A stretch of DNA of 64,000 nt from Clostridiaceae bacterium (GCA_012838315.1 DUPM01000136.1:1-64000); one strand, 5' to 3'; numbered from the stretch's first letter, positions 1 to 64,000 are shown. A program made the numbers and translations. Notes: generated from the letters alone by a model not told the origin.

Positions 1-276
1 ACAGATGATTTCTCTTTATTTGAAGCGCCAATCGAATGAGACTGTGAGAATATAACTTCACAATGAAGAAAGCAGTAATCATTACGTTTCAGAACCTGAT
101 TCGTGACAAAGCTGTACTTCAAGCAAATCCAGTCGATTCGGCTTTTCAAAAACTTACGTCACTGTTAATGATATATACACAGCTTTATACATTTACGCAT
201 CTCAAAATGCGTTATAATAATCGAGAGATAACAGTCGTAACACGTCAACCGATTCTTTTTGTGCGTGAGGTTAATC

Positions 277-1017
277 ATGATTATTGAGCCGAATACAAAC
301 CGTCTTATACTTCCTGATATTTACAACGCACGAGACATGGGGGGCATGAAGACGATTTCTGGAAAAGTGACCGCCTATAGGCGGTTTATTCGTGCAGATG
401 CCCCTTCTGCTCTTGACGCAGCAAGCATCAAAGCATTGTTAGATTATCCGGTTCATACTGTGATTGACTTGCGGTCCGAGAGCGAAGTATTGCGGAACGG
501 CAATCCTTTTATACACGAGCCGAGCGTATTTTATGCCAATATACCTCTTTTTGCATCTGATCCCGCTAACGTTACTGATAAGACTATGAAGTTAGTCGTC
601 GATAACACACTCGGAGATCTTTATGTATATATGATGGATCATTCTCAACCAAGCATTCTGAATGTTTTCAGAACAATCGTCTCATCACCGGACGATGGCG
701 CTGTTCTCTTTCATTGCATGCACGGCAAAGATCGCACCGGACTTGTAGCGGCATTGCTCTATTTGCTCGCAGGAGCCTCAAACGACGACATCATTGACGA
801 TTATGCTTCCTCTTTCAACTATATTCGCCCATTGGTTGACCCATTGATTGAAGCAAACCCGAAAAGCTTTCATCACATGTACCGTTCTGACGCGACAAAT
901 ATGATTATGTTGCTCGAACATTTTAATGATAAATATAATGCTGATATTCGCGGCTATTTTACGACTATCGGATTAACTTCTGATGAGATTAATCGACTAG
1001 AAAAAAGACTATTCTAA
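277..1017 (+). CDS. Tyrosine-protein phosphatase (IphP-like)
   Basis: This gene encodes a 246-residue protein-tyrosine phosphatase-fold enzyme. The P-loop HCMHGKDRTG lies near residues 146-155 and supplies the catalytic Cys and Arg of the Cx5R motif. The N-terminal ARDMGG stretch and the IDLRSESE segment match the IphP/Y_phosphatase3 family, which hydrolyses phosphotyrosine or phosphoinositides. The ATG at 277 is chosen because TGAGG sits six bases upstream (266-270). An upstream in-frame TTG at 259 has no such site. No signal peptide is visible, so it is probably cytoplasmic. It runs convergent to the lipoprotein gene, and no partner identifies its substrate. Confidence 0.82.
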   Translation: MIIEPNTNRLILPDIYNARDMGGMKTISGKVTAYRRFIRADAPSALDAASIKALLDYPVHTVIDLRSESEVLRNGNPFIHEPSVFYANIPLFASDPANVTDKTMKLVVDNTLGDLYVYMMDHSQPSILNVFRTIVSSPDDGAVLFHCMHGKDRTGLVAALLYLLAGASNDDIIDDYASSFNYIRPLVDPLIEANPKSFHHMYRSDATNMIMLLEHFNDKYNADIRGYFTTIGLTSDEINRLEKRLF

Positions 1018-1058
1018 TTTACGTTTCTTACCAAACACGACATATATCCGCTTATGAC

Positions 1059-2447
1059 TCAGTCGACGAGTTCAAGTGTCACTGAATCAAGAGTGTCGCT
1101 TTCGTCTTGCGAAAAATCAGCGTGTAGCATATATCGTTGAGAATCAGTGATATTTTCGATATAAAAATCGGTTTCATCTGCAAAGGGATAAAGCTTCATA
1201 AATTCATCTCTGGACATCCCGACGTAAATCGAATTGCCCAACGAAAAATCTTCACTTTGCTCTGAAATACGAATTTGATAAATGGTTCCCTCCCAATTGT
1301 CATCTGACAAAACCTTCCCGACAATGACAAAAGAAACCTCAGCATACTCGACAATAATTCTGCGAATCGACTCTGAATCACCAGATTCAGACGCGTCCAA
1401 AAGACGACCAATCGTCGTTAATTTGGGACTACCGAATAACGAGTTAAAATGTCCGGAAGTCGCAATGTCTCCAATTCCAATCGTGCGACTATAGTCATCG
1501 TACAAATAATAATCTCTGGTGGAAAGCGTGTTTATTATGTGTTCATCAACGCTCACCGTGCCGACCGAATTCATGAAAAATCCAACCCGTCTGCTCTCAT
1601 AATCTTCCAAATCGTTAGTAAGAACGCTTGGCTGATTAAATTCCACCCGGGATATATTGAGCGCAACCACACGATATTCGCTTGGCTCGGACTTAACTCT
1701 GGACAGGTAGTAACGACTGATTTCTCTGGCCTTGAGTATAATACTCTTATCCGACAAAGAATATGACGCGTCTAAGTAACTGTTCGAAATCATTGAATAG
1801 ATTGCGTTAATGTTCTGTGAATTAACGGCTTGAAAATAATGATCGGCGTACTGAAAAAGAATCAGACACTGATCCACCCAACTCTTTGAAAGGTATGGCA
1901 TACCGTCTTCCGCACGCTGAAAATAAATGAATACCGGATCGGTCTGACTCTGATCCGAAAAAACAAGTTCGACTGGTATGCTCAATCGAATGAGATCCTC
2001 TTGATTGGGAATACTCTCGACCATGGCATCTTGAACCGGAATTGCTTCTTCCGAGCTGATAATTTTGAAAGAACTGAGCAGTCCTCTGCCTTCGGTCAAA
2101 CCCGAAAGCATTTGAACATAATTGGTGAACGTTGAAAGAGACATGTTATCAAGCTGAACCGAGGGAATGGTCTCATATGCCGCTTTAATAGCCTCTGAAT
2201 CATCCATAAGCAAACAAGAAGTAATGACTCGAACAAAGTTACTCTCAGACAGGACATCCCCTGAATCGACACCGGCACCTTTTGCTATGCCCAGACGCCG
2301 GAGAACGCCGTCAACAGGCGCACAAGCCGACAGTAGCGTTGTGGCCGCTAAAACAATCACACACATTAAGGCCAAAAACCTTTTGGTGTTGCAATAGCGA
2401 ACCACAACTGCTGTACGACTTTGCCCGATACGACGATCGTGATACAA
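1059..2447 (-). CDS. Predicted lipoprotein of unknown function
   Basis: The 462-residue product has a basic N-terminus, a hydrophobic stretch and a lipobox ending LLSAC near residue 42. It should therefore be exported and lipid-anchored at the outer face of the membrane. The rest is an acidic, Ser/Asp-rich globular sequence with no motif I recognise. The start is TTG at 2447, supported by GGAGG nine bases upstream; the next ATG would cut into the signal peptide. It lies downstream of rlmB on the same strand. The family is not recognised and no function is proposed. Confidence 0.7.
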   Translation of the reverse strand: MYHDRRIGQSRTAVVVRYCNTKRFLALMCVIVLAATTLLSACAPVDGVLRRLGIAKGAGVDSGDVLSESNFVRVITSCLLMDDSEAIKAAYETIPSVQLDNMSLSTFTNYVQMLSGLTEGRGLLSSFKIISSEEAIPVQDAMVESIPNQEDLIRLSIPVELVFSDQSQTDPVFIYFQRAEDGMPYLSKSWVDQCLILFQYADHYFQAVNSQNINAIYSMISNSYLDASYSLSDKSIILKAREISRYYLSRVKSEPSEYRVVALNISRVEFNQPSVLTNDLEDYESRRVGFFMNSVGTVSVDEHIINTLSTRDYYLYDDYSRTIGIGDIATSGHFNSLFGSPKLTTIGRLLDASESGDSESIRRIIVEYAEVSFVIVGKVLSDDNWEGTIYQIRISEQSEDFSLGNSIYVGMSRDEFMKLYPFADETDFYIENITDSQRYMLHADFSQDESDTLDSVTLELVD

Positions 2448-2486
2448 AACGATGAACCTCCGAGACTTTTATATATTTATTCTATC

Positions 2487-3761
2487 TTATTTTCGACGAT
2501 TTTTTTGTGCTTCGAAAACAATTATTCCTGTTGCAACTGCCGCATTCAAACTATTGACCTCTCCTGACATCGGAATAGTAACAAGAATGTCGCACTTATC
2601 ACTAATATTAGCACTAATTCCTTCACCTTCGCTGCCGATCACGATAACTGCAGAACCTTTATAATCCGCTTTGTCGTAAGTCGTTTGGCCTTCAGCGTCA
2701 GCACCGTATACCCAGAAGCCCTGTTCTTTAAGCTCGATCAAAGTACGAGACAAATTGTTAACACGAGCGACCGGAACATGTTCGATTGCACCTGCCGATG
2801 CCTTGGCTACCATTGCGTCCAATCCGATTGAACGATGCTTAGGAATAATAACCCCGTGGACGCCTGCCGCATCCGAAATACGGAGAACAGAACCTAAGTT
2901 ATAAGAGTCCTTCAATCCGTCAAGAGCGATTATTAATGGCTCCTCACCCTTTTCCTTGGCCGCTTCGATTATAGCATCGACTTCAACATACTCGTGGCTG
3001 GCCGTTTGGGCAATAACGCCTTGATGCGCGTTCGTTGACGCCATACGATCTAAGGTGGTCTTAGGAACCTCCAAAACTGGCGTTTGCGCCATTTTCGCCA
3101 TGCTGATGATTTTGGAAATGATGGGGTCTTGCTTCTTGGTGTCCTGAGCGACGACCCATAATTTGTTTATGGTTCGACCCGCTCGAAAAGCTTCGAGAAC
3201 CGGATTTTTGCCTTCTAGCCTGTCGTTGGCATCTTCCTTTGAGAACCCATCATCCTCAATTACTTCCTCATTCAAAAAACCACCGGACTCAGTTACATCT
3301 GTCGCATCCTGATATAAGTCTTCTTGATCAGAAAGATTATCTGAATCCGTCTCGCGATTCAAACTGCCATATTCTCTATTTTCGCGACGATCAGCACCCT
3401 TGCTATCAGTGCCATAAAACTTGTACGGACCCTTTAAAGACGCACTGGGTGCCTTTTTCGGTTTATCCTCAGCACGTTGACTCGAAAAACGATTGGATTC
3501 ATCTCGGTTGAATCGGCTCGGTCCTCTGTCCGATCCGCGATAAGACCCGCCTCTCGGAGCATCACTTGGTCCTCTGTCCGATCCGCGGAAAGATCCGCCT
3601 CTGGATCCTCCAGAAGATCCGCTCGCAGGGCCCTTTGAGAAACTCTTGCGCGGGCCGCCCTTGTCAAAACTTCCCCCGCTGCGCTTTGCGCCACTGCCGC
3701 CTCGGCTACTGCCTGACGGCGGTCGGCCTGAGCGCGATCGATTTGAATCATTGTTATTCAT
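2487..3761 (-). CDS. rlmB: 23S rRNA 2'-O-ribose methyltransferase, RlmB/TrmH family, with long RG-rich N-terminus
   Basis: The product is a SpoU/TrmH knotted methyltransferase that would 2'-O-methylate a guanosine in 23S rRNA using SAM. The C-terminal ~245 residues hold the substrate-binding domain (NPVLEAFRAG) and the three SpoU motifs: NLGSVLR, GSEGEG and IPMSGEVNSLNAAVA. The first ~170 residues are unusual. They are rich in Ser, Gly, Arg and Asp, with repeats of the form RGGS(F/Y)RGSDRGPS, followed by an acidic segment. RlmB is normally about 245 residues long, and this one is 424. The ATG overlaps the mrnC stop codon, with GGGGAGG upstream, so cysS, mrnC and rlmB form one operon. Confidence 0.93.
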   Translation of the reverse strand: MNNNDSNRSRSGRPPSGSSRGGSGAKRSGGSFDKGGPRKSFSKGPASGSSGGSRGGSFRGSDRGPSDAPRGGSYRGSDRGPSRFNRDESNRFSSQRAEDKPKKAPSASLKGPYKFYGTDSKGADRRENREYGSLNRETDSDNLSDQEDLYQDATDVTESGGFLNEEVIEDDGFSKEDANDRLEGKNPVLEAFRAGRTINKLWVVAQDTKKQDPIISKIISMAKMAQTPVLEVPKTTLDRMASTNAHQGVIAQTASHEYVEVDAIIEAAKEKGEEPLIIALDGLKDSYNLGSVLRISDAAGVHGVIIPKHRSIGLDAMVAKASAGAIEHVPVARVNNLSRTLIELKEQGFWVYGADAEGQTTYDKADYKGSAVIVIGSEGEGISANISDKCDILVTIPMSGEVNSLNAAVATGIIVFEAQKNRRK

Positions 3762-4171
3762 TATTGGGTCCTCCCCGATTCTATGGCATCCGCCACCCCG
3801 GACATAAGCGTGTCCAGGCGTTCATTTTGATCTGTTAGGTAGAGGTAACCGACTAGCGCTTCCAAGCCGGTTGCATATCTATAATCGGCGGGAGATGCAT
3901 TTTTTGGCATGCTACCGGGATTGCTGTTTTTGCCTCTTCTGAAAATCGCCTGTTCTTCTTCTGAAAGTATCTCAAATATCGTCCGAGCGGCAGAGGCTTG
4001 TGATGACGCCTTGACATATACGATGACTCGTTTATTGATTTCTCCGGACTTCCCCGCATACCTTGCAGCCACTCGAAGGCGAAAATAAAGTTCGTAGACT
4101 GCGTCTCCGACATACGCCAGGACGGAAGCAGGCACCTCTCTTATATCGTCATTGATAACCGGAATCATCAT
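3761..4171 (-). CDS. mrnC: Mini-ribonuclease III
   Basis: This 136-residue protein is an RNase III catalytic domain without a double-stranded RNA-binding domain. Mini-III enzymes trim the ends of 23S rRNA precursors. The signature is present: LAYVGDAVYE near residues 18-27, RGKNS, and YATGLEALVGYLYL. The acidic residues in the first and last motifs are the metal ligands in this family. The start overlaps the cysS stop by four bases (ATGA), as in many Firmicutes where mrnC follows cysS, and rlmB overlaps its end. The three genes are translationally coupled. Confidence 0.94.
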   Translation of the reverse strand: MMIPVINDDIREVPASVLAYVGDAVYELYFRLRVAARYAGKSGEINKRVIVYVKASSQASAARTIFEILSEEEQAIFRRGKNSNPGSMPKNASPADYRYATGLEALVGYLYLTDQNERLDTLMSGVADAIESGRTQ

Positions 4172-5598
4172 TGCTTGGTAACCTGTGGTCCGGACGGCGT
4201 GTCTTTAACCTGATAGCCAAGTGCAGATATCCGATCCCTGATCTCATCTGCTCCCGCATAGTCCTTCGCTTTTTTGGCCTCAGAACGCTTCTCAACCAGC
4301 GCCATGACTTCCTGAGGCACGCCATCGTCTTCAGTTTCCTGGGATAAATCAATACCGAGAACCCCACATAGTTCGAGCATCATGTCAAGCGCTTTTCTTA
4401 TCGCAGCCGGTGATGCTTTTCCGTTTTGAGACGCAGCGCTGTTCGCCGAACGAACCAGCATGAAAATTGAGGTTATGGCATCCGCAGTATTGAGATCGTC
4501 GTCCATCGCACGAATAAAATCTTCTTTAGCGTCTTCAACAGCCCTCTCGAGAGCCTTGCTCTCGGCTTCGTCTGCAAAAAAAGAATGCTCGGCTCGATAT
4601 GATCCGACAAACTCAAGGTTTCTAACAGATTCAACTATTCGGTTCAAACTATTGGTCGCGGCAGACAGCAAGTCGTCAGAGAAGTTGATGGGCATCCTGT
4701 AGTGTCCGGACAAAATAAAAAACCGAATGACACGATAGCTATACTTTTGAACGATATCGCGAATCATGAAAAAATTGCCGGAGGACTTGCTCATTTTTTC
4801 GTTGTCGACATTGACAAATGCATTATGCATCCAATAGTGTGCGAGTGGTTTGCCGGTTGAGCACTCGCTCTGAGCGATTTCGTTTTCGTGATGCGGAAAA
4901 ATCAGATCCTGTCCACCGCCGTGAATATCAATGGTCTCCCCCAGGTGTTTTCTGATCATCGCCGAACACTCAATATGCCAACCCGGACGACCCTCTCCCC
5001 AAGGTGACGGCCACGCCGGCTCATTATCCTTTTTCTTCTTCCAAAGGACAAAATCTCCGGGGTTGCGTTTGCTTGAACCGTCAGTAGCAGATACACGTTC
5101 TCCGGCACCGGCAAGCAAATCGTCCAAGTGATAGTGTGAGAGACGGCCATATTCTTCATATTTGCTGACATCAAAATAAACGCCGTCTTCTAAATCGTAT
5201 GCAAATCCTTTATCCGATAACTCTGATATCATGTCCACAATTTGATCAATGGTCTCTGTGGCGCGAGGCTGAAAAGTCGGACGAAGAATACCGAGTTGAT
5301 CCGCATCTATATAATACTCTTTGATATAACGTTCAGATATGGTCTCAATCGAAACCCCTTCTTGATTGGCTTTCTGAATAATTTTATCATCAATATCGGT
5401 AAAATTTTGACAAAAGTGAACCTCATAACCGCGATATTCCAAATAGCGGCGAAGCGTGTCAAATGTCACAAACGGTCGAGCGTTACCCAGATGGAAAAGG
5501 TTATATACCGTCGGCCCACACGCATAAATACTTGCCTTTCCGGGCTCAATCGGAATAAATTCTTCCTTGGTTTTTGATAGGGTATTGTATATCTTCAT
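4168..5598 (-). CDS. cysS: Cysteinyl-tRNA synthetase
   Basis: This 476-residue class I aminoacyl-tRNA synthetase charges tRNA-Cys. The HIGH-type signature is HLGNARPF, the KMSKS loop is present near residues 266-270, and the zinc ligands fall in CGPTVYN, HIECSAM and HHENEIAQSEC. The length is typical. The ATG has GGAGG four bases upstream. A sigma-A-like promoter (5659-5687) lies just upstream, so cysS-mrnC-rlmB can be transcribed separately from cysE. Confidence 0.98.
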   Translation of the reverse strand: MKIYNTLSKTKEEFIPIEPGKASIYACGPTVYNLFHLGNARPFVTFDTLRRYLEYRGYEVHFCQNFTDIDDKIIQKANQEGVSIETISERYIKEYYIDADQLGILRPTFQPRATETIDQIVDMISELSDKGFAYDLEDGVYFDVSKYEEYGRLSHYHLDDLLAGAGERVSATDGSSKRNPGDFVLWKKKKDNEPAWPSPWGEGRPGWHIECSAMIRKHLGETIDIHGGGQDLIFPHHENEIAQSECSTGKPLAHYWMHNAFVNVDNEKMSKSSGNFFMIRDIVQKYSYRVIRFFILSGHYRMPINFSDDLLSAATNSLNRIVESVRNLEFVGSYRAEHSFFADEAESKALERAVEDAKEDFIRAMDDDLNTADAITSIFMLVRSANSAASQNGKASPAAIRKALDMMLELCGVLGIDLSQETEDDGVPQEVMALVEKRSEAKKAKDYAGADEIRDRISALGYQVKDTPSGPQVTKQ

Positions 5599-5658
5599 AA
5601 CGCCTCCGAAAAGATCATATCATTCGCAGATAATTCTATCATGCTATATGAACAAGTC

Positions 5659-5687
5659 ATTATACGCGCTCTTATGCTCGCAAGCAA
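5659..5687 (-). promoter_or_regulatory. Sigma-A-type promoter of cysS operon
   Basis: On the minus strand TTGCTT and TATAAT are separated by exactly 17 bases. The -10 box ends about 60 bases before the cysS start codon. It lies in the gap after cysE, so it gives the cysS operon its own transcription. Confidence 0.6.
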
Positions 5688-5713
5688 ACAAAAAAGCGCG
5701 AGATATTGAATCA

Positions 5714-6433
5714 CTATGAGAGTTTATTGCAATTTTCGTCAGAATCATACTTATCCGGATCGCACATCGTCGGCAAGTGTCTCTGCTCCGGATTCACTCC
5801 CGCAGCCTTTTCCAGCGACATCACGCGATGAAGTAACTTGCATATCTCTTGTTCGACCGGATCAGCGGTGACGGCATGATCCAACTCCTGAGCATGACTG
5901 ATTGGCATACCATCGATGCGAACGACTTTGCCCGGGATGCCAACCACGGTTGCCTTGTCCGGAATATCCGTCAATACAACCGCATTCGCACCAATCATCA
6001 CGTTGTCTCCAACTGTAAACGGACCAAGAAGCTTAGCACCGGCGCCAATAAGAACATTGTTGCCAATAGTAGGATGTCTCTTTCCCTTTTCATGTCCGGT
6101 TCCGCCCAATGTTACACCGTGATAAATTGTACAATTATTCCCAATAACGGACGTCTCTCCGATGACGATACCCATGCCGTGATCCAAGAAAAGGCCTTTT
6201 CCGATGTTGGCTCCGGGATGAATCTCAATGCCCGTAAAGAGTCGTCCGGTCTGGGACACCCATCTCGCAACCGCATACAACTTAAGACGATAAAAAAAAT
6301 GGCCGATGCGATGATAAATCAGTGCATGAAAGCCTGGGTACAAAAAAATAACACCGAGGATACCTCGGGCAGCGGGGTCACGTTTCTTTATTTGTCTGGC
6401 ATCATACAACAATCCCATATTATCGCCTATCAT
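5714..6433 (-). CDS. cysE: Serine O-acetyltransferase
   Basis: The 239-residue product transfers acetyl from acetyl-CoA to serine, the first step of cysteine synthesis. The left-handed beta-helix hexapeptide repeats are clear (HPGANIGKG, HGMGIVIGE, YHGVTLGG, NNVLIGAGAK, GDNVMIGANA). The active-site region DHGMG and HGVTLGGTG is intact. It belongs to the short class that lacks the large N-terminal helical domain. The start at 6433 is uncertain: ATG at 6418 (MGLLYD) begins where the family aligns, and only weak binding sites precede either. No cysK is in view, but cysS follows downstream. A structured RNA lies just upstream on the same strand and might be its leader. Confidence 0.92.
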   Translation of the reverse strand: MIGDNMGLLYDARQIKKRDPAARGILGVIFLYPGFHALIYHRIGHFFYRLKLYAVARWVSQTGRLFTGIEIHPGANIGKGLFLDHGMGIVIGETSVIGNNCTIYHGVTLGGTGHEKGKRHPTIGNNVLIGAGAKLLGPFTVGDNVMIGANAVVLTDIPDKATVVGIPGKVVRIDGMPISHAQELDHAVTADPVEQEICKLLHRVMSLEKAAGVNPEQRHLPTMCDPDKYDSDENCNKLS

Positions 6434-6470
6434 TCACAGAATAAAACCTGCATGCCGATTCTCACTTTTT

Positions 6471-6630
6471 GACACCTAGCAAAAGCCAGGTGGGTACCCT
6501 GCGGCAGTCTTGGATCTTCCTCCCGGGAGCACTTAAAAAAGTGTCAAGGCCTGATCTGCTCTGCACTGACTACGGGTTCCCTTTTAAGTCATGAAGGTTC
6601 AAAAACATGAGTCTCGGTCATTCAGGCATC
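6471..6630 (-). ncRNA. Structured RNA downstream of comFC (candidate raiA-motif RNA)
   Basis: About 160 bases without a reading frame follow a near-perfect sigma-A promoter. The ends can pair (GATGCCT at 6624-6630 with AGGTGTC at 6471-6477), closing a junction. Inside are a hairpin with arms ACTCATG/CATGACT, a long helix made of GGGAACCC+GTAGTC with GACTGC+GGGTACCC, and an apical CACTT-TTTT-AAGTG hairpin. A second hairpin (CACCTGGC/GCTAGGTG) competes with the closing helix. No T-box consensus and no U-tract are present. Position directly after comFC resembles where raiA-motif RNAs are found in Firmicutes. A 6S-like RNA or a cysE leader switch are alternatives. The pairing is seen in the sequence; the class is inferred. 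Confidence 0.5.
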
Positions 6631-6633
6631 TTT

Positions 6634-6662
6634 ATTATAACAATACTTTCATTGGCTAACAA
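6634..6662 (-). promoter_or_regulatory. Strong sigma-A promoter for the structured RNA
   Basis: On the minus strand TTGTTA and a perfect TATAAT are separated by 17 bases. Transcription should start around 6626-6630, exactly at the 5' arm of the closing helix of the RNA described above. Confidence 0.72.
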
Positions 6663-6780
6663 GGCAAGTACAGACTCGATGAATTGTAAACCTCGCCTAT
6701 TCTCGTCGATAATCGGAATCTTCTTTGATCTTTTAAAAAACGTTCATATTCGCCGGCTCGAAAGTTGCGCGTAGCAAGAG

Positions 6781-7488
6781 TTATTCTAGTATACGTCGCG
6801 ATGCAGCTGTCAATGCAACAACCATAGTAGCGCCGGCACTAAGCAAAGTCGTCGCTGCTTCGTGAAGTGTAAACCCTGTCGTCAACACATCGTCAACCAG
6901 CAATATCTTCAGGCCATCGACACAACATTCATCTGGGACTTCGAATGCACCGGAAATATTTTGGGCTCTCTTCATCGGATCTTGAAATCGACTTTGTTGA
7001 GCGGTGTTTCTCGATCGAACTAAAAATGTGTTTAAAAGCGGTATGCCAAGGCGACGTGCAATCGGACTTGCCAGAATTTCAGCTTGATTATATCCTCGCG
7101 TTTGGCGGCGCTTTGGAGATAGCGGTATCGGAATCACTGCGTCAAATGTTGCCGCTGATGCCTGCAATGCTTTATACATAATGAACGAAAGAATCGGTGC
7201 GAAATGCAAGCCTTCTCGGAACTTAAGAGTTCGAAGTGCAGATGCAATCGGTTCCTCATAGCGCATCGCTGTGATAGCGAGTATCGGATTAGGAGTTTCG
7301 TCATGTTGGACGCACGACGAGATCTGTTCAGAATAGGGTTTATAGGGCAACCGAGTCAGACACGAATGACATACATGGTAGGCAAATGAAAAATACTCAG
7401 AAGGCGATGATTTCTGATGTGCCAGAACACGACCGCAAAACAAGCATACGGGCGCAGAAAGATTGGAGAGAAATTCGAAAGCGTTCAT
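6781..7488 (-). CDS. comFC: ComFC-family phosphoribosyltransferase-like protein
   Basis: The protein (235 residues from ATG 7488) has an N-terminal zinc-binding part with CLFCG and CHSC pairs and a C-terminal PRPP-binding loop, ILLVDDVLTTGFT, typical of the ComF/GntX family. In competent Firmicutes ComFC acts with the ComFA helicase in DNA uptake, but orphan copies are common in non-competent species, and no comFA is visible here. A longer frame opens with GTG at 7527, which would overlap the end of recD2. The ATG at 7488 matches the family start better, with weak GAAGAT upstream. It forms an operon with recD2 and metK. Confidence 0.87.
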   Translation of the reverse strand: MNAFEFLSNLSAPVCLFCGRVLAHQKSSPSEYFSFAYHVCHSCLTRLPYKPYSEQISSCVQHDETPNPILAITAMRYEEPIASALRTLKFREGLHFAPILSFIMYKALQASAATFDAVIPIPLSPKRRQTRGYNQAEILASPIARRLGIPLLNTFLVRSRNTAQQSRFQDPMKRAQNISGAFEVPDECCVDGLKILLVDDVLTTGFTLHEAATTLLSAGATMVVALTAASRRILE

Positions 7489-7495
7489 GATATCT

Positions 7496-10018
7496 TCATT
7501 CCATTCGATATGCGAGAATAAATTCACGAAGCGATGTCAACCGTTTTGCCTGAGACGTATTGGCAATCATATCAGCTAAAGTCTTCCTGTCGCTAACAAC
7601 AAAAAGATGTTTTTTTGCCCTTGTAATAGCCGTATATAGTAAATTTCGATAGTTTAATCTATAAAAACCCGGAGGGACCGCCAAAATGACCGCCGGAAAT
7701 TCGCAGCCCTGACTCTTATGAACAGTCATCGCATAGGCAGGTTCTAGGTCTGCGATTTTGTCATATTCATATACAGCAACTCTTGAATCATCGAAAATGA
7801 CTTCTGTTTTTTGCACTTCGGTATCAATCTGTGAGACGATGCCAAGTTCGCCATTAAATATCCCCATTCCGGTTGCACCACCGGGAAACGAGTAAGATAA
7901 ATCGTAATTATTTCGAATTTGCATCACACGGTCACCGACGCGATAATTAAAACCCTTTGAGAGAATTGATTTATCTGTGGGTAACCCATACGCACTTTGA
8001 AGTCGCAAATTCAGATCTCGCGTGCCGGCTGCGCTTTTTCGAGTCGGACTCAGCACTACAACGTCTTTCACGGGGTGAATGCCATATCGATTCGGAAGAA
8101 TATCGGAGTAAAGCCGCGTGACCGCTTCAGCAATCTCTTTGTCTCCTGACTTGCTGACAAGCATGCAATCACTATCAATGGTCTGATCAAACACAAGACC
8201 CTTACCTGCGATAACATTATGCGCAGAAAGAACAATTCGGCTCTTTTCCGCCTGGCGGTATATTTTTTTTAGTGAAACACAAGGAATAACCTGCGACGCG
8301 ATGATGTCAGCGAGAACATTTCCGGGGCCTACAGATGGGAGTTGATCCTTATCACCGATAAAAACAATTCTTCCTTTTGACGGAATGGCATCCAATAGTG
8401 CCGCTGTCAAAGAGACATCAAGCATACTGGATTCGTCAACAATAAAAACATCTGCATCAATTGGGTTATCTGCGTTACGCGCAAACGGCATATACACGCC
8501 ATCGAGCTCACTTCTGCCGACTTCGAGCAATCTGTGAATCGTTCCGGCCGGATGATTGCACGCCTCCAAGAGTCGTTTAGCTGCTCTTCCGGTCGGCGCA
8601 CACAAGACCAATTTTTGCCCCTGTTGCTCAAAAAGCTGAACCAATACAGACAGTATAGTGGTTTTTCCTGTTCCGGGTCCGCCGGTGATGACACAGCATC
8701 TCGACCGAAGCGCCATGAAAAGCGCATCCGCTTGCTCATCTGATAAAATAATACCGGTATCACGAGAAGTTTCATCAATTTTTCGGTATAAGGCCTCGTC
8801 AGAAAAATTGTAAAATACGTCATTCCTAATCGTGCGCCCGGCGTGATGGATGTCAGTCAAACGTTGAGCAGTCTTAATCTCATAGGTCAGATGATGTAAT
8901 GCGGCTATTCGAACATTTTTCGCAGAAAAAACATCTGCTATAAATTGGAACTCGCCTTCCTCGGTTATCGTATAAGCGGCAATCTCCTTTGACTCAATCA
9001 ATTGAGCAACAGCAGCGCGATACAACTCGTCTATTTCTATTCTCTCTTGATTCTCTGGATCGCTTTGATTGATATCAGAAACTTCTATGGCGGAACTGTC
9101 CAAACCCAAAGAATCCAATTCATATAAATCTTCAATCGCATCCGAAGAATAACCGGCACTCGATTGAAAAAATAATTCTTCCGATTCTGATGTGCCCAAG
9201 TCCGGAACAACCGAAAGCAGTCTATTGAAGAGCATGTCAGGAGTGATATAAGTATGGCCATCTGCATCCATTCCACTGATGACAAATCTTATCGCCGCAG
9301 CAATCCGATCAAATGACTTGCGTTTGATTCCAAGATGCATCGCGATGCGATCTGCTGTTAAAAAGCCTATCCCGTCAATATCTGACGCGAGTCGATATGG
9401 ATTGTGACTGATGATAGAGATCGCTTCCGTACCATATATCTTGAAAATAGCCATCACACGTCCGGTTCCGATTCCAAGAGGAGTCAACAACTGAGCCAAA
9501 TCTTGATAAGCACCCGTTTCGCGAAGAGCCATTGCAATTTCTGCGGCTTTCTTCTCAGAGATGCCCTTAATCTTCGAAAGCGCTTCAGGCTGATTTCGCA
9601 TTACATCTATCGAATTTTCGCCGAATTCTTGGACAATTCGTTCGGCAAGCTTCGGGCCAATCCACTTGACCGAACCGGACGACAAGTAGCTGATAATATC
9701 TTGCTGTGTTCTTGGAATGTGCGGCGCCAACCCAAGCACTTTGAACTGTCTACCATATGTAGAATGCTCATCCCAGACGCCATCAAGAACAACTCGATCA
9801 TCAACATCCAAAAATGGCATAACACCGACACCAAAAAACTCTTCTTGGCTCTCAGTGTCTTGAAAGGCAGCAACTTTAAATCCATTGCTGTCATTGCTAA
9901 AACGAACAAATAAACATACCGCTTTGATGCGCTGCTTAACTTCTTCGCGATTGCTCGAGGCAACTTTCGCTTCCGTCACGCCGTCAATATGATTCTCCGA
10001 ATACGGATCCGATTGCAA
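7496..10018 (-). CDS. recD2: ATP-dependent DNA helicase RecD2
   Basis: This 840-residue SF1B helicase moves 5' to 3' on DNA and works outside any RecBC complex. An N-terminal OB-like and helix-hairpin-helix region (GIGFLTADRIA) precedes the Walker A loop GGPGTGKTT near residue 446. Walker B is VDESSMLD, and late helicase motifs include GDRVMQIRNNYD, AYAMTVHKSQGCEF and YTAITRAK. The length fits RecD2/YrrC enzymes. The start is TTG at 10018, supported by AAGGAGG six bases upstream. It lies between metK and comFC. Confidence 0.96.
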   Translation of the reverse strand: MQSDPYSENHIDGVTEAKVASSNREEVKQRIKAVCLFVRFSNDSNGFKVAAFQDTESQEEFFGVGVMPFLDVDDRVVLDGVWDEHSTYGRQFKVLGLAPHIPRTQQDIISYLSSGSVKWIGPKLAERIVQEFGENSIDVMRNQPEALSKIKGISEKKAAEIAMALRETGAYQDLAQLLTPLGIGTGRVMAIFKIYGTEAISIISHNPYRLASDIDGIGFLTADRIAMHLGIKRKSFDRIAAAIRFVISGMDADGHTYITPDMLFNRLLSVVPDLGTSESEELFFQSSAGYSSDAIEDLYELDSLGLDSSAIEVSDINQSDPENQERIEIDELYRAAVAQLIESKEIAAYTITEEGEFQFIADVFSAKNVRIAALHHLTYEIKTAQRLTDIHHAGRTIRNDVFYNFSDEALYRKIDETSRDTGIILSDEQADALFMALRSRCCVITGGPGTGKTTILSVLVQLFEQQGQKLVLCAPTGRAAKRLLEACNHPAGTIHRLLEVGRSELDGVYMPFARNADNPIDADVFIVDESSMLDVSLTAALLDAIPSKGRIVFIGDKDQLPSVGPGNVLADIIASQVIPCVSLKKIYRQAEKSRIVLSAHNVIAGKGLVFDQTIDSDCMLVSKSGDKEIAEAVTRLYSDILPNRYGIHPVKDVVVLSPTRKSAAGTRDLNLRLQSAYGLPTDKSILSKGFNYRVGDRVMQIRNNYDLSYSFPGGATGMGIFNGELGIVSQIDTEVQKTEVIFDDSRVAVYEYDKIADLEPAYAMTVHKSQGCEFPAVILAVPPGFYRLNYRNLLYTAITRAKKHLFVVSDRKTLADMIANTSQAKRLTSLREFILAYRME

Positions 10019-10077
10019 AGCAACCCTCCTTCAATGACTATGAACAATGCGAGAACTTTGCCCTCCAAAGAGAGCAC

Positions 10078-11277
10078 TTATCGCGCGGCTGCCTGCTTCA
10101 AAATATCGACCTTGTCGGTCTTCTCCCAAGGAAATTCCAATCCGTTACGGCCAAAATGGCCATACGCCGCTGTGGCTTTGTAGATCGGACGTCTCAAATC
10201 CAAATCTCTAATAATTGCCGACGGCCGCAAGTCAAAATGCATGCGTATTAAGTCCGTTATGCTCTCATCAGCGATGATGCCGCTTCCGAATGTATCTACT
10301 CGAACAGAAACCGGCTGTGCAACACCAATCGCATAAGCAAACTGAATTTCACATTCCTCTGCCAAGCCGGCAGCTACAATGTTCTTCGCGATATATCGCG
10401 CGGCATAGGCTGCAGAGCGATCAACCTTAGTCGGGTCTTTCCCTGAAAATGCTCCGCCGCCGTGACGTGCATAGCCACCATACGTATCTACAATAATCTT
10501 ACGTCCCGTTAATCCGCTGTCTCCCTGAGGACCACCAATAACAAAGCGGCCGGTAGGATTAATAAATATCTTGGTCTTCTCGTCCATCATCTCGACGGGA
10601 AGAATAGGATCAATGACATGCGTTCTTATTCCTTCGCGAAGCGTCTCGATGTCCACATCCGCTGAGTGTTGTGATGAAATGACAACGGCCTCAATCCTCT
10701 TAGCGCGACGCCCTTCGTACTCAATAGTGACCTGGCTCTTGCCATCCGGTCTTAGGTACGGAAGAGTACCGTCCTTTCTGACACGAGCAAGTTGCTCGGA
10801 AAGACGATGTGACAAGTGAATCGGGAGCGGCATATAATCATCGGTATCGTTGCAGGCATAGCCGAACATCATCCCCTGATCACCGGCACCGTTGTCCATG
10901 TCATCCGCAATCTGGCCGGTCTTCGACTCCAAAGAATGGTCCACGCCCAACGCGATGTCCGAAGACTGCTCATCAATCGTCGTCAAGACGGCACAGGTCT
11001 TGTAGTCAAAACCAAAATCGGTTCCATCATATCCGATTTCCTTCACGGTATTCCTCACAATACTCGGAATATCAACATATGCGGACGTCGTAATCTCGCC
11101 CATGACAAGAACCATTCCGGTAGTACAAGCCGTTTCGCACGCTACTCTGGCCGTGGGATCTTGTGACAAAATATTATCAAGAACCGCATCTGATATCTGA
11201 TCGCAGACTTTGTCCGGGTGACCCTCGGTAACCGATTCTGAAGTAAAAAGCCATTTCCCTTGATTCGAACAACTCAT
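10078..11277 (-). CDS. metK: S-adenosylmethionine synthetase
   Basis: MetK condenses ATP and methionine to SAM in the cytoplasm. The 399-residue product has [17 protein letters not shown] at the N-terminus, the adenine-binding [12 protein letters not shown] and the phosphate-binding [16 protein letters not shown] loop, all intact. GGAGG lies eight bases before ATG 11277. The 5' leader contains a SAM-I riboswitch and intrinsic terminator, so the enzyme is shut off when its product is abundant. recD2 and comFC follow on the same strand and may share this control. Confidence 0.98.
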
Positions 11278-11327
11278 AAAAAACCTCCAATAATTGAGTC
11301 AATTGTAACCGGTCAAAACCGGAAAAT

Positions 11328-11354
11328 AAAAAAACTCCCCCGGAAAGGAGAGGC
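11328..11354 (-). terminator. Intrinsic terminator of the SAM riboswitch expression platform
   Basis: On the minus strand CTCTCC pairs with GGGGAG around a short loop, followed by seven T residues. It lies directly after the aptamer and 50 bases before metK, forming the off-state of the switch. Confidence 0.82.
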
Positions 11355-11372
11355 ACCAACAGTCCATATAGC

Positions 11373-11466
11373 CTTATCTCCCAGGTTACCCTGCCGGAAT
11401 TGGCACCGCTGCTTTCCGCGGTTGCCGGGCTTCATAGGGCCGTATCCCTCTGCCACTCTTGATAAG
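11373..11466 (-). promoter_or_regulatory. SAM-I (S-box) riboswitch aptamer
   Basis: The 94-base aptamer is closed by P1 (CTTATC at the 5' end, GATAAG at the 3' end). It contains the conserved CAAGAG..GG, GAAGCCCGGCAACC and GGTGCCAATTCC blocks of the S-box. Binding SAM stabilises P1 and frees the downstream terminator. It controls metK. Confidence 0.95.
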
Positions 11467-11473
11467 AATGAAA

Positions 11474-11554
11474 TTATTTCAATCGTCTTTTGATAATACC
11501 ATCTTCACTATCGACGCGCAATAGCAGATATCCATTATCGTTTTTGTCAAACAT
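11474..11554 (-). CDS. Possible 26-residue leader peptide upstream of the SAM riboswitch
   Basis: A short frame starts at ATG 11554, preceded by AAGGAAGG, and ends at TAA 11474, eight bases before the riboswitch. The peptide is charged (MFDKNDNGYLLLR then an Asp/Lys/Arg-rich end) and has no Met or Cys enrichment. It overlaps the proposed metK promoter, so both cannot be used by one transcript unless transcription starts further upstream. No homology is recognised and it may be chance. Confidence 0.2.
   Translation of the reverse strand: MFDKNDNGYLLLRVDSEDGIIKRRLK
11493..11521 (-). promoter_or_regulatory. Probable metK promoter
   Basis: TTGCGC and TATTAT lie 17 bases apart on the minus strand, with the -10 box about 27 bases upstream of the riboswitch aptamer. 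The -35 box is weak. Confidence 0.45.
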
Positions 11555-11703
11555 GAACACCTTCCTTTCCTTCAGACATAATATGAACATCTTTCAATTG
11601 GCGTATCCGACATTAGTTCGTTCGTAGCCCAATTGTCGAAAAATTACGCGCTTTGGCATTGGCATTAGCGATATTCTTTCAACAAACGAAACGGAGGTGC
11701 CAT

Positions 11704-12642
11704 ATGCAATCAACTGTACACGTTATTGATTCTGATCCCGCTTTCACGCGCCTGCTGATGGGTCGCTTAAACATCCACCTACCGAGTATTCCCATTCAAG
11801 CTGTGCGCATAGATGAATTGCCGAATCGAACCTTTTGTGAAAATGATGTCATTCTTTACGATTCCAAAGACTGTAAAGAGAAATCGATTGTCACCGGGAC
11901 TGCTTCAATCGGTCATCCGACATCAATTTGTCTTAGAGATCAAAACAGTTTCCGAAGAAGTGCACGCACTCTATCAAAGGCTATTCGCAACGAACTTCAT
12001 TTGTCAGAGCCGATGGACGAGAGCACATTTCCAAGCCAGTCCAATCATCGCGGTCGGTTAATACTCTTCATTTCCCTGGCAGATTTTTCAAAACGAGAAA
12101 CCTATATCTCAGCAAACACGACAATGCTTAGGAATACCATGAATACTGTGTATCGCCTCAATCTGATGCCCGGTATTCGTATGCCCCGCAGTCAATTCGA
12201 GAACAGCACAACACGTGGGATTGAAAGAGCCGCTTCCGGAATCAGTGAATTGTTGCTGAGACTTTCCGGCAACACGAATACGGAATTTCAACTATCTTCT
12301 TATGTGTGCGTTGACGAAATGGGGTTCCACAACTTCGGGCGGCCGGTTCGCTCTGACGACATCATGGAATCAGACATATCTGTCCTGTCTTCATTGCTTA
12401 TGTTACTGAGGAAAGAAGTTGATGAGCCGACAAATAAAGCTTCAGCAGTTGTTGTGGTGGAAGGTCTGCCTTTCTGCAAAATCGAATCAATTTGCCCAAT
12501 GGCTCATGAGATTCACATGGTTCTTCCAGATGAATCTTCATCTCAAGATCCATTTTTCAAAAATGAGATCGAGTCATTATTTTCTCACATGCCTCCCCAT
12601 CAACTGAAATTTGTCAACGCTTCAGAAAGGGTATCGATATGA
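11704..12642 (+). CDS. TadZ/CpaE-like pilus assembly protein with degenerate ATP site
   Basis: The 312-residue product begins with a receiver-like segment (VHVIDSDPAFTRLLMG) and continues with a MinD/ParA-like part. In RLILFISLADFSKRETYIS the position of the deviant Walker A (normally KGGxGKS/T) is degenerate, though the strand and following helix are recognisable. VVVVEGLPF occupies the place of the second ATPase motif. TadZ proteins localise Tad pilus machines, and atypical members without normal ATP binding are known. The start at 11704 has GGAGG six bases upstream; a longer frame from 11653 lacks one. The stop overlaps the cpaF start (ATGA). The assignment depends largely on context. Confidence 0.62.
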   Translation: MQSTVHVIDSDPAFTRLLMGRLNIHLPSIPIQAVRIDELPNRTFCENDVILYDSKDCKEKSIVTGTASIGHPTSICLRDQNSFRRSARTLSKAIRNELHLSEPMDESTFPSQSNHRGRLILFISLADFSKRETYISANTTMLRNTMNTVYRLNLMPGIRMPRSQFENSTTRGIERAASGISELLLRLSGNTNTEFQLSSYVCVDEMGFHNFGRPVRSDDIMESDISVLSSLLMLLRKEVDEPTNKASAVVVVEGLPFCKIESICPMAHEIHMVLPDESSSQDPFFKNEIESLFSHMPPHQLKFVNASERVSI

Positions 12643-13898
12643 GGTCGAAGTATAAAGATAGCGCTGTTGAAGCAAGCGATAATCGACGCTTATCTACTGC
12701 GACCGCTGACGGCGGCACTGATAACAATAGTCAATCTCAAGTGGACATGGATCTATTGCGGAAAAGGCTTAGCCTGCACATCCTTCAAGAGATGCACGAG
12801 GACAATGAAATCAGTGACGATGCATTTCGCGAGGTCATTGCGGATGTCATTGCCAATGATGAATTTTCAATGCGTCTGACACTTAGCGAAAAACGCAATC
12901 TGGCCGCTTCCTTGTTTAATAAAATGAGGCGTCTTGATATCCTTCAGCCAATGATGGATGATCCGGGAATCACCGAGATCATGGTCAATGGCGCCAACTG
13001 CATCTTCTTCGAAAAATCAGGGCGACTCTTTCAGAGCAGTCTGCAATTTAAAGATGCTGAGTACCTTGAGTCAGTCATCACCTCATTTTTTTCTAGGGCG
13101 AACCGACCATTAAATGAGTCGTCTCCGATTGCAGATCTTCGTCTTCCCGACGGATCTCGCGCTAATGCAGTCTTGCCTCCGGTCGCTCCGGATGGACCGA
13201 TTTTCACAATCCGCAAATTTACCGGTGTTCGGCCGGATATGGAGACATTGATCCGCCAAGGATTCGTGAGTAAAGAGGCTTCTGAATACCTTTCCTCTGC
13301 CGTTATTTCGAAAAAAACAATTTTTATTTGTGGCGGTACCGGTTCGGGAAAGACAACATTTTTGAATACACTTTCTTCATTTATTCCTAAAAACGAGCGT
13401 GTCGTAACCATTGAAGATTCTGCAGAATTGCGCCTTCAGGGCATCGATAATCTGGTACGCCTTGAAGCGCGGCTTCCCGGTCCGGATGGCCAGGGATCAA
13501 TTGACATCGGCAAATTAATCCGAACTGCTCTTCGAATGCGTCCTGACAGAATAATCGTCGGAGAGGTTCGAGGTGAAGAAGCCGCAGAAATGCTCCACGC
13601 TCTCCATACGGGTCATCCCGGTTCATTGTGCACCGGGCATGCCAATTCATGTACTGAAATGCTTAACCGTTTGGCAACGATGGTGATGGCGGGTTCCTCT
13701 CTGCCTTTCGATGCAGTTATTCGTCAAATTGAAATGGGAATCGATATTTTGGTCCACATCCGAAGGAACTCGGACGGGAAACGCGTGGTAGACGAGATAT
13801 GTCAAATGGGTCCATCGGAAAGCGACAGATTAGTCGCTCTGCCAGTTTTCATAAGAAAGGAGCATAATCTTGAAAAATGCATCACACTCAATGAATAA
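12639..13898 (+). CDS. cpaF: CpaF/TadA-type secretion ATPase
   Basis: This 419-residue hexameric ATPase of the type II/IV secretion superfamily would power assembly of the Flp pilus at the inner face of the membrane. Motifs in order are DPGITEIMVNG in the N-terminal domain, Walker A CGGTGSGKTT near residues 230-239, the Asp box VTIEDSAEL, Walker B RPDRIIVGEVRG and the His box HTGHPGSLCTGHANS. It starts inside the stop of the preceding gene and its end overlaps the next frame by 29 bases, so it sits in a tight operon. Confidence 0.94.
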   Translation: MRSKYKDSAVEASDNRRLSTATADGGTDNNSQSQVDMDLLRKRLSLHILQEMHEDNEISDDAFREVIADVIANDEFSMRLTLSEKRNLAASLFNKMRRLDILQPMMDDPGITEIMVNGANCIFFEKSGRLFQSSLQFKDAEYLESVITSFFSRANRPLNESSPIADLRLPDGSRANAVLPPVAPDGPIFTIRKFTGVRPDMETLIRQGFVSKEASEYLSSAVISKKTIFICGGTGSGKTTFLNTLSSFIPKNERVVTIEDSAELRLQGIDNLVRLEARLPGPDGQGSIDIGKLIRTALRMRPDRIIVGEVRGEEAAEMLHALHTGHPGSLCTGHANSCTEMLNRLATMVMAGSSLPFDAVIRQIEMGIDILVHIRRNSDGKRVVDEICQMGPSESDRLVALPVFIRKEHNLEKCITLNE

Positions 13899-15465
13899 GA
13901 GGCTCCAATGGATCTTTCTACATAATAGAACAAAAGAAAAGAAAGTTATCGATCCGAGTCGATTGTCGCGTCGCCAATTTTTGATCCGGCACTTATACGT
14001 ATATCCCATGTGCTTGGGTATAACGTTTATTCTGTCTGACCCATTCCTTCATATCCTTGTTATTCGGCTTCTCATGTCATCTCTTCTTTCGATTTTTCCT
14101 TTTCTGGCCGTAGTGCGAGTCCTCTATTCAAAGAGAAGCATGTTACTTCGTGCACAAAGTAAAGTTCTTCTGCAATCCTTGTGTACATCCGTGTCAGGTG
14201 GCTATTCTCTGGAAAGTGCTTTTATGTGTGCAAGAGGAAATATCGAAAAAGCCTTTGGGCAAAGAAGCTTAATGGGTGCTTCGCTACTTCGCCTTGAGAA
14301 GTCGTTATCTGCTCACGAGCCGATGGGAAATTGCCTGATAGACATGTGTAAACGACTCGACTACATTGAACTGTTACCCGTCATGCACGCATTATCAATT
14401 TCCAGAGTGGTCGGCACCGGAGTCATATCCATCCTACGAAACAGTTGCCAGATGCTTTCAGAGTTAATGGCTGTACGTAGTGAAGTTGAGGCAAACAATT
14501 CCGGAAAAAATGCAGAGGCTTTCATCCTCTGCCTTATGCCATTCGGCATCACATTCGCACTCTCTTCTTTTTCATCCGGATACATGTCTGTGGTAAAAAC
14601 AAATCCGCTGGGTAATTTTATGATGCTTTTAGCATTCATTATTTCGATCATTTCTTGTGCGCTTCTATTCCGAATCATCGGAGAAAATGACGCAAAGCCA
14701 TTAAACTTAGGGATTCGAGAAGAACACTATTCCGATCAAATGAAAAGACTCATTGATCGACTCGGCAGATGGGCCTCAAATCATCTACCACAAGGCTATT
14801 TGACTCGGCAACACGAACTGTTCAGCGAGTTGTCACAGCAGCCGCAGTTGGCATTTTCACAATTTGTCGCAAAGACACTTGTTGTCATTGTTTGCACCAC
14901 ACCCCTCAGCATGTTCATACTTCATTCAATCGGACAGCCGGTTTGGTTCTCACCGTGCTTTGCTATCCTATTTGTCGTGCTGATGCATCAAGATCTTCGC
15001 AACAAAATCGTACAGCGACGAGAATGCATTATGCAAGAGATTCCACTCTTTCTCTCGATGCTTGTCACGCTCTTGCAATCCGGAATGCTATTGCCAAAAG
15101 CCATCGATACTTGCTCTGCTGCTTTTCACGAAAGTTCCGTTCTCGGAAGTGAATTGCGGATGATTAAAGCTCACATTTTATCAGGCGTTTCTGCCGGAAA
15201 CGCAATTGAGTCCTTTTCTGCAAGGACTTCGATTCCTGAAGCACAATCTGCACTGCTATTAGCCGCAAGATATGAACTATCTGGCGGATCAGAAGTACTA
15301 TCCCTTCTATCTCTTCAATCGAATTCCTGTTGGTCACTGAGTCGGAACGCGTCCAGAAAAAAACGAGAAAGAGAGGCTCTATCAATGATTTTTCCAATGA
15401 TGCTGGACTTCGTTTCTGTTCTTATTGTTGCCATAACTCCGGCTCTAATATCTCTGAAGTTCTAA
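13870..15465 (+). CDS. Fused TadB-TadC type II secretion F-domain membrane protein
   Basis: The 531-residue product carries two type II secretion F domains. The first (near residues 95-270) contains LCTSVSGGYSLESAF, and the second (near residues 380-520) contains LSMLVTLLQSGMLLPKAI. Each is followed by hydrophobic helices, giving roughly eight membrane segments. In most Tad systems TadB and TadC are separate proteins that form the inner-membrane platform for the ATPase. The frame is continuous, so this looks like a real fusion. The start is TTG at 13870 with AAGGAG eight bases upstream; ATG 13891 is an alternative that would avoid most of the overlap with cpaF. Confidence 0.85.
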   Translation: MKNASHSMNKRLQWIFLHNRTKEKKVIDPSRLSRRQFLIRHLYVYPMCLGITFILSDPFLHILVIRLLMSSLLSIFPFLAVVRVLYSKRSMLLRAQSKVLLQSLCTSVSGGYSLESAFMCARGNIEKAFGQRSLMGASLLRLEKSLSAHEPMGNCLIDMCKRLDYIELLPVMHALSISRVVGTGVISILRNSCQMLSELMAVRSEVEANNSGKNAEAFILCLMPFGITFALSSFSSGYMSVVKTNPLGNFMMLLAFIISIISCALLFRIIGENDAKPLNLGIREEHYSDQMKRLIDRLGRWASNHLPQGYLTRQHELFSELSQQPQLAFSQFVAKTLVVIVCTTPLSMFILHSIGQPVWFSPCFAILFVVLMHQDLRNKIVQRRECIMQEIPLFLSMLVTLLQSGMLLPKAIDTCSAAFHESSVLGSELRMIKAHILSGVSAGNAIESFSARTSIPEAQSALLLAARYELSGGSEVLSLLSLQSNSCWSLSRNASRKKREREALSMIFPMMLDFVSVLIVAITPALISLKF

Positions 15466-15489
15466 CACACAATTACCAAGGAGGCAAAA

Positions 15490-15678
15490 ATGAAACACAT
15501 CAATACTCAAAAAAAGATTCCTACAAATCGCAAAGGCATGGGCACGGTCGAAATCGTAATAATTATCGCAATTCTTGTATCTTTGGCACTCGTCTTTCGC
15601 GAGGGGCTGACCAATTATGCAGAAAACATAATGAGCTTTGTATTCAACGACGGACAAGTCATCGGATCATTGAGGTAA
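15490..15678 (+). CDS. Flp1-type type IVb prepilin
   Basis: The 62-residue product is a small pilin. A basic leader ends NRKG, and the likely prepilin-peptidase site is after Gly16, placing Glu21 at position five of the mature protein (MGTVE). A hydrophobic helix (VIIIAILVSLALVF) follows. This is the pattern of Flp1-family pilins in clostridial Tad loci. AAGGAGG lies just before the ATG. No prepilin peptidase gene is in the window, so processing must be encoded elsewhere. Confidence 0.86.
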   Translation: MKHINTQKKIPTNRKGMGTVEIVIIIAILVSLALVFREGLTNYAENIMSFVFNDGQVIGSLR

Positions 15679-15687
15679 TTAAGAAAA

Positions 15688-16917
15688 ATGAAAATAGAGC
15701 GCGGACCATATGGCAAAATAGCTGTTATTGATTTGAATCAGACACTGGTTCTGCATGCTGTAGAAGCATTGCAGAACCAGTCTTGCCCCTGCTTTTTAAA
15801 AGCAAACATCAGAGAACAGTTCGGACAACTTCAAATTTGTTATGATTGCACCGGCCTACAAAATCTATGCGAATACGATGTTTTAGCAACCGATGATATC
15901 GATTCATTCAGAGCATCTGTAAGGCATCTTCTGTTGTCGTTGCTGGACTCTCTGGATTACTGTCTCTCCCCATCCGGCATACTATTAGACGCTAATCATG
16001 CTTGGATTGACCCCGTTAATAAGTCAGTATATTTGACCTATTTCCCGATTAGAGGAGATACGTCCTCAGACCAATGCAACCTGACTGCACTTGATACCGA
16101 TGCATTTGACAGTTTTCTGGGACATCCTATCATTTCGCAAATTGTTCCGACATCAATTAGACAAAAATTAGTTTGCGCCTGTCAAAGCAATGATGAGAGA
16201 GCATTTAGAGAAGCTATTGCTCAATTGGATTGTCTTGTTACAACGACGACGCCGAGTCGGTCACCGATAACAGCCTACACAAAATACTGGATAGCATTGC
16301 TTTTCATTACGCTCATATACGGCATAATTCAGTTGAGACTCATTTTAACCGATGCCAGAAAGCCACCCGATTCGATTTCGTTTGAATCGCTTTTCTTTCT
16401 ATTCATTCCAATCGCTATATGTGCAGCCTTTCTATTTCAAGCGCAAAACAAATACGGTCAGAAAAAGCAGATTAATCCTTGTGAACTTAAAGAACGGCGT
16501 CAGGCACAAGCAGACATATATTTCCCCGATCGCAGCACGGAAACAAATGTCGGATTAAGCGATGACTACGAGCAAAAAATCCGTCCCGCATTTTTAATTG
16601 AGCAAGAAGACTATGGGAAGCTAAGTGCGGAACACAAGCGGTGTCGATCGTTCTTGATCTGGGTTGACGACTACCTCATTGGAGCCGACAAATCACTTTG
16701 CGACTTGTATCTCAACGATGATTCAATCAGCTATATGCATGCTCGTATCATTAAGCGAAGCCACATGTATTATCTGGTTGATTTGGGCTCCGAGAAGGGA
16801 ACGTGGATTGGTCATCAGAGGCTATATTCTAACGAAGAAACGCCGCTGAACGAAAATGACCAGATCAAAATCGGGAAATATCGCTTTATATTTTCTTTCA
16901 GCGGAAAAAAAGACTAG
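15688..16917 (+). CDS. Membrane FHA-domain protein (DUF6382-like) of the Tad locus
   Basis: The 409-residue protein has an N-terminal soluble domain (about 1-170) resembling DUF6382, two membrane segments (ALLFITLIYGIIQL and LFFLFIPIAICAAFLF, near 205-255) and a C-terminal FHA domain (about 320-405). The FHA core is visible as LIGADKSLCDLYL, SISYMHARI, DLGSEKGTWI and the final beta strands. FHA domains bind phosphothreonine, suggesting phosphorylation-dependent control of the pilus machine. It is the last gene of the operon, and its stop codon overlaps that of the convergent atpC by three bases. Confidence 0.8.
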   Translation: MKIERGPYGKIAVIDLNQTLVLHAVEALQNQSCPCFLKANIREQFGQLQICYDCTGLQNLCEYDVLATDDIDSFRASVRHLLLSLLDSLDYCLSPSGILLDANHAWIDPVNKSVYLTYFPIRGDTSSDQCNLTALDTDAFDSFLGHPIISQIVPTSIRQKLVCACQSNDERAFREAIAQLDCLVTTTTPSRSPITAYTKYWIALLFITLIYGIIQLRLILTDARKPPDSISFESLFFLFIPIAICAAFLFQAQNKYGQKKQINPCELKERRQAQADIYFPDRSTETNVGLSDDYEQKIRPAFLIEQEDYGKLSAEHKRCRSFLIWVDDYLIGADKSLCDLYLNDDSISYMHARIIKRSHMYYLVDLGSEKGTWIGHQRLYSNEETPLNENDQIKIGKYRFIFSFSGKKD

Positions 16918-17432
16918 ACGCGGTTATCGGCCGGCACATCAAAGGATTGAGGCAACATGCCTCCCGTTAATGCATTGAGTTGCTCTTTCTGTGAATCCGT
17001 ACCATGATGGAAAATCAAATTCATTCTCTCTCTGGCTCGCTTCATTGAGTGCCGAGCATATAGGCTTTCTTCACTACTCAACTTGATTGAATGATAACGA
17101 GCGTAAGCGCGATGATAGGCGTCAAATGCGCGCTTGATGTTGATGTCCTCCGGCCATTCAGCCGCATTGCATACAACAAGAACCAGGTGCTGCCCGATTT
17201 CGGCAAAACCTTCGGTAAGAACTGCATAACGCTTATCTTCATCTATCGTTATCTCAAGATGTCCGGGCGTTAATGCGACGACCAAAGGTGCATGTCCGGG
17301 AAGCACGCCCAAATCACCATCTAAAGAAGGCATAACGACACCTGAAACCTGCCCCTCATAAAAATGACGATAAGGGGTTACTACTTCCAGCATTATTTTA
17401 TTCTTCTTTTTTTCTTTGCTATTCTCAGCCAT
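16914..17432 (-). CDS. atpC: ATP synthase epsilon subunit
   Basis: The 172-residue product is the epsilon subunit of F1, which couples gamma to the c-ring and can inhibit hydrolysis. The N-terminal beta sandwich is intact: VVTPYRHFYEGQV, MPSLDGDLGVLPGHAPLV and TEGFAEI. A helical C-terminal domain and about 30 extra residues follow, making it longer than the usual 130-140. It closes the atp operon and ends against the FHA gene on the other strand. Confidence 0.95.
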   Translation of the reverse strand: MAENSKEKKKNKIMLEVVTPYRHFYEGQVSGVVMPSLDGDLGVLPGHAPLVVALTPGHLEITIDEDKRYAVLTEGFAEIGQHLVLVVCNAAEWPEDINIKRAFDAYHRAYARYHSIKLSSEESLYARHSMKRARERMNLIFHHGTDSQKEQLNALTGGMLPQSFDVPADNRV

Positions 17433-17468
17433 TATCCCTCTCCAAACGGAACTATCAGGTTACTTAAG

Positions 17469-19809
<2,341 letters not shown>

Positions 19810-19810
<1 letters not shown>

Positions 19811-21771
19811 TATCTCTCTGTCTCCAAATAGTCAGGTCGGTCGGCCGTATATCCGTCTGCTTGCTCGTTTGCGACTCGTTTTAGCGTTTCGGCAACCTCA
19901 TCGGACAGCATGGATGTATTCTCAATTTCAGTGATGACTTCCGGGTATATTGTTCGAATTTTCTCGATATAGTCGCTAACAAAGTCTTTGACATCTTCTT
20001 TTTCTACGATTTCAACGTAATCGCCGGTTGCCAAAAACAAGCTGATGACTTGCTCAGCCATAGAAAGCGGCGCATATTGCTCCTGCTTAAGAACTTCATT
20101 GAGTACGATGCCTCGCTTAAGCTGCTTGCGGGTATTCTCGTCTAAATCAGATCCAAATTGTGCAAATGCAGCCATCTCTCTGGCCTGCGCCAAATTAATT
20201 CGAAGCGGACCGGCAACTTTTTTCATTGCTTTAGTCTGTGCAGCACCACCAACACGAGATACCGACAGTCCAACATTGATCGCCGGCCGCTGCCCCGAGA
20301 AAAATAGTTCGGATTCAAGATATATTTGACCGTCTGTAATCGAAATCACATTGGTAGGAATATACGCGGAAATGTCGCCGGCAAGGGTCTCAATGATCGG
20401 AAGTGCTGTAATGGAACCGCCGCCTTTTTCTTTGGAAAGTTTTGCCGCGCGCTCCAAAAGTCTGGAGTGCAAATAGAATACGTCGCCCGGAAAAGCTTCG
20501 CGTCCCGGAGGACGACGCAATAAGAGCGATATCGATCGATAAGCCTGAGCATGTCGAGTCAAATCGTCAAAAACGATTAAAACATCTTCGTGCTCTTCAT
20601 ACATAAAATATTCGGCAATCGCACACCCTGAAAAAGGCGCAATATACTGAAGTGATGCTTGATCCGCAGCACCTGCCGCCACAATCACCGTATAGTCCAG
20701 CGCGTGATTCTGTTCCAGAACACCTACCGTTTGGACAATATTGGCCATTTTTTGACCAATAGCGACGTAGACACACAGGACGTTTTTCCCTTTTTGGTTG
20801 ATAATTGTATCTATGGCAATCGCCGTTTTTCCGGTCTGTCGATCTCCGATGATGAGTTCTCGTTGGCCACGTCCAATCGGCGTGAGCGCATCGATTGCAG
20901 TAATACCGGTCGCCAATGATACGTTAACAGGTGATCGGTCGATAATTGAAGGCGCTCCGCTCTCAATCGGGCGACAGGCACTTGAGCGAATCGGGCCTTT
21001 TCCATCGATAGGATTACCAAGCGGGTCAACGACTCTTCCGAGAAGTTTTCGGCCGACAGTGACACTGATGGTCCGACCGGTCCGCTTACAAATCGAACCT
21101 TCTCTGATATATCTTTCGTCGCCGAGAACCACAACGCCGACCCGTTCTTCTTCTAAGTTCATCGCAATCCCGAAAATTGACGGTGTGAACATAATGAGCT
21201 CATTGGTGAGACAGTTTTGCATTCCCTTGACAAAAGCAACACCGTCGCCGACTTGTAGCACGTAGCCAATCTCTTCAACAGTAGTCGCCTCGGAAAAAGC
21301 ACTAGCGGCCTGCTCACGAAGCTGATCCACCAGTAGTTTTGCAGATTGTGCATCCGAAAGACATGCCGATTTTCCGTCTTGGTCAAAGAGTAAATCTTGG
21401 CCGTATAACGCTGTCGGACTCTCATCAAAGCTCGCCAGAGCCTGATCAATAGATTCGCGAATTTGCTCGGATTCGATAGCTGGCGCATCATCTCCTGAAA
21501 CCGTTTCAGAAGAAAAATGGTGCGTGCTTTTTAAGTGATGGCCGATACGTTCGAGTTGTCCACGGACAGAATAATCATATCGGTACCCGGCGGCAAATAT
21601 AATGAAACCGCCAATTAAGTCTTTATCCACCTCATGTGACGAGGTATAACTTGTGATTTTGAAAAACTCCGCAAAGCGTTGCGCAATCAAATTGACGCGC
21701 TCCGGCGGCATTTCAGATGCCGTGACGACGCGAATGACTCGAAATTCTTTCTTTTTTGCTCTGTCAGTCAA
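19810..21771 (-). CDS. atpA: ATP synthase alpha subunit with fused delta C-terminal domain
   Basis: The 653-residue product has a complete alpha subunit (about residues 140-653) with Walker A GDRQTGKT at 309-316 and the alpha signature [14 protein letters not shown]. Ahead of it, residues 10-80 match the C-terminal domain of the delta subunit: a conserved core, [14 protein letters not shown], then SVRGQLERI, plus a beta strand with VIRVVTAS. Residues 81-140 look like an acidic linker. The helical N-terminal delta domain is absent, and no separate atpH lies between atpF and atpA. The start is TTG 21771 with GAGG nine bases upstream, overlapping the atpF end by eight bases. No internal ATG could give a normal alpha. 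The delta domain normally binds subunit b. Confidence 0.93.
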
Positions 21772-22381
21772 TGTCTTTCACCTCTGTATTTAAGGACTCC
21801 ATGAGAATTCTCTCGCTGAGTGCCTTTTGCTGACTCTCGTCGATAACATTTCCAACGACTTTCGAAGCGATTTTGACCGCCAAATCGGCGACTTCATCCT
21901 TCATCTGCTCAAGCATGGCTGCATGCAATCGGTCGGAGTCTTCTTTAGCACGTAATCGTATCTGCTCAGCATCCTCCTTGGCCTTCTCAATTATGATCAG
22001 CGCTTGTTTTTCAGACTGAATTCGAGCCTCTGATAAAATATCAGTTGCTTCAGAACGCGTCTGCTCCGATGCCCGTTTGCTATCGGCAAAAAGAGCCTGC
22101 GCTTGTTTTTTTGCCTCCTCGGCTTGGTTGATCTCGTCCTCGATGCACTGACGACGAGTTGCCAAAAGCAACATAATTGGCTTAAATACAAATCGCTTCA
22201 AGATTAGGTAAGCCGCAATGATGTTGATGACGGTAAACAGAACCGTCACCGTATATCCGGCCATCTGCTCCGGTGCGATGAGCCCCGGCTCCTCTACGGC
22301 CGCTTCTGCAGACAATATTAACGGCATAACTCTTTGACTCATATCAAGCAGAACGGGTTGAATAATTGACGATATAAACAT
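21764..22381 (-). CDS. atpF: ATP synthase b subunit
   Basis: The 205-residue product is the peripheral stalk subunit. One membrane helix ([18 protein letters not shown], near 49-66) is followed by a long charged coiled coil and a C-terminal region ([17 protein letters not shown]) that contacts delta in other bacteria. About 40 extra residues precede the membrane helix. ATG 22378 or 22381 region is used; the assigned start is plausible but not fixed. The stop overlaps the start of the delta-alpha gene. Confidence 0.9.
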
Positions 22382-22453
22382 GAGATCATGTCCTTTCTTT
22401 TCGAAAACCTCTCGGTCGCGTCAGGCGCAATCGAAAAACGAGAGAATATGAGA

Positions 22454-22726
22454 TTAGAAAGTGAAAATCAATAACAAGCTGATAACCAAAGCATAAATGG
22501 CAACAGATTCCATAAACACGATGGAGGTTAACAGCATCGTTTGAAGTCGACCGTAAATCTCGGGCTGTCTTGCCGCCGATTCAAGCGCTTTTCCCGCCGC
22601 AATACCCATACCGATGGCCGCACCGCAAGCCGCCAAACCAATAGCTAGTCCGGCGCCAATTCCAGCAAGGCCCTTAGACTCTATTGCCACTTGCAATACA
22701 TAATACATAGCTAAAGAAATTGTCAT
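22454..22726 (-). CDS. atpE: ATP synthase c subunit
   Basis: The 90-residue proteolipid forms the c-ring of Fo. Two membrane helices flank the polar loop with RQP at residues 53-55. The ion-carrying carboxylate is Glu73 in FMESVAIY. Ser74 and Tyr78 resemble sodium-type rings, but the sodium-ligand Gln of helix one is replaced by Met40, so coupling-ion choice is ambiguous. The start is ATG 22726: the SD GGAGGG lies inside an upstream TTG-initiated frame, which rules that longer form out. Confidence 0.96.
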
Positions 22727-22762
22727 TTGTATACCCTCCAAAATGAATGCGTTTATTTATAG

Positions 22763-23593
22763 TCAAGCACCAGGCTGAATTTTCGCAAGTTGTTGCTCGT
22801 GCGCGGAATGTGCGCCTTCGACGATTTCACCGATATAAAGTGCGGTAAGATAGGAGAAAATAACTGCTTGCAGAATGCCATCTGCCAAATCAAACCAGAG
22901 CCCAAAGATACCAGGCACAACTACGGGAATAATGAGATGTAGGAATTCCATCAAAATGAAAGCACCGAATACATTACCAAACAAACGCAAAGCTAAAGAC
23001 ATTGGCTTAATAATGTAATCAATGATTTTGAACGGCAACATAATTTTTGTCGGATATATAAGCGAGCCCCAGAATCCCTTGATTCCAACGAAACGAATGG
23101 CCGTAAATAAAACATAGATGATTGTAAAGAGAGCCAATGCAATCGGAAACGCGATGTTCTTCGCCGGCGGGCTAATGCCAAAAACCGAGACGAGATTACA
23201 CGAAACCAGAAAAAAACAAATACTGCCAATCATAGGCGCAACCTGTTCGGACTGTTTCTGATTTAGTCCATTGTTTTTGCAAAGACTAATAAACAACCCG
23301 ACGAGCGTCTCTCCAAGAAGCTGTCTGCCGCTTGGAATACGATCACGCTTCGAGGCAACCCATATCCATAAAAGAATTGAAGGAATAACAGCGATCCAAG
23401 TGACAATTATAGCGTCGGTCAACAAAAAAGACTGTCCGCCAACGGTAAAAAACTCTTTCCAAGGCAGTATAGCGTGCCGAATCTCAGACCCGATATCTTC
23501 GATTTTGAACTCACTGATGAATTCATGTTTGAGTGCTTCCCAATAAGCCGAGAGCCACCCGGCGGCTGATAATAGGTACTGTTGAACTGCCAT
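22763..23593 (-). CDS. atpB: ATP synthase a subunit
   Basis: The 276-residue membrane protein forms the ion half-channels of Fo. The essential arginine is in LALRLFGNVFGA, and a late helix contains Gln in ILQAVIFSYLTALYIGE. ATG 23593 has AGAGGG at the proper distance; an upstream frame start at 23620 does not. It is the first gene of the atp operon (order B-E-F-[H']A-G-D-C) and lies after the upp terminator, so the operon needs a promoter between 23594 and 23830 that I cannot place with confidence. Confidence 0.95.
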   Translation of the reverse strand: MAVQQYLLSAAGWLSAYWEALKHEFISEFKIEDIGSEIRHAILPWKEFFTVGGQSFLLTDAIIVTWIAVIPSILLWIWVASKRDRIPSGRQLLGETLVGLFISLCKNNGLNQKQSEQVAPMIGSICFFLVSCNLVSVFGISPPAKNIAFPIALALFTIIYVLFTAIRFVGIKGFWGSLIYPTKIMLPFKIIDYIIKPMSLALRLFGNVFGAFILMEFLHLIIPVVVPGIFGLWFDLADGILQAVIFSYLTALYIGEIVEGAHSAHEQQLAKIQPGA

Positions 23594-23638
23594 TTGTCTT
23601 CCCTCTGTAAATCTGTACAATGAACATTGTCATTTTTG

Positions 23639-23674
23639 AAAAAACACGAAGCCCGGTATTGACTCCGGACTTCA
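23639..23674 (-). terminator. Intrinsic terminator after upp
   Basis: On the minus strand GAAGTCCGG pairs with CCGGGCTTC around an eight-base loop, followed by a run of T. It separates upp from the atp operon. Confidence 0.86.
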
Positions 23675-23832
23675 TTATCCTTTATATTCTTGAGATTCTA
23701 CGCCTGATTTTAGATTAGTGCAATCTGATTTTTCTGATTATTTGTCAAATCTTGTCAATTATCGCTACTATAAAGATAACAGATTGCATTTTCGAGTAAG
23801 ATAACACGACTAGTCCGATTCCGGTAGAGTAA

Positions 23833-24465
23833 TCATTTAGTCCCGAACAGACGATCTCCGGCATCACCGAGACCCGGAACAATGTACGCATGCTCGTTGA
23901 GCTTAGGATCTTTGGCAGCACAAAAAATCGGGACATCCGGATGATCCCGTTGTAAGCGCTCTATACCCTCAGGCGCAGCAATCAAGCACATGAATTTGAT
24001 GTGACTTATGCCGCGCTCTTTCAAAAAACTGACTGCAGCAGATGCCGACCCACCGGTCGCAAGCATCGGGTCCAATATGACGATTTCACGCTCAGTAACA
24101 TCATCGGGAAGTTTGCAATAATATTCGACAGGCTCAAGTGTATTGGGATCGCGATAAAGACCAATATGTCCGACCTTAGCCATCGGAATCAGATTAAGCA
24201 TACCGTCAACCATTCCCAGACCGGCTCTCAAAATCGGGACTATGGCGAGCTTCTTACCGGCCAAAACCTTTGTCTTGGCAATCGCGACAGGGGTCTCTAT
24301 CTCGACTTCTTTGAGAGGAAGATCTCGGGTGACTTCATAAGCCATCAGCATGGCGAGCTCACCGACCAGTTCACGAAACTCTTTGGTGGTCGTACGCTTG
24401 TCGCGCAGCAGGGAAATCTTGTGTTGAATAAGCGGATGATCAAAAATGAATACGTTACTGTCCAT
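23833..24465 (-). CDS. upp: Uracil phosphoribosyltransferase
   Basis: The 210-residue enzyme salvages uracil to UMP with PRPP. The PRPP loop is [10 protein letters not shown], the uracil-binding C-terminal region is [16 protein letters not shown], and the regulatory region [12 protein letters not shown] is present. Length is typical. AGGAGGG precedes the ATG. A terminator lies on each side, so it is probably a single-gene unit. Confidence 0.97.
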
Positions 24466-24527
24466 GAACGGCCCTCCTAAAATATCTTGCTTTTTATTCT
24501 ATCATGTAACAATCGTCGCGCGTGCAT

Positions 24528-24560
24528 AAAAAATCCGAGATCACGACTTCGTGCTCGGAT
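24528..24560 (-). terminator. Intrinsic terminator overlapping the end of rpiB
   Basis: On the minus strand ATCCGAG-CACG pairs with CGTG-CTCGGAT, with an AAGT loop and a two-base bulge, followed by a T-run. The upstream arm is the last codons of rpiB, and the stop codon lies within the hairpin. Confidence 0.86.
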
Positions 24561-24996
24561 TCTCTTGATGGGCTATCTCGTCGATACGCTCTTGGTGACG
24601 ACCGCCTTCAAATAGACCGTCTAGATAAGCATCAACAATTGAAATGGCCAAAGAGGTGCCTAATACACGTGCGCCCAATGCGAGAATCTGGGCGTCGTTG
24701 TGTTGTCTTGCCATCTTAGCCATAAACTCATTGACGCATAGTGCGCAACGGATGCCTTGCTTCTTGTTGCACGCAATCGAAATACCTATTCCCGTTCCAC
24801 AAATGACGATTCCACGCTCAACACGATGCGTCTGAATGTCACTGGCCACCGCAAGTCCGGCTTTAACATAACTGTAAGGTTCTGTCTCGCTCACAGCACC
24901 ATGCTCAATGACCTCAAACCCTTTATTACGAAGATGGTTTGCTATCAAGCTTCGCATTGCAAAGCCGGCGTGATCAGAACCTAATGAAATAAGCAT
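24541..24996 (-). CDS. rpiB: Ribose-5-phosphate isomerase B
   Basis: The 151-residue enzyme interconverts ribose-5-phosphate and ribulose-5-phosphate in the pentose phosphate pathway. The signature GSDHAGFAMR at the N-terminus, the active-site Cys region GIVICGTGIGISIACNK, and HNDAQILALGAR are present. AGGAGG precedes the ATG. It follows proA by 31 bases and ends in its own terminator. Confidence 0.96.
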   Translation of the reverse strand: MLISLGSDHAGFAMRSLIANHLRNKGFEVIEHGAVSETEPYSYVKAGLAVASDIQTHRVERGIVICGTGIGISIACNKKQGIRCALCVNEFMAKMARQHNDAQILALGARVLGTSLAISIVDAYLDGLFEGGRHQERIDEIAHQENPSTKS

Positions 24997-25027
24997 GTGT
25001 GCCTCCTAAAAAATAAACTTAATCGAG

Positions 25028-26308
25028 TCAGTCGGTAATCGGACGATGTTTGAAGGTCTTGCGCCCCGATGCGTAATCGTCAACAATTTGGCCACTTCCA
25101 AAAAGTTTGTACTTATATGTGACCATTCCCTCGAGTCCGACAGGACCTCGCGCGTGAATCTTAGAGGTGCTGACACCGACCTCGGCACCAAAACCATACT
25201 TAAATCCATCAGAAAAACGAGTAGAGCAATTCCAGAAAACATTCCCTGAATCCACATCATTCATAAACTTCTCTGCAACAGACTTATCGGAAGTCACAAT
25301 CGCGTCCGTATGACCGGAGCCAAATTGATTGATATGGTCGATTGCCTCATCGATGCCGTCGACGATTTTCACAGACATTTGATAATCCAAATACTCATGG
25401 TGCCATTCTGAAACCACCGGAATGGATAACAACTTCGCGGACTTCTCACAACCGAAAAGAGTGACACCCTTCTGCTTCAGCGCTTCGGCGATCCGAGGCA
25501 AAACTGTGTCTGCGACAGACGCATCCACCAAAAGCGTCTCTGCGGTATTGCACACGGCGACATACTGCGTCTTACTATCGACCGCAATTGATAGCGCCAT
25601 ATCTGTGTCGGCCTTCTCATGGATGTAAAGATGACAAACACCGTCCGCATGACCGAGAACCGGGATATCGGAGTGATCCATGATGTACCTAACGAACGCA
25701 TTCGAACCTCTGGGAATAATTAAGTCAATGTAATCGCTGAGGGCGAGCATGCTCGTGACCTCTTCTCTTGACTCTAATAGCGTCAAGAAGCCCTCCGGCA
25801 AACCGGAAGAGATTGCAGCATCAGTAATAATTTGCGCAAGTATGCGGTTGGTGTGCGCTGCTTCTGAGCCTCCCTTAAGAAAAACGGCATTTCCGGTCTT
25901 AAGACACAAAGATGCAATTTGCACCAAAGCATCCGGACGGGATTCAAAAATAATGCCGATTACGCCAATCGGACATGAGATGCGATAGAGCGAAAGCCCG
26001 TCATCCATCTCAGTCGCAAGAAGCTTCTTGCCGACAGGATCTTCCAAACCTGATAATTGAACAAGACCTTCACAGACCGTTAAGAGCTTTGATTCGTCGA
26101 AAAGTAATCTTTTCTGAAGTGGCATTGCCAAATTCGTCTGCTGTGCCAGCGCCATATCTCTCGCATTAGCTTCAAAAATAGCCGCTTTACGATTATCAAG
26201 TGCCTCAGCAATTGACAACAACGCTTTTTTCTTGGTCTCAGATGACATTGAAAACATCGTATAAGACGCTTTTTTTGCCTTCTTAGCTTGATCGATTATC
26301 GATGACAT
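25028..26308 (-). CDS. proA: Gamma-glutamyl phosphate reductase
   Basis: The 426-residue NADPH-dependent enzyme makes glutamate semialdehyde for proline synthesis. The aldehyde-dehydrogenase fold has its catalytic cysteine in YVAVCNTAETLLV, and the signatures GVIGIIFESRPD and FGAEVGVSTSKIHARGPVG are intact. The usual partner proB is not in this window. GGAGG lies 12 bases before the ATG, further than usual, but an in-frame stop blocks any earlier start. It leads an operon with rpiB. Confidence 0.97.
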   Translation of the reverse strand: MSSIIDQAKKAKKASYTMFSMSSETKKKALLSIAEALDNRKAAIFEANARDMALAQQTNLAMPLQKRLLFDESKLLTVCEGLVQLSGLEDPVGKKLLATEMDDGLSLYRISCPIGVIGIIFESRPDALVQIASLCLKTGNAVFLKGGSEAAHTNRILAQIITDAAISSGLPEGFLTLLESREEVTSMLALSDYIDLIIPRGSNAFVRYIMDHSDIPVLGHADGVCHLYIHEKADTDMALSIAVDSKTQYVAVCNTAETLLVDASVADTVLPRIAEALKQKGVTLFGCEKSAKLLSIPVVSEWHHEYLDYQMSVKIVDGIDEAIDHINQFGSGHTDAIVTSDKSVAEKFMNDVDSGNVFWNCSTRFSDGFKYGFGAEVGVSTSKIHARGPVGLEGMVTYKYKLFGSGQIVDDYASGRKTFKHRPITD

Positions 26309-26393
26309 AAGTCACAAAACCTCCGCAGACTTTTTCATATTATACCAAAGAGAGTCGATAATGTCGCAGTTGAAAATCCACTTTTCCCAATGG

Positions 26394-26441
26394 TTTTCCA
26401 CTAGTATTGACTGTGGAAGGTGTGGAAAACTCTGTGCATAA
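26394..26441. other. Cluster of DnaA-box-like sites in the proA upstream gap
   Basis: Within 48 bases there is one perfect DnaA box (TTATGCACA on the minus strand, 26433-26441), one near-match (TTTTCCACA, minus, 26421-26429), a weaker TTCCACA site (26412-26418) and a facing TTTTCCACT (plus, 26394-26402). AT-rich DNA follows at about 26500-26560. The whole gap 26309-26652 holds no gene. No dnaA or dnaN is nearby, so a DnaA-binding control site is more likely than an origin. Confidence 0.45.
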
Positions 26442-26652
26442 CTTAATGACAAGGGTTTCAAGGTTTTCGGCCCAGTCAAAGCCTGATAATACGGATTTTA
26501 CAAATTATGTAACGTTTCTGTAATAAACACTTGCGCAATATTATTAATGTCAAAAAGCCTGTACTGCGGTCGTTTTTTCTCTTTAATGCATTGTATTGAA
26601 AGCGTTTGTTGTGCACCACTCGCGGACAACACTTGTGACATTTATAATGCGT

Positions 26653-27858
26653 TTACATCGTCTTTATCATACGAAAATAGTGATTCATTTGACACCTAAT
26701 ATTTCCGTTGTAAAGCTTAATGCGCTTATCGGCATTTCGACCGACAGCCTTCTCAAATGAATCATCCGGACTAATGACAGTCAGACGTATACCTTTTTTG
26801 CAAAAACCGTCACGATCAAGATACGTGTGGCCAATCGACCCAAACAGCTCGACCGCCTCTTCTTCTGTCATCATTCGACCACCGTATGGCGGATTGCATA
26901 CAACAAGTTGTCGATCCAAGCCCGTCCAAGCGGCTAGCGCCTCAGGATCTTGTTTCCGAAGATCTTCCGTCTTAAATCGAGTGACAGACTCAACCCCTGC
27001 AGCTCGTGCGTTTTGTATCGCATTCGAAACAGCTCGCCCATCAATATCAGAGCCAAAATAGAATGCGCCATCTTTGGTGGGTTTAATCACCATATCTTTC
27101 GCTTCTTCCCTCGCTTCGGCAAAAACTCGAGCGCCGACAAAAGGCCATCTCTGGGCATCGAACGGGCGATTCAGCCCGGGTGCAATATTGAGCCCGGCCA
27201 AAGCAGACTCAATGACGATTGTTCCCGATCCGCAACACGGGTCCACAACAGCCTCATAACCGAAAGGCTGATATTTAGACAACATAACGAGCCCAGAAGC
27301 AAGCGTTTCCTTGATCGGGGCAATGTGTCGCAACGGCCTGTACCCACGCTTATGAAGCCCATCTCCCGACGTATCCATCATCATGCGAACATTGTCAGAT
27401 ACGATTCCGAAGCGAACATTAAGAAGCCCAATTTCTGGATTTTCCGAAATATACTGGCTTCCCTTGCCTCTACCTTTTTCAATCAAACGTTTGACAATTG
27501 CCTTTTTGCATAGGCTTTGGCAAGCCGGGATGCCAAACAACTGGGATTTTCTGGAATATCCGTTCACGTGAAAAGCAAATGACTCAGGAATCCATTCCTC
27601 CCAAGGCATTTTTTCGATACCTTCAAAAAAATCGTCAAAAGTCGTTGCTCGAAAAGTGCCCAGAGATAAAAGAACGCGCTCTCCGTGCCTGACCCAAAGA
27701 TTGACACGTGCAACTGCCTGCGCCACCTTGTTTTTCGGTACACTGAGAATCACTTGTCCGTCTTGAACTTGAATGTCCGACTTATCATAACCGATATGTT
27801 CTAAGTCTTGACGCACAAGACTCTCAAGCCCGAATAATGCCGTAATGATAATTTCCAT
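26653..27858 (-). CDS. THUMP-domain rRNA/tRNA guanine-N2 methyltransferase (RlmL/YpsC family)
   Basis: The 401-residue protein has an N-terminal ferredoxin-like/THUMP region (FGLESLVRQDL, residues 8-120) that binds RNA and a C-terminal Rossmann methyltransferase domain. The SAM site is VVDPCCGSGTIVIESAL and the catalytic NPPYGGRM motif marks N2-guanine or N6-adenine methylation. It matches the single-domain YpsC group; E. coli RlmL carries an extra RlmK half that is absent here. GGAGG lies 11 bases before the ATG. It ends the nagB cluster. Confidence 0.9.
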   Translation of the reverse strand: MEIIITALFGLESLVRQDLEHIGYDKSDIQVQDGQVILSVPKNKVAQAVARVNLWVRHGERVLLSLGTFRATTFDDFFEGIEKMPWEEWIPESFAFHVNGYSRKSQLFGIPACQSLCKKAIVKRLIEKGRGKGSQYISENPEIGLLNVRFGIVSDNVRMMMDTSGDGLHKRGYRPLRHIAPIKETLASGLVMLSKYQPFGYEAVVDPCCGSGTIVIESALAGLNIAPGLNRPFDAQRWPFVGARVFAEAREEAKDMVIKPTKDGAFYFGSDIDGRAVSNAIQNARAAGVESVTRFKTEDLRKQDPEALAAWTGLDRQLVVCNPPYGGRMMTEEEAVELFGSIGHTYLDRDGFCKKGIRLTVISPDDSFEKAVGRNADKRIKLYNGNIRCQMNHYFRMIKTM

Positions 27859-27913
27859 GTTGTCATTTACCTCCAGATATGCCCGAACTAATTCGAGCGA
27901 ATAAATCTATTAA

Positions 27914-28768
27914 TTAGTCCGCCAGGGATTCCACCCATCGAAACAACACCTTCAGCGGTTCTGACTTCTCAGGGTCATCGAAAAAAACGCCCATGACTAA
28001 ATTTGAATGATAGACGTTCTCGTCAGTAATAATCATCGAGTCTGCGGACTTAGGACGCAGTGCATTGGCATGAGCCACAAATTTTGCCTCGTTCTCAATC
28101 TCGCTGACCGGATCATTCTGCGCATGGATGCAAAGGACTTTCACTTTTTCGCTACCGTCAACCAAAGACATCGGCTCCGCCTTTTTTCGATCATAACCTT
28201 TTTCAAACAAGGATTCGATTAGTAGTTGCGTCGTCGGAGCGTATTCTACACCAAAAGAGAGTATTCCACCGAGAGAAACAAGACCCTTAAATACGTTGGG
28301 GTTAATATCGTACTTCTGTTGCATTTGTTTGTCGTAGACGAGAATACCACCCAGGTGACCGCCCGCCGATGAACCGACAACGACGACGCGATCCGTACGC
28401 ACACCGTTTTTCTGGAGAAAGGCGATAGCTTTGACATACGCCGTGAATATATCCTCTGCTTGCGCCGGATATTTGTAGAGTGGCGTGTGTCTGTACCCGA
28501 GAGACACGGTGTGATAGCCCATGTCTGAGAAAACTTTACCGATATACTTGTATCTGTTTGGAGAACCCGCCATCCAACCGCCGCCATGAATGTAGACGAT
28601 AATGCGTCTCTTGACGGCGCCGCTCGGCTTGAAATAGAGAAAATATTGTTTGTTATCCGGACCAAACCGATGTTTTCCGGCCCTAATTTCGCTGTTCTTG
28701 ACGGCTTGACCCAACTTGAGTTTGGGAAGCGAGAGCGCTTCTCCGATTGCGTTTTTGGGATCAGACAT
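27914..28768 (-). CDS. Alpha/beta-hydrolase esterase (HSL/acetyl-esterase-like)
   Basis: The 284-residue protein is an alpha/beta hydrolase with the oxyanion-hole motif YIHGGGW, the nucleophile elbow VVGSSAGGH with catalytic Ser, and a late Asp and His (HAQNDPVSE, VYHSNLV). These are typical of HSL-family esterases that cleave short acyl esters, possibly acetylated sugars. ATG 28768 is chosen since AAAGGA lies upstream; the longer frame to 28852 overlaps the kinase gene. No signal peptide is seen. Its place after nagB suggests amino-sugar use, which is an inference. Confidence 0.8.
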   Translation of the reverse strand: MSDPKNAIGEALSLPKLKLGQAVKNSEIRAGKHRFGPDNKQYFLYFKPSGAVKRRIIVYIHGGGWMAGSPNRYKYIGKVFSDMGYHTVSLGYRHTPLYKYPAQAEDIFTAYVKAIAFLQKNGVRTDRVVVVGSSAGGHLGGILVYDKQMQQKYDINPNVFKGLVSLGGILSFGVEYAPTTQLLIESLFEKGYDRKKAEPMSLVDGSEKVKVLCIHAQNDPVSEIENEAKFVAHANALRPKSADSMIITDENVYHSNLVMGVFFDDPEKSEPLKVLFRWVESLAD

Positions 28769-28790
28769 ATAATGATGTCCTTTCAAATGG

Positions 28791-29270
28791 TCATTGATGT
28801 TTGACGTGAACATCAACTTCTTGCGGATCCGGAACTTCAAACATCGGATCAAGTCTTTGGAATGCTTCCTCCGTAATGTAATACTCTTCGCTTAGCCCTG
28901 CGTCGATGAGCTCATTTCGCGCCTTAATCCACTGTGCCCGCGTGACGTCGTCCACGTCGGTATAATGCACTTCCACAATATGGCCTTGCTTGGAAAACCG
29001 TGAGCGCAAAGAGTCTCTGTCACTCTTGTTCCAAAAGCCAAAATCGAGTATTACATCCACATTGATATCAAGCAAGCACTCAGCTAAATCATACAAGTAA
29101 GATTGCGCACGCGCAAGTTTAGAAAAGTGCTCCAGACAGCGTTCATGCGCGAAAACATCGCGCATGAGCTTGTCCGAAGACAAAATGATTGAATGGTGGT
29201 TTTTAAGACGTTTGGCATATGTGCTCTTGCCGGAGCAGAGCCTACCACAAACGAATATAATTTTTGTCAA
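28791..29270 (-). CDS. P-loop kinase of the AAA_33/zeta-like type
   Basis: This 159-residue protein has a Walker A loop, GRLCSGKST (residues 9-17), followed by a substrate-recognition stretch SSDKLMRDVFAHE and a lid-like helix. The fold resembles small nucleotide or sugar kinases of the AAA_33 group. TTG 29270 with GGGAG upstream is the likely start. It sits between nagB and the esterase with gaps under 30 bases. The phosphate acceptor is unknown; a toxin-type role is not supported because no antitoxin partner is present. Confidence 0.7.
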   Translation of the reverse strand: MTKIIFVCGRLCSGKSTYAKRLKNHHSIILSSDKLMRDVFAHERCLEHFSKLARAQSYLYDLAECLLDINVDVILDFGFWNKSDRDSLRSRFSKQGHIVEVHYTDVDDVTRAQWIKARNELIDAGLSEEYYITEEAFQRLDPMFEVPDPQEVDVHVKHQ

Positions 29271-29298
29271 TTTTCTCCCTGCCCGAACGGTTCATGCC

Positions 29299-30111
29299 TC
29301 AAACAAATTGAGATTTCACCTTTTCAACGTGCAAATAATGCTCTTTGTTCTTGAGTTCCGATGCGGCGGCTTCATCCAAGACAACAATTGCGCGACCCTT
29401 GTAGAGTTGAATGGCTGTCGAAGTAATCTGAGATGTGACCGGACCTTCGATTGCCTTGGCAACCACTGACGCTTTTTTTGAACCGGACGCCATCATCAGC
29501 AATGCGCGCGCATCCAAAATGGTTCCGACACCCATCGTCAGCGCAAAATGCGGCATTTGGTCGCGGCTGAATCCGGCTTTCCTGTAGAATAACTCATAAT
29601 TGTCATCCAGTGTCTGCTGTGTTAATACTTCAACGTGTGTTCTCGATGATAATGAGGTCCCGGGCTCATTGAAAGCCCAATGGCCATCTCCTCCAATGCC
29701 CAATAACTGAATATCAATGCCGCCTGCCGCTTTGATCTTAGCTTCATACTCTTCACAAAATGCCGAAGGATCTTGAGAAAGCCCGTCCGGAACATGCGTG
29801 CGATTCAAATCAATGTTCACATGCTTAAAAAGTGATTCGTACATAAACCGCGCATAACTCTGATCTTGGAGATAGGATTTATCCATATTCTTTCCAATTC
29901 CCAAATACTCATCCAAGTTGAATGTTGTGACAGAAGAAAAATCCAAACCTTCTTCGCGATGCATCCGAATTAATTCATTGTACGTCGCAAGAGGCGTAGT
30001 TCCGGTCGCCAAGCCAAGAACAGCGTTCGGCTTGCGCTTTATCACTTCTGCGAGACATTTTGCGGCATAAACACCCATCGCCTGATAATCGTCTTTGATT
30101 ATAACATCCAT
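29299..30111 (-). CDS. nagB: Glucosamine-6-phosphate deaminase
   Basis: The 270-residue enzyme converts glucosamine-6-phosphate to fructose-6-phosphate and ammonia. Signatures are LGLATGTTP, TTFNLDEYLG with the catalytic Asp, and DGHWAFNEPG (usually DGHIAFNEPG). ATG 30111 has GGAGGG six bases upstream; a longer frame to 30144 does not. nagA is not present in the window. It leads a run of four genes (kinase, esterase, methyltransferase) with small gaps. Confidence 0.95.
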   Translation of the reverse strand: MDVIIKDDYQAMGVYAAKCLAEVIKRKPNAVLGLATGTTPLATYNELIRMHREEGLDFSSVTTFNLDEYLGIGKNMDKSYLQDQSYARFMYESLFKHVNIDLNRTHVPDGLSQDPSAFCEEYEAKIKAAGGIDIQLLGIGGDGHWAFNEPGTSLSSRTHVEVLTQQTLDDNYELFYRKAGFSRDQMPHFALTMGVGTILDARALLMMASGSKKASVVAKAIEGPVTSQITSTAIQLYKGRAIVVLDEAAASELKNKEHYLHVEKVKSQFV

Positions 30112-30204
30112 ATACAACCCTCCATTGGGCACCAAAATTGGCAATATCTCTTGCCGTCATTATTAGTAAATCAGAAATTATACAAGTCTTAAGACGTCTT
30201 CGAA

Positions 30205-31395
30205 TTAAGAAATGTAATTGTCAAAATAGCCTTGTACCAGGACAATCGGCGTACCCTTGTCTCCGCTTCCGGATGTAAGGTCGCAAAGTGATCCAATTAA
30301 ATCAGTTAATCTGCGCGGCGTCGTTCCCTGAGACGCCATGTTGCCGACCATATCCGCTTCTTTCTTGCGAATATAATCAGAGATAGCTGCCTTAAGTGCA
30401 TCGCCTTCGAGGTCTGGAAATTCGTTGTCCGCCAAGTACTTGAGCTTGACCTCGTTCGGCTGCCCTTCAAGACCCTCGGTATATCCGGGAGAAACGACCG
30501 GATCGGCTAATTCCCATATTTTCCCAACCGGATCTTTAAATGCACCGTCGCCGTATATCATTGCTTCAACATGCTTTCCGGTTTTTTCGAGAATTCTGCG
30601 ACTGATGCCTTCGGCAACCACTTTACAATCTCTCGGAAACAGCTTCACGGACTCCTCGGTCGCTTTGTTGCTGCCCAGAAGACCATAATCCTCATTGAAT
30701 CCGCTACCCTCGACGGAAGTCTTTAATATGTGGGCGAGGCCAAAAACTTTCGTCGCACCCGCCTGCTTCAGAAGCCTCTGCGTGCGTGTACGCGAATGGA
30801 TATCACAATGCAAGACCGACTTCGTATAATCTAATATAGCGCGGCAATCATTGGCAAGAATCACTTCCGCCTCACAATTTTCAGCCTCAATCAGTTCTTT
30901 ATAGTAACTGATGTAATCCACGCCGGTAAATGTATGCTTGTTGTATCCAAACAACTCTCTGAAACGCGCTTCGGTCAGTACATCCACCCAAGGGTTAACA
31001 CCTTTTTCGTCAAGCAAATCTAAATCAACTAAATGATTGCCGACTTCATCCGCAGGATAACTGAGCATCAGTACAATTTTCTTCGAACCACGCGCAATGC
31101 CTTTAAGGCACATCGCGAAACGGTTACGAGAGAGAATCGGAAAAATGACACCGACACTGTCATCACCGAACTTGGCTTTGACATCCGCGGCTATTTGATC
31201 CACTGTTGCATAATTACCCTGTGTTCTTGCAATGACTGCCTCGGTGACGGCAACGACATCGCGATCGCGGAGTTCAAAACCATCCGCATGTGCTGCCTCC
31301 AGAACACTATTTGTGACAATTGTAATCACATCGTCGCCTTGGCGAAAAATCGGTGCACGAATACCGCGCGAAATTGTTCCAACTCGTCTTTCCAT
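30205..31395 (-). CDS. CofE-like protein (coenzyme F420-0:L-glutamate ligase family)
   Basis: The 396-residue product resembles the CofE/FbiB N-terminal family: RDRDVVAVTEAVIARTQG, FPILSRNRFAMCLKGIARG and the C-terminal PRRLTDLIGSL stretch. CofE adds glutamate to F420-0 in archaea and actinobacteria. Longer CofE-like proteins of this size occur in Clostridia that are not known to make F420, and their role is not settled. ATG 31395 has GGAGGG upstream and a near-consensus promoter (31421-31449) just before it. No other F420 gene is in the window. Confidence 0.75.
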   Translation of the reverse strand: MERRVGTISRGIRAPIFRQGDDVITIVTNSVLEAAHADGFELRDRDVVAVTEAVIARTQGNYATVDQIAADVKAKFGDDSVGVIFPILSRNRFAMCLKGIARGSKKIVLMLSYPADEVGNHLVDLDLLDEKGVNPWVDVLTEARFRELFGYNKHTFTGVDYISYYKELIEAENCEAEVILANDCRAILDYTKSVLHCDIHSRTRTQRLLKQAGATKVFGLAHILKTSVEGSGFNEDYGLLGSNKATEESVKLFPRDCKVVAEGISRRILEKTGKHVEAMIYGDGAFKDPVGKIWELADPVVSPGYTEGLEGQPNEVKLKYLADNEFPDLEGDALKAAISDYIRKKEADMVGNMASQGTTPRRLTDLIGSLCDLTSGSGDKGTPIVLVQGYFDNYIS

Positions 31396-31420
31396 TCCAA
31401 TCCCTCCTAACAACCAGACT

Positions 31421-31449
31421 ATTATATAACCTATAGGAAGTACTGACAA
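31421..31449 (-). promoter_or_regulatory. Sigma-A promoter of the CofE-like gene
   Basis: TTGTCA and TATAAT lie 17 bases apart on the minus strand, about 25 bases upstream of the start codon. Confidence 0.68.
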
Positions 31450-31572
31450 AGGTTTTTTCGTATTCATGGTTTTTTGCCGCAAATATGCATCAAAATACGT
31501 GCATTTATTGAATTAATTCAAAGAATTCACAGATTTCGATACACGAGCGATTCCTTGCCGTCTTTTCTTTTC

Positions 31573-31601
31573 TTGTTAGTCGGCTTGAAGTACGATATAA
31601 T
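31573..31601 (+). promoter_or_regulatory. Sigma-A promoter of tRNA-Arg
   Basis: TTGTTA and TATAAT lie 17 bases apart on the plus strand, with the -10 box ending 13 bases before the mature tRNA 5' end. Confidence 0.75.
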
Positions 31602-31614
31602 TCCATCGTAAAAT

Positions 31615-31691
31615 GTTTCCGTAGCTCAGCAGGATAGAGCGACCGCCTCCTAAGCGGTAGGCCAGCGGTTCGAATCCGCTCGGGAACACCA
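31615..31691 (+). tRNA. tRNA-Arg (anticodon CCT)
   Basis: The 77-base sequence folds as a cloverleaf. The acceptor arms GTTTCCG/CGGGAAC pair with one G-T, the D arm is GCTC/GAGC, the anticodon stem is ACCGC/GCGGT around the loop CTCCTAA, and the T arm is AGCGG/CCGCT with TTCGAAT. Discriminator A and an encoded CCA end are present. The CCT anticodon reads AGG codons. Confidence 0.98.
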
Positions 31692-31696
31692 ACTTC

Positions 31697-31740
31697 GTAT
31701 TGCGTTTCGCATTTTTGAAACGCAATACCTCCAATTTTTC
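31697..31740 (+). terminator. Hairpin terminator after tRNA-Arg
   Basis: A perfect 12-bp stem (GTATTGCGTTTC with GAAACGCAATAC) and an eight-base loop begin six bases after the tRNA. The T-run lies a few bases past the stem (31734-31738), so it is an imperfect terminator. It may also face the end of the convergent rnf operon. Confidence 0.5.
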
Positions 31741-31786
31741 CACGCCGGTTCTCGAATTCTTTGCCAGTTATAAAGCGCTTCATTCG

Positions 31787-32947
31787 TTAAAGGATAGTTC
31801 GACAGAGTTCAACCGCTCTTTGACCCAGCAAAACAAAAATCTGACCCAAAACGGCAAGCATTGAAAGTAAAGCAAAACTCATTGCTCCACCCGAAATGCA
31901 ATTAAACGGCTTAGTAAAAAGAGCCTTTCTTGCGGCAACGCGAATGAGTACTAAAACAAGTAACATCAAAAACACCGCAAAAATAAATTCAACGGCCACC
32001 AACAAGACATTTGACAGAGAGAATACACGCTCCCCAAGTACAACCGAAATCATTTCAGATGGCAAAACGACCAGAAAAACATGGGCCGGAAGAATGATTA
32101 AATTCAGAAGTGGATCGGAAAACACCAGACGACCGGCCTTCGTGTATTCAGAATAAAAGAACACCAACACAGTCGGCACAACAACTGCAAGCGACATAAT
32201 CGAAGAAGGAAGTTTCAAGGTTGAGAACACGCTCAAAAGGATTGTTGATGCACCCGCGAGAAAACCCGTCCAAAATGAAAAAAGAAGCATTCCACCAATT
32301 AATGAAGACTCATTATCAACCGGTGAAAAACGGCTATAAACCGTCGATTCGGAGTGTGAGTGCGGAACCATCTTAAACGTCCAATGACCTTTTCTCCGGT
32401 AGATAAAAACAACAGCTGCTGTTACGGCAGACAAAATCATCAAGATGCCAGCGGGATGCATCAATATATATATTTGAGGCATGCGCAATAATGTCATTCC
32501 CAAAAATGACTCGTATGTCCATGCATGTCTTAATGCCCCCAAAAACAACATCATCACAAGAAAAGCAGCATACGAGAGGAGTCCAAAAGATCGGTTTCTT
32601 CGTCCGTATAATACATAAGTTGAAATCATCGGACTCAGCAACAATAAATATGCACCTTTTGAAATTCCGAAAGCATCGACAAACGCCTGCGGTACGCGAA
32701 TAAATTCCGGCAAATAGCCCAAAGCCAGCGTAATAAAACGAACGGCAATAATGACACCTATCAGATGCGCAACAGGATGTTTTCGAGGTATCAGATTCGC
32801 GATGGGAATGCAGAACAGAAGGATGATGAAAACACTCGCAATCGTCATAATCGATTCGAATAAGTTATTGCTTCTTAGCGCCAACAGTAAGCCGAATGTC
32901 AGAACCGACACAAATCGAAACACACCGAACTCACCTGTCTTATTCAT
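31787..32947 (-). CDS. Divergent membrane protein resembling an RnfE-RnfA fusion
   Basis: The protein (386 residues from ATG 32947) has about 11-12 membrane helices in two halves joined by a polar linker near residue 195. The first half resembles RnfE: FGLLSYAAFLVMMLFLGALR and MHPAGILMIL align with conserved late segments of RnfE. The second resembles RnfA: FTKPFNCISGGAMSFALLSM matches the RnfA C-terminus (KPFxGxPIALxxAGLMS). The cysteines that hold the RnfA/RnfE iron-sulfur cluster are not found at the expected places (VLYGRR replaces the CxxLGR area). ATG 32947 has GAGGAG upstream. Its place at the end of rnfC-rnfD-rnfG supports the assignment; similarity is weak. Confidence 0.6.
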   Translation of the reverse strand: MNKTGEFGVFRFVSVLTFGLLLALRSNNLFESIMTIASVFIILLFCIPIANLIPRKHPVAHLIGVIIAVRFITLALGYLPEFIRVPQAFVDAFGISKGAYLLLLSPMISTYVLYGRRNRSFGLLSYAAFLVMMLFLGALRHAWTYESFLGMTLLRMPQIYILMHPAGILMILSAVTAAVVFIYRRKGHWTFKMVPHSHSESTVYSRFSPVDNESSLIGGMLLFSFWTGFLAGASTILLSVFSTLKLPSSIMSLAVVVPTVLVFFYSEYTKAGRLVFSDPLLNLIILPAHVFLVVLPSEMISVVLGERVFSLSNVLLVAVEFIFAVFLMLLVLVLIRVAARKALFTKPFNCISGGAMSFALLSMLAVLGQIFVLLGQRAVELCRTIL

Positions 32948-32958
32948 GCATAGTCTCC

Positions 32959-34173
32959 TCAAAGAACATAATCACGTATGTATTTGTATCCGGTATTGAC
33001 AGCGCTCACCAATGTCGCCGAGAACTCCGGTGCCGAATCCACGCCCAGAATCTGGGTCCGGATCTCAGACAAGGGCAGTCCGTCAACGCTCTCAATAAGA
33101 TTATCTCCTACCTCACCCGGAACGACGACCCCGTCCTCAATGCCACCATTATCAATCTCGACTTTCGCTGTATCAGAGGGAATCGAAACCTCATCACCTG
33201 GAAAATTGCTCGCGTCTTCAGCATCATTGCTCACACTCGGAAGCTCTTCCGCTTCAGAGGGTTCCGTTCCGGTCTCTTCCGTCCGTTCGCCTTCTGTCGG
33301 AATTTCCTTGATTACATTATTCCTAGAATTCTCAATACATTCTTTGGCTAATCGATAAAACACATTTACTTTCATGTCTACACCATCGACAATTTCCGTA
33401 TAGCCATCAGATTTAATCGCCAATTTATCTAAATCCTGTACCTTAACCAGCATGTTCTCCATTGAATAAGATTGTGCTGCCCATATTTGTTGACCATCGG
33501 GCATATTGTATTCGCCGTCAACTGAAGATTGAGCTCTATTCTTCCCGCCGTCTTTGGCTTCTGCATCCCAATTCACAGAAATGATTCGTCCGTCTTTCAC
33601 CGTTATTTCAACATAATCCTTATATCCCGAATTGTCATAATCATCATTCTCTGCAAAAAAAACACCGTCATGAAGCCCCTCTACAGATGGGTATTCACTA
33701 TATATAAGTTCTTCGCTATTGTATTCAAGCTGCAACGCAACGGGAATACGAACGCCCTGCAATTGACCATTAAGTGCATCCATCACATTCAAAGACGGAA
33801 GGGATTGCATCGATGAATCCAAAACCTCGATAGCTAGCAATCGATCGCCTGTTTCAGAAATCGCCATTCTTGAAGACAACTCTCCCTGATCGGTCGAAAT
33901 CCTCACCGTCAGAACATACCCCAACACTTTTCGATTCATATCATATGCAATATAGAAATCACTGACACTGCCGTCTGAAATTGCTTCCGGAACCTCATAA
34001 GCTTCGAAACGATCGGCATCAATCAAATGCCCCATGTTTTGTCTGAAATAATTTTGAGTTTTCTCTTGCCGCGAATAATTTGAAATCAGCGCACTCCCTA
34101 TAAGTGCAACCAGTGAAAGAGACACCATAATAATGGCGCTTAAAACAATTTTCCTTGCATCAGATCGATTCAT
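32959..34173 (-). CDS. RnfG-like membrane-anchored flavoprotein with extra domain
   Basis: The 404-residue product has a single N-terminal membrane helix (9-30) and RnfG-like strands (VLGYVLTVRI, 83-92). Residues 166-282 form a separate domain like small extracytoplasmic FMN-binding modules (GLHDGVFF, ITVKDGRIISV, IVDGVDMKVNVF). The Thr of the usual SGVT there is Asp (DGVD). Residues 285-355 are an acidic, Pro/Ser-rich linker. Residues 365-404 resemble the RnfG C-terminus, where SATLVS (385-390) may keep the FMN-attachment Thr. RnfG is usually about 200 residues long. It overlaps rnfD by four bases. Confidence 0.68.
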   Translation of the reverse strand: MNRSDARKIVLSAIIMVSLSLVALIGSALISNYSRQEKTQNYFRQNMGHLIDADRFEAYEVPEAISDGSVSDFYIAYDMNRKVLGYVLTVRISTDQGELSSRMAISETGDRLLAIEVLDSSMQSLPSLNVMDALNGQLQGVRIPVALQLEYNSEELIYSEYPSVEGLHDGVFFAENDDYDNSGYKDYVEITVKDGRIISVNWDAEAKDGGKNRAQSSVDGEYNMPDGQQIWAAQSYSMENMLVKVQDLDKLAIKSDGYTEIVDGVDMKVNVFYRLAKECIENSRNNVIKEIPTEGERTEETGTEPSEAEELPSVSNDAEDASNFPGDEVSIPSDTAKVEIDNGGIEDGVVVPGEVGDNLIESVDGLPLSEIRTQILGVDSAPEFSATLVSAVNTGYKYIRDYVL

Positions 34174-35171
34174 GGCTCCACCTCTTCAGCATGAGTCTCA
34201 ACAAGCTTCGACACCTTAGGATTCCGATTGTCTATATCTTGCGCGAAAAGTCTTGGCCGTGTGTAGAAATCGGCAATCGGTGTCAAAAAATTCATCAAAA
34301 GAACCGGCAATAGCAACGCAAAAACCGGTTGACCTAGGAGATAAATAACTGCCGAAAGAAAACCAGTCAGAAAAGCAGCGACAACCCTAAAGCGAGAATC
34401 AATCGGCGAAGTCGCATAATCATTCACGGCAAAAACGGCAACGAAAACAACACCACTTTCAGCAATGGCCTGAATCAGTCCGACCGATTCTGTGCGGTAT
34501 CCTGAAAAAACGACAAACGTAAGAATAAATGTAACAAGGACTGCCAACGGCTCATGGGGTCGAATAACACCATTAAGCAATAAGTAAATACCACCGAAAA
34601 TGATCAACACGACTGCCGATGCACCCATGAAGCCGGGAACGGCACCCATGAACCATTCGGTAAAGTCCGAGAGGGCGTCTGCGGCATATGCCGAGGAGTC
34701 ACTTGAACTTCCGGCAAAAAGTGTTTGTATCACCCATCTTTCTTTGCCGGGTAAAACGACATCGTAGTCTCGTACTCTGTAGATGACTTCGATAAATGCT
34801 CTTCCGATCAGCGCCGGATTAAACAAGTTGGTTCCCGCTCCGCCAAAGACTTGCTTCACAAAAATGGATGCAAAAGCGACTCCGACAAAAAGATGAAGCA
34901 TAGATATATTGGCCGGTAACATCAGCGCAATCATGATGCCACTGATCAATGAGCTAATATCATAATAATGGATATCCTTATAAAGCAATACCGAGATAAT
35001 GCGATCACTGACAAGAAAAAGTAGTGCGGACCATAAAATGAGGACAATTGCTCGAACACCATAGAAAAAAACAGCCGCAACACATGGTGGTATCAATGCC
35101 ACTAAAACATGCAAATATATGTATGGTGAGCTTGCATGTCGGTGAATATGGGGTGCCGGTCGCAACGTCAT
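34170..35171 (-). CDS. rnfD: RnfD-like membrane subunit
   Basis: The 333-residue membrane protein has NLFNPALIGRAF near residue 115, FMGASAVVLIIFGGIYLL and VNDYATSPID, all RnfD/NqrB signatures. The flavin-attachment motif SGATP normally found before FLGxxPGSxG is not visible; the stretch there reads SSSDSSAYAADALSD. ATG 35171 overlaps the rnfC stop (ATGA) and has AGGGGG upstream; the longer frame to 35273 would sit inside rnfC. Part of the divergent Rnf-like operon. Confidence 0.87.
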   Translation of the reverse strand: MTLRPAPHIHRHASSPYIYLHVLVALIPPCVAAVFFYGVRAIVLILWSALLFLVSDRIISVLLYKDIHYYDISSLISGIMIALMLPANISMLHLFVGVAFASIFVKQVFGGAGTNLFNPALIGRAFIEVIYRVRDYDVVLPGKERWVIQTLFAGSSSDSSAYAADALSDFTEWFMGAVPGFMGASAVVLIIFGGIYLLLNGVIRPHEPLAVLVTFILTFVVFSGYRTESVGLIQAIAESGVVFVAVFAVNDYATSPIDSRFRVVAAFLTGFLSAVIYLLGQPVFALLLPVLLMNFLTPIADFYTRPRLFAQDIDNRNPKVSKLVETHAEEVEP

Positions 35172-36508
35172 GACCGCCCCCTTCTTCTGGCACGGTGCCC
35201 TGCTCTTGAAATTGTGAAAGCGAGATCTTTGCCAGCAGGACAAACGAACGAACACGCCCCACAAGATATACATTGAGCTACGCCTAATTCTTCAACTGTT
35301 TTTTCATCTCCAACCTCAAGAAGCCTGTGACAGAGATAGGGTTGTAATCCGACAGGACATGCATCGATGCAAGCACCACAATGTACACAAGGTGTCTTAG
35401 GCGGGTCACTCTTTCGGATTAATGCCAAGCCCTGTGTAGTCTTAATAATCGGCACGTGCGCATTCGTAAGGCAAGCACCGGTTATTGCACCACCCATAAC
35501 AATACGATTGGCGGATGCCGCACCGGGCACTCTTGCCAGTATCTCGTCAGCATACGAGCCAATCGGCACCAGCATGTTGTGACCTTGCGTCGTATCACCG
35601 GAAATCGATATAATTCGCTGGACCAAAGGCATATTCCTCTCGACCATATCAGCGACAGCCGCGCATGTCGACACATTAAAGACGACAGCGCCAACTGTGT
35701 TTTCAGGTCTACGACCTGCAGGCAATTCAACATTGTATAACGCTTTAATCAACAAACGCTCATATCCTTGAGGAAAACGAGATCTCATGACTCGAACAAT
35801 AAATTTGCGGTCCGGATAGACGGTTTGAAAACGGGCAAACGCATCTCGAAGCGCTTCAAGTTCGATCAACCACTTATCCATAACACAAAAAACGACATTG
35901 CTAACTTTGCATAAACCGCTAAGTGCACCTGCCCCTCTGATAACACGATCCAGCTGCTCTCGCAAAAGATGAATATCACCACTCAAATAAGGCTCGCTTT
36001 GACATGCATTCACAATCAATGTCGACACCCCTTCTTGGTAGGCGCGCACACATTTTTTAGCCGTCGGATAACCCTCACCGCCCATACCGACAATGCCCGA
36101 AAAATCAAGCAACTTCGAAATGACAGATGGCGTTAATCGCTCAGGCTTCTCTCTTCGCTGTATGGATGTGTGAAGCGTTCTTTTGTGATCATTAGTGATT
36201 TCGACAGCCATACAATGTTTACGGTTTAGCAATTCGTATTGCTTAATGCCCGTTACTGTCCCGGAAATACCGGTATGGACCGGAACACTCAACGGGCCAG
36301 AAGACCGTCCGATCATCTGACCGACTGTGACCTTTTCACCTACTTTTACTATTGGTTCTGCCGGCTCACCGATGTGCTGCAGCATCGGCAGCAAAATTTC
36401 GCGCGGTGAAAAAACCTCAAGCACAGGCTCTCGAGGAAAATCCAACTTTCCGTCGAACGCCAATCCGTCCATCGGAAACCAGCCCTTTTTGAATGAAAGT
36501 TTCTTCAT
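35168..36508 (-). CDS. rnfC: RnfC-like electron transport subunit
   Basis: This 446-residue cytoplasmic subunit carries the NADH/flavin-binding part (GIVGMGGEGYPTAKK near 140-154) and two 4Fe-4S motifs, with cysteines at 374, 377, 380, 384 and 413, 416, 419, 423. The conserved NACECEPYL reads NACQSEPYL, so one cysteine is gone. RnfC is the NAD-side module in Rnf complexes. It starts 22 bases after rpoD and shares an ATGA overlap with rnfD. Confidence 0.92.
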   Translation of the reverse strand: MKKLSFKKGWFPMDGLAFDGKLDFPREPVLEVFSPREILLPMLQHIGEPAEPIVKVGEKVTVGQMIGRSSGPLSVPVHTGISGTVTGIKQYELLNRKHCMAVEITNDHKRTLHTSIQRREKPERLTPSVISKLLDFSGIVGMGGEGYPTAKKCVRAYQEGVSTLIVNACQSEPYLSGDIHLLREQLDRVIRGAGALSGLCKVSNVVFCVMDKWLIELEALRDAFARFQTVYPDRKFIVRVMRSRFPQGYERLLIKALYNVELPAGRRPENTVGAVVFNVSTCAAVADMVERNMPLVQRIISISGDTTQGHNMLVPIGSYADEILARVPGAASANRIVMGGAITGACLTNAHVPIIKTTQGLALIRKSDPPKTPCVHCGACIDACPVGLQPYLCHRLLEVGDEKTVEELGVAQCISCGACSFVCPAGKDLAFTISRAGHRARRRGRS

Positions 36509-36530
36509 ATTGTCTCCGCAAGGCGGGGTA

Positions 36531-37598
36531 TCAGTCGATGTAATCCTTCAATTTCTTGCTGCGACTGGGATGACGCAATTTGCGAAGCGCTTTTGCTTCG
36601 ATTTGACGAATGCGCTCACGCGTGACGTTGAACTCACGCCCCACCTCTTCCAATGTACGTTGTCTGCCGTCATCAAGACCAAATCGAAGTCTGAGCACAT
36701 TTTCTTCGCGAGGCGTTAATCCGCTCATCGCTTCGATCAACTGCTCTTTTAGCAACGTATACGCCACCTGATCCGCAGGAGACATCGCATCATCATCGGG
36801 AATAAAGTCACCCAGATGGCTATCCTCCTCTTCGCCGATTGGTTTTTCCAAAGATACCGGCTCCTGAGAGATCTTCTGGATCTCACGAACCTTCTCAACA
36901 GGAATGCCCATCTCTTCTGCAATCTCTTCAACCTCAGGCTCTCTGCCAAGTTCCTGAATCAAAGAACGCTGAACACGAACCAGACGATTGATGGTCTCGA
37001 CCATGTGAACAGGAATACGAATGGTACGCGCTTGATCCGCGATGGCTCGCGTGATTGCCTGACGAATCCACCATGTTGCATATGTGCTGAACTTAAAACC
37101 TTTGGAGTGGTCAAATTTGTCTACGGCCTTAATCAAGCCAAGGTTGCCTTCTTGAATGAGATCAAGAAATTGCATGCCTCGTCCAAGATACCTTTTAGCA
37201 ATGGATACAACCAATCTCAGGTTAGCCTCGATAAGCATATCCTTCGCATCGTTTTCGCCTTCAAGCATTCTCTTTGCATAATCCTGTTCTTGCTCAGCGG
37301 TCAAGAGCGGCACCTTGCCAATCTCCTTGAGATACATGCGAACCGGATCATCCATGCCGATTGATTCGCCGGCAGACCCGGCCATATCAAGATCAACACC
37401 ACTTTCTTCCTCGACATTGGTCTCAGGAATAATTTCCACGCCTTTGTCTTGCAAAGTGTCAAAAATCTTCTCCGCATCGTCCGGGTCAATGTCATGCTTC
37501 TCGATAAGCGACATCATGTCCTTATAGCTGATACTATTGTTGTTCGCTGCGGCACGTTTTTCAATCTGTTGAAGAATCGAACGAAAATCACTGGCCAT
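36531..37598 (-). CDS. rpoD: Primary RNA polymerase sigma factor
   Basis: The 355-residue sigma-70 factor has region 1.1-like and 1.2 segments ([17 protein letters not shown]), region 2 ([30 protein letters not shown]), region 3 and region 4 ([20 protein letters not shown]). It lacks the large non-conserved insert of proteobacterial RpoD, as in Firmicutes SigA. AGGAGG precedes the ATG. In many Firmicutes rpoD follows dnaG; here the upstream gene is a zinc-ribbon membrane protein and rnfC follows directly. Confidence 0.97.
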
Positions 37599-37668
37599 TC
37601 ATTTCCTCCTGTGTCCTGTGAAAAGGTCGGTAAGTCACTCTAAATGAGATTACTCAATGCGTATGCTA

Positions 37669-38439
37669 TCACTCTGCCGATTTGGTATAAGAAATGGTAC
37701 GAATGTTCTCGACTTTCATATCGTCCGCCGACTCAAAATCAACAATGTACTCTGCATTTGCGGAAACAAGGTCGACACGAATCGGCGCATAGTAACTATT
37801 GAATGCCTCATCCTTCAAATCGTATTGATCTGCACGAAGCGCTGCATAGGCTTTAAACAAATCGAGAGCAAGCTCCGGTGTCGCTTCACTGTCCGTGACC
37901 ACACGAAGACGATTGTTCCTCTGTCCGGAAAGCGAAAATCCGACATATAGCCCATCCACCTTCTCGGTCTTGACTTCAATCCCTGCTTGTTCAAACACGG
38001 TATCAATAGATTCCGCAATGGCCTTCTCGTTTTTCTGTCTAGAAAAATACAAAGGCATGCTGATTGCAAGAACCAACACCAGCGCTGCGACAAAAGCGGC
38101 TGCAATCTTGATGACGACCTCTTTCGGCGCCTTGATCTGATCTGCAGACACTTCGTATGGATTCTTTTCGATCTTTGTTGTTGATGAAACGGTAGCCTGC
38201 TGCTTAATGGCGTTGGGCACCGGATCCGGATAAACCGGAACGACATTATATCGCTTAACACCTTCTCGCTTCGGTTGCGGCTCGTTGGGAAAAGTGTATC
38301 CCTCCGGATTCTCCGCTATCGCAATGGCCTCCGAAGTAGGAAAGACACAATCACAAAAAAGACATTCGCACAATTCTTCTCTATCGTTTAAAATAATCAA
38401 TGATCCACAGTTCTTGCAGATCCCTTGAGTTGACGCCAT
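37669..38439 (-). CDS. Zinc-ribbon, single-pass membrane protein of unknown function
   Basis: The 256-residue product opens with a zinc ribbon (CKNCG and CLFCDC, residues 8-30), a Pro-rich linker, one membrane helix (IAAAFVAALVLVLAISMPLYF, near 110-130) and an extracytoplasmic domain. The zinc ribbon would be cytoplasmic. No catalytic motif is seen. It lies 70 bases upstream of rpoD on the same strand, so they may be co-transcribed. I do not recognise the family. Confidence 0.65.
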   Translation of the reverse strand: MASTQGICKNCGSLIILNDREELCECLFCDCVFPTSEAIAIAENPEGYTFPNEPQPKREGVKRYNVVPVYPDPVPNAIKQQATVSSTTKIEKNPYEVSADQIKAPKEVVIKIAAAFVAALVLVLAISMPLYFSRQKNEKAIAESIDTVFEQAGIEVKTEKVDGLYVGFSLSGQRNNRLRVVTDSEATPELALDLFKAYAALRADQYDLKDEAFNSYYAPIRVDLVSANAEYIVDFESADDMKVENIRTISYTKSAE

Positions 38440-38625
38440 ATAGAACCACCTTTAAAATCATTACATACGTATCGGACTATACCCATAAGTAAGCAGAGTA
38501 ATTATATACGTAAGCGACCCAAAGTGCAAACACAAATCATCTCACAAATCTTGTATTTGCACAATAACGGCTCTTTCTTTTCGAAATGAAGACCTAATGT
38601 AAATTATCTTTGGGAGGTGCCTTCA

Positions 38626-39597
38626 ATGTCCGTTCAAATATCCATGCAACCCATCGAAAACTTAGATGAAATTAAGTCTCTCTGGGAGGCCATCCGCGAT
38701 GATCATGCAACGCGATCCACATACTTCGGGAATGATTTTCGGGGACGCCGATTTGAAAACCGTTTCGAATTCTACAAAGATGCTGATCGCGTCAAATATG
38801 CGGGATTATGCGTTGCCCGAGACGACTCACGAATTATCGGATATTGCGCGGGACATATTGATTATCAGGGCATTGGCGAGATTGACTCATTTTACGTCGT
38901 CCCAGAGTATCGCTCACAGGGCATTGGACACTTAATTTTCGAAAGATTACACACAGAACTCAGTGCCCGCCATCCGACGAAGATTCACATTGCAGTAATT
39001 CACGGTAATGAGCGAGCGCTTCAATTCTATAAGCGACACGGTTTTCTCCCTATCGGGTACAAACTCCAAAACATTCCGAATGACGAATCGGACCTTTTAA
39101 CGTATACAGAATTAGCGCCGGCAGACATGGTGTTTCACGAACAGAAAATGCGAAAAGCTCTCTATTGGGCTGCAAAGGCCGAATCCCTACAAGAAGCGCC
39201 GATTGGTTGTGTGATTGTTCATGACGGCCGCATTATCGCGCACGGCTATAACCTGCGAGAATCGCGACAAGACGTGACCGAACACGCAGAGATTTCCGCC
39301 ATTCGATCTGCTTGCCGAAAACTTAAGTCTTGGCGTTTAGAAAACTGCGATTTATATGTCACACTTGAGCCATGCACCATGTGTGCCGGCGCAATTATTC
39401 AATCGCGTATTCGACATGTTTACTTCGGCGCACCGGACCCAAAGGCCGGCGCCGTCGTCTCCAAACAACAAGTTTTTGATGCTGAGCATAATCACCAAGT
39501 GCAATACACCGGTGGCATCCTTGCTGATGAGTGCGGTCAAATACTTAAAGATTTTTTCAAAACACTCAGAAAAGAAAAGCCTTCGCATCAGGAATAA
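38626..39597 (+). CDS. GNAT acetyltransferase fused to tRNA adenosine deaminase TadA
   Basis: One 323-residue frame joins two enzymes. Residues 1-165 are a GNAT acetyltransferase with the acetyl-CoA loop RSQGIG (96-101) and ERALQFYKRHGF. Residues 170-323 are TadA, with HAE at 220-222 and PCTMC at 249-253 as zinc ligands and the catalytic Glu. TadA converts A34 to inosine in tRNA-Arg(ACG). ATG 38626 has GGAGG eight bases upstream. The last 32 bases overlap the convergent addA. No frameshift is evident, and the GNAT substrate is unknown. Confidence 0.92.
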   Translation: MSVQISMQPIENLDEIKSLWEAIRDDHATRSTYFGNDFRGRRFENRFEFYKDADRVKYAGLCVARDDSRIIGYCAGHIDYQGIGEIDSFYVVPEYRSQGIGHLIFERLHTELSARHPTKIHIAVIHGNERALQFYKRHGFLPIGYKLQNIPNDESDLLTYTELAPADMVFHEQKMRKALYWAAKAESLQEAPIGCVIVHDGRIIAHGYNLRESRQDVTEHAEISAIRSACRKLKSWRLENCDLYVTLEPCTMCAGAIIQSRIRHVYFGAPDPKAGAVVSKQQVFDAEHNHQVQYTGGILADECGQILKDFFKTLRKEKPSHQE

Positions 39598-42500
39598 GCC
39601 ATATCCATTTTTCTTTGACTTTGGTCTTCCCGGCGCGTTCGATCGCTCTTGCATAATATTCAAGCTGAGAGCCATAGCGTTTTTCGAGTGCTTGACGCTT
39701 CTCTTCGTCTGTGCCACTCAATCGATCTGATTTATAATCGACAAGTACTGCTCCATCGTCTTCTGCAAACCAACAATCAATCATACCTTGTATGAGGCAA
39801 AAGTCACTGTTGCCGATGTTTTCGGTCATTGAAAACGGGATTTCTCGATACGGTCCGCGGTCTTTTTGCTTCTCGGCTTCAATCAGGCGAGATGCCAATG
39901 AAGACGCTGCAAAAGCAGTGATTGCACCCACATATGGCTCAAGAAGTGTAATGGCATCGGTTCGTATCATACCGCTCTCGATCATCATATCTATTTGTGA
40001 TCGAATTTGCGCTTCTGACGGTGGTTGAGTGAGCGATTCCAAATCCAGATACTGAAGAACACTATGTAGCAGTATGCCTCGCTCCGTCGCCGATAAATAT
40101 CGACTCTGTCCCTCAACGGCTACACCGGTCCTGAGTGTTAAGTTGACGGCTCGTCCGTTCGCCGATTGGCTGATAGCCGCTGTCATGTCGTTTGTCGTAT
40201 CGTCGTTCTCCTCTTCCGAAAATATCGGTGCCCGGCGCTTAATCTCCGAAACGGTGATTTTCGCAGGAAGATCGGTATATGAAAGAAACGGATAAACGGC
40301 GTGACGGCGCTGGTCAATGGTATGGGCTCGTACAATAACCTCTTCGGAAAAGGCCTTTTCATTTTCGGATAATAATTCATTCGGCATAGTCGATTCGACA
40401 GGTGACACAAGAGTCACGCTCGCTGATGCAGCAAGAGCCGTCGCTCGCTTTAAAACTTCGCCTTCACCCATGACCGTCAATTCCACATTCAATGCATCAC
40501 TCTGATCCAATATAGATACGCATCGTCCGTGCATGTCTGGCTGATATAATGTCGACAACAAATCGAGGTTCTTTCTTCGCGCAAGAACCATGACGAGAAA
40601 ACTTAAATAATTCTTGGATTCGAAGATGGCCCAACTCGGTAAAATATCTTCGCCGCAAGATACGGCCGCCTTAATCTGACCTTCCAACCCACTGATGTCG
40701 TTGTTCTTATTATGTTTGATCGTTCCTGTCAAATACAAACGCGTCTCCGCCCGAGTCATCGCAACATAGAAAAGGCGCAACTTTTCAGCGAGCAGCGCAC
40801 GCCATTCAGCGTCAGCAATCCGACGTTTATCTATCGGAGTAAACCGATAGCCCTCATCGGAATAGACACAATCCGACGCCACGCCAATCCGATCATCAAA
40901 CACGATAGAATCCGAAGAACGGGGACTTTGAAAGGAACTGGCCAAACCGCAAACAAAGACATATTTGTATTCAAGACCTTTGCTCTTATGTATTGTTGTA
41001 CAAGTCACTGCATTTCTGATTTTTGCGAAAATATCCACTTCTTCAACCGACTTCTTTTCCTCCCGAATCAACTCCGTCAACTTGACAAACGCATACAGAC
41101 CTCCGGAGGACTTCGAATCAAATTGAGCCGCCCAATCTCGAAAAGCATCGAGTGCTGCAATGTTTTCCTGAGAACCCTCAAGTGTGCTCAGATAATCGAC
41201 ATACCCCGTGGTCAAATATATGTGCTCGACAAGTTCGGCAACGCCGACAATCCCCGCTCGACGGCGCAAGTCTGAAAGATAATCTAAAAAAGCGGCCACT
41301 CTATCACGCAGGGGCGAAGCGCCATGCGCCGCAAAATAAAAAACTTTGTCATGAAAAGAACGAAGTTTCTCGTCTGCCTCATTCGCAGTGACGTAGATTT
41401 GTGTTAATTCATCCAGTGTAAAACCGGATTGATGGAACGGGGCGCGCATCATTGCCGTCAAAGGGTAATCCTGCCGGACGTTATCAATGACGCGAATCAC
41501 ATTTTGCATCAACAGGAGCACCTTATTCTCAAATAACGGATCTTGAGCAGGCCCCTGTGCAGGAATGCCATAGCGGTTCAGAATCTCTGAAAATTGAGCC
41601 GCCGTTCTGTTTTTTTGAACCAGCACCGCACAATCACCGGGAGAAGCCTCACCGAGATCGACAAGCCGCCTAATCTCCGTAGCAACATAAAGCGCCTCCA
41701 TGTTTAATCCGGAAATATCTTCATCCGTATCCTCACCGAGCTCATCCAATCCCAATTCGCCGTCAGAAGTCGCAGAATCGGCAACCCTAGCATCAAACGC
41801 ACCCTTTGTATCCTCCGGGGCGGTATGCGGACGTATGTTCATAGACGCTACCGAAGATTGCTCATCCCCTAAACCATCAAGCGCAGGCAACTCCGGAGCA
41901 TTCGTAGCGTCAATCAAAACAACTTGGACCGAGTCGCCAATGACAGGCGCACCGGATGCGTCTAATTTAGACGCAACAAGTTTATGTGAGTGATCATAAT
42001 CAAACTCGCCGACTTTTTTATAGAGTATTTTCTCAAAAACAAAATTGACGAAATCCAAAATGGTCTTCGTACTTCTGAAATTGCCATTTAACTCCAACAA
42101 GCGTCCGTTCTGTCCGTCTTTATAGTCCCCCATTCGCGAAATAAATAAATCCGGCCGCGCATGGCGAAATCGATAAATGCTCTGCTTGATATCACCGACA
42201 TAAAAAACATTGTGGTCTGAGAACGCTTCAACAATCGTGTCTTGGATTTTGCTGTTATCCTGGTACTCATCGATATAAATCTCATCATACAAATCTCTGT
42301 AATAAGTTGAGACTTGCTCGATTTGCAAAAGACTCAATGCAAATTGCTCCTGATCTGAAAAATCCATCCCGCCCTCGCGCCGTTTTTTTTGCGCATATAG
42401 ATCATCCGACATTATAACCAATTCAAAAAACCGGCAAATACAAGGATACATCCGGCTCATGTTGATTTCGATATCCGCAAGAGGCATCGAAAACGCATGA

Positions 42501-43657
42501 CAAAGACCATTGAAGTAGGGCCTCCATTTTGTGGTTCGCCCTTTTGGAATACGGCCCGTCAGCATATAAATCGCGCTAAACATTGTCCGTAGCGCCTCGA
42601 AAAATGCCGACTTGGTTGGATCGTCATCAGCGCGTTCAGCGGGTAAGGAGATATTCGGAAACGACTGCCCCCACCGATAAAGGCCGTCCCAATCGGCGCC
42701 TTTTTTGACCAGCTCGTCCAGATGTTCAAAGGCATCGAAAATCTGTTGCATAGCTTCAGCATTTTTGTTCTGAGCCGACTTTGTTTTCGCAAAAGCAATA
42801 TCAGGCAACAAACCTTTTGCGACGTAAAATGCCTTTTTCGAAGCGCAATATACATCCGAAAACTCATTCAAATAATGCCGGACAGTTTCTGATTTAGAAA
42901 AATCACGAGAGTCTCGGGCATAGACGTCCAAAGCGCCTTTGATCAAGGCCTTGTAGTTCGGCAAGCTCCGCAACTTAGTGTGCATTGAGATGACCTGAGA
43001 AACCAACTCTCGGTCCGATAAAGCCTTACCGTAGATGCGCGTCATCGACATAAAAGATTCACACCAATCAGAATACGTCTCATCTTGATCTGCCAAAGAA
43101 AAAACAAAAGCGTCCTCCGAATCCGAATCGGGTTTCGACGGCAAAAATTGGTCTCGATACACTTCCTTATCCTGTCGAACTCGATATATCAGCGCATAAA
43201 TTCGATCCATCGATTCTGTAACGGCGTCCTTTAACATCATTTGTGCCGCCTGCGTCTCGAGCACTGAAGAATTAGGCTCGATACAGACATTCCCGTCCAT
43301 GTCCTCCAACACGTTACCGAAATTCTTAATGACCTGCACACAAAAACCATTGATTGTTGAAATCTGTGTCAGAGGAAGCAACGAAATCTGTTCTGCTAAT
43401 CGACGCCGAACTGAAATGTCTGTTGTTGCCGTCATCGCCTTTACTAAAGCGCGTTCCAATCGGTCTTTCATATTTGCTGCTGCAGACTTCGTAAAAGTCA
43501 TCAAGAGGATCTTCCGCACATCCAAATCGCCACTTTCGATTCTCGATGCTATGCGTTCGACCAGGACCATCGTTTTTCCGGAACCTGCCGCAGCGCTGAT
43601 GAGTATATCGGATCTCGGTGCATCGACCACTTCTTGTTGCGAAGACGTCAACTTCAT
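39566..43657 (-). CDS. addA: ATP-dependent helicase/nuclease subunit A
   Basis: The 1363-residue protein is the 3'-5' helicase and nuclease of the AddAB recombination complex that resects double-strand breaks. Walker A AAAGSGKT is at residues 22-29, then YIDEYQDNSKIQ, GDIKQSIYRFRHARP and the late motifs TTIHKSKGLEYKYVF and LFYVAMTRAETRLYL. A RecB-type nuclease motif (VDYKSDRL, then GSQLEYYARAIE) is near the C-terminus. It is about 130 residues longer than the B. subtilis protein. addB lies upstream with a 59-base gap. Confidence 0.96.
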   Translation of the reverse strand: MKLTSSQQEVVDAPRSDILISAAAGSGKTMVLVERIASRIESGDLDVRKILLMTFTKSAAANMKDRLERALVKAMTATTDISVRRRLAEQISLLPLTQISTINGFCVQVIKNFGNVLEDMDGNVCIEPNSSVLETQAAQMMLKDAVTESMDRIYALIYRVRQDKEVYRDQFLPSKPDSDSEDAFVFSLADQDETYSDWCESFMSMTRIYGKALSDRELVSQVISMHTKLRSLPNYKALIKGALDVYARDSRDFSKSETVRHYLNEFSDVYCASKKAFYVAKGLLPDIAFAKTKSAQNKNAEAMQQIFDAFEHLDELVKKGADWDGLYRWGQSFPNISLPAERADDDPTKSAFFEALRTMFSAIYMLTGRIPKGRTTKWRPYFNGLCHAFSMPLADIEINMSRMYPCICRFFELVIMSDDLYAQKKRREGGMDFSDQEQFALSLLQIEQVSTYYRDLYDEIYIDEYQDNSKIQDTIVEAFSDHNVFYVGDIKQSIYRFRHARPDLFISRMGDYKDGQNGRLLELNGNFRSTKTILDFVNFVFEKILYKKVGEFDYDHSHKLVASKLDASGAPVIGDSVQVVLIDATNAPELPALDGLGDEQSSVASMNIRPHTAPEDTKGAFDARVADSATSDGELGLDELGEDTDEDISGLNMEALYVATEIRRLVDLGEASPGDCAVLVQKNRTAAQFSEILNRYGIPAQGPAQDPLFENKVLLLMQNVIRVIDNVRQDYPLTAMMRAPFHQSGFTLDELTQIYVTANEADEKLRSFHDKVFYFAAHGASPLRDRVAAFLDYLSDLRRRAGIVGVAELVEHIYLTTGYVDYLSTLEGSQENIAALDAFRDWAAQFDSKSSGGLYAFVKLTELIREEKKSVEEVDIFAKIRNAVTCTTIHKSKGLEYKYVFVCGLASSFQSPRSSDSIVFDDRIGVASDCVYSDEGYRFTPIDKRRIADAEWRALLAEKLRLFYVAMTRAETRLYLTGTIKHNKNNDISGLEGQIKAAVSCGEDILPSWAIFESKNYLSFLVMVLARRKNLDLLSTLYQPDMHGRCVSILDQSDALNVELTVMGEGEVLKRATALAASASVTLVSPVESTMPNELLSENEKAFSEEVIVRAHTIDQRRHAVYPFLSYTDLPAKITVSEIKRRAPIFSEEENDDTTNDMTAAISQSANGRAVNLTLRTGVAVEGQSRYLSATERGILLHSVLQYLDLESLTQPPSEAQIRSQIDMMIESGMIRTDAITLLEPYVGAITAFAASSLASRLIEAEKQKDRGPYREIPFSMTENIGNSDFCLIQGMIDCWFAEDDGAVLVDYKSDRLSGTDEEKRQALEKRYGSQLEYYARAIERAGKTKVKEKWIWLIPDAKAFLF

Positions 43658-43716
43658 TTTGTGAATCTCCTCCCTGCCCGCACCGGCTTATGCCGAAATG
43701 AGAACAGTAACCACTA

Positions 43717-46700
43717 TTAGTTCTTCTCTTTCAATATCTTAATCAACGTTTGAGCCTTGTTGAGTCGTTTGTTCGTTGCTTCATCAATACTTTCCGGAAG
43801 CGGCTTGATGTATTTTTTCGGCGGTCTTGCGGGGTCAATACCACAAATCGCCTTAAAATCACAATACTCACATGGCCCGTTGTTCTTCGTCTTCCCTTTT
43901 GCATAGGGCGCAACGTCAAACTCGCCTCGAATCATCCGCGTGCAATGTGACTTAATTTGATCAATACCATGCGCAGCGATAAGCTCAAGATCCTCCGTTT
44001 CATACTTCATGCTCAACAACGCAAACTCTTTCTCTCTGTTATCTCTGGCCCGTTCACGCATTTCATCCTGAGAACAGATTGTATCCAGCGTTAATATCGG
44101 CGCGTCTATGCGAAAATATCCGGCATCACCCGGGCGCAGATCCGGATGTGTTTGGGCATAAGCATACAGATAGGCCGCAAGTTGTAATTGAATACCTGCG
44201 TACAACAAATCGTAATCAACTTCCTTACTCCCGGTCTTATAGTCGACAACCCGAAACAAGCGATCGCTGCGACAGACATCCACACGATCGATGACACCAT
44301 TAAACGCGACTGATTTATTCTTTTCATTCAAAAAAATCTCAATCGCAGGGGATTCGCCTCGTCCGTAAAACCATTCGGTGTGCTCCGGCGAATAACGAAG
44401 CGGATGGATTTGTCTGAATATCGCTTCGAGCGATTGTTTGGAAATCTCCTTAATCTTTGAACCCTCGCCGACCACCAGAGACGGTTCTTCGAAAAGATGA
44501 ATTCGACTCATCTCACACGCAGGAGAAAATAGATCATCAACCCACGATTCGAAATCTCCGGATAAAATTGTCTGGTATAACTCTTCCCGCTCCACATCGG
44601 ATGATGCTCGATTCATACGCGAGATGTATTCATTCACTGCCAACTCAGCAATCGCATGTGCAATGGTGCCGGAATAGCGCGGGTTGTTCTCGAAAATTTT
44701 CCGTTCTTCCAAACGAAGTACATATTTCACGAAATGCGAGAATGGACACCTCGCATATTCTTCAACCTGTGAAACACTCATGCTGAGCTTCTCTTCGCCA
44801 AAACGACGACCGGTCCATTCATTTGAAACGGTCGTGTCATAGTACCTTTCATCGAAAATTCGAAGCTTGAATTCTTCAGGTCGCATTCTCGCCAGTGCCG
44901 CAATGGTTTCCAACTCGCGAAGACTTTGAGTCGCGCGAACACCTTTGATAACACCGGAAACGTAGTTTTGAAAAATTTGCCGCGAAAGCGCTCTCGGGTC
45001 TTCCGAGGAAAGAACCGGATGGTCGATGAGACAACTATCGGACAAACACTGTCCAATTAACGTATAGACACTTGAAGGTTCTTCGGCGGTTATTGCCGTC
45101 ACCATAAGATATTCCTGAACCGCAGACAACATCGCATACGCCGTGAAAAAATCAGAAAACGTGCTGTCTTTAGCATGACTCGGAAATACAATGCCCAAAG
45201 CCTTGCCCAGGAGATCTCGCTCAAAATCACGAAGATAGCCTTCCGGGCGGCTCTTGAAAGGAAAATTATCTCGCTTGGCACCAACAATAAACATCGCGCG
45301 GCACGGCTGATGGTAAGCACGCTCCGGCTCGGTAATTCGAACTTGGTCGACAAATGACGGAATCGCGCCGGCCAACGCAGCATCCATTCCGCTTTTTATC
45401 GCATCTCTGAAATTTATATTTGAGATTGCCATATTTCCAAAGGGGCCGCAAAGCTGCTCCAGCATGCGATGCAATTCGTTATATGAGGCAACCAATGCCA
45501 AAGCGGCATCTTGGTTATTATCCGAAATCCATTCTTCGGCCAAAGCCTCAATATGATGGATTGGTTGCGATTCAGAATTCGAATCTGAATAGACAAAATA
45601 AGACTCGAGAAATTCTAACAATGCGATAGCCTTCTCGTCACAGCGTCTAACATGGCGCAAGTGCTCGACAATATCGCGCAAAGGAAACAAAGCGCGCATG
45701 ACCATATCATAAACCTCAGGCCCTCTTGCGTCTCTACTTGCCTCATATTGATCGGCATCGAAAATACGCCGACCTTTAAACAAACCATACTTGAGAACAT
45801 AATTTTCAAGTATGTCGCCCTCCTCAGGGCGGAGGTGACACATACCGGACTTAACGCAACGCATCAGACTTTCAAATGACCAACCATGGACCGCCAAATC
45901 TAATAGCGCATACACAAAGCGCATCAGCGAAGTATCCGAAAGTTTGCGACGCTTATCCAAAAATCCGGACAACCCAAAATCCGAAAAAACAGCCCTTAAA
46001 TCCGATTCATAAGTCTGGCGATCGCAAAGGACGACACAGATATCACGATAGCGATACCCTTCAAATAGAACCATCTCTTTGATTCTTCCGGCGACATAAG
46101 ACAATTCATCTATGCGACTCGGAAAAAGCGCACGAACCACTTCGGGATGTGTCCCCGGAAGATTATCTATGTGTCTTCTCAAAAAACATGTTGATAAATG
46201 ATGAAGTGGCAACGGTCGATGATCCGGACTCTCGACCGCGACACATTGCGCTTTGGGTTCGGCAGAGAGTAATGACTGAAATGTCTGCCTGCCAAATCGA
46301 AAAGCATCAGATAGTTCCGAAAAATCTGAAAGAGAGAGATAATCTGTATTTTTGAAATCTGCGCAAACACAGATGACCACTTTTTCGCAGATCTGCGTTA
46401 ACCTCATAATGATCCGATGCTCTTCAGGTGTAAAATCTCTGGTTTGACCGAATCCAACGATATATATGGATGTGTCTTTGAGATACGATAAACGTTTGTA
46501 TGGCCACGGCAATGCATTCATGTTGGTAATGCCCAAAGAAACCAGTCGATCCAACAAATCGGCCATCTGCCTCATTGGCTGGCCTTTGGCGCAGCACTGA
46601 AGCGTATCACTCAATGCATCAATGCGATCCATGAGCAAAGCAAAATCGGCCATTTTCTGTGAAAACGCAATCTCAGAGGAAGCAATCTGCTCGGTTCGCA

Positions 46701-47160
46701 ACATATCCGAGGTGATATTATATCGATAAAAATCCCCGAGAACACTTTCAATTTCGGCAGCAAACCCAATTCGCCGAGACATACTCGACAACATCTTGAA
46801 ATCACCCGGAGTCGCAGATAATATGCGGTGAACCATAAGCGTCATCATGGATGTACTAAAGACATCCTTGTTCTGCGCTCCGATTTCCGAAGCCAGACGA
46901 TGCGCAAACCGATGAAAACTGAGTATATCCGTCAACATCAAACTGTCGTTGCCGGAGGCGATGGCCTCATCGACAGCGAGTTGACCTCTCATGTGCACAT
47001 CCAAAAACCGACGCTCCATGTCCGCTTTCGTTTGCTCCGGCACCAGGAGAAAGGATCGTTTGTGTGGCCAAGAGGCAACCTCTTCAGACATTTCCTTAAG
47101 GGCACGGTCCGCCAAAACAGCCAAATCCGTCCCGTAATAAATCTGAAGAGCCAAGCGCAT
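43717..47160 (-). CDS. addB: ATP-dependent nuclease subunit B
   Basis: The 1147-residue partner of AddA has an inactive helicase-like body and a C-terminal nuclease with a 4Fe-4S cluster. The cluster cysteines are visible in YARCPFSHF and in CEYCDFKAICG near the end, and RVVDYKTGSKEVDYD is the nuclease core. The N-terminal Walker A normally seen in AddB (GRxGSGKT) is replaced by YYGTDLAVLAD, as in RexB-type proteins. LLVPEQTKADMERRF follows as expected. It precedes addA and follows the acyl-ligase gene. Confidence 0.91.
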   Translation of the reverse strand: MRLALQIYYGTDLAVLADRALKEMSEEVASWPHKRSFLLVPEQTKADMERRFLDVHMRGQLAVDEAIASGNDSLMLTDILSFHRFAHRLASEIGAQNKDVFSTSMMTLMVHRILSATPGDFKMLSSMSRRIGFAAEIESVLGDFYRYNITSDMLRTEQIASSEIAFSQKMADFALLMDRIDALSDTLQCCAKGQPMRQMADLLDRLVSLGITNMNALPWPYKRLSYLKDTSIYIVGFGQTRDFTPEEHRIIMRLTQICEKVVICVCADFKNTDYLSLSDFSELSDAFRFGRQTFQSLLSAEPKAQCVAVESPDHRPLPLHHLSTCFLRRHIDNLPGTHPEVVRALFPSRIDELSYVAGRIKEMVLFEGYRYRDICVVLCDRQTYESDLRAVFSDFGLSGFLDKRRKLSDTSLMRFVYALLDLAVHGWSFESLMRCVKSGMCHLRPEEGDILENYVLKYGLFKGRRIFDADQYEASRDARGPEVYDMVMRALFPLRDIVEHLRHVRRCDEKAIALLEFLESYFVYSDSNSESQPIHHIEALAEEWISDNNQDAALALVASYNELHRMLEQLCGPFGNMAISNINFRDAIKSGMDAALAGAIPSFVDQVRITEPERAYHQPCRAMFIVGAKRDNFPFKSRPEGYLRDFERDLLGKALGIVFPSHAKDSTFSDFFTAYAMLSAVQEYLMVTAITAEEPSSVYTLIGQCLSDSCLIDHPVLSSEDPRALSRQIFQNYVSGVIKGVRATQSLRELETIAALARMRPEEFKLRIFDERYYDTTVSNEWTGRRFGEEKLSMSVSQVEEYARCPFSHFVKYVLRLEERKIFENNPRYSGTIAHAIAELAVNEYISRMNRASSDVEREELYQTILSGDFESWVDDLFSPACEMSRIHLFEEPSLVVGEGSKIKEISKQSLEAIFRQIHPLRYSPEHTEWFYGRGESPAIEIFLNEKNKSVAFNGVIDRVDVCRSDRLFRVVDYKTGSKEVDYDLLYAGIQLQLAAYLYAYAQTHPDLRPGDAGYFRIDAPILTLDTICSQDEMRERARDNREKEFALLSMKYETEDLELIAAHGIDQIKSHCTRMIRGEFDVAPYAKGKTKNNGPCEYCDFKAICGIDPARPPKKYIKPLPESIDEATNKRLNKAQTLIKILKEKN

Positions 47161-47168
47161 GCACCTCC

Positions 47169-49004
47169 CTAAAGTGTATCGAGGTTCTTTCCGTTTGCCG
47201 ATTTCATCGACATCCCCGCTTCACTCAGTTTAGCATGAATTTGCTCGGATTCATCTTTTCTCTTTACTTTTAATGTGGTCGTCTTAATCATATCAACTTC
47301 AGAAAACACAAAATATCGAACCGCTTTAAACGAAGGCATCTTTTGGTTGATTTCCTTGATTTTCGCACGAAAATAACTATTCAAGTCATTATCGCCGGGC
47401 ATCTTATCCGGCACCGGCAGATGCTTCCCTACCGTCGAGCGATCAATCAGAATTTTGGCGCAAATTTCAACCGTCTCTCTGTCAGAATTCTCGCCCCATA
47501 CATAAGATTCTTTCACGCCCGGAATCAAGTTAATCAAGGATTCAATCTCCTCGGGGAAAACCTTTTTGCCATTCGTCAAGACAATCATGGATTTGACACG
47601 GCCGGTAATATGCAAACAACCCTTCTTATCCAGATATCCCATGTCCCCAGTCCTAAACCATGCACCTTCGGTCATCACTTCGGCGGTCGCGTCGGGATTC
47701 TCATAGTAACCCAACATAACACAGTCACTCTTTGACAGAATTTCACCAACCGCGCCCGGCTTGATCTCATCCGTATCAATTCCAACACTGACATCTTTGA
47801 CCGGTCGACCGACACTTCCGTATACATTGCACTCCTGCGTCGTCACGCTGATGACAGGCGCAGTCTCTGTTAATCCATACCCCATCAGAAAATCAATGCC
47901 GAAATCATTGAAGTCGCGAATATACTTCTTGTCGATACCCGCACCGCCGATCACGACCATTCTTAAGTGACCGCCAAGTTTTTTGATAATATCTTTAAAA
48001 ATCTTCCTTCGAACATCGATGCGGATTTTCCTCAAGAAACGAGTAATCGGTATCATAATCGATATCAATGTCGATTTTCCGGACTCCTCTATCCCTGCCA
48101 TTATTTTCGAATGAACACTCTCGAAGAGTAAAGGTACAGAGACAACCACCTCAACATGCCATTCCTGAATATTCTTTACCAAATATCGCAATCCATCCGA
48201 AAAACAAATTGTACAGCCTCTGGAAAGCAAGAAAAAATCACAAGTATTCTCAAATGTGTGATGAAGTGGAAGTATCGAGAAAGCGCGCTCACCGGGCTCG
48301 ACATATAATGTAGCACCAATGGCCTCAACATTGCGACAAATATTCTTGTGTGAGAGCATCACACCTTTGCTCATCGCAGTCGTTCCTGATGTAAAAAGAA
48401 TAATTTTCATAATTTCCGAATCGATTGTGGCCTCGACAAATCGCTTGTCTCCGTCTTCTGCCAAAGACTTTCCCTTTTCTATAAAGGACGAAAAAGAGAT
48501 AAAAGCGCTACTCTCCGGCCACTGACTCTTAATCCTATCCGGATCCATACAGATAAAATAATCAACTTGCAATGCGTCATCCGAATCAATAATCGAAGCG
48601 ATTGAAACCATCATATCGTGATGATTCGGATGATAAAAAACAGCACGAACTTTTCCGCGCTTCAACAAATTGATCACTTCATTTTCCGGAAGTAAGCGAT
48701 CTAATGGGACGCCGATACTTCCGCCGCCAAGAATGGCCGAATATGAGACCATCCACTCGTAAGAATTCTCTCCTACCACAGACAAATGGGTTCCGGCAAG
48801 CCCCAAATCTGCTAATGCCAATGCAATATACTCAACATCGTAACCGAAGTCCTTATATGTCTTATGTATTTCGGCTTCATCCGGCTGCCGTCTGAAAACG
48901 AAAGCATCCATATTAGCAAAGCGATTGCGAACATCAAGAACCAGTTCCTTTATGTCCTTATACTGAGCTCCTTCTCTGATCGCTTTTCCAGTTACTGTCT
49001 GCAT
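47169..49004 (-). CDS. Long-chain acyl-CoA/acyl-ACP synthetase (AMP-forming)
   Basis: The 611-residue adenylating enzyme activates fatty acids. Its phosphate loop is ILFTSGTTAMSKGVMLSHKN, where the usual GxPKG is AMSKG. The A5-type GYGLTETAP and A7-type WFRTGDMGYLD motifs and the hinge ITGRVKSMIVLTNGKKVFPEEIE are present. The start is ATG 49004 with GGGAGGG; a longer frame to 49079 lacks such a site. Its divergent neighbours are PlsC, an ACP and FabT, so an acyl-ACP synthetase that re-uses exogenous fatty acids is possible, but the thiol acceptor is not shown by sequence. Confidence 0.85.
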   Translation of the reverse strand: MQTVTGKAIREGAQYKDIKELVLDVRNRFANMDAFVFRRQPDEAEIHKTYKDFGYDVEYIALALADLGLAGTHLSVVGENSYEWMVSYSAILGGGSIGVPLDRLLPENEVINLLKRGKVRAVFYHPNHHDMMVSIASIIDSDDALQVDYFICMDPDRIKSQWPESSAFISFSSFIEKGKSLAEDGDKRFVEATIDSEIMKIILFTSGTTAMSKGVMLSHKNICRNVEAIGATLYVEPGERAFSILPLHHTFENTCDFFLLSRGCTICFSDGLRYLVKNIQEWHVEVVVSVPLLFESVHSKIMAGIEESGKSTLISIMIPITRFLRKIRIDVRRKIFKDIIKKLGGHLRMVVIGGAGIDKKYIRDFNDFGIDFLMGYGLTETAPVISVTTQECNVYGSVGRPVKDVSVGIDTDEIKPGAVGEILSKSDCVMLGYYENPDATAEVMTEGAWFRTGDMGYLDKKGCLHITGRVKSMIVLTNGKKVFPEEIESLINLIPGVKESYVWGENSDRETVEICAKILIDRSTVGKHLPVPDKMPGDNDLNSYFRAKIKEINQKMPSFKAVRYFVFSEVDMIKTTTLKVKRKDESEQIHAKLSEAGMSMKSANGKNLDTL

Positions 49005-49069
49005 AAGCCCTCCCGGTACGTATTTGTCTGAATGAACAAGACGATTCGCATTTAGAGTGATTTTTTTAG

Positions 49070-49098
49070 ATAATATCACGTAAAAGATTGAGCGTCTA
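49070..49098 (-). promoter_or_regulatory. Possible promoter of the acyl synthetase gene
   Basis: TAGACG and TATTAT lie 17 bases apart on the minus strand, with the -10 box about 65 bases before the start. The -35 box is weak. Confidence 0.36.
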
Positions 49099-49114
49099 CC
49101 GATTTACGGAAAAT

Positions 49115-49130
49115 AGTTTGATTCTCAAAC
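49115..49130. promoter_or_regulatory. FabT-type operator between acyl synthetase and plsC
   Basis: The palindrome TTTGA-TTC-TCAAA (49117-49129) matches the FabT recognition pattern of streptococci. It lies between the two divergent promoters, about 17 bases from the -35 box of each. A second, similar site controls the FabT-like gene at 51853-51867. Confidence 0.62.
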
Positions 49131-49146
49131 CATTTTGCTGCAATCA

Positions 49147-49175
49147 TTGACATTATTGGCTTCGTGGCTTAGGAT
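49147..49175 (+). promoter_or_regulatory. Promoter of plsC
   Basis: TTGACA and TAGGAT lie 17 bases apart on the plus strand, about 85 bases before the plsC start codon. Confidence 0.55.
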
Positions 49176-49260
49176 GGACGTAAATTAAGAAGTTAAAATA
49201 CGTGGATATTCCACATTTTGCATAATTAGTCATAAACACCCCCGAAGGAGCAAATAAACA

Positions 49261-50043
49261 GTGAACGTTAATCAGAATCAGAATAGTTCAACCCCAAATA
49301 AGGAAACAGAATCCGAAACTATGGGCAAGAAAGCTTCTGCTCCGTCTGTCAATGCGAAGGTTAAGGACAGATATCCGATGAAGCGCGGATTTATCGGGAA
49401 TTTCTTTTTTGGCGTTGGTGTTTTAGGCACTTATGCACTCATTCGATTTAAGGCGGAAGGCCTTTCAAATATTCCGAAAGATATCCCTTATGTCATTGCC
49501 GCAAATCATCAAACCTACGTTGATGGAATGTGGATTGCCCGCTTCTTACCAAGAAAACACTTTAAAGTCATGTGTTGCCTCGCCGGTTCAGATCTTGAAA
49601 CAGATCACGGTCTGTTAGGTAAGCTTATTATGCGCGTCGGTCGCGGTATTGCGGTTGACCGTTATGGCAGCCCTGTACGTGGCCTAATCAAAGCCAAGAA
49701 GGAAATCGAGAACGGTCACGTGATGTTAGTTCACCCCGAAGGAACACGAACGTCCGATGGTCTCGTCGCCGACCTCAAAGACGGCGCCGCATACATGGCG
49801 GTCAAGGCCAACGTCCCCGTTTTACCGGTTTATATTAGTGGTGGCTACGACGTCTTTTCGAGACATATGAAAAAACCGAAAACTTGGGATAAAGCCAACA
49901 AGCGGCGCAAGAAAGTGACCATTCATTTCGGTCCGGTCATACTTCCTGAAACATTTGGAAAAGATGCTCACAAACTTACTTCTGCAATTCAGGATTGGCT
50001 TCGTGAGATGGAAAGAAAACAAATGGCAGAGAAGCCGGAATGA
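49261..50043 (+). CDS. 1-acyl-glycerol-3-phosphate acyltransferase (PlsC family)
   Basis: The 260-residue acyltransferase has the catalytic NHQTYVDG (HX4D) motif and the phosphate-binding HPEGTRTSDG motif. It would acylate lysophosphatidate in phospholipid synthesis. GTG 49261 is the start, with AAGGAG about ten bases upstream; ATG 49321 is possible but has no binding site. The first 40 residues are polar and low-complexity. Its 3' end overlaps the convergent lipid kinase gene by 68 bases. Confidence 0.85.
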   Translation: MNVNQNQNSSTPNKETESETMGKKASAPSVNAKVKDRYPMKRGFIGNFFFGVGVLGTYALIRFKAEGLSNIPKDIPYVIAANHQTYVDGMWIARFLPRKHFKVMCCLAGSDLETDHGLLGKLIMRVGRGIAVDRYGSPVRGLIKAKKEIENGHVMLVHPEGTRTSDGLVADLKDGAAYMAVKANVPVLPVYISGGYDVFSRHMKKPKTWDKANKRRKKVTIHFGPVILPETFGKDAHKLTSAIQDWLREMERKQMAEKPE

Positions 50044-50974
50044 CCTCAAACCGAATCTGGCTGGCCGAGAAATTTTCTCCGTCATAATTGCCGCGCAACG
50101 GCCGATTGACGTCTGTAGATACAATCACACCGCTTGTCACTTTGAAGGAATGCACACTCGGATGCCCGAGATGCAGTCCTTTTTTGTATTTGCCGATTAG
50201 AGGCAAGGCTTTTCTGCGAGTGAGGTCATCTACAATACATACTTCAAGCACTCCGTCATCCACTTGCGAATTCGGCGACGGACAAAACCCTTTTCCGTAA
50301 TAGCGTGCATTGCAGATACTCGCAAGCGTATATTTGCACTGACTGTCAACGTTTTCAAGCTTATCTGCCAATTCTAACGAATATCTGAAGCTGAATCGCC
50401 AACCTCGTAAAAAACACATAATTATCGCCAGATTATAGGCGTTTCTTTTGAAAAACCGACTTTTGGGGTGTTTATCGATCATAGACATCGCCGTATCATT
50501 AATCGCTGTATCTAAGCCAAAAGATGTAATATTTACACTGTAAACACTCAATTCCGGTATGTGATCTGACAGCAAGTTATAACAATCCACACGCAATAGA
50601 TCAATGTGCTTAACTTCTCTTCGGTGCAACGATTGAAGGATTGAAAGTGGATTATTATACATTTCTTGAGGCAGAACTGTCCGAGCATAATCATTTCCGG
50701 TGCCCATTGGAATAACACCCACCGGCGTCTGTCCGAACGCTAGCGCGTTAGCCACCTCATGAACCGTTCCATCGCCTCCGCACGCAAAAATTACGGCATC
50801 ACTACGATAACGATTTGCATATTCTTCAGCCAATACTCTCGCGTGGCCGGCATATTCTGTTCTCAAAAAGTGGTACTCATTCTTGTCGCTCTCGGCTTGA
50901 AGTCGCACCGCCTTTTCAAGTTCGGAAGCAGCTTTCATTCCGGATCGAGCGTTAACGATGAAAACAAAATGCAT
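49976..50974 (-). CDS. Diacylglycerol kinase-family lipid kinase
   Basis: The 332-residue protein starts with the DAGK catalytic domain: FIVNARSG, FACGGDGTVHEVANAL and GVIPMGTGNDYART are the nucleotide-binding motifs. It would phosphorylate diacylglycerol or a related lipid. It is the third gene of a set after fabT and acp (19-base gap). Its last 23 codons overlap the end of plsC on the other strand. Confidence 0.9.
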   Translation of the reverse strand: MHFVFIVNARSGMKAASELEKAVRLQAESDKNEYHFLRTEYAGHARVLAEEYANRYRSDAVIFACGGDGTVHEVANALAFGQTPVGVIPMGTGNDYARTVLPQEMYNNPLSILQSLHRREVKHIDLLRVDCYNLLSDHIPELSVYSVNITSFGLDTAINDTAMSMIDKHPKSRFFKRNAYNLAIIMCFLRGWRFSFRYSLELADKLENVDSQCKYTLASICNARYYGKGFCPSPNSQVDDGVLEVCIVDDLTRRKALPLIGKYKKGLHLGHPSVHSFKVTSGVIVSTDVNRPLRGNYDGENFSASQIRFEVIPASLPFVFFPSHEANPELQK

Positions 50975-50993
50975 TAGTCACCCCTGTGTTGTC

Positions 50994-51326
50994 TTACTTT
51001 GAACCGGAATAAACTAAATCAACGACATCCTGGACCGTCAAAACCTTATCGAGATCATCATCAGAAAGTCGAATTTCATAAGTACTCTCGAGATCAACAA
51101 CCAATTCGTAAATTTGAAGTGAATCAAAACCCAGGTCAGCAACAATCTCGGTTTCCGGTTTGATATCTGTCGGAGATAGTCCGGTCAACTCGGTGACCAT
51201 TTGCATAAGACTATCGTATATGCGCTCCTTTTGTCTCTCTGCAAGATCTTCTAAATCGGACACCCGTTCTCGATCCGCATCAGGGTCCGGCTCTGAGATA
51301 CTGTGATCTGATTCGACTGGTCTCAT
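50994..51326 (-). CDS. Acyl carrier protein
   Basis: The 110-residue protein has a normal ACP of about 75 residues at the C-terminus, with the phosphopantetheine serine in DLGFDSLQIYELV and the usual acidic helix II. The first 35 residues are an acidic extension (SDHSISEPDPDADRE) not found in standard AcpP. Its ATG overlaps the FabT-like stop by four bases. No fab synthesis genes lie nearby, so it may be a specialised ACP for lipid recycling. Confidence 0.92.
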   Translation of the reverse strand: MRPVESDHSISEPDPDADRERVSDLEDLAERQKERIYDSLMQMVTELTGLSPTDIKPETEIVADLGFDSLQIYELVVDLESTYEIRLSDDDLDKVLTVQDVVDLVYSGSK

Positions 51327-51826
51327 GGTTCTTTTCCTCCTGAATCCTTTGCCTTTAAGGCTTTTTCCTCTTCACTGTATTTGTGGTACTGTTCTGCGAT
51401 AAATTCGTCGATATCTTTTACCAAGCGAATCAGCCGCTCTTTTTCTTGCTCACCTAAGGGATCTAAAAGCCGCTTAACCAAAAGCGTGTGAAACTTCGCA
51501 TGCATCCGATAGGCAAGCTTTCCTTGTCGAGTTAAACGAATTCGAACGACCCTTCGATCCTTCAAGTCACGATATCGTTCAACATATGCCTTACGGACTA
51601 AGCGATCAATGGCCACCGTCAATGTGCCGGTCGTAATGCCAAGCCGAGCCGCTGTTTCAGACATCGTCCGCGCTTCATAAGGACCGATTGCTTCAAGCGT
51701 ATGCAGCTCCGCAATCGAGAGATCGGAAAAATAACCCTTGGATAGAGCCTTCTCTTCTGTCAATAACACGTTATCAAATATGCGCAACAGGCTTTTTGCG
51801 AAATCTTGATCCGAGGGGTTCAACAC
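51323..51826 (-). CDS. MarR-family repressor, FabT-like
   Basis: The 167-residue winged-helix regulator resembles FabT: LRIFDNVLLTEEKALSKGYF, DLSIAELHTLEAIG, recognition helix ARLGITTGTLTVAIDRLV and wing RYRDLKDRRVVRIRLT. FabT represses fatty-acid genes with acyl-ACP as corepressor. The longer frame starts at TTG 51865, inside the operator. GTG 51826 has GGGAGG five bases upstream and leaves the operator in the leader, so it is preferred. acp overlaps its end. Confidence 0.85.
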   Translation of the reverse strand: MLNPSDQDFAKSLLRIFDNVLLTEEKALSKGYFSDLSIAELHTLEAIGPYEARTMSETAARLGITTGTLTVAIDRLVRKAYVERYRDLKDRRVVRIRLTRQGKLAYRMHAKFHTLLVKRLLDPLGEQEKERLIRLVKDIDEFIAEQYHKYSEEEKALKAKDSGGKEP

Positions 51827-51852
51827 AAGCGCCTCCCATACCGATTCAAATA

Positions 51853-51867
51853 GTTTGATTTGCAAAC
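51853..51867. promoter_or_regulatory. FabT-type operator at the repressor's own promoter
   Basis: GTTTG-ATTTG-CAAAC is a palindrome resembling the site at 49115. It begins one base downstream of the -10 box and covers the likely transcription start, as expected for autorepression. Confidence 0.58.
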
Positions 51868-51896
51868 ATTTTATCGTTTTCAGCCGAAAATTACAA
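51868..51896 (-). promoter_or_regulatory. Promoter of the FabT-like operon
   Basis: TTGTAA and TAAAAT lie 17 bases apart on the minus strand, immediately before the palindrome. Confidence 0.62.
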
Positions 51897-51992
51897 CCAA
51901 CGGATGACTTGTAACTTTATCGTGTCAAATGGTTTGAGAAGATACGACTATGTAGTCCAAAATATCTTGAGACAATTAATCGAACAAATAAA

Positions 51993-52727
51993 TCAGGAAT
52001 ACGACTTGCTTAATGGCTCAAGATTCGGAAACTCACCCCTGAAAAGCCCTGTTCGGGTGACCATGGCATTGTCCTTATCTTCTGAAGGATAACCTTCTAA
52101 CTCTGCCATTGCCTCCAAAAACAAATCCGGCCTAAGATTTCGAGATGAGCCCGCCAATACTGTGATATGAATTGTATCTACTTCTGACACCAATTTCTCT
52201 TGTTCCAAATTCAGGATCAAATCACGTATTTCGGCCTGCTTCATTTTGCCTTTCGAGCGCTTCATCACAAGAACGGAACTCCTTTTTAAGAGGCTCTCCG
52301 CATAACTATAAATATGCGGGGCCGAAATCAGATACGTCGCTGCAGAAACCTCAGCCATCAAACTGCCGGAGCCGGAAGGCACATAGCCGCCCTCCGATAT
52401 GTGAAGACCTTCTGGGCAAAACAAATTGAATCGTGTTATGAACTCATCAATCTCTATCCGCTCTTCAAGAGAAATATCAACATAATCAGAAGTCGTCGCT
52501 ACCCCGACGCCGAGAGGCAACGCAAAAACCATGTTCGGTCTGGGGTTGTACCCTTGTGAATACAAAAGCGGAAATCCAGCGCGACGGCAAACGCGTTCAA
52601 ACGTTCGCATCAAATCCAGGTGACCAATGTATACAATACCGCCCGTTCGAGCGAATTTTGCTCGAAGGATGTGTGCAACGCGATGCGGTTTCATCGTCAT
52701 GGCAAGTTGCCGTTCGTTTTCAAGCAT
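51993..52727 (-). CDS. DUF2344 protein (radical SAM partner)
   Basis: The 244-residue protein matches the DUF2344/TIGR03936 family: RAKFARTGGIVYIGHLDLMR, FPLLYSQGYNPRPNMVFALP and GVGVATTSDYVDI. This family is encoded next to, or fused with, the TIGR03960 radical SAM protein and usually near rplU-rpmA. ATG 52727 has GGGGG upstream and overlaps the radical SAM stop by eight bases; the frame continues to 52904 but that part lies inside the neighbour. Its reaction is not established. Confidence 0.88.
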   Translation of the reverse strand: MLENERQLAMTMKPHRVAHILRAKFARTGGIVYIGHLDLMRTFERVCRRAGFPLLYSQGYNPRPNMVFALPLGVGVATTSDYVDISLEERIEIDEFITRFNLFCPEGLHISEGGYVPSGSGSLMAEVSAATYLISAPHIYSYAESLLKRSSVLVMKRSKGKMKQAEIRDLILNLEQEKLVSEVDTIHITVLAGSSRNLRPDLFLEAMAELEGYPSEDKDNAMVTRTGLFRGEFPNLEPLSKSYS

Positions 52728-54630
52728 GACATACCCCCACATTATATTCCGAAGCACCACAAGCTTTACATCCGCCGTGGCACGGTGCTGTCGTTTTTCC
52801 ACGATAAGCCATTTCTCGCTCGCGAAGAAGATAGTCTTTGCGAACGCCGATGTCAATGTGGTCCCAAGGTAACACCTCATCAATATCGCGCGGTCTTGGG
52901 CCAAAGAAATGCAGACTCAAACCGTGCGATTCAAGTATACTCATCCAGTCTTCAAATCGAAAACAATCGTCCCAAGCATCAAAGAAAAGCCCTTGCCTAT
53001 ACCCATCAATCAATACCTTGAGTAATCTACGGTCTCCTCGAGCCAAGACCGCTTCCCAAGCAGAAGTCTTGAGATCGTGCCAAGAGTATTTAATATTTCG
53101 ACTCTTCAGTGCCTCGGCCAAAACTCTTTGTTTCTCACGTAATGACTCTATACTGTCTTGGGCCTCCCATTGAAACGGCGTAAAAGGCTTTGGAATAAAC
53201 ATCGAAGTCGAAACAACGATATCCGGTCTACGACGCTTCAGACCCTCGCGGTTGGCTACTTCGAAAAAAAGTTTTTCAATACGTCTGGCCAATTGAGCTA
53301 TGCCCAAAACATCTTCCATCGTTTCCGTCGGGAGTCCGAGCATAAAATATAGCTTAACTCTTTGCCAACCACCGGCAAACGCCAATTCTAAAGAAGATAG
53401 AATATCTTCCTCCGTAATGCCTTTATTGACCACATCTCGTAGGCGCTGCGTACCGGCTTCCGGCGCAAAAGTCAGACCGGTTTTACGGGTGCCGGACACT
53501 TTTTCCATCAACTCTAAAGAAAACGAATCCAATCGTAATGACGGCAATGAAAGACTGGTGTGCCTTTCTTCAAAAGGGGAAACCATGTTGTCGAGAAAAT
53601 CCGGTAACGCAGAGTAATCACTCGTCGACAAGGACAACACACCAATCTCATCATACCCGGTGGCCGCTTCAACTTCAAAACCCTGCCCGCAAAGCGTATC
53701 TACACTCTTTTCGCGAACCGGACGATATACAAAGCCCGCCTGACAAAAGCGACAGCCTCGGCTGCAGCCCCTGAACAATTCAAGATAAGCGCGGTCGTGA
53801 ACAATTTTGGTATGAGGAACGACTGGTTTGGTCGGAAAAGTGACACCATCCATATCAGAAATAATGCGCTTTTGGATGGATTTCGGCGCTCCTTCGACGC
53901 AGGTATCGATACTCTTAATCGTACCATTCTCATTGTAATCAAACTTATAGTACGACGGCACATATACGCCCTTAAGCTTAGAGGCTTCACGAATCAAAAA
54001 TGCTTTGCTCATTGGTTCAGTGGATTGAAAAGAGGCCTTATATGCCTTCATCAAATCCATAAACTCAACAAGAACTTCTTCGCCCTCGCCCAAAAAGACA
54101 AGGTCAAATACCTCGGCAATGGGCTCAGCATTATAAACCACCGGCCCTCCGGCAATAATGATCGGATCTGATTCTGACCGCTCTGAGGCGAGAAACGGAA
54201 TACCCGACAAATCAAGCATTTGCAAAACATTAGTAAAGCACATTTCGTACTGCAAAGAGAACCCGAGAACATCAAAATCTCGAAGCGGACTTTTTGTTTC
54301 TAATGAAAACAGCGACAATGATTTATCGCGCATCAAACGATCCATGTCTTTCCACGGTGAAAAAGCGCGTTCACAGGCGACACCGTCCAAATCATTGAGC
54401 ACCTTATATAGTATCTTCATCGCAAGGTTACTCATCGCTATTTCATATATATCGGGAAAACACAAAGCAAACCTCACATATGACGTAAAGCCTTCAGCCT
54501 GCAACTGCTGCTGCATTTCAGGTTTGATGACCTCGCCCCACTCACCACCGACATAACGAGCCGGGTTTTCAACGGCCAGCAAATCGCCCCTGCTTAATTC
54601 GACGCGATGGTCGGCATTATTCTCTTTCAT
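52720..54630 (-). CDS. B12-binding-like radical SAM protein (TIGR03960 family)
   Basis: The 636-residue enzyme has an N-terminal cobalamin-binding-like domain (LCFPDIYEIAMSNLAMKILY, VLGFSLQYEMCFTN, LGEGEEV) and a radical SAM core with CSRGCRFC near residues 292-299, ligating the 4Fe-4S cluster. A Cys-rich tail, CHGGCKACGA, may bind a second metal. These proteins occur with DUF2344 in Firmicutes; the substrate is unknown. AGGGAG precedes the ATG. Confidence 0.9.
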   Translation of the reverse strand: MKENNADHRVELSRGDLLAVENPARYVGGEWGEVIKPEMQQQLQAEGFTSYVRFALCFPDIYEIAMSNLAMKILYKVLNDLDGVACERAFSPWKDMDRLMRDKSLSLFSLETKSPLRDFDVLGFSLQYEMCFTNVLQMLDLSGIPFLASERSESDPIIIAGGPVVYNAEPIAEVFDLVFLGEGEEVLVEFMDLMKAYKASFQSTEPMSKAFLIREASKLKGVYVPSYYKFDYNENGTIKSIDTCVEGAPKSIQKRIISDMDGVTFPTKPVVPHTKIVHDRAYLELFRGCSRGCRFCQAGFVYRPVREKSVDTLCGQGFEVEAATGYDEIGVLSLSTSDYSALPDFLDNMVSPFEERHTSLSLPSLRLDSFSLELMEKVSGTRKTGLTFAPEAGTQRLRDVVNKGITEEDILSSLELAFAGGWQRVKLYFMLGLPTETMEDVLGIAQLARRIEKLFFEVANREGLKRRRPDIVVSTSMFIPKPFTPFQWEAQDSIESLREKQRVLAEALKSRNIKYSWHDLKTSAWEAVLARGDRRLLKVLIDGYRQGLFFDAWDDCFRFEDWMSILESHGLSLHFFGPRPRDIDEVLPWDHIDIGVRKDYLLREREMAYRGKTTAPCHGGCKACGASEYNVGVCHA

Positions 54631-55316
54631 GAGTCACTCCCTGCTTGGCGCGCAACCCGTACAAAATCGCACACCTTATCATAATCCTTATAACTGTTTG
54701 TCTCGAGCAAACTGGATGCGTCGACACCATATGGTGAAAAATGTCTGACTGTATCTTCGACATTAATGGGACCGATACCTCCGGCAATAAATATGCATCT
54801 GTTCTCAAGTATCAGACTATCATAGAAACGTTTTCCGATATCCCACGGAAACGCAATGCCCGATCCCCCGTCAGAATGTTCGACACTAATATCAAATAAT
54901 AGAGCGTCGAATCGAGATAAATGAGGCATATTGTGAATGCGCCTCCAATACTCTTCCTCTTGAGATTCCTGCGAGGGGATTGGAATTCTTTGCCAAATCT
55001 TGACACCGGAAATTGAAGCTTGCGAAAAGGCCGCAAAGAGATCGTTCAAGAAGCTCTCGTTTGTATCCCAGTGCAATTGAATGACATCAAGCCCCACAAA
55101 AATAGTGGTTGAGACGATTTCATCAACAGTCGTCTGGGTGAAAACACCAACACAAGATATTTGAGGATGAAGTTGGTCGCGAATACGCTTTGCCTCCTGT
55201 GCGTTGACGCGTCTTTTCGATGGCGCAAACACAAAGCCTACAAAATCCGGCATGCACGCATTCACAATATTTGCGTCCTCTTCTCTTCGAAGTCCGCAAA
55301 CTTTAACTTGCGTCAT
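54627..55316 (-). CDS. trpF: Phosphoribosylanthranilate isomerase
   Basis: The 229-residue TIM-barrel protein has VKVCGLRREEDA with the catalytic Cys, FVGFVFAPSKRRV, FDALLFDIS with the likely catalytic Asp, the phosphate loop IFIAGGIGP and GVDASSLLE. TrpF isomerises PRA in tryptophan synthesis, but no other trp gene is present here, and it sits between pgi and a radical SAM gene. The family's IQLHG reads IQLHW. ATG 55316 is used; its ribosome binding site is weak. It overlaps the next gene by four bases. Confidence 0.85.
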   Translation of the reverse strand: MTQVKVCGLRREEDANIVNACMPDFVGFVFAPSKRRVNAQEAKRIRDQLHPQISCVGVFTQTTVDEIVSTTIFVGLDVIQLHWDTNESFLNDLFAAFSQASISGVKIWQRIPIPSQESQEEEYWRRIHNMPHLSRFDALLFDISVEHSDGGSGIAFPWDIGKRFYDSLILENRCIFIAGGIGPINVEDTVRHFSPYGVDASSLLETNSYKDYDKVCDFVRVARQAGSDS

Positions 55317-55326
55317 CAATAATCAC

Positions 55327-56679
55327 TTAAGCCTTTCCGGACAAACGCGCTTCGAGCTGAACCTTTTCAGCCTCATAGCCAGGCTTGCCCAACAAAGCAA
55401 ACATATTTTTCTTATACGCTTCGACACCGGGTTGGTTAAAAGGATTAACCGCCAATACATATCCGGAGATAGCACACGCCTTTTCAAAGAAATAGATTAA
55501 TTGCCCAAGCCAGTAAGCATTCATCTCAGGAACATCCAAAACTATGTTTGGCACTTTTCCGTCAACATGAGCCAAAACCGTCCCCTGCATCGCCTTAAAA
55601 TTCACTTCATTCATGTCCATTCCGGCCAGAAAATTCAACCCATCAAGATTAGCAGGATCATTGGGGATCGCGAATGTTCGGCGAGCATTTTCAAAATGCA
55701 CGACCGTCTCAAACAACATACGTTGACCATCTTGAATATATTGACCCATAGAGTGAAGATCCGTCGTATTGTCGACCCCTGCAGGGAAAATACCTCGTTG
55801 ATCTTTGCCCTCAGATTCCCCAAACAGTTGCTTCCACCACTCTGTCATAAAATGAAAAGACGGTTCATAATTGACCATCACTTCGGTCGTGAAACCTTTT
55901 CTTAGCAAAGCGTTACGAACTGCCGCATAACGATAACAAGCATTCTCCGCAACGGAAACGGTCTTGAATGTCTTAACTGCATCTTTTGCACCCTGCATGA
56001 GTTCGCGAATATCAATTCCGGCTACCGCAATCGGCAATAGCCCGACAGCCGTCAACACCGAAAAGCGCCCGCCGACATCATCCGGAACAACAAAAGACTC
56101 ATAACCCTCTTGGTCAGCCAAGCCTTTCAATGCACCGCGCGCTTTATCAGTCGTCGCGTAAATTCTTTCTTTAGCCTCTTCCTTGCCGTAACGATTCTCC
56201 ATGTACGCACGGAGAATTCGGAATGCGATTGCAGGCTCAGTGGTTGTGCCGGACTTTGAAATAACGTTCACAGAGACGCGTTTACCATCGAGAATATCCA
56301 TTAAATCCGAAAGATAGGTCGCACTGATTGAATTTCCGCAGAAAATAACCTGCGGCGCTTTTCTGATTTTTTTGCCGGCAATCGACGCAAAAGAATGCGA
56401 CAATAGCTCAATGACAGCACGAGCGCCTAAATATGAGCCGCCTATGCCGACAACCAACAAAATATCAGAATTCTTTCGAATTTTTGCCGATGCTTTTCGA
56501 ATGCGTGAGAATTCTTGTTTATCAAAATCACTCGGAAGATTGAGCCAACCCAAAAAGTCATTGCCCGGACCGGTTTTTTTGTGGAGCAATTCGTGAGCAA
56601 GCTTTACTTGCGGTAATAAATTATCAATCTCTTCTTCAGAAACAAAATTTGCGGTATTTTTAATGTCCAGTTTAATCAT
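55327..56679 (-). CDS. pgi: Glucose-6-phosphate isomerase
   Basis: The 450-residue enzyme interconverts glucose-6-phosphate and fructose-6-phosphate. The signatures [28 protein letters not shown] and a late [15 protein letters not shown] are clear. The length equals that of the B. subtilis enzyme when started at ATG 56679, which has GGAG seven bases upstream. A longer frame to 56790 is not supported. Confidence 0.97.
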
Positions 56680-56898
56680 AGTCGTCTCCATTCTTTTCCA
56701 AAATCTGCCTTGCGTTAGTATAGCATTTTCAAACTGTTTATGTGAATATATAGCAAGAGATTTTAAATGATATTCGGCAAATAGCGACAATTATGCCTTA
56801 AAATCTCCTATGTTTTATCGAATAATTATAAGACTTAGGCACACGACTTCTATGTGTTACGTGTATAATATTAAGATAAACGGATAAGAGGTAATAAC

Positions 56899-57450
56899 GT
56901 GTCGAACAGCCAGCTTCCGAACGCCAAACTGATCATATTGTACATACTCCAGAAATTGCCTGGAATCAGTGCGACGGATTTAATGAAACAGTCCATTGAC
57001 TCTTTGTACATGGACTATTTCATGTTCTCGCAGGCTAAGGACGAATTGCTTCGCGATCATCTAATGATTGAGTCCGTCCGCAAAGGAGAGACTCGTAAGA
57101 ATGCTTCCGGACATCCCGTAGCTCTCTGTGATATTACTCCTGAGGGCCAATCCGTCCTCAACCGCTTACTTCCTACATTGCCGACTGCAGCTTTGAGTTA
57201 TCTAACTGCAGAGGCAAGTAAATCTGTCATCAACATCAAAAAGTCCACGGAGATTAGGGCATACTTTGAGCCGGACGCAGACGGCCATTACAACGTCCAT
57301 ATGATTCTCAAAGAAGGCGAACGCATCGTCGCGAACATTACGCTGAATGCGCCAACCGAGAGAATCGCCGAGCAGATGTGTACCCGCTGGAAGTCAGCCA
57401 CTTCCGATATATACGCCACTTTAATCAATCAATTATCCGAATCGACATAA
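56899..57450 (+). CDS. DUF4364-family winged-helix protein
   Basis: The 183-residue protein starts with a winged-helix-like segment (LIILYILQKLPGISATDLMK, DELLRDHLMI, CDITPEGQSVLNRLL) and ends with an alpha/beta domain. This matches DUF4364, a family common in Clostridia and thought to be regulatory. GTG 56899 has AGAGG upstream. It is transcribed away from pgi and convergent with the flavodiiron gene. Target unknown. Confidence 0.72.
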   Translation: MSNSQLPNAKLIILYILQKLPGISATDLMKQSIDSLYMDYFMFSQAKDELLRDHLMIESVRKGETRKNASGHPVALCDITPEGQSVLNRLLPTLPTAALSYLTAEASKSVINIKKSTEIRAYFEPDADGHYNVHMILKEGERIVANITLNAPTERIAEQMCTRWKSATSDIYATLINQLSEST

Positions 57451-57517
57451 CTCCAGACAACACCGTCGAATTACGCGTAACCGGACTCATTTCTTGTGAA
57501 AAATGATTCGGAAATAA

Positions 57518-58729
57518 TCAAATCAATCGATCACCCAATTGCATAATTTTCGCCGCAAGATCATCTGCATATTTATCTACTTCAGCGAGCTGATCTTCTG
57601 TAGGAAGTCCTTCGAACTGAACATCGGACAAGCGCTCCGCCTTCTTCAATCCGGATGTCATCTCTGCAAATATAGTCGAAGCACGCGACCCCCAACCATA
57701 TGATCCAAGCAACCCGATAAATGGCGTCTTCACGCGCATCGCATTCATGAGCATCGCACAATAGGAACCCGCAGGGTGCGGCCCTCCCAACACTGTCGGT
57801 AGGACATAAACCACCGCTGCTGCCGTGACCAAATCTCTCATCACGAGTCCGCTCTGAACCACAAGGCTATCCGGCTTCTTTCCGAGATTACGCGAAAGAA
57901 CAGAGACCCCTTTGGACGCCAGCCTCAAGCACAGCCGCTCGGCAATAACAGCAGAACTGCCATGCATACTGACATAAGGAACGACAACCGTCTTTTCAAC
58001 CTGATCCGAAGTCCAGCGCATATACTTTTGAAGAATCACTGAAGGCTGATTCCAAATTGGGCCGTGGGCAGTCGCAATAATTGAAGGTGCCATCTCGATG
58101 ACTTTCTCCGTGTATTTCCTTACCTGCGTCGCAAAAGGCATCATAATCTCAGCATAGTAAGCGCGAGCGGCCACCTTTATCTCGTGGCTGTTCGTCGCAA
58201 AGAGTTTATCTGAAGAATAGTGAGAACCAAATAAATCACTCGAAAACAATGTGCGTGTGGACGACTCATAAACCATTGTGTTATCCGGCCAATGCGCAAA
58301 CGGAATCTTGAAAAAGGTTAATGATCTTCCGCCCAATTCAATTTGATCGCCTTCGTTAACAATCATAAATTTATCCGTCGCAATATGGAGATGGGTAAGC
58401 ATAAGCTTCGCCACTGCCTCCGTCGCAACAATCTGGGCGCGAGGAAACTTCTTCATAAGGACCGGCAGAGAGCCGGAATGATCCTGTTCGGTGTGAAGGA
58501 TGATAATGTAATCAATCACATTGACCTCACAACGATCAACGCTATCCATAAACTCCTTTGTGAAATCCGGATCGGCAGTATCGATCAGCGCAGACTTCGT
58601 TTGCCCTTTAACGACATATGCATTATAAGTCGTACCGTGCTCTGTGGGCATGATACAATCAAACATCTTGCGGTCGGGGTGCTGAATATCAATACAAAAA
58701 ATCCCGTCATTGATTGCCTGAACTGCCAT
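57518..58729 (-). CDS. fprA: Flavodiiron protein (rubredoxin:oxygen oxidoreductase)
   Basis: The 403-residue protein reduces O2 to water (or NO to N2O). The metallo-beta-lactamase-like diiron domain has HTEQDHSG and later His/Asp ligands (FAHWPDN, SSDLFGSH, TAHGPIW). The C-terminal flavodoxin domain holds VPYVSMHGSSAVIAERL and LGGPHPAG for FMN. Rubredoxin, its electron donor, is encoded just upstream. This pair marks an anaerobe that tolerates traces of oxygen. Confidence 0.96.
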   Translation of the reverse strand: MAVQAINDGIFCIDIQHPDRKMFDCIMPTEHGTTYNAYVVKGQTKSALIDTADPDFTKEFMDSVDRCEVNVIDYIIILHTEQDHSGSLPVLMKKFPRAQIVATEAVAKLMLTHLHIATDKFMIVNEGDQIELGGRSLTFFKIPFAHWPDNTMVYESSTRTLFSSDLFGSHYSSDKLFATNSHEIKVAARAYYAEIMMPFATQVRKYTEKVIEMAPSIIATAHGPIWNQPSVILQKYMRWTSDQVEKTVVVPYVSMHGSSAVIAERLCLRLASKGVSVLSRNLGKKPDSLVVQSGLVMRDLVTAAAVVYVLPTVLGGPHPAGSYCAMLMNAMRVKTPFIGLLGSYGWGSRASTIFAEMTSGLKKAERLSDVQFEGLPTEDQLAEVDKYADDLAAKIMQLGDRLI

Positions 58730-58837
58730 ATGAACCTCCGTATTTTTAAGTATTCACATTTTACCCCGAAGCGAAAAAAAGAGCAACGCAGAGATTTTTG
58801 CCGAGAACACGTCCGTTACCCAATGCTCTCGACATGA

Positions 58838-58870
58838 CAAATGGACCAATTCATCGTATTGGTCCATTTG
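58838..58870. repeat. Perfect 13-bp inverted repeat between rubredoxin and fprA
   Basis: CAAATGGACCAAT and its exact complement flank a seven-base loop. No T-run follows on either strand, so it is not a standard terminator. It may adjust the rubredoxin to flavodiiron expression ratio or bind a regulator. Confidence 0.7.
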
Positions 58871-58927
58871 AATGAAATTCGTAATGATTCTACGCCCGGC
58901 ATTACCTACAGGAGGACTACAGATGAA

Positions 58928-59086
58928 TCAAAGAGGACTGAAAGAATCCTTTGTGGCACCACAAACAGGACAAAGCCAATCATCCGGGATATCTTCAAAA
59001 GCAGTTCCAGGAGCGACTCCGCTATCAGGATCGCCAACTTCAGGGTCATACTCGTAGCCACACAAATCACAAATGTACTTTTGCAT
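58928..59086 (-). CDS. Rubredoxin
   Basis: This 52-residue protein has the two iron-binding pairs [10 protein letters not shown] (residues 6-15) and [11 protein letters not shown] (39-49), plus the conserved [15 protein letters not shown] core. It carries electrons one at a time, most likely to FprA, which lies 198 bases downstream on the same strand. GGAGG precedes the ATG. Confidence 0.97.
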
Positions 59087-59189
59087 AAACTTTACCTCCG
59101 TAAATCTTTACACTCATTATATAGATTTCACGATGCGAAAAAATGGCGTTTCTGTTACAAAAATAAAAGCAAATCAAATACTTTTACCA

Positions 59190-60458
59190 TTACTTAATAT
59201 ATTCAAACTCTATATCGTACATCTTGACCGGATCCCCCTCTTGAATTCCCTTCTTTTCGAGCGCATCAATAATACCGCGCTTGCGCATCATGCGTTGGAA
59301 ATAATTCAATGAATCCGGATCATCAAAGTTCGTCGAATCCGAAAGATTCCGAATAAAAGCGCCCTCGATGCAATAAACGCCATCAACAACATTGATTTCA
59401 AAAAGCTTCTCTTCTTCAAATTTATAGAGTTTTTCTTCTTCGACAGCAATCGTTAATTCGGGTCTTGCGAGTAGTGGCACCATTCTTGCCAAAGTTTGAA
59501 CTAAGGGCTCCGTCCCATCCGCAATGGCCGCGCTCATTAGGAACAGTTCGAACCCCTTGTTTTTCACATATTCCGAAAACGCAGAAATTTGTTCTTCGCT
59601 GGCTTGATCAATCTTGTTGGCGACAACGATTCTCGGGCGATCCTTGAGCGATGCATCATATTGTTCGAGCTCGGAACTGATGGTCTCAAAGTCCGTGATG
59701 GCATCGCCGCCATCCTCTGCCGATACATCAACAACGTGAACAAGCAAACGCGTACGCTCTATATGTCTTAAGAAATCCATGCCGAGACCTGCGCCCTCAT
59801 GCGCACCTTCAATCAATCCGGGAATATCCGCGACGACAAAACTGACATCATCATATTGAACCATGCCAATCACCGGATCAATCGTCGTAAAAGGGTAATT
59901 GGCAATTTTGGGCTTCGCTGCCGAAATAACGGAAAGTAGCGTGGATTTTCCGGCGTTCGGTAAACCGACCAAGCCGACATCCGCCAGCAACTTCAATTCC
60001 AGAATCAATTCATATTCATCTCCGGGAATACCGGCTCGCGCAAAATTCGGCGCCTGCCGAACCGAATTTGAAAAATGAATATTGCCTTGTCCACCACGGC
60101 CTCCATTTGCGATAACTACTGTCATGCCGTCTTCGATCATGTCCGTAAGCACTTTGCCGCTCTCGACATCTTTAACTAATGTGCCGACCGGGACATCAAT
60201 GACCAGATTCTCGCCGCCTCGCCCATACATTTTTCGATTTTTGCCGTTTTCGCCATCCGGGGCAAAAAATTTGCGCTTATATCGAAAAGATCGGAGTGTC
60301 GACTGATCCTTAGTCGCACGCAAAATAACGTCGCCGCCTTTTCCGCCGTCACCGCCATCCGGGCCACCGTTCGTGATGTACTTTTCGGTATGAAAAGCAA
60401 CCATCCCGCGACCGCCGTCGCCACCTTTGACATGTATTTTGACCTTATCCGTGAACAT
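59190..60458 (-). CDS. obgE: Obg-family GTPase
   Basis: The 422-residue GTPase acts in large-subunit assembly and stress signalling. The glycine-rich Obg fold (VKGGDGGRGMVAF, GGPDGGDGGKGGDV) is followed by the G domain with GLPNAGKSTLLS, DIPGLIEGAHEG and VANKID, and a C-terminal OCT domain of about 75 residues as in Firmicutes. AAAGGAG precedes the ATG. A terminator separates it from rpmA upstream. Confidence 0.98.
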   Translation of the reverse strand: MFTDKVKIHVKGGDGGRGMVAFHTEKYITNGGPDGGDGGKGGDVILRATKDQSTLRSFRYKRKFFAPDGENGKNRKMYGRGGENLVIDVPVGTLVKDVESGKVLTDMIEDGMTVVIANGGRGGQGNIHFSNSVRQAPNFARAGIPGDEYELILELKLLADVGLVGLPNAGKSTLLSVISAAKPKIANYPFTTIDPVIGMVQYDDVSFVVADIPGLIEGAHEGAGLGMDFLRHIERTRLLVHVVDVSAEDGGDAITDFETISSELEQYDASLKDRPRIVVANKIDQASEEQISAFSEYVKNKGFELFLMSAAIADGTEPLVQTLARMVPLLARPELTIAVEEEKLYKFEEEKLFEINVVDGVYCIEGAFIRNLSDSTNFDDPDSLNYFQRMMRKRGIIDALEKKGIQEGDPVKMYDIEFEYIK

Positions 60459-60475
60459 ATTGTCTCCTTTTAATT

Positions 60476-60516
60476 AAAAAGGGCCGAACCGATAAAATAA
60501 TATCGGCCGGTCCTTT
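60476..60516 (-). terminator. Intrinsic terminator between rpmA and obgE
   Basis: On the minus strand a long stem (AAAGGACCG-CCGATA paired with TATCGG-CGGCCCTTT, with a small internal loop) is followed by five T. It ends about five bases before the obgE ribosome binding site, so obgE probably depends on readthrough or an internal promoter. Confidence 0.8.
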
Positions 60517-60548
60517 GCATGTCGATAAAACAAGTCTTAGCGGTTAGA

Positions 60549-60830
60549 TTACTCAACAGGATAAACGCTGACGCGCTTCTTATCTCTGCCGACTCTCTCA
60601 AACTTAACACGACCGTCAATCAGTGTGAAAAGAGTATCATCTGAGCCGATGCCGACATTATTACCTGGGTGAATCTTCGTGCCGCGTTGGCGAACGAGAA
60701 TGTTTCCGGCAACAACAGGTTGACCGTCGCCCTTCTTCGCACCTAAACGCTTGGACTCTGAATCACGACCATTCTTAGTCGAACCAACACCCTTCTTGTG
60801 CGCAAAGAGTTGTAAATCCATCTTGAACAT
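60549..60830 (-). CDS. rpmA: Ribosomal protein L27
   Basis: The 93-residue L27 lies at the peptidyl transferase centre. It has the N-terminal extension MFKMDLQLF ending before AHKKGVGS, the site cut by the Prp protease in Firmicutes. ATG 60830 has GGAGG eight bases upstream; the frame to 60845 is not used. prp is the adjacent upstream gene. Confidence 0.98.
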
Positions 60831-60854
60831 AATTAACACCTCCAATGTGTTCGT

Positions 60855-61211
60855 CTAATTCAACACGACTTGTATATGTTTTCCGCCGTAAGTCTCCTTA
60901 TCGGTCTGTTCCAAAAGATCAAATCCAGACTTAACGGTTGCCATAACCCACTGGGATGGCGCATCCTTGCCCTTCAATAACTCAACTTCCGGCAAGCGCA
61001 GCTTGCTGGCTGTACGAGCGCTATCTTGAGCAATTTGGTAGAAATCTTTCAATTCACACAACTCTTCGAGTGCATGAATCGCCGTCTGAAAAAGCGTCGA
61101 TGACGCTGCGCAGATGATGTCCCTACCGTATTCGTCAAAACCGGCATGCCCTTGGACGGATAATGAACGAATCAAACCGTCTTTGGTCACAGAAAACGTA
61201 ACGTTTATCAT
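60855..61211 (-). CDS. prp: Ribosomal-processing cysteine protease Prp
   Basis: The 118-residue protease removes the N-terminal peptide of L27. The catalytic His is in VQGHAGFDEYG (near 22) and the Cys in DIICAASSTLF (near 34). It stands between rplU and rpmA as in other Firmicutes. The ribosome binding site is weak, so low expression is likely. Confidence 0.95.
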   Translation of the reverse strand: MINVTFSVTKDGLIRSLSVQGHAGFDEYGRDIICAASSTLFQTAIHALEELCELKDFYQIAQDSARTASKLRLPEVELLKGKDAPSQWVMATVKSGFDLLEQTDKETYGGKHIQVVLN

Positions 61212-61230
61212 GTCAATTTACTGTCGTCGA

Positions 61231-61542
61231 TCAGGCGTTAATCGCCTTGATGCGAACCTTCGTGTATGGTTGTCTGTGGCCCTTCTTGCGGCGATAGCCC
61301 TTCTTGGCCTTATACTTGACAATGTTAACCTTCTTGTTCTTGCCGTGCTTGACAATCTCGCCTTCGACAGCGACCTTGGCCAAAGCATCTCCGGTCTTGA
61401 TCCCGTCATCGGTACCAACAGCAATAACTTGATCAAATTTGATCACATCACCCTGTTCTCCCTCAAGCTTCTCAATGAAGATCTCATCGTCTACGGCAAC
61501 CTTATACTGCTTGCCGCCGGTTAAAATAACTGCATACATCAT
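61231..61542 (-). CDS. rplU: Ribosomal protein L21
   Basis: The 103-residue L21 binds 23S rRNA; MYAVILTGGKQYKV and KKGYRRKKGHRQPYTKVRI are the family signatures. Two adjacent ATG codons (61542, 61539) follow AGGAGG. It opens the rplU-prp-rpmA operon behind a leader that probably binds L21. Confidence 0.97.
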   Translation of the reverse strand: MMYAVILTGGKQYKVAVDDEIFIEKLEGEQGDVIKFDQVIAVGTDDGIKTGDALAKVAVEGEIVKHGKNKKVNIVKYKAKKGYRRKKGHRQPYTKVRIKAINA

Positions 61543-61629
61543 GTGTGTTCTCCTCCTGTTCTTCCAGTCTCGCTGTTCATCCTAGGCAGTTGCAAACGCA
61601 ACATTTAGTAGCCCGGCACACGCGGTCAC
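61543..61629 (-). promoter_or_regulatory. L21 leader (autoregulatory mRNA element)
   Basis: The 87-base leader contains CCGGGCTACTAAATGTTGCG, TTTGCAACTGCC and AGGATGAACAGCGAGACTGG, blocks I associate with the Firmicutes L21 leader family. It starts at the mapped promoter and ends at the rplU ribosome binding site. Excess L21 should bind it and lower expression. Identity is from memory of the consensus. Confidence 0.72.
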
Positions 61630-61635
61630 CCGAGA

Positions 61636-61664
61636 ATGATAACACGCAAGGCATACCTTGTCAA
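61636..61664 (-). promoter_or_regulatory. Promoter of the rplU operon
   Basis: A perfect TTGACA and TATCAT lie 17 bases apart on the minus strand, starting the leader near 61629. Confidence 0.82.
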
Positions 61665-61694
61665 CGACAATGACTGAACCGAACAAAAGAATGC

Positions 61695-62381
61695 TTAGTT
61701 CGGTGAAAACACCGTAACACTGGCAGGCGTGAGGGCGAAAACGGACCAATCAATATATCTCAAGCGCCGAGACCATCCATCGTAAACAGCGACAAAAAAT
61801 CGATCCATTGAGCCTTCTTTCTCGTAAAGATCGTAACCGACTACCGATACGGTATGATTACTGTAATCTCCGAACGCAATGTTCAACATGACCGGCTTTC
61901 CTTTTTTGATTTCATCGAAAATGTATCTTCGTTTCATTATATAGTGACTCTTAACGATTGGCTTCATGTACCCAAAGACCTTGAGCACATCACGAGACAT
62001 GTTAGCTATGTTCCAGGGTCCATACCGTATGCGATTTTTTAGAGAATGAACCTTCACCGGATGGTATCCGTATTTTGAAAAAACATCTCGCGCCGCCCTG
62101 TACACAGCTTGCGCATTTGCAGGAACAAGCGGGAAATGCGTCTCTCGAAAAAATAGCAGTAAGCGAGTGAGTGATGTCAGCGTGCAGTTGTTGGCTGCTT
62201 TTTCAAATATAGACTGCGGAAAATCGTTCACACTAGTTAAAAATTGTTTGTCTTTGAGACGATAGTTATCCCCGTATAGAGTCCTAATATATAAAGGAAG
62301 ATCCTCTATACCAGCGTACCCAGAAAAAGACAAATTTTGACCCGGCCGCGCCGAGGGCGCACGCTTCTTATTTCGCATCAT
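61695..62381 (-). CDS. Papain-like (C39-type) cysteine peptidase homologue
   Basis: The 228-residue protein has a possible papain-like triad. Cys in ANNCTLTSLTRLL (near residue 66) is followed by His in DYSNHTVSVVGYDLY (near 178) and Asp in VAVYDGW. This resembles peptidase C39-like folds that include both peptidases and inactive relatives. No signal peptide or membrane segment is visible. It follows the LacI gene by 26 bases on the same strand. The family is not firmly recognised. Confidence 0.55.
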   Translation of the reverse strand: MMRNKKRAPSARPGQNLSFSGYAGIEDLPLYIRTLYGDNYRLKDKQFLTSVNDFPQSIFEKAANNCTLTSLTRLLLFFRETHFPLVPANAQAVYRAARDVFSKYGYHPVKVHSLKNRIRYGPWNIANMSRDVLKVFGYMKPIVKSHYIMKRRYIFDEIKKGKPVMLNIAFGDYSNHTVSVVGYDLYEKEGSMDRFFVAVYDGWSRRLRYIDWSVFALTPASVTVFSPN

Positions 62382-62407
62382 AAGCGTTGCTATCCTCCGA
62401 TTTCAAA

Positions 62408-63418
62408 TTATGTCAGGGGTGCAACAACAGATGCGCCGACATCAACGACAGCGGACAATTTAATTTTGCGTGCGACACCATTATACTCTTCGCGCATTCG
62501 CTCAATAAGCATCAATGCAGCGGTCTGGCCAATCTGCTCTACAGGCTGAATACCAATCGTCAATTTGGGGTGATAAATCCGAGAAATCGTCTGCGTCTCA
62601 AATCCGACAAAAGAAATATCACGAGGTATACTCATTCCAACTTCATTGAGGTAGGCCAAAGCACCAACCGTCAAATCATGTCCGGCAGTAAATACCGCCG
62701 TCGGACGTTTCGGCAGTTCAAGTAAATACTTCATTCCCTGGTAACCGCTTTTTTCGGAAACATCCACTTTATAAATTAGTTCCTCTCTGGGCAAAATACC
62801 GAATTTTTTATGAGCACTCATATACCCTGATATTCGATCCTCTGTCGTACTGACACCGGGTGCTCCGACCAAGATGCCCACATCGTGATGGCCCTTTTTG
62901 ATGCACATAGAGGTAATCTTCTTGGAAATCTCTGTGTTATCAATGACGACTGAATCATAAGCGCTTCCACTGACGCCGACATCGATAAAAACAAGTGGTG
63001 TGCCCTGGGCGACAACCTGCGACAAATCGCGCTTACGTACATTTATGGGTTGCATTACGATACCGTCAACTTGCTTATTTAAAAGAAGCTCCAATTTCTT
63101 GCTCGCACCTTCAGAATCATTCTCATCATAATCGCAGATAATCGTACTATAACCGTTCTCGAACAGCGTTCTGTCAATATGTGAAAGCACGGATAATCCG
63201 TAATAGTCCGCCAAACTCGGAATCAGGACACCAACCGTCATCGTTCGTCGGGTCTTCATGCCACGAGCAACGGTATTAACTCGATAATTAAGCTCATTGA
63301 TTGCCTGTTCGATGGCTTCGCGGTTCTCAGATAAAACGTTACCACCGTTAAGCATCTTGGAAACCGTTGCTATAGAAACGCCGGCCCGCTTGGCTACATC
63401 TTTAATCGTTGCCGCCAT
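62408..63418 (-). CDS. LacI-family transcriptional regulator
   Basis: The 336-residue regulator has the LacI helix-turn-helix IKDVAKRAGVSIATVSKMLN (residues 5-24) and a periplasmic-binding-protein-like sugar domain (VGVLIPSLADYYGLSVLSHI, AVFTAGHDLTVGALAYL, DISFVGFET). It probably senses a sugar or sugar phosphate. No transport or sugar operon is adjacent, so the regulon is not evident. Confidence 0.93.
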   Translation of the reverse strand: MAATIKDVAKRAGVSIATVSKMLNGGNVLSENREAIEQAINELNYRVNTVARGMKTRRTMTVGVLIPSLADYYGLSVLSHIDRTLFENGYSTIICDYDENDSEGASKKLELLLNKQVDGIVMQPINVRKRDLSQVVAQGTPLVFIDVGVSGSAYDSVVIDNTEISKKITSMCIKKGHHDVGILVGAPGVSTTEDRISGYMSAHKKFGILPREELIYKVDVSEKSGYQGMKYLLELPKRPTAVFTAGHDLTVGALAYLNEVGMSIPRDISFVGFETQTISRIYHPKLTIGIQPVEQIGQTAALMLIERMREEYNGVARKIKLSAVVDVGASVVAPLT

Positions 63419-63519
63419 AATTATCCCCTCTTGATCATATAGTTAAGAACTTCTACCCGATATAATAACTTGTAACGAGCCTTATCGCAACTTTATCACC
63501 CGGTCATTCCGCCAGAAAA

Positions 63520-64000
63520 TCACAACATAGACAAAATCATGTATAGTAACGCGCCCGACGCCGCCGGTAATAGAGACGAGCCACTGAGATGTCGAACTTT
63601 TCGACGGAAATAATCCGAAAAAAACACAAGAACAATATGGGCAATCAATACAACAAACATCCATGCTTGCTTAGACAGAAACGCAAAAACCAACGCGATA
63701 ATCATCGGCAATACAGAGACAAACCGAAAACGCATCGAAGAAAGAAATCCGCGGCCGTGATTCGGATTTTTATCCCCTACCGAATAGTAAAAGTCAATTT
63801 TTTGACAGGCAATTAATCCAACAATTAGCAATATCGAAAGCAAAATCAAAACAAGCATTCTCGGCATAACAACAAAACGGTTCAACGACGAAACATGATG
63901 AATAACATATACAAAAACGCCTAGCAGAAAAGATAACGTAACCGCTACAGAGATTAAAAACTTGCTATCAAAAACCTGTCGAATCAAACCCAGTTTTCGA
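63520..64000 (-). CDS. Membrane protein, 5' end cut by the window edge
   Basis: At least 155 residues with about five membrane helices (VAVTLSFLLGVFVYVI, MLVLILLSILLIVGLIA, LPMIIALVFAFL, WMFVVLIAHIVLVFF) are encoded, and the frame stays open to the window edge. A TTG at 63987 could be the start, but upstream codons are open, so the gene may be longer. No family is recognised. Confidence 0.5.
   Translation of the reverse strand, partial: RKLGLIRQVFDSKFLISVAVTLSFLLGVFVYVIHHVSSLNRFVVMPRMLVLILLSILLIVGLIACQKIDFYYSVGDKNPNHGRGFLSSMRFRFVSVLPMIIALVFAFLSKQAWMFVVLIAHIVLVFFSDYFRRKVRHLSGSSLLPAASGALLYMILSML

Follow-up and report, generated by a model that had tools for sequence, protein, structure and literature searches.

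The locus occupies positions 31787-36508 on the minus strand of a 64,000-nucleotide stretch of Clostridiaceae bacterium DNA (GCA_012838315.1, DUPM01000136.1:1-64000; hereafter the window), and its extent was placed correctly by a first-pass annotation. It consists of four genes: rnfC′ (35168..36508, 446 aa), rnfD′ (34170..35171, 333 aa), rnfG′ (32959..34173, 404 aa), and a fusion gene, (rnfE-rnfA)′ (31787..32947, 386 aa); all coordinates below refer to the same strand. The junctions downstream of rnfC′ are overlapping or abutting. The rnfD′ ORF opens at 35273, with the ATG at 35171 as the likely true start by comparison with L007, and that of the fusion gene opens with a TTG at 32962, its likely true start being the ATG at 32947. 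The first two genes are clear members of their families (TIGR01945, E = 8e-96, for RnfC′ and PF03116, E = 1.6e-59, for RnfD′), and the other two are as divergent as had been claimed, matching no Pfam family. RnfG′ was recognized by hhalign against RnfG (P = 4.8e-10) together with AF2 modeling and Foldseek, and the fusion from its profile, fold, and transmembrane helix count.

Separated from rnfC′ by 22 bp is rpoD/sigA (36531..37598, 355 aa, with Sigma70 regions 1.1-4), presumably the first gene of the operon. All 101 loci have a sigma-type ORF next to rnfC′, most of them at a distance of −1 to 48 bp; the larger gaps are an artefact of automatically picked ORF ends. This linkage suggests housekeeping expression of the complex. 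The divergent cluster contains no rnfB, as noted at first pass, canonical rnfB of the same genome being found solely on contig C23. It also contains no NqrF, since the last gene is the fusion and the next sizeable gene is of the F420_ligase type. The cluster is not accompanied by any gene for an acceptor or partner, and a plasmid search gave no match.

In RnfC′, both [4Fe-4S] motifs (CxxCxxCxxxCP, 35237..35389), with all eight Fe-S cysteines, are present in 79/79 proteins, and the glycine-rich, NuoF-like FMN loop is retained. At 35990..36010 the sequence reads NACQSEP, with Gln-Ser replacing the invariant Glu-Cys of ECEP; this change, spotted in the window at first pass, is fixed across the family, where 78/79 proteins have QSEP (once QNEP) and the remaining row has no match, while canonical RnfC of the same family has ECEP. 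In complex I, Glu95 sits by FMN and nicotinamide, and the E95Q substitution raises production of reactive oxygen species (PMC11677225). Aligned by motif, the RnfC ECEP glutamate is the likely equivalent of Glu95, and its replacement by glutamine may alter the NADH chemistry.

Roles of the cofactor residues have been assigned in the Acetobacterium woodii and Clostridium tetanomorphum structures, and in A. woodii RnfD an Asn and an Asp bind riboflavin (PMC11889175, PMC9588780). Both residues of this riboflavin/Na+ site are retained in RnfD′, the Asn in NPALIGR (34800..34820; 76/83 proteins) and the Asp in VNDYATSP (34404..34427; 80/83). The covalent-FMN site (34680..34721), by motif comparison, is lost: the missing SGATP reported at first pass is a loss common to the family, and the residues of the FMN pocket have gone with it (N90 in 0/83, E185 in 1/83, S284 in 0/83). 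Only the most basal RnfD′, from G003/L050 (record L148), has SSAT, within DTISSATP and with the Glu still present, which from the alignment is a relic of an older state; three other rows have SSAS. The basal G003 protein has His in place of the riboflavin-site Asn. As the Asn and Asp double as cation-binding residues, their conservation is no proof of riboflavin.

RnfG′ is composed of the N-terminal helix and half-domain of RnfG, an inserted domain, a low-complexity linker, and a C-terminal RnfG helix from which SGAT is missing in all proteins (0/87). The insert (residues 163-290; 33304..33687) is of the FMN_bind type and matches PDB 2kzx (phmmer 6.7e-21, Foldseek 9e-9). It resembles this kind of FMN_bind domain (C. 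thermocellum A3DHT5, PplA-like), with 39% identity in the fold match, but is sited inside RnfG and has DGV(T/D) for SGAT. Across the family the motif at the 2kzx SGAT position is [D/P/E/K]GV(T), with Thr in 79/86 RnfG′ proteins; the window's genus has Asp or Glu, and the window's species DGVD. A covalent flavin on the insert Thr is unlikely, because most genomes with this Thr have no ApbE. The positions that never vary in the insert (W202, W231, Q234, Q246, and T259) have the same residues in 2kzx, and its pocket may therefore still bind a ligand. An extracytosolic cysteine, C279 in ECIENSRN (33319..33342), is found in 85/86 proteins.

The last gene had been described as RnfE and RnfA in one chain without the membrane iron-sulfur cysteines, and HMM-HMM comparison of its halves, proposed at the same time, upholds that description. 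With a 12-row alignment the first half matches the RnfE profile at P = 1e-5, and the second half matches RnfA weakly, at its end, yet colinear and in register. The matches are weaker in an hhalign run with all 85 proteins (P ~ 1e-3 to RnfE and 8e-3 to RnfA, with reversed decoys at about 0.03 or above), and among 17 single fusion sequences none reaches PF02508 and one reaches TIGR01948 (rnfE) at 9e-4. The gene diverges fast, with 10-20% identity between genera. Its AF2 model has a pLDDT of 68, and Foldseek pairs it with RnfE (9eri_E, probability 0.97) and NqrD (0.6-0.87); E-values were not significant, and just the high probabilities for RnfE/NqrD chains were used. The conserved gene order C-D-G-E-A counts as further evidence. 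All four [2Fe2S] ligand cysteines are absent, and no cysteine column is common to the family: the RnfE ligand motif VNC has become SP in LLLLSPMIS (32621..32647, by comparison with canonical RnfE), and the RnfA motif TNC has become PAH in LIILPAHVF (32075..32101, by eye against RnfA and from the helix count). Canonical RnfE has six helices with the N-terminus inside, and canonical RnfA six with the N-terminus outside. Hydropathy gives mostly 6+5 helices for the fusion, with alternating positive loops that place the linker in the cytosol; joined in one chain, the two halves would have to shed one RnfA helix for their opposed orientations to be preserved. Taken from profiles and model, the last protein is a divergent RnfE-RnfA fusion of 6+5 helices that lacks the cluster cysteines.

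The label "reduced Rnf" given at first pass proved misleading. A search of the genome for another complete rnf set, which the annotation itself had proposed, found a complete canonical rnfC-D-G-E-A-B operon on contig C23, along with one ApbE in the genome. The divergent cluster is a second, specialized paralogue beside a complete Rnf, and not the cell's Rnf in decay; the canonical operon rules out a reading of the cluster as the loss of a sole Rnf. From named relatives and GTDB usage we take the host family to be Saccharofermentanaceae; the named relatives are anaerobes from digesters, rumen, and horse gut, among them the isolates KHP2, YAD3003, and YRB3002. Conservation of the operon in relatives, another check put forward at first pass, is nearly complete: a search with the RnfG′ alignment found the cluster in 113/115 family genomes, a count that takes in a few with the cluster split over two pieces, and gene order and losses are the same throughout. 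Other families of the order gave RnfG-plus-insert matches in two genomes only (G174 and G175). No full-length RnfG′ was found outside the family in a class sample (291 genomes) or a phylum sample (398 genomes), and beyond the order the phylum-wide search met stand-alone insert domains only. Our literature search found no description of such a cluster.

Canonical RnfA/E (PF02508) occurs in 28/113 family genomes, ApbE in 32/111, and RnfB-type FeS proteins in 32/111. The large genus g4 has no canonical RnfA/E at all, ApbE in three genomes, and for RnfB just two ORFs, of unlike length at ~560 aa. In one genus ~85 species have thus lost canonical RnfA/E and, with few exceptions, RnfB and ApbE as well, while keeping the divergent cluster; most species of the family have this cluster but no longer Rnf, RnfB, or the flavin transferase. 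Between close relatives, where dS could be estimated, dN/dS is 0.02-0.19 for all four genes, and the cluster is under strong purifying selection. Conservation and dN/dS rule out sequencing or assembly error. Retention of the cytosolic chain, the canonical operon on C23, the family-wide conservation, and the rpoD linkage had all gone unseen at first pass.

A related arrangement is found in two genomes of a different family in the order, G174 and G175, where the genes run apbE-rnfC″-rnfD″-rnfG″-rnfE″-rnfA″, followed by an amidase gene (apbE was seen in G175; the G174 cluster is split over contigs). E″ and A″ are separate genes and, by our reading of the register, have no ligand cysteines. A″ matches canonical RnfA (phmmer 2e-8, hhalign P = 3e-6), and E″ matches RnfE weakly, in register (hhalign P = 0.016). 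RnfG″ has two inserts and retains the final SGAT, RnfD″ has no SGAT, and RnfC″ retains its Fe-S motifs and has lost the FMN glycine loop. The clusters of both families lack RnfB as well as FMN on D, have E/A without the cysteines, keep Fe-S on C, and carry an insert in G. The RnfC tree sets RnfC′ and the sister RnfC apart together by a branch with 99% support, though the branches are long (row L042, a wrongly picked neighbor gene, is disregarded), whereas the RnfD tree does not join the two families. The trees make a common origin of the two clusters plausible, but no more than that. With its ApbE and SGAT, the sister cluster looks like the electron exporters proposed for Nqr/Rnf-like systems (PMC11334425).

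Compared with Rnf (RnfABCDGE; A. woodii 9eri, C. tetanomorphum 7zc6), the divergent cluster shares the gene order C-D-G-E-A, the two [4Fe-4S] sites and FMN loop of RnfC, the RnfD fold with its riboflavin Asn/Asp, the N-terminal part of RnfG, and the RnfE/A folds. It differs in that RnfB and the [2Fe2S] cysteines are missing, neither RnfD nor RnfG has covalent FMN, RnfG carries an additional FMN_bind-type domain, E and A form one chain of 6+5 helices, and ECEP is replaced by QSEP. None of four function-defining features tested was found, and on present sequence evidence the complex is not an Rnf by function but belongs by descent, as a derived form, to the Rnf/NQR superfamily. Na+-NQR (NqrABCDEF) was likewise derived from Rnf, through operon duplication and loss of RnfB, and its NqrA retains the RnfC fold without cofactors (PMC12174285). 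The divergent complex too is Rnf-derived and RnfB-free, but in Na+-NQR the transmembrane chain is still complete and NqrF has been added, whereas here the chain is cut and NqrF is absent. An NQR-like quinone acceptor is disfavored, because the window's own genome has no UbiA-type prenyltransferase (16/58 in the family). In the two-subunit "Nqr/Rnf-like" complexes, for which electron export has been proposed, the RnfD flavinylation site is also missing (PMC8238504, PMC11334425). They resemble the present cluster in an RnfD-type subunit without the flavinylation Thr, an RnfG-type partner, and no RnfB; however, their RnfD has a fused NAD domain of the NqrF type and their partner is flavinylated, whereas here RnfC serves as the NAD(H) module, no PF00175 domain is fused to RnfD′, and RnfG′ is not flavinylatable at the known sites. 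A flavinylated NqrC/RnfG partner and ApbE are absent from the divergent cluster and present in that of the sister family.

The cluster descends from rnfCDGEA. As far as the sequences tell, the ferredoxin-RnfB-[2Fe2S]-FMN(G)-FMN(D) circuit cannot exist in the divergent complex of any family member, because RnfB, the four RnfA/E cysteines, the RnfD FMN pocket, and the RnfG flavin threonine are lost; the stretch from NAD(H) through FMN(C) and 2[4Fe-4S] to riboflavin(D) appears intact. The "different electron path or partner" suggested at first pass is thus right in that the ferredoxin path is gone family-wide, while any new partner or acceptor is putative. That the paralogue is something other than an Fd:NAD+ pump we regard as very likely. 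An ordinary Rnf borrowing RnfB or A/E from the canonical operon could draw on the rnfB, A, E, and ApbE of the window's own genome, but the cluster persists in genomes without these subunits, and the normal FMN positions of its own RnfD′ and RnfG′ cannot hold the cofactor, which makes borrowing extremely improbable. Still less credible is a degenerating duplicate or an artefact: many catalytic residues are indeed lost and the last gene diverges fast, but the shared order and losses, the low dN/dS, and retention where canonical Rnf has been lost all speak against it.

Our leading reading, with an even chance overall, is a neofunctionalized second Rnf; its likeliest function, at somewhat less than even odds, would be that of an NADH-fed oxidoreductase in the membrane that works in one direction and derives from the "return half" of Rnf. 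Electrons would pass among NAD(H), FMN(C), both [4Fe-4S] clusters, and riboflavin(D), with NADH probably feeding the membrane subunit, and the cysteine-less fusion would be a scaffold to which RnfG′ docks. That this cytosolic half-chain remains redox-active is probable. The most speculative step, onward transfer from riboflavin to an extracytosolic acceptor by way of a flavin, or another ligand, that the RnfG′ insert would bind non-covalently, is a tentative proposal that we consider somewhat doubtful. The oxidoreductase reading draws on the origin of the insert in a flavin-domain family with its 2kzx-shared residues kept, on the same ferredoxin-side loss beside apbE and an RnfG SGAT in the sister cluster, and on the precedent of the Nqr/Rnf-like complexes. 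Export is opposed by the lack, in the window's species, of an extracytosolic covalent flavin site (DGVD in the insert, no SGAT in the RnfG helix) and by the loss of FMN(D), after which no carrier is known from riboflavin to the outer face. The shared role of the Asn/Asp in cation binding, the His of G003, the Glu-to-Gln change in RnfC′, loss of the FMN loop instead in the sister RnfC, and the missing co-travelling acceptor also weigh against the oxidoreductase reading.

The same losses can be read the other way, as in the main rival reading, since all that survives is the redox chain on the cytosolic side plus the Asn and Asp of RnfD, and all known outer-face carriers are gone. A family-wide, sigma-factor-linked, Rnf-built complex might move no electrons across the membrane, with RnfC′ sensing NADH/NAD+, its clusters charging or discharging the RnfD′ riboflavin, and the cation path at the Asn/Asp opening or closing, so that the cytosolic half would serve in ion gating or as a signal of NADH status; net electron export would be zero, and RnfG′ and the fusion would be structural or regulatory. 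The constant rpoD linkage fits such a housekeeping role, but the flavin-domain fold and conserved residues of RnfG′ are left without one, and we know of no precedent for Rnf as a gated channel. RnfD is related to ammonium/urea transporters, and Rnf coupling is thought to be conformational (PMC12174285, PMC9588780), which favors gating; even so, we consider it rather unlikely, as a device and as a description of the complex. A non-redox scaffold, receptor, or transporter, in which the RnfC Fe-S fold is kept for structure as in NqrA, would accommodate the loss of most redox sites, and the invariant extracytosolic Cys and the Trp/Gln/Tyr residues of RnfG′ suggest ligand or partner binding. The eight Fe-S cysteines in 79/79 RnfC′ are hard to explain without electron transfer, however, NqrA having lost its own, and we judge this possibility improbable.

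The cluster would be another, independent outcome of the NQR kind, a duplicated rnf operon minus RnfB. It also carries a warning for annotation, as RnfC and RnfD matches in rumen and digester anaerobes need not mean an Rnf pump. As a natural experiment it bears on which parts of Rnf/NQR serve redox coupling, the ion path, and docking, a question open in the field; if gating is true, Rnf has been turned into a redox-controlled switch. Family-wide, the transmembrane redox chain is mostly deleted while the folds and the cytosolic chain stay under selection, and in Saccharofermentans the cluster outlives the parent pump.

The insert of RnfG', a domain of the FMN_bind type, contains an extracytosolic cysteine, C279 (codon at window 33337-33339), which is nearly invariant (Cys in 85/86). 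The domain of the same kind from C. thermocellum (PDB: 2kzx) is without a counterpart of C279, and C279 has no partner cysteine of equal conservation.

The canonical RnfG of the same genome (L003:2478-3149) and that of genome G001 (L226) carry SRAT in place of SGAT as the flavin motif. SGAT stands in the remaining canonical RnfG proteins of the family, and the canonical RnfD motif is SSATP family-wide.

The housekeeping sigma factor gene rpoD (window 36531-37598) immediately precedes the four-gene cluster, of which rnfC' (window 35168-36508) is the first gene, an arrangement constant in all loci examined. A relative of a membrane oxidoreductase is constantly tied to rpoD. The protein encoded just downstream of the cluster (window 30205-31482) contains an F420-0:gamma-glutamyl ligase domain (PF01996, E=2e-57), and the genome is that of a fermenting member of the Clostridia.

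Two genomes of the sister family (G174 and G175) possess an apbE-rnfC-D-G-E-A cluster (L268:3044-10558 and L269/L270), followed by an N-acetylmuramoyl-L-alanine amidase gene; its RnfG bears a double insert and its E and A subunits are without the ligand cysteines. Clostridial D-G-E-A clusters were also identified in other families of the class (L271-L276), with no recognised RnfC adjacent and, in several cases, with a gene of ~365 aa next after the cluster. These clusters are possibly of the NQR type.
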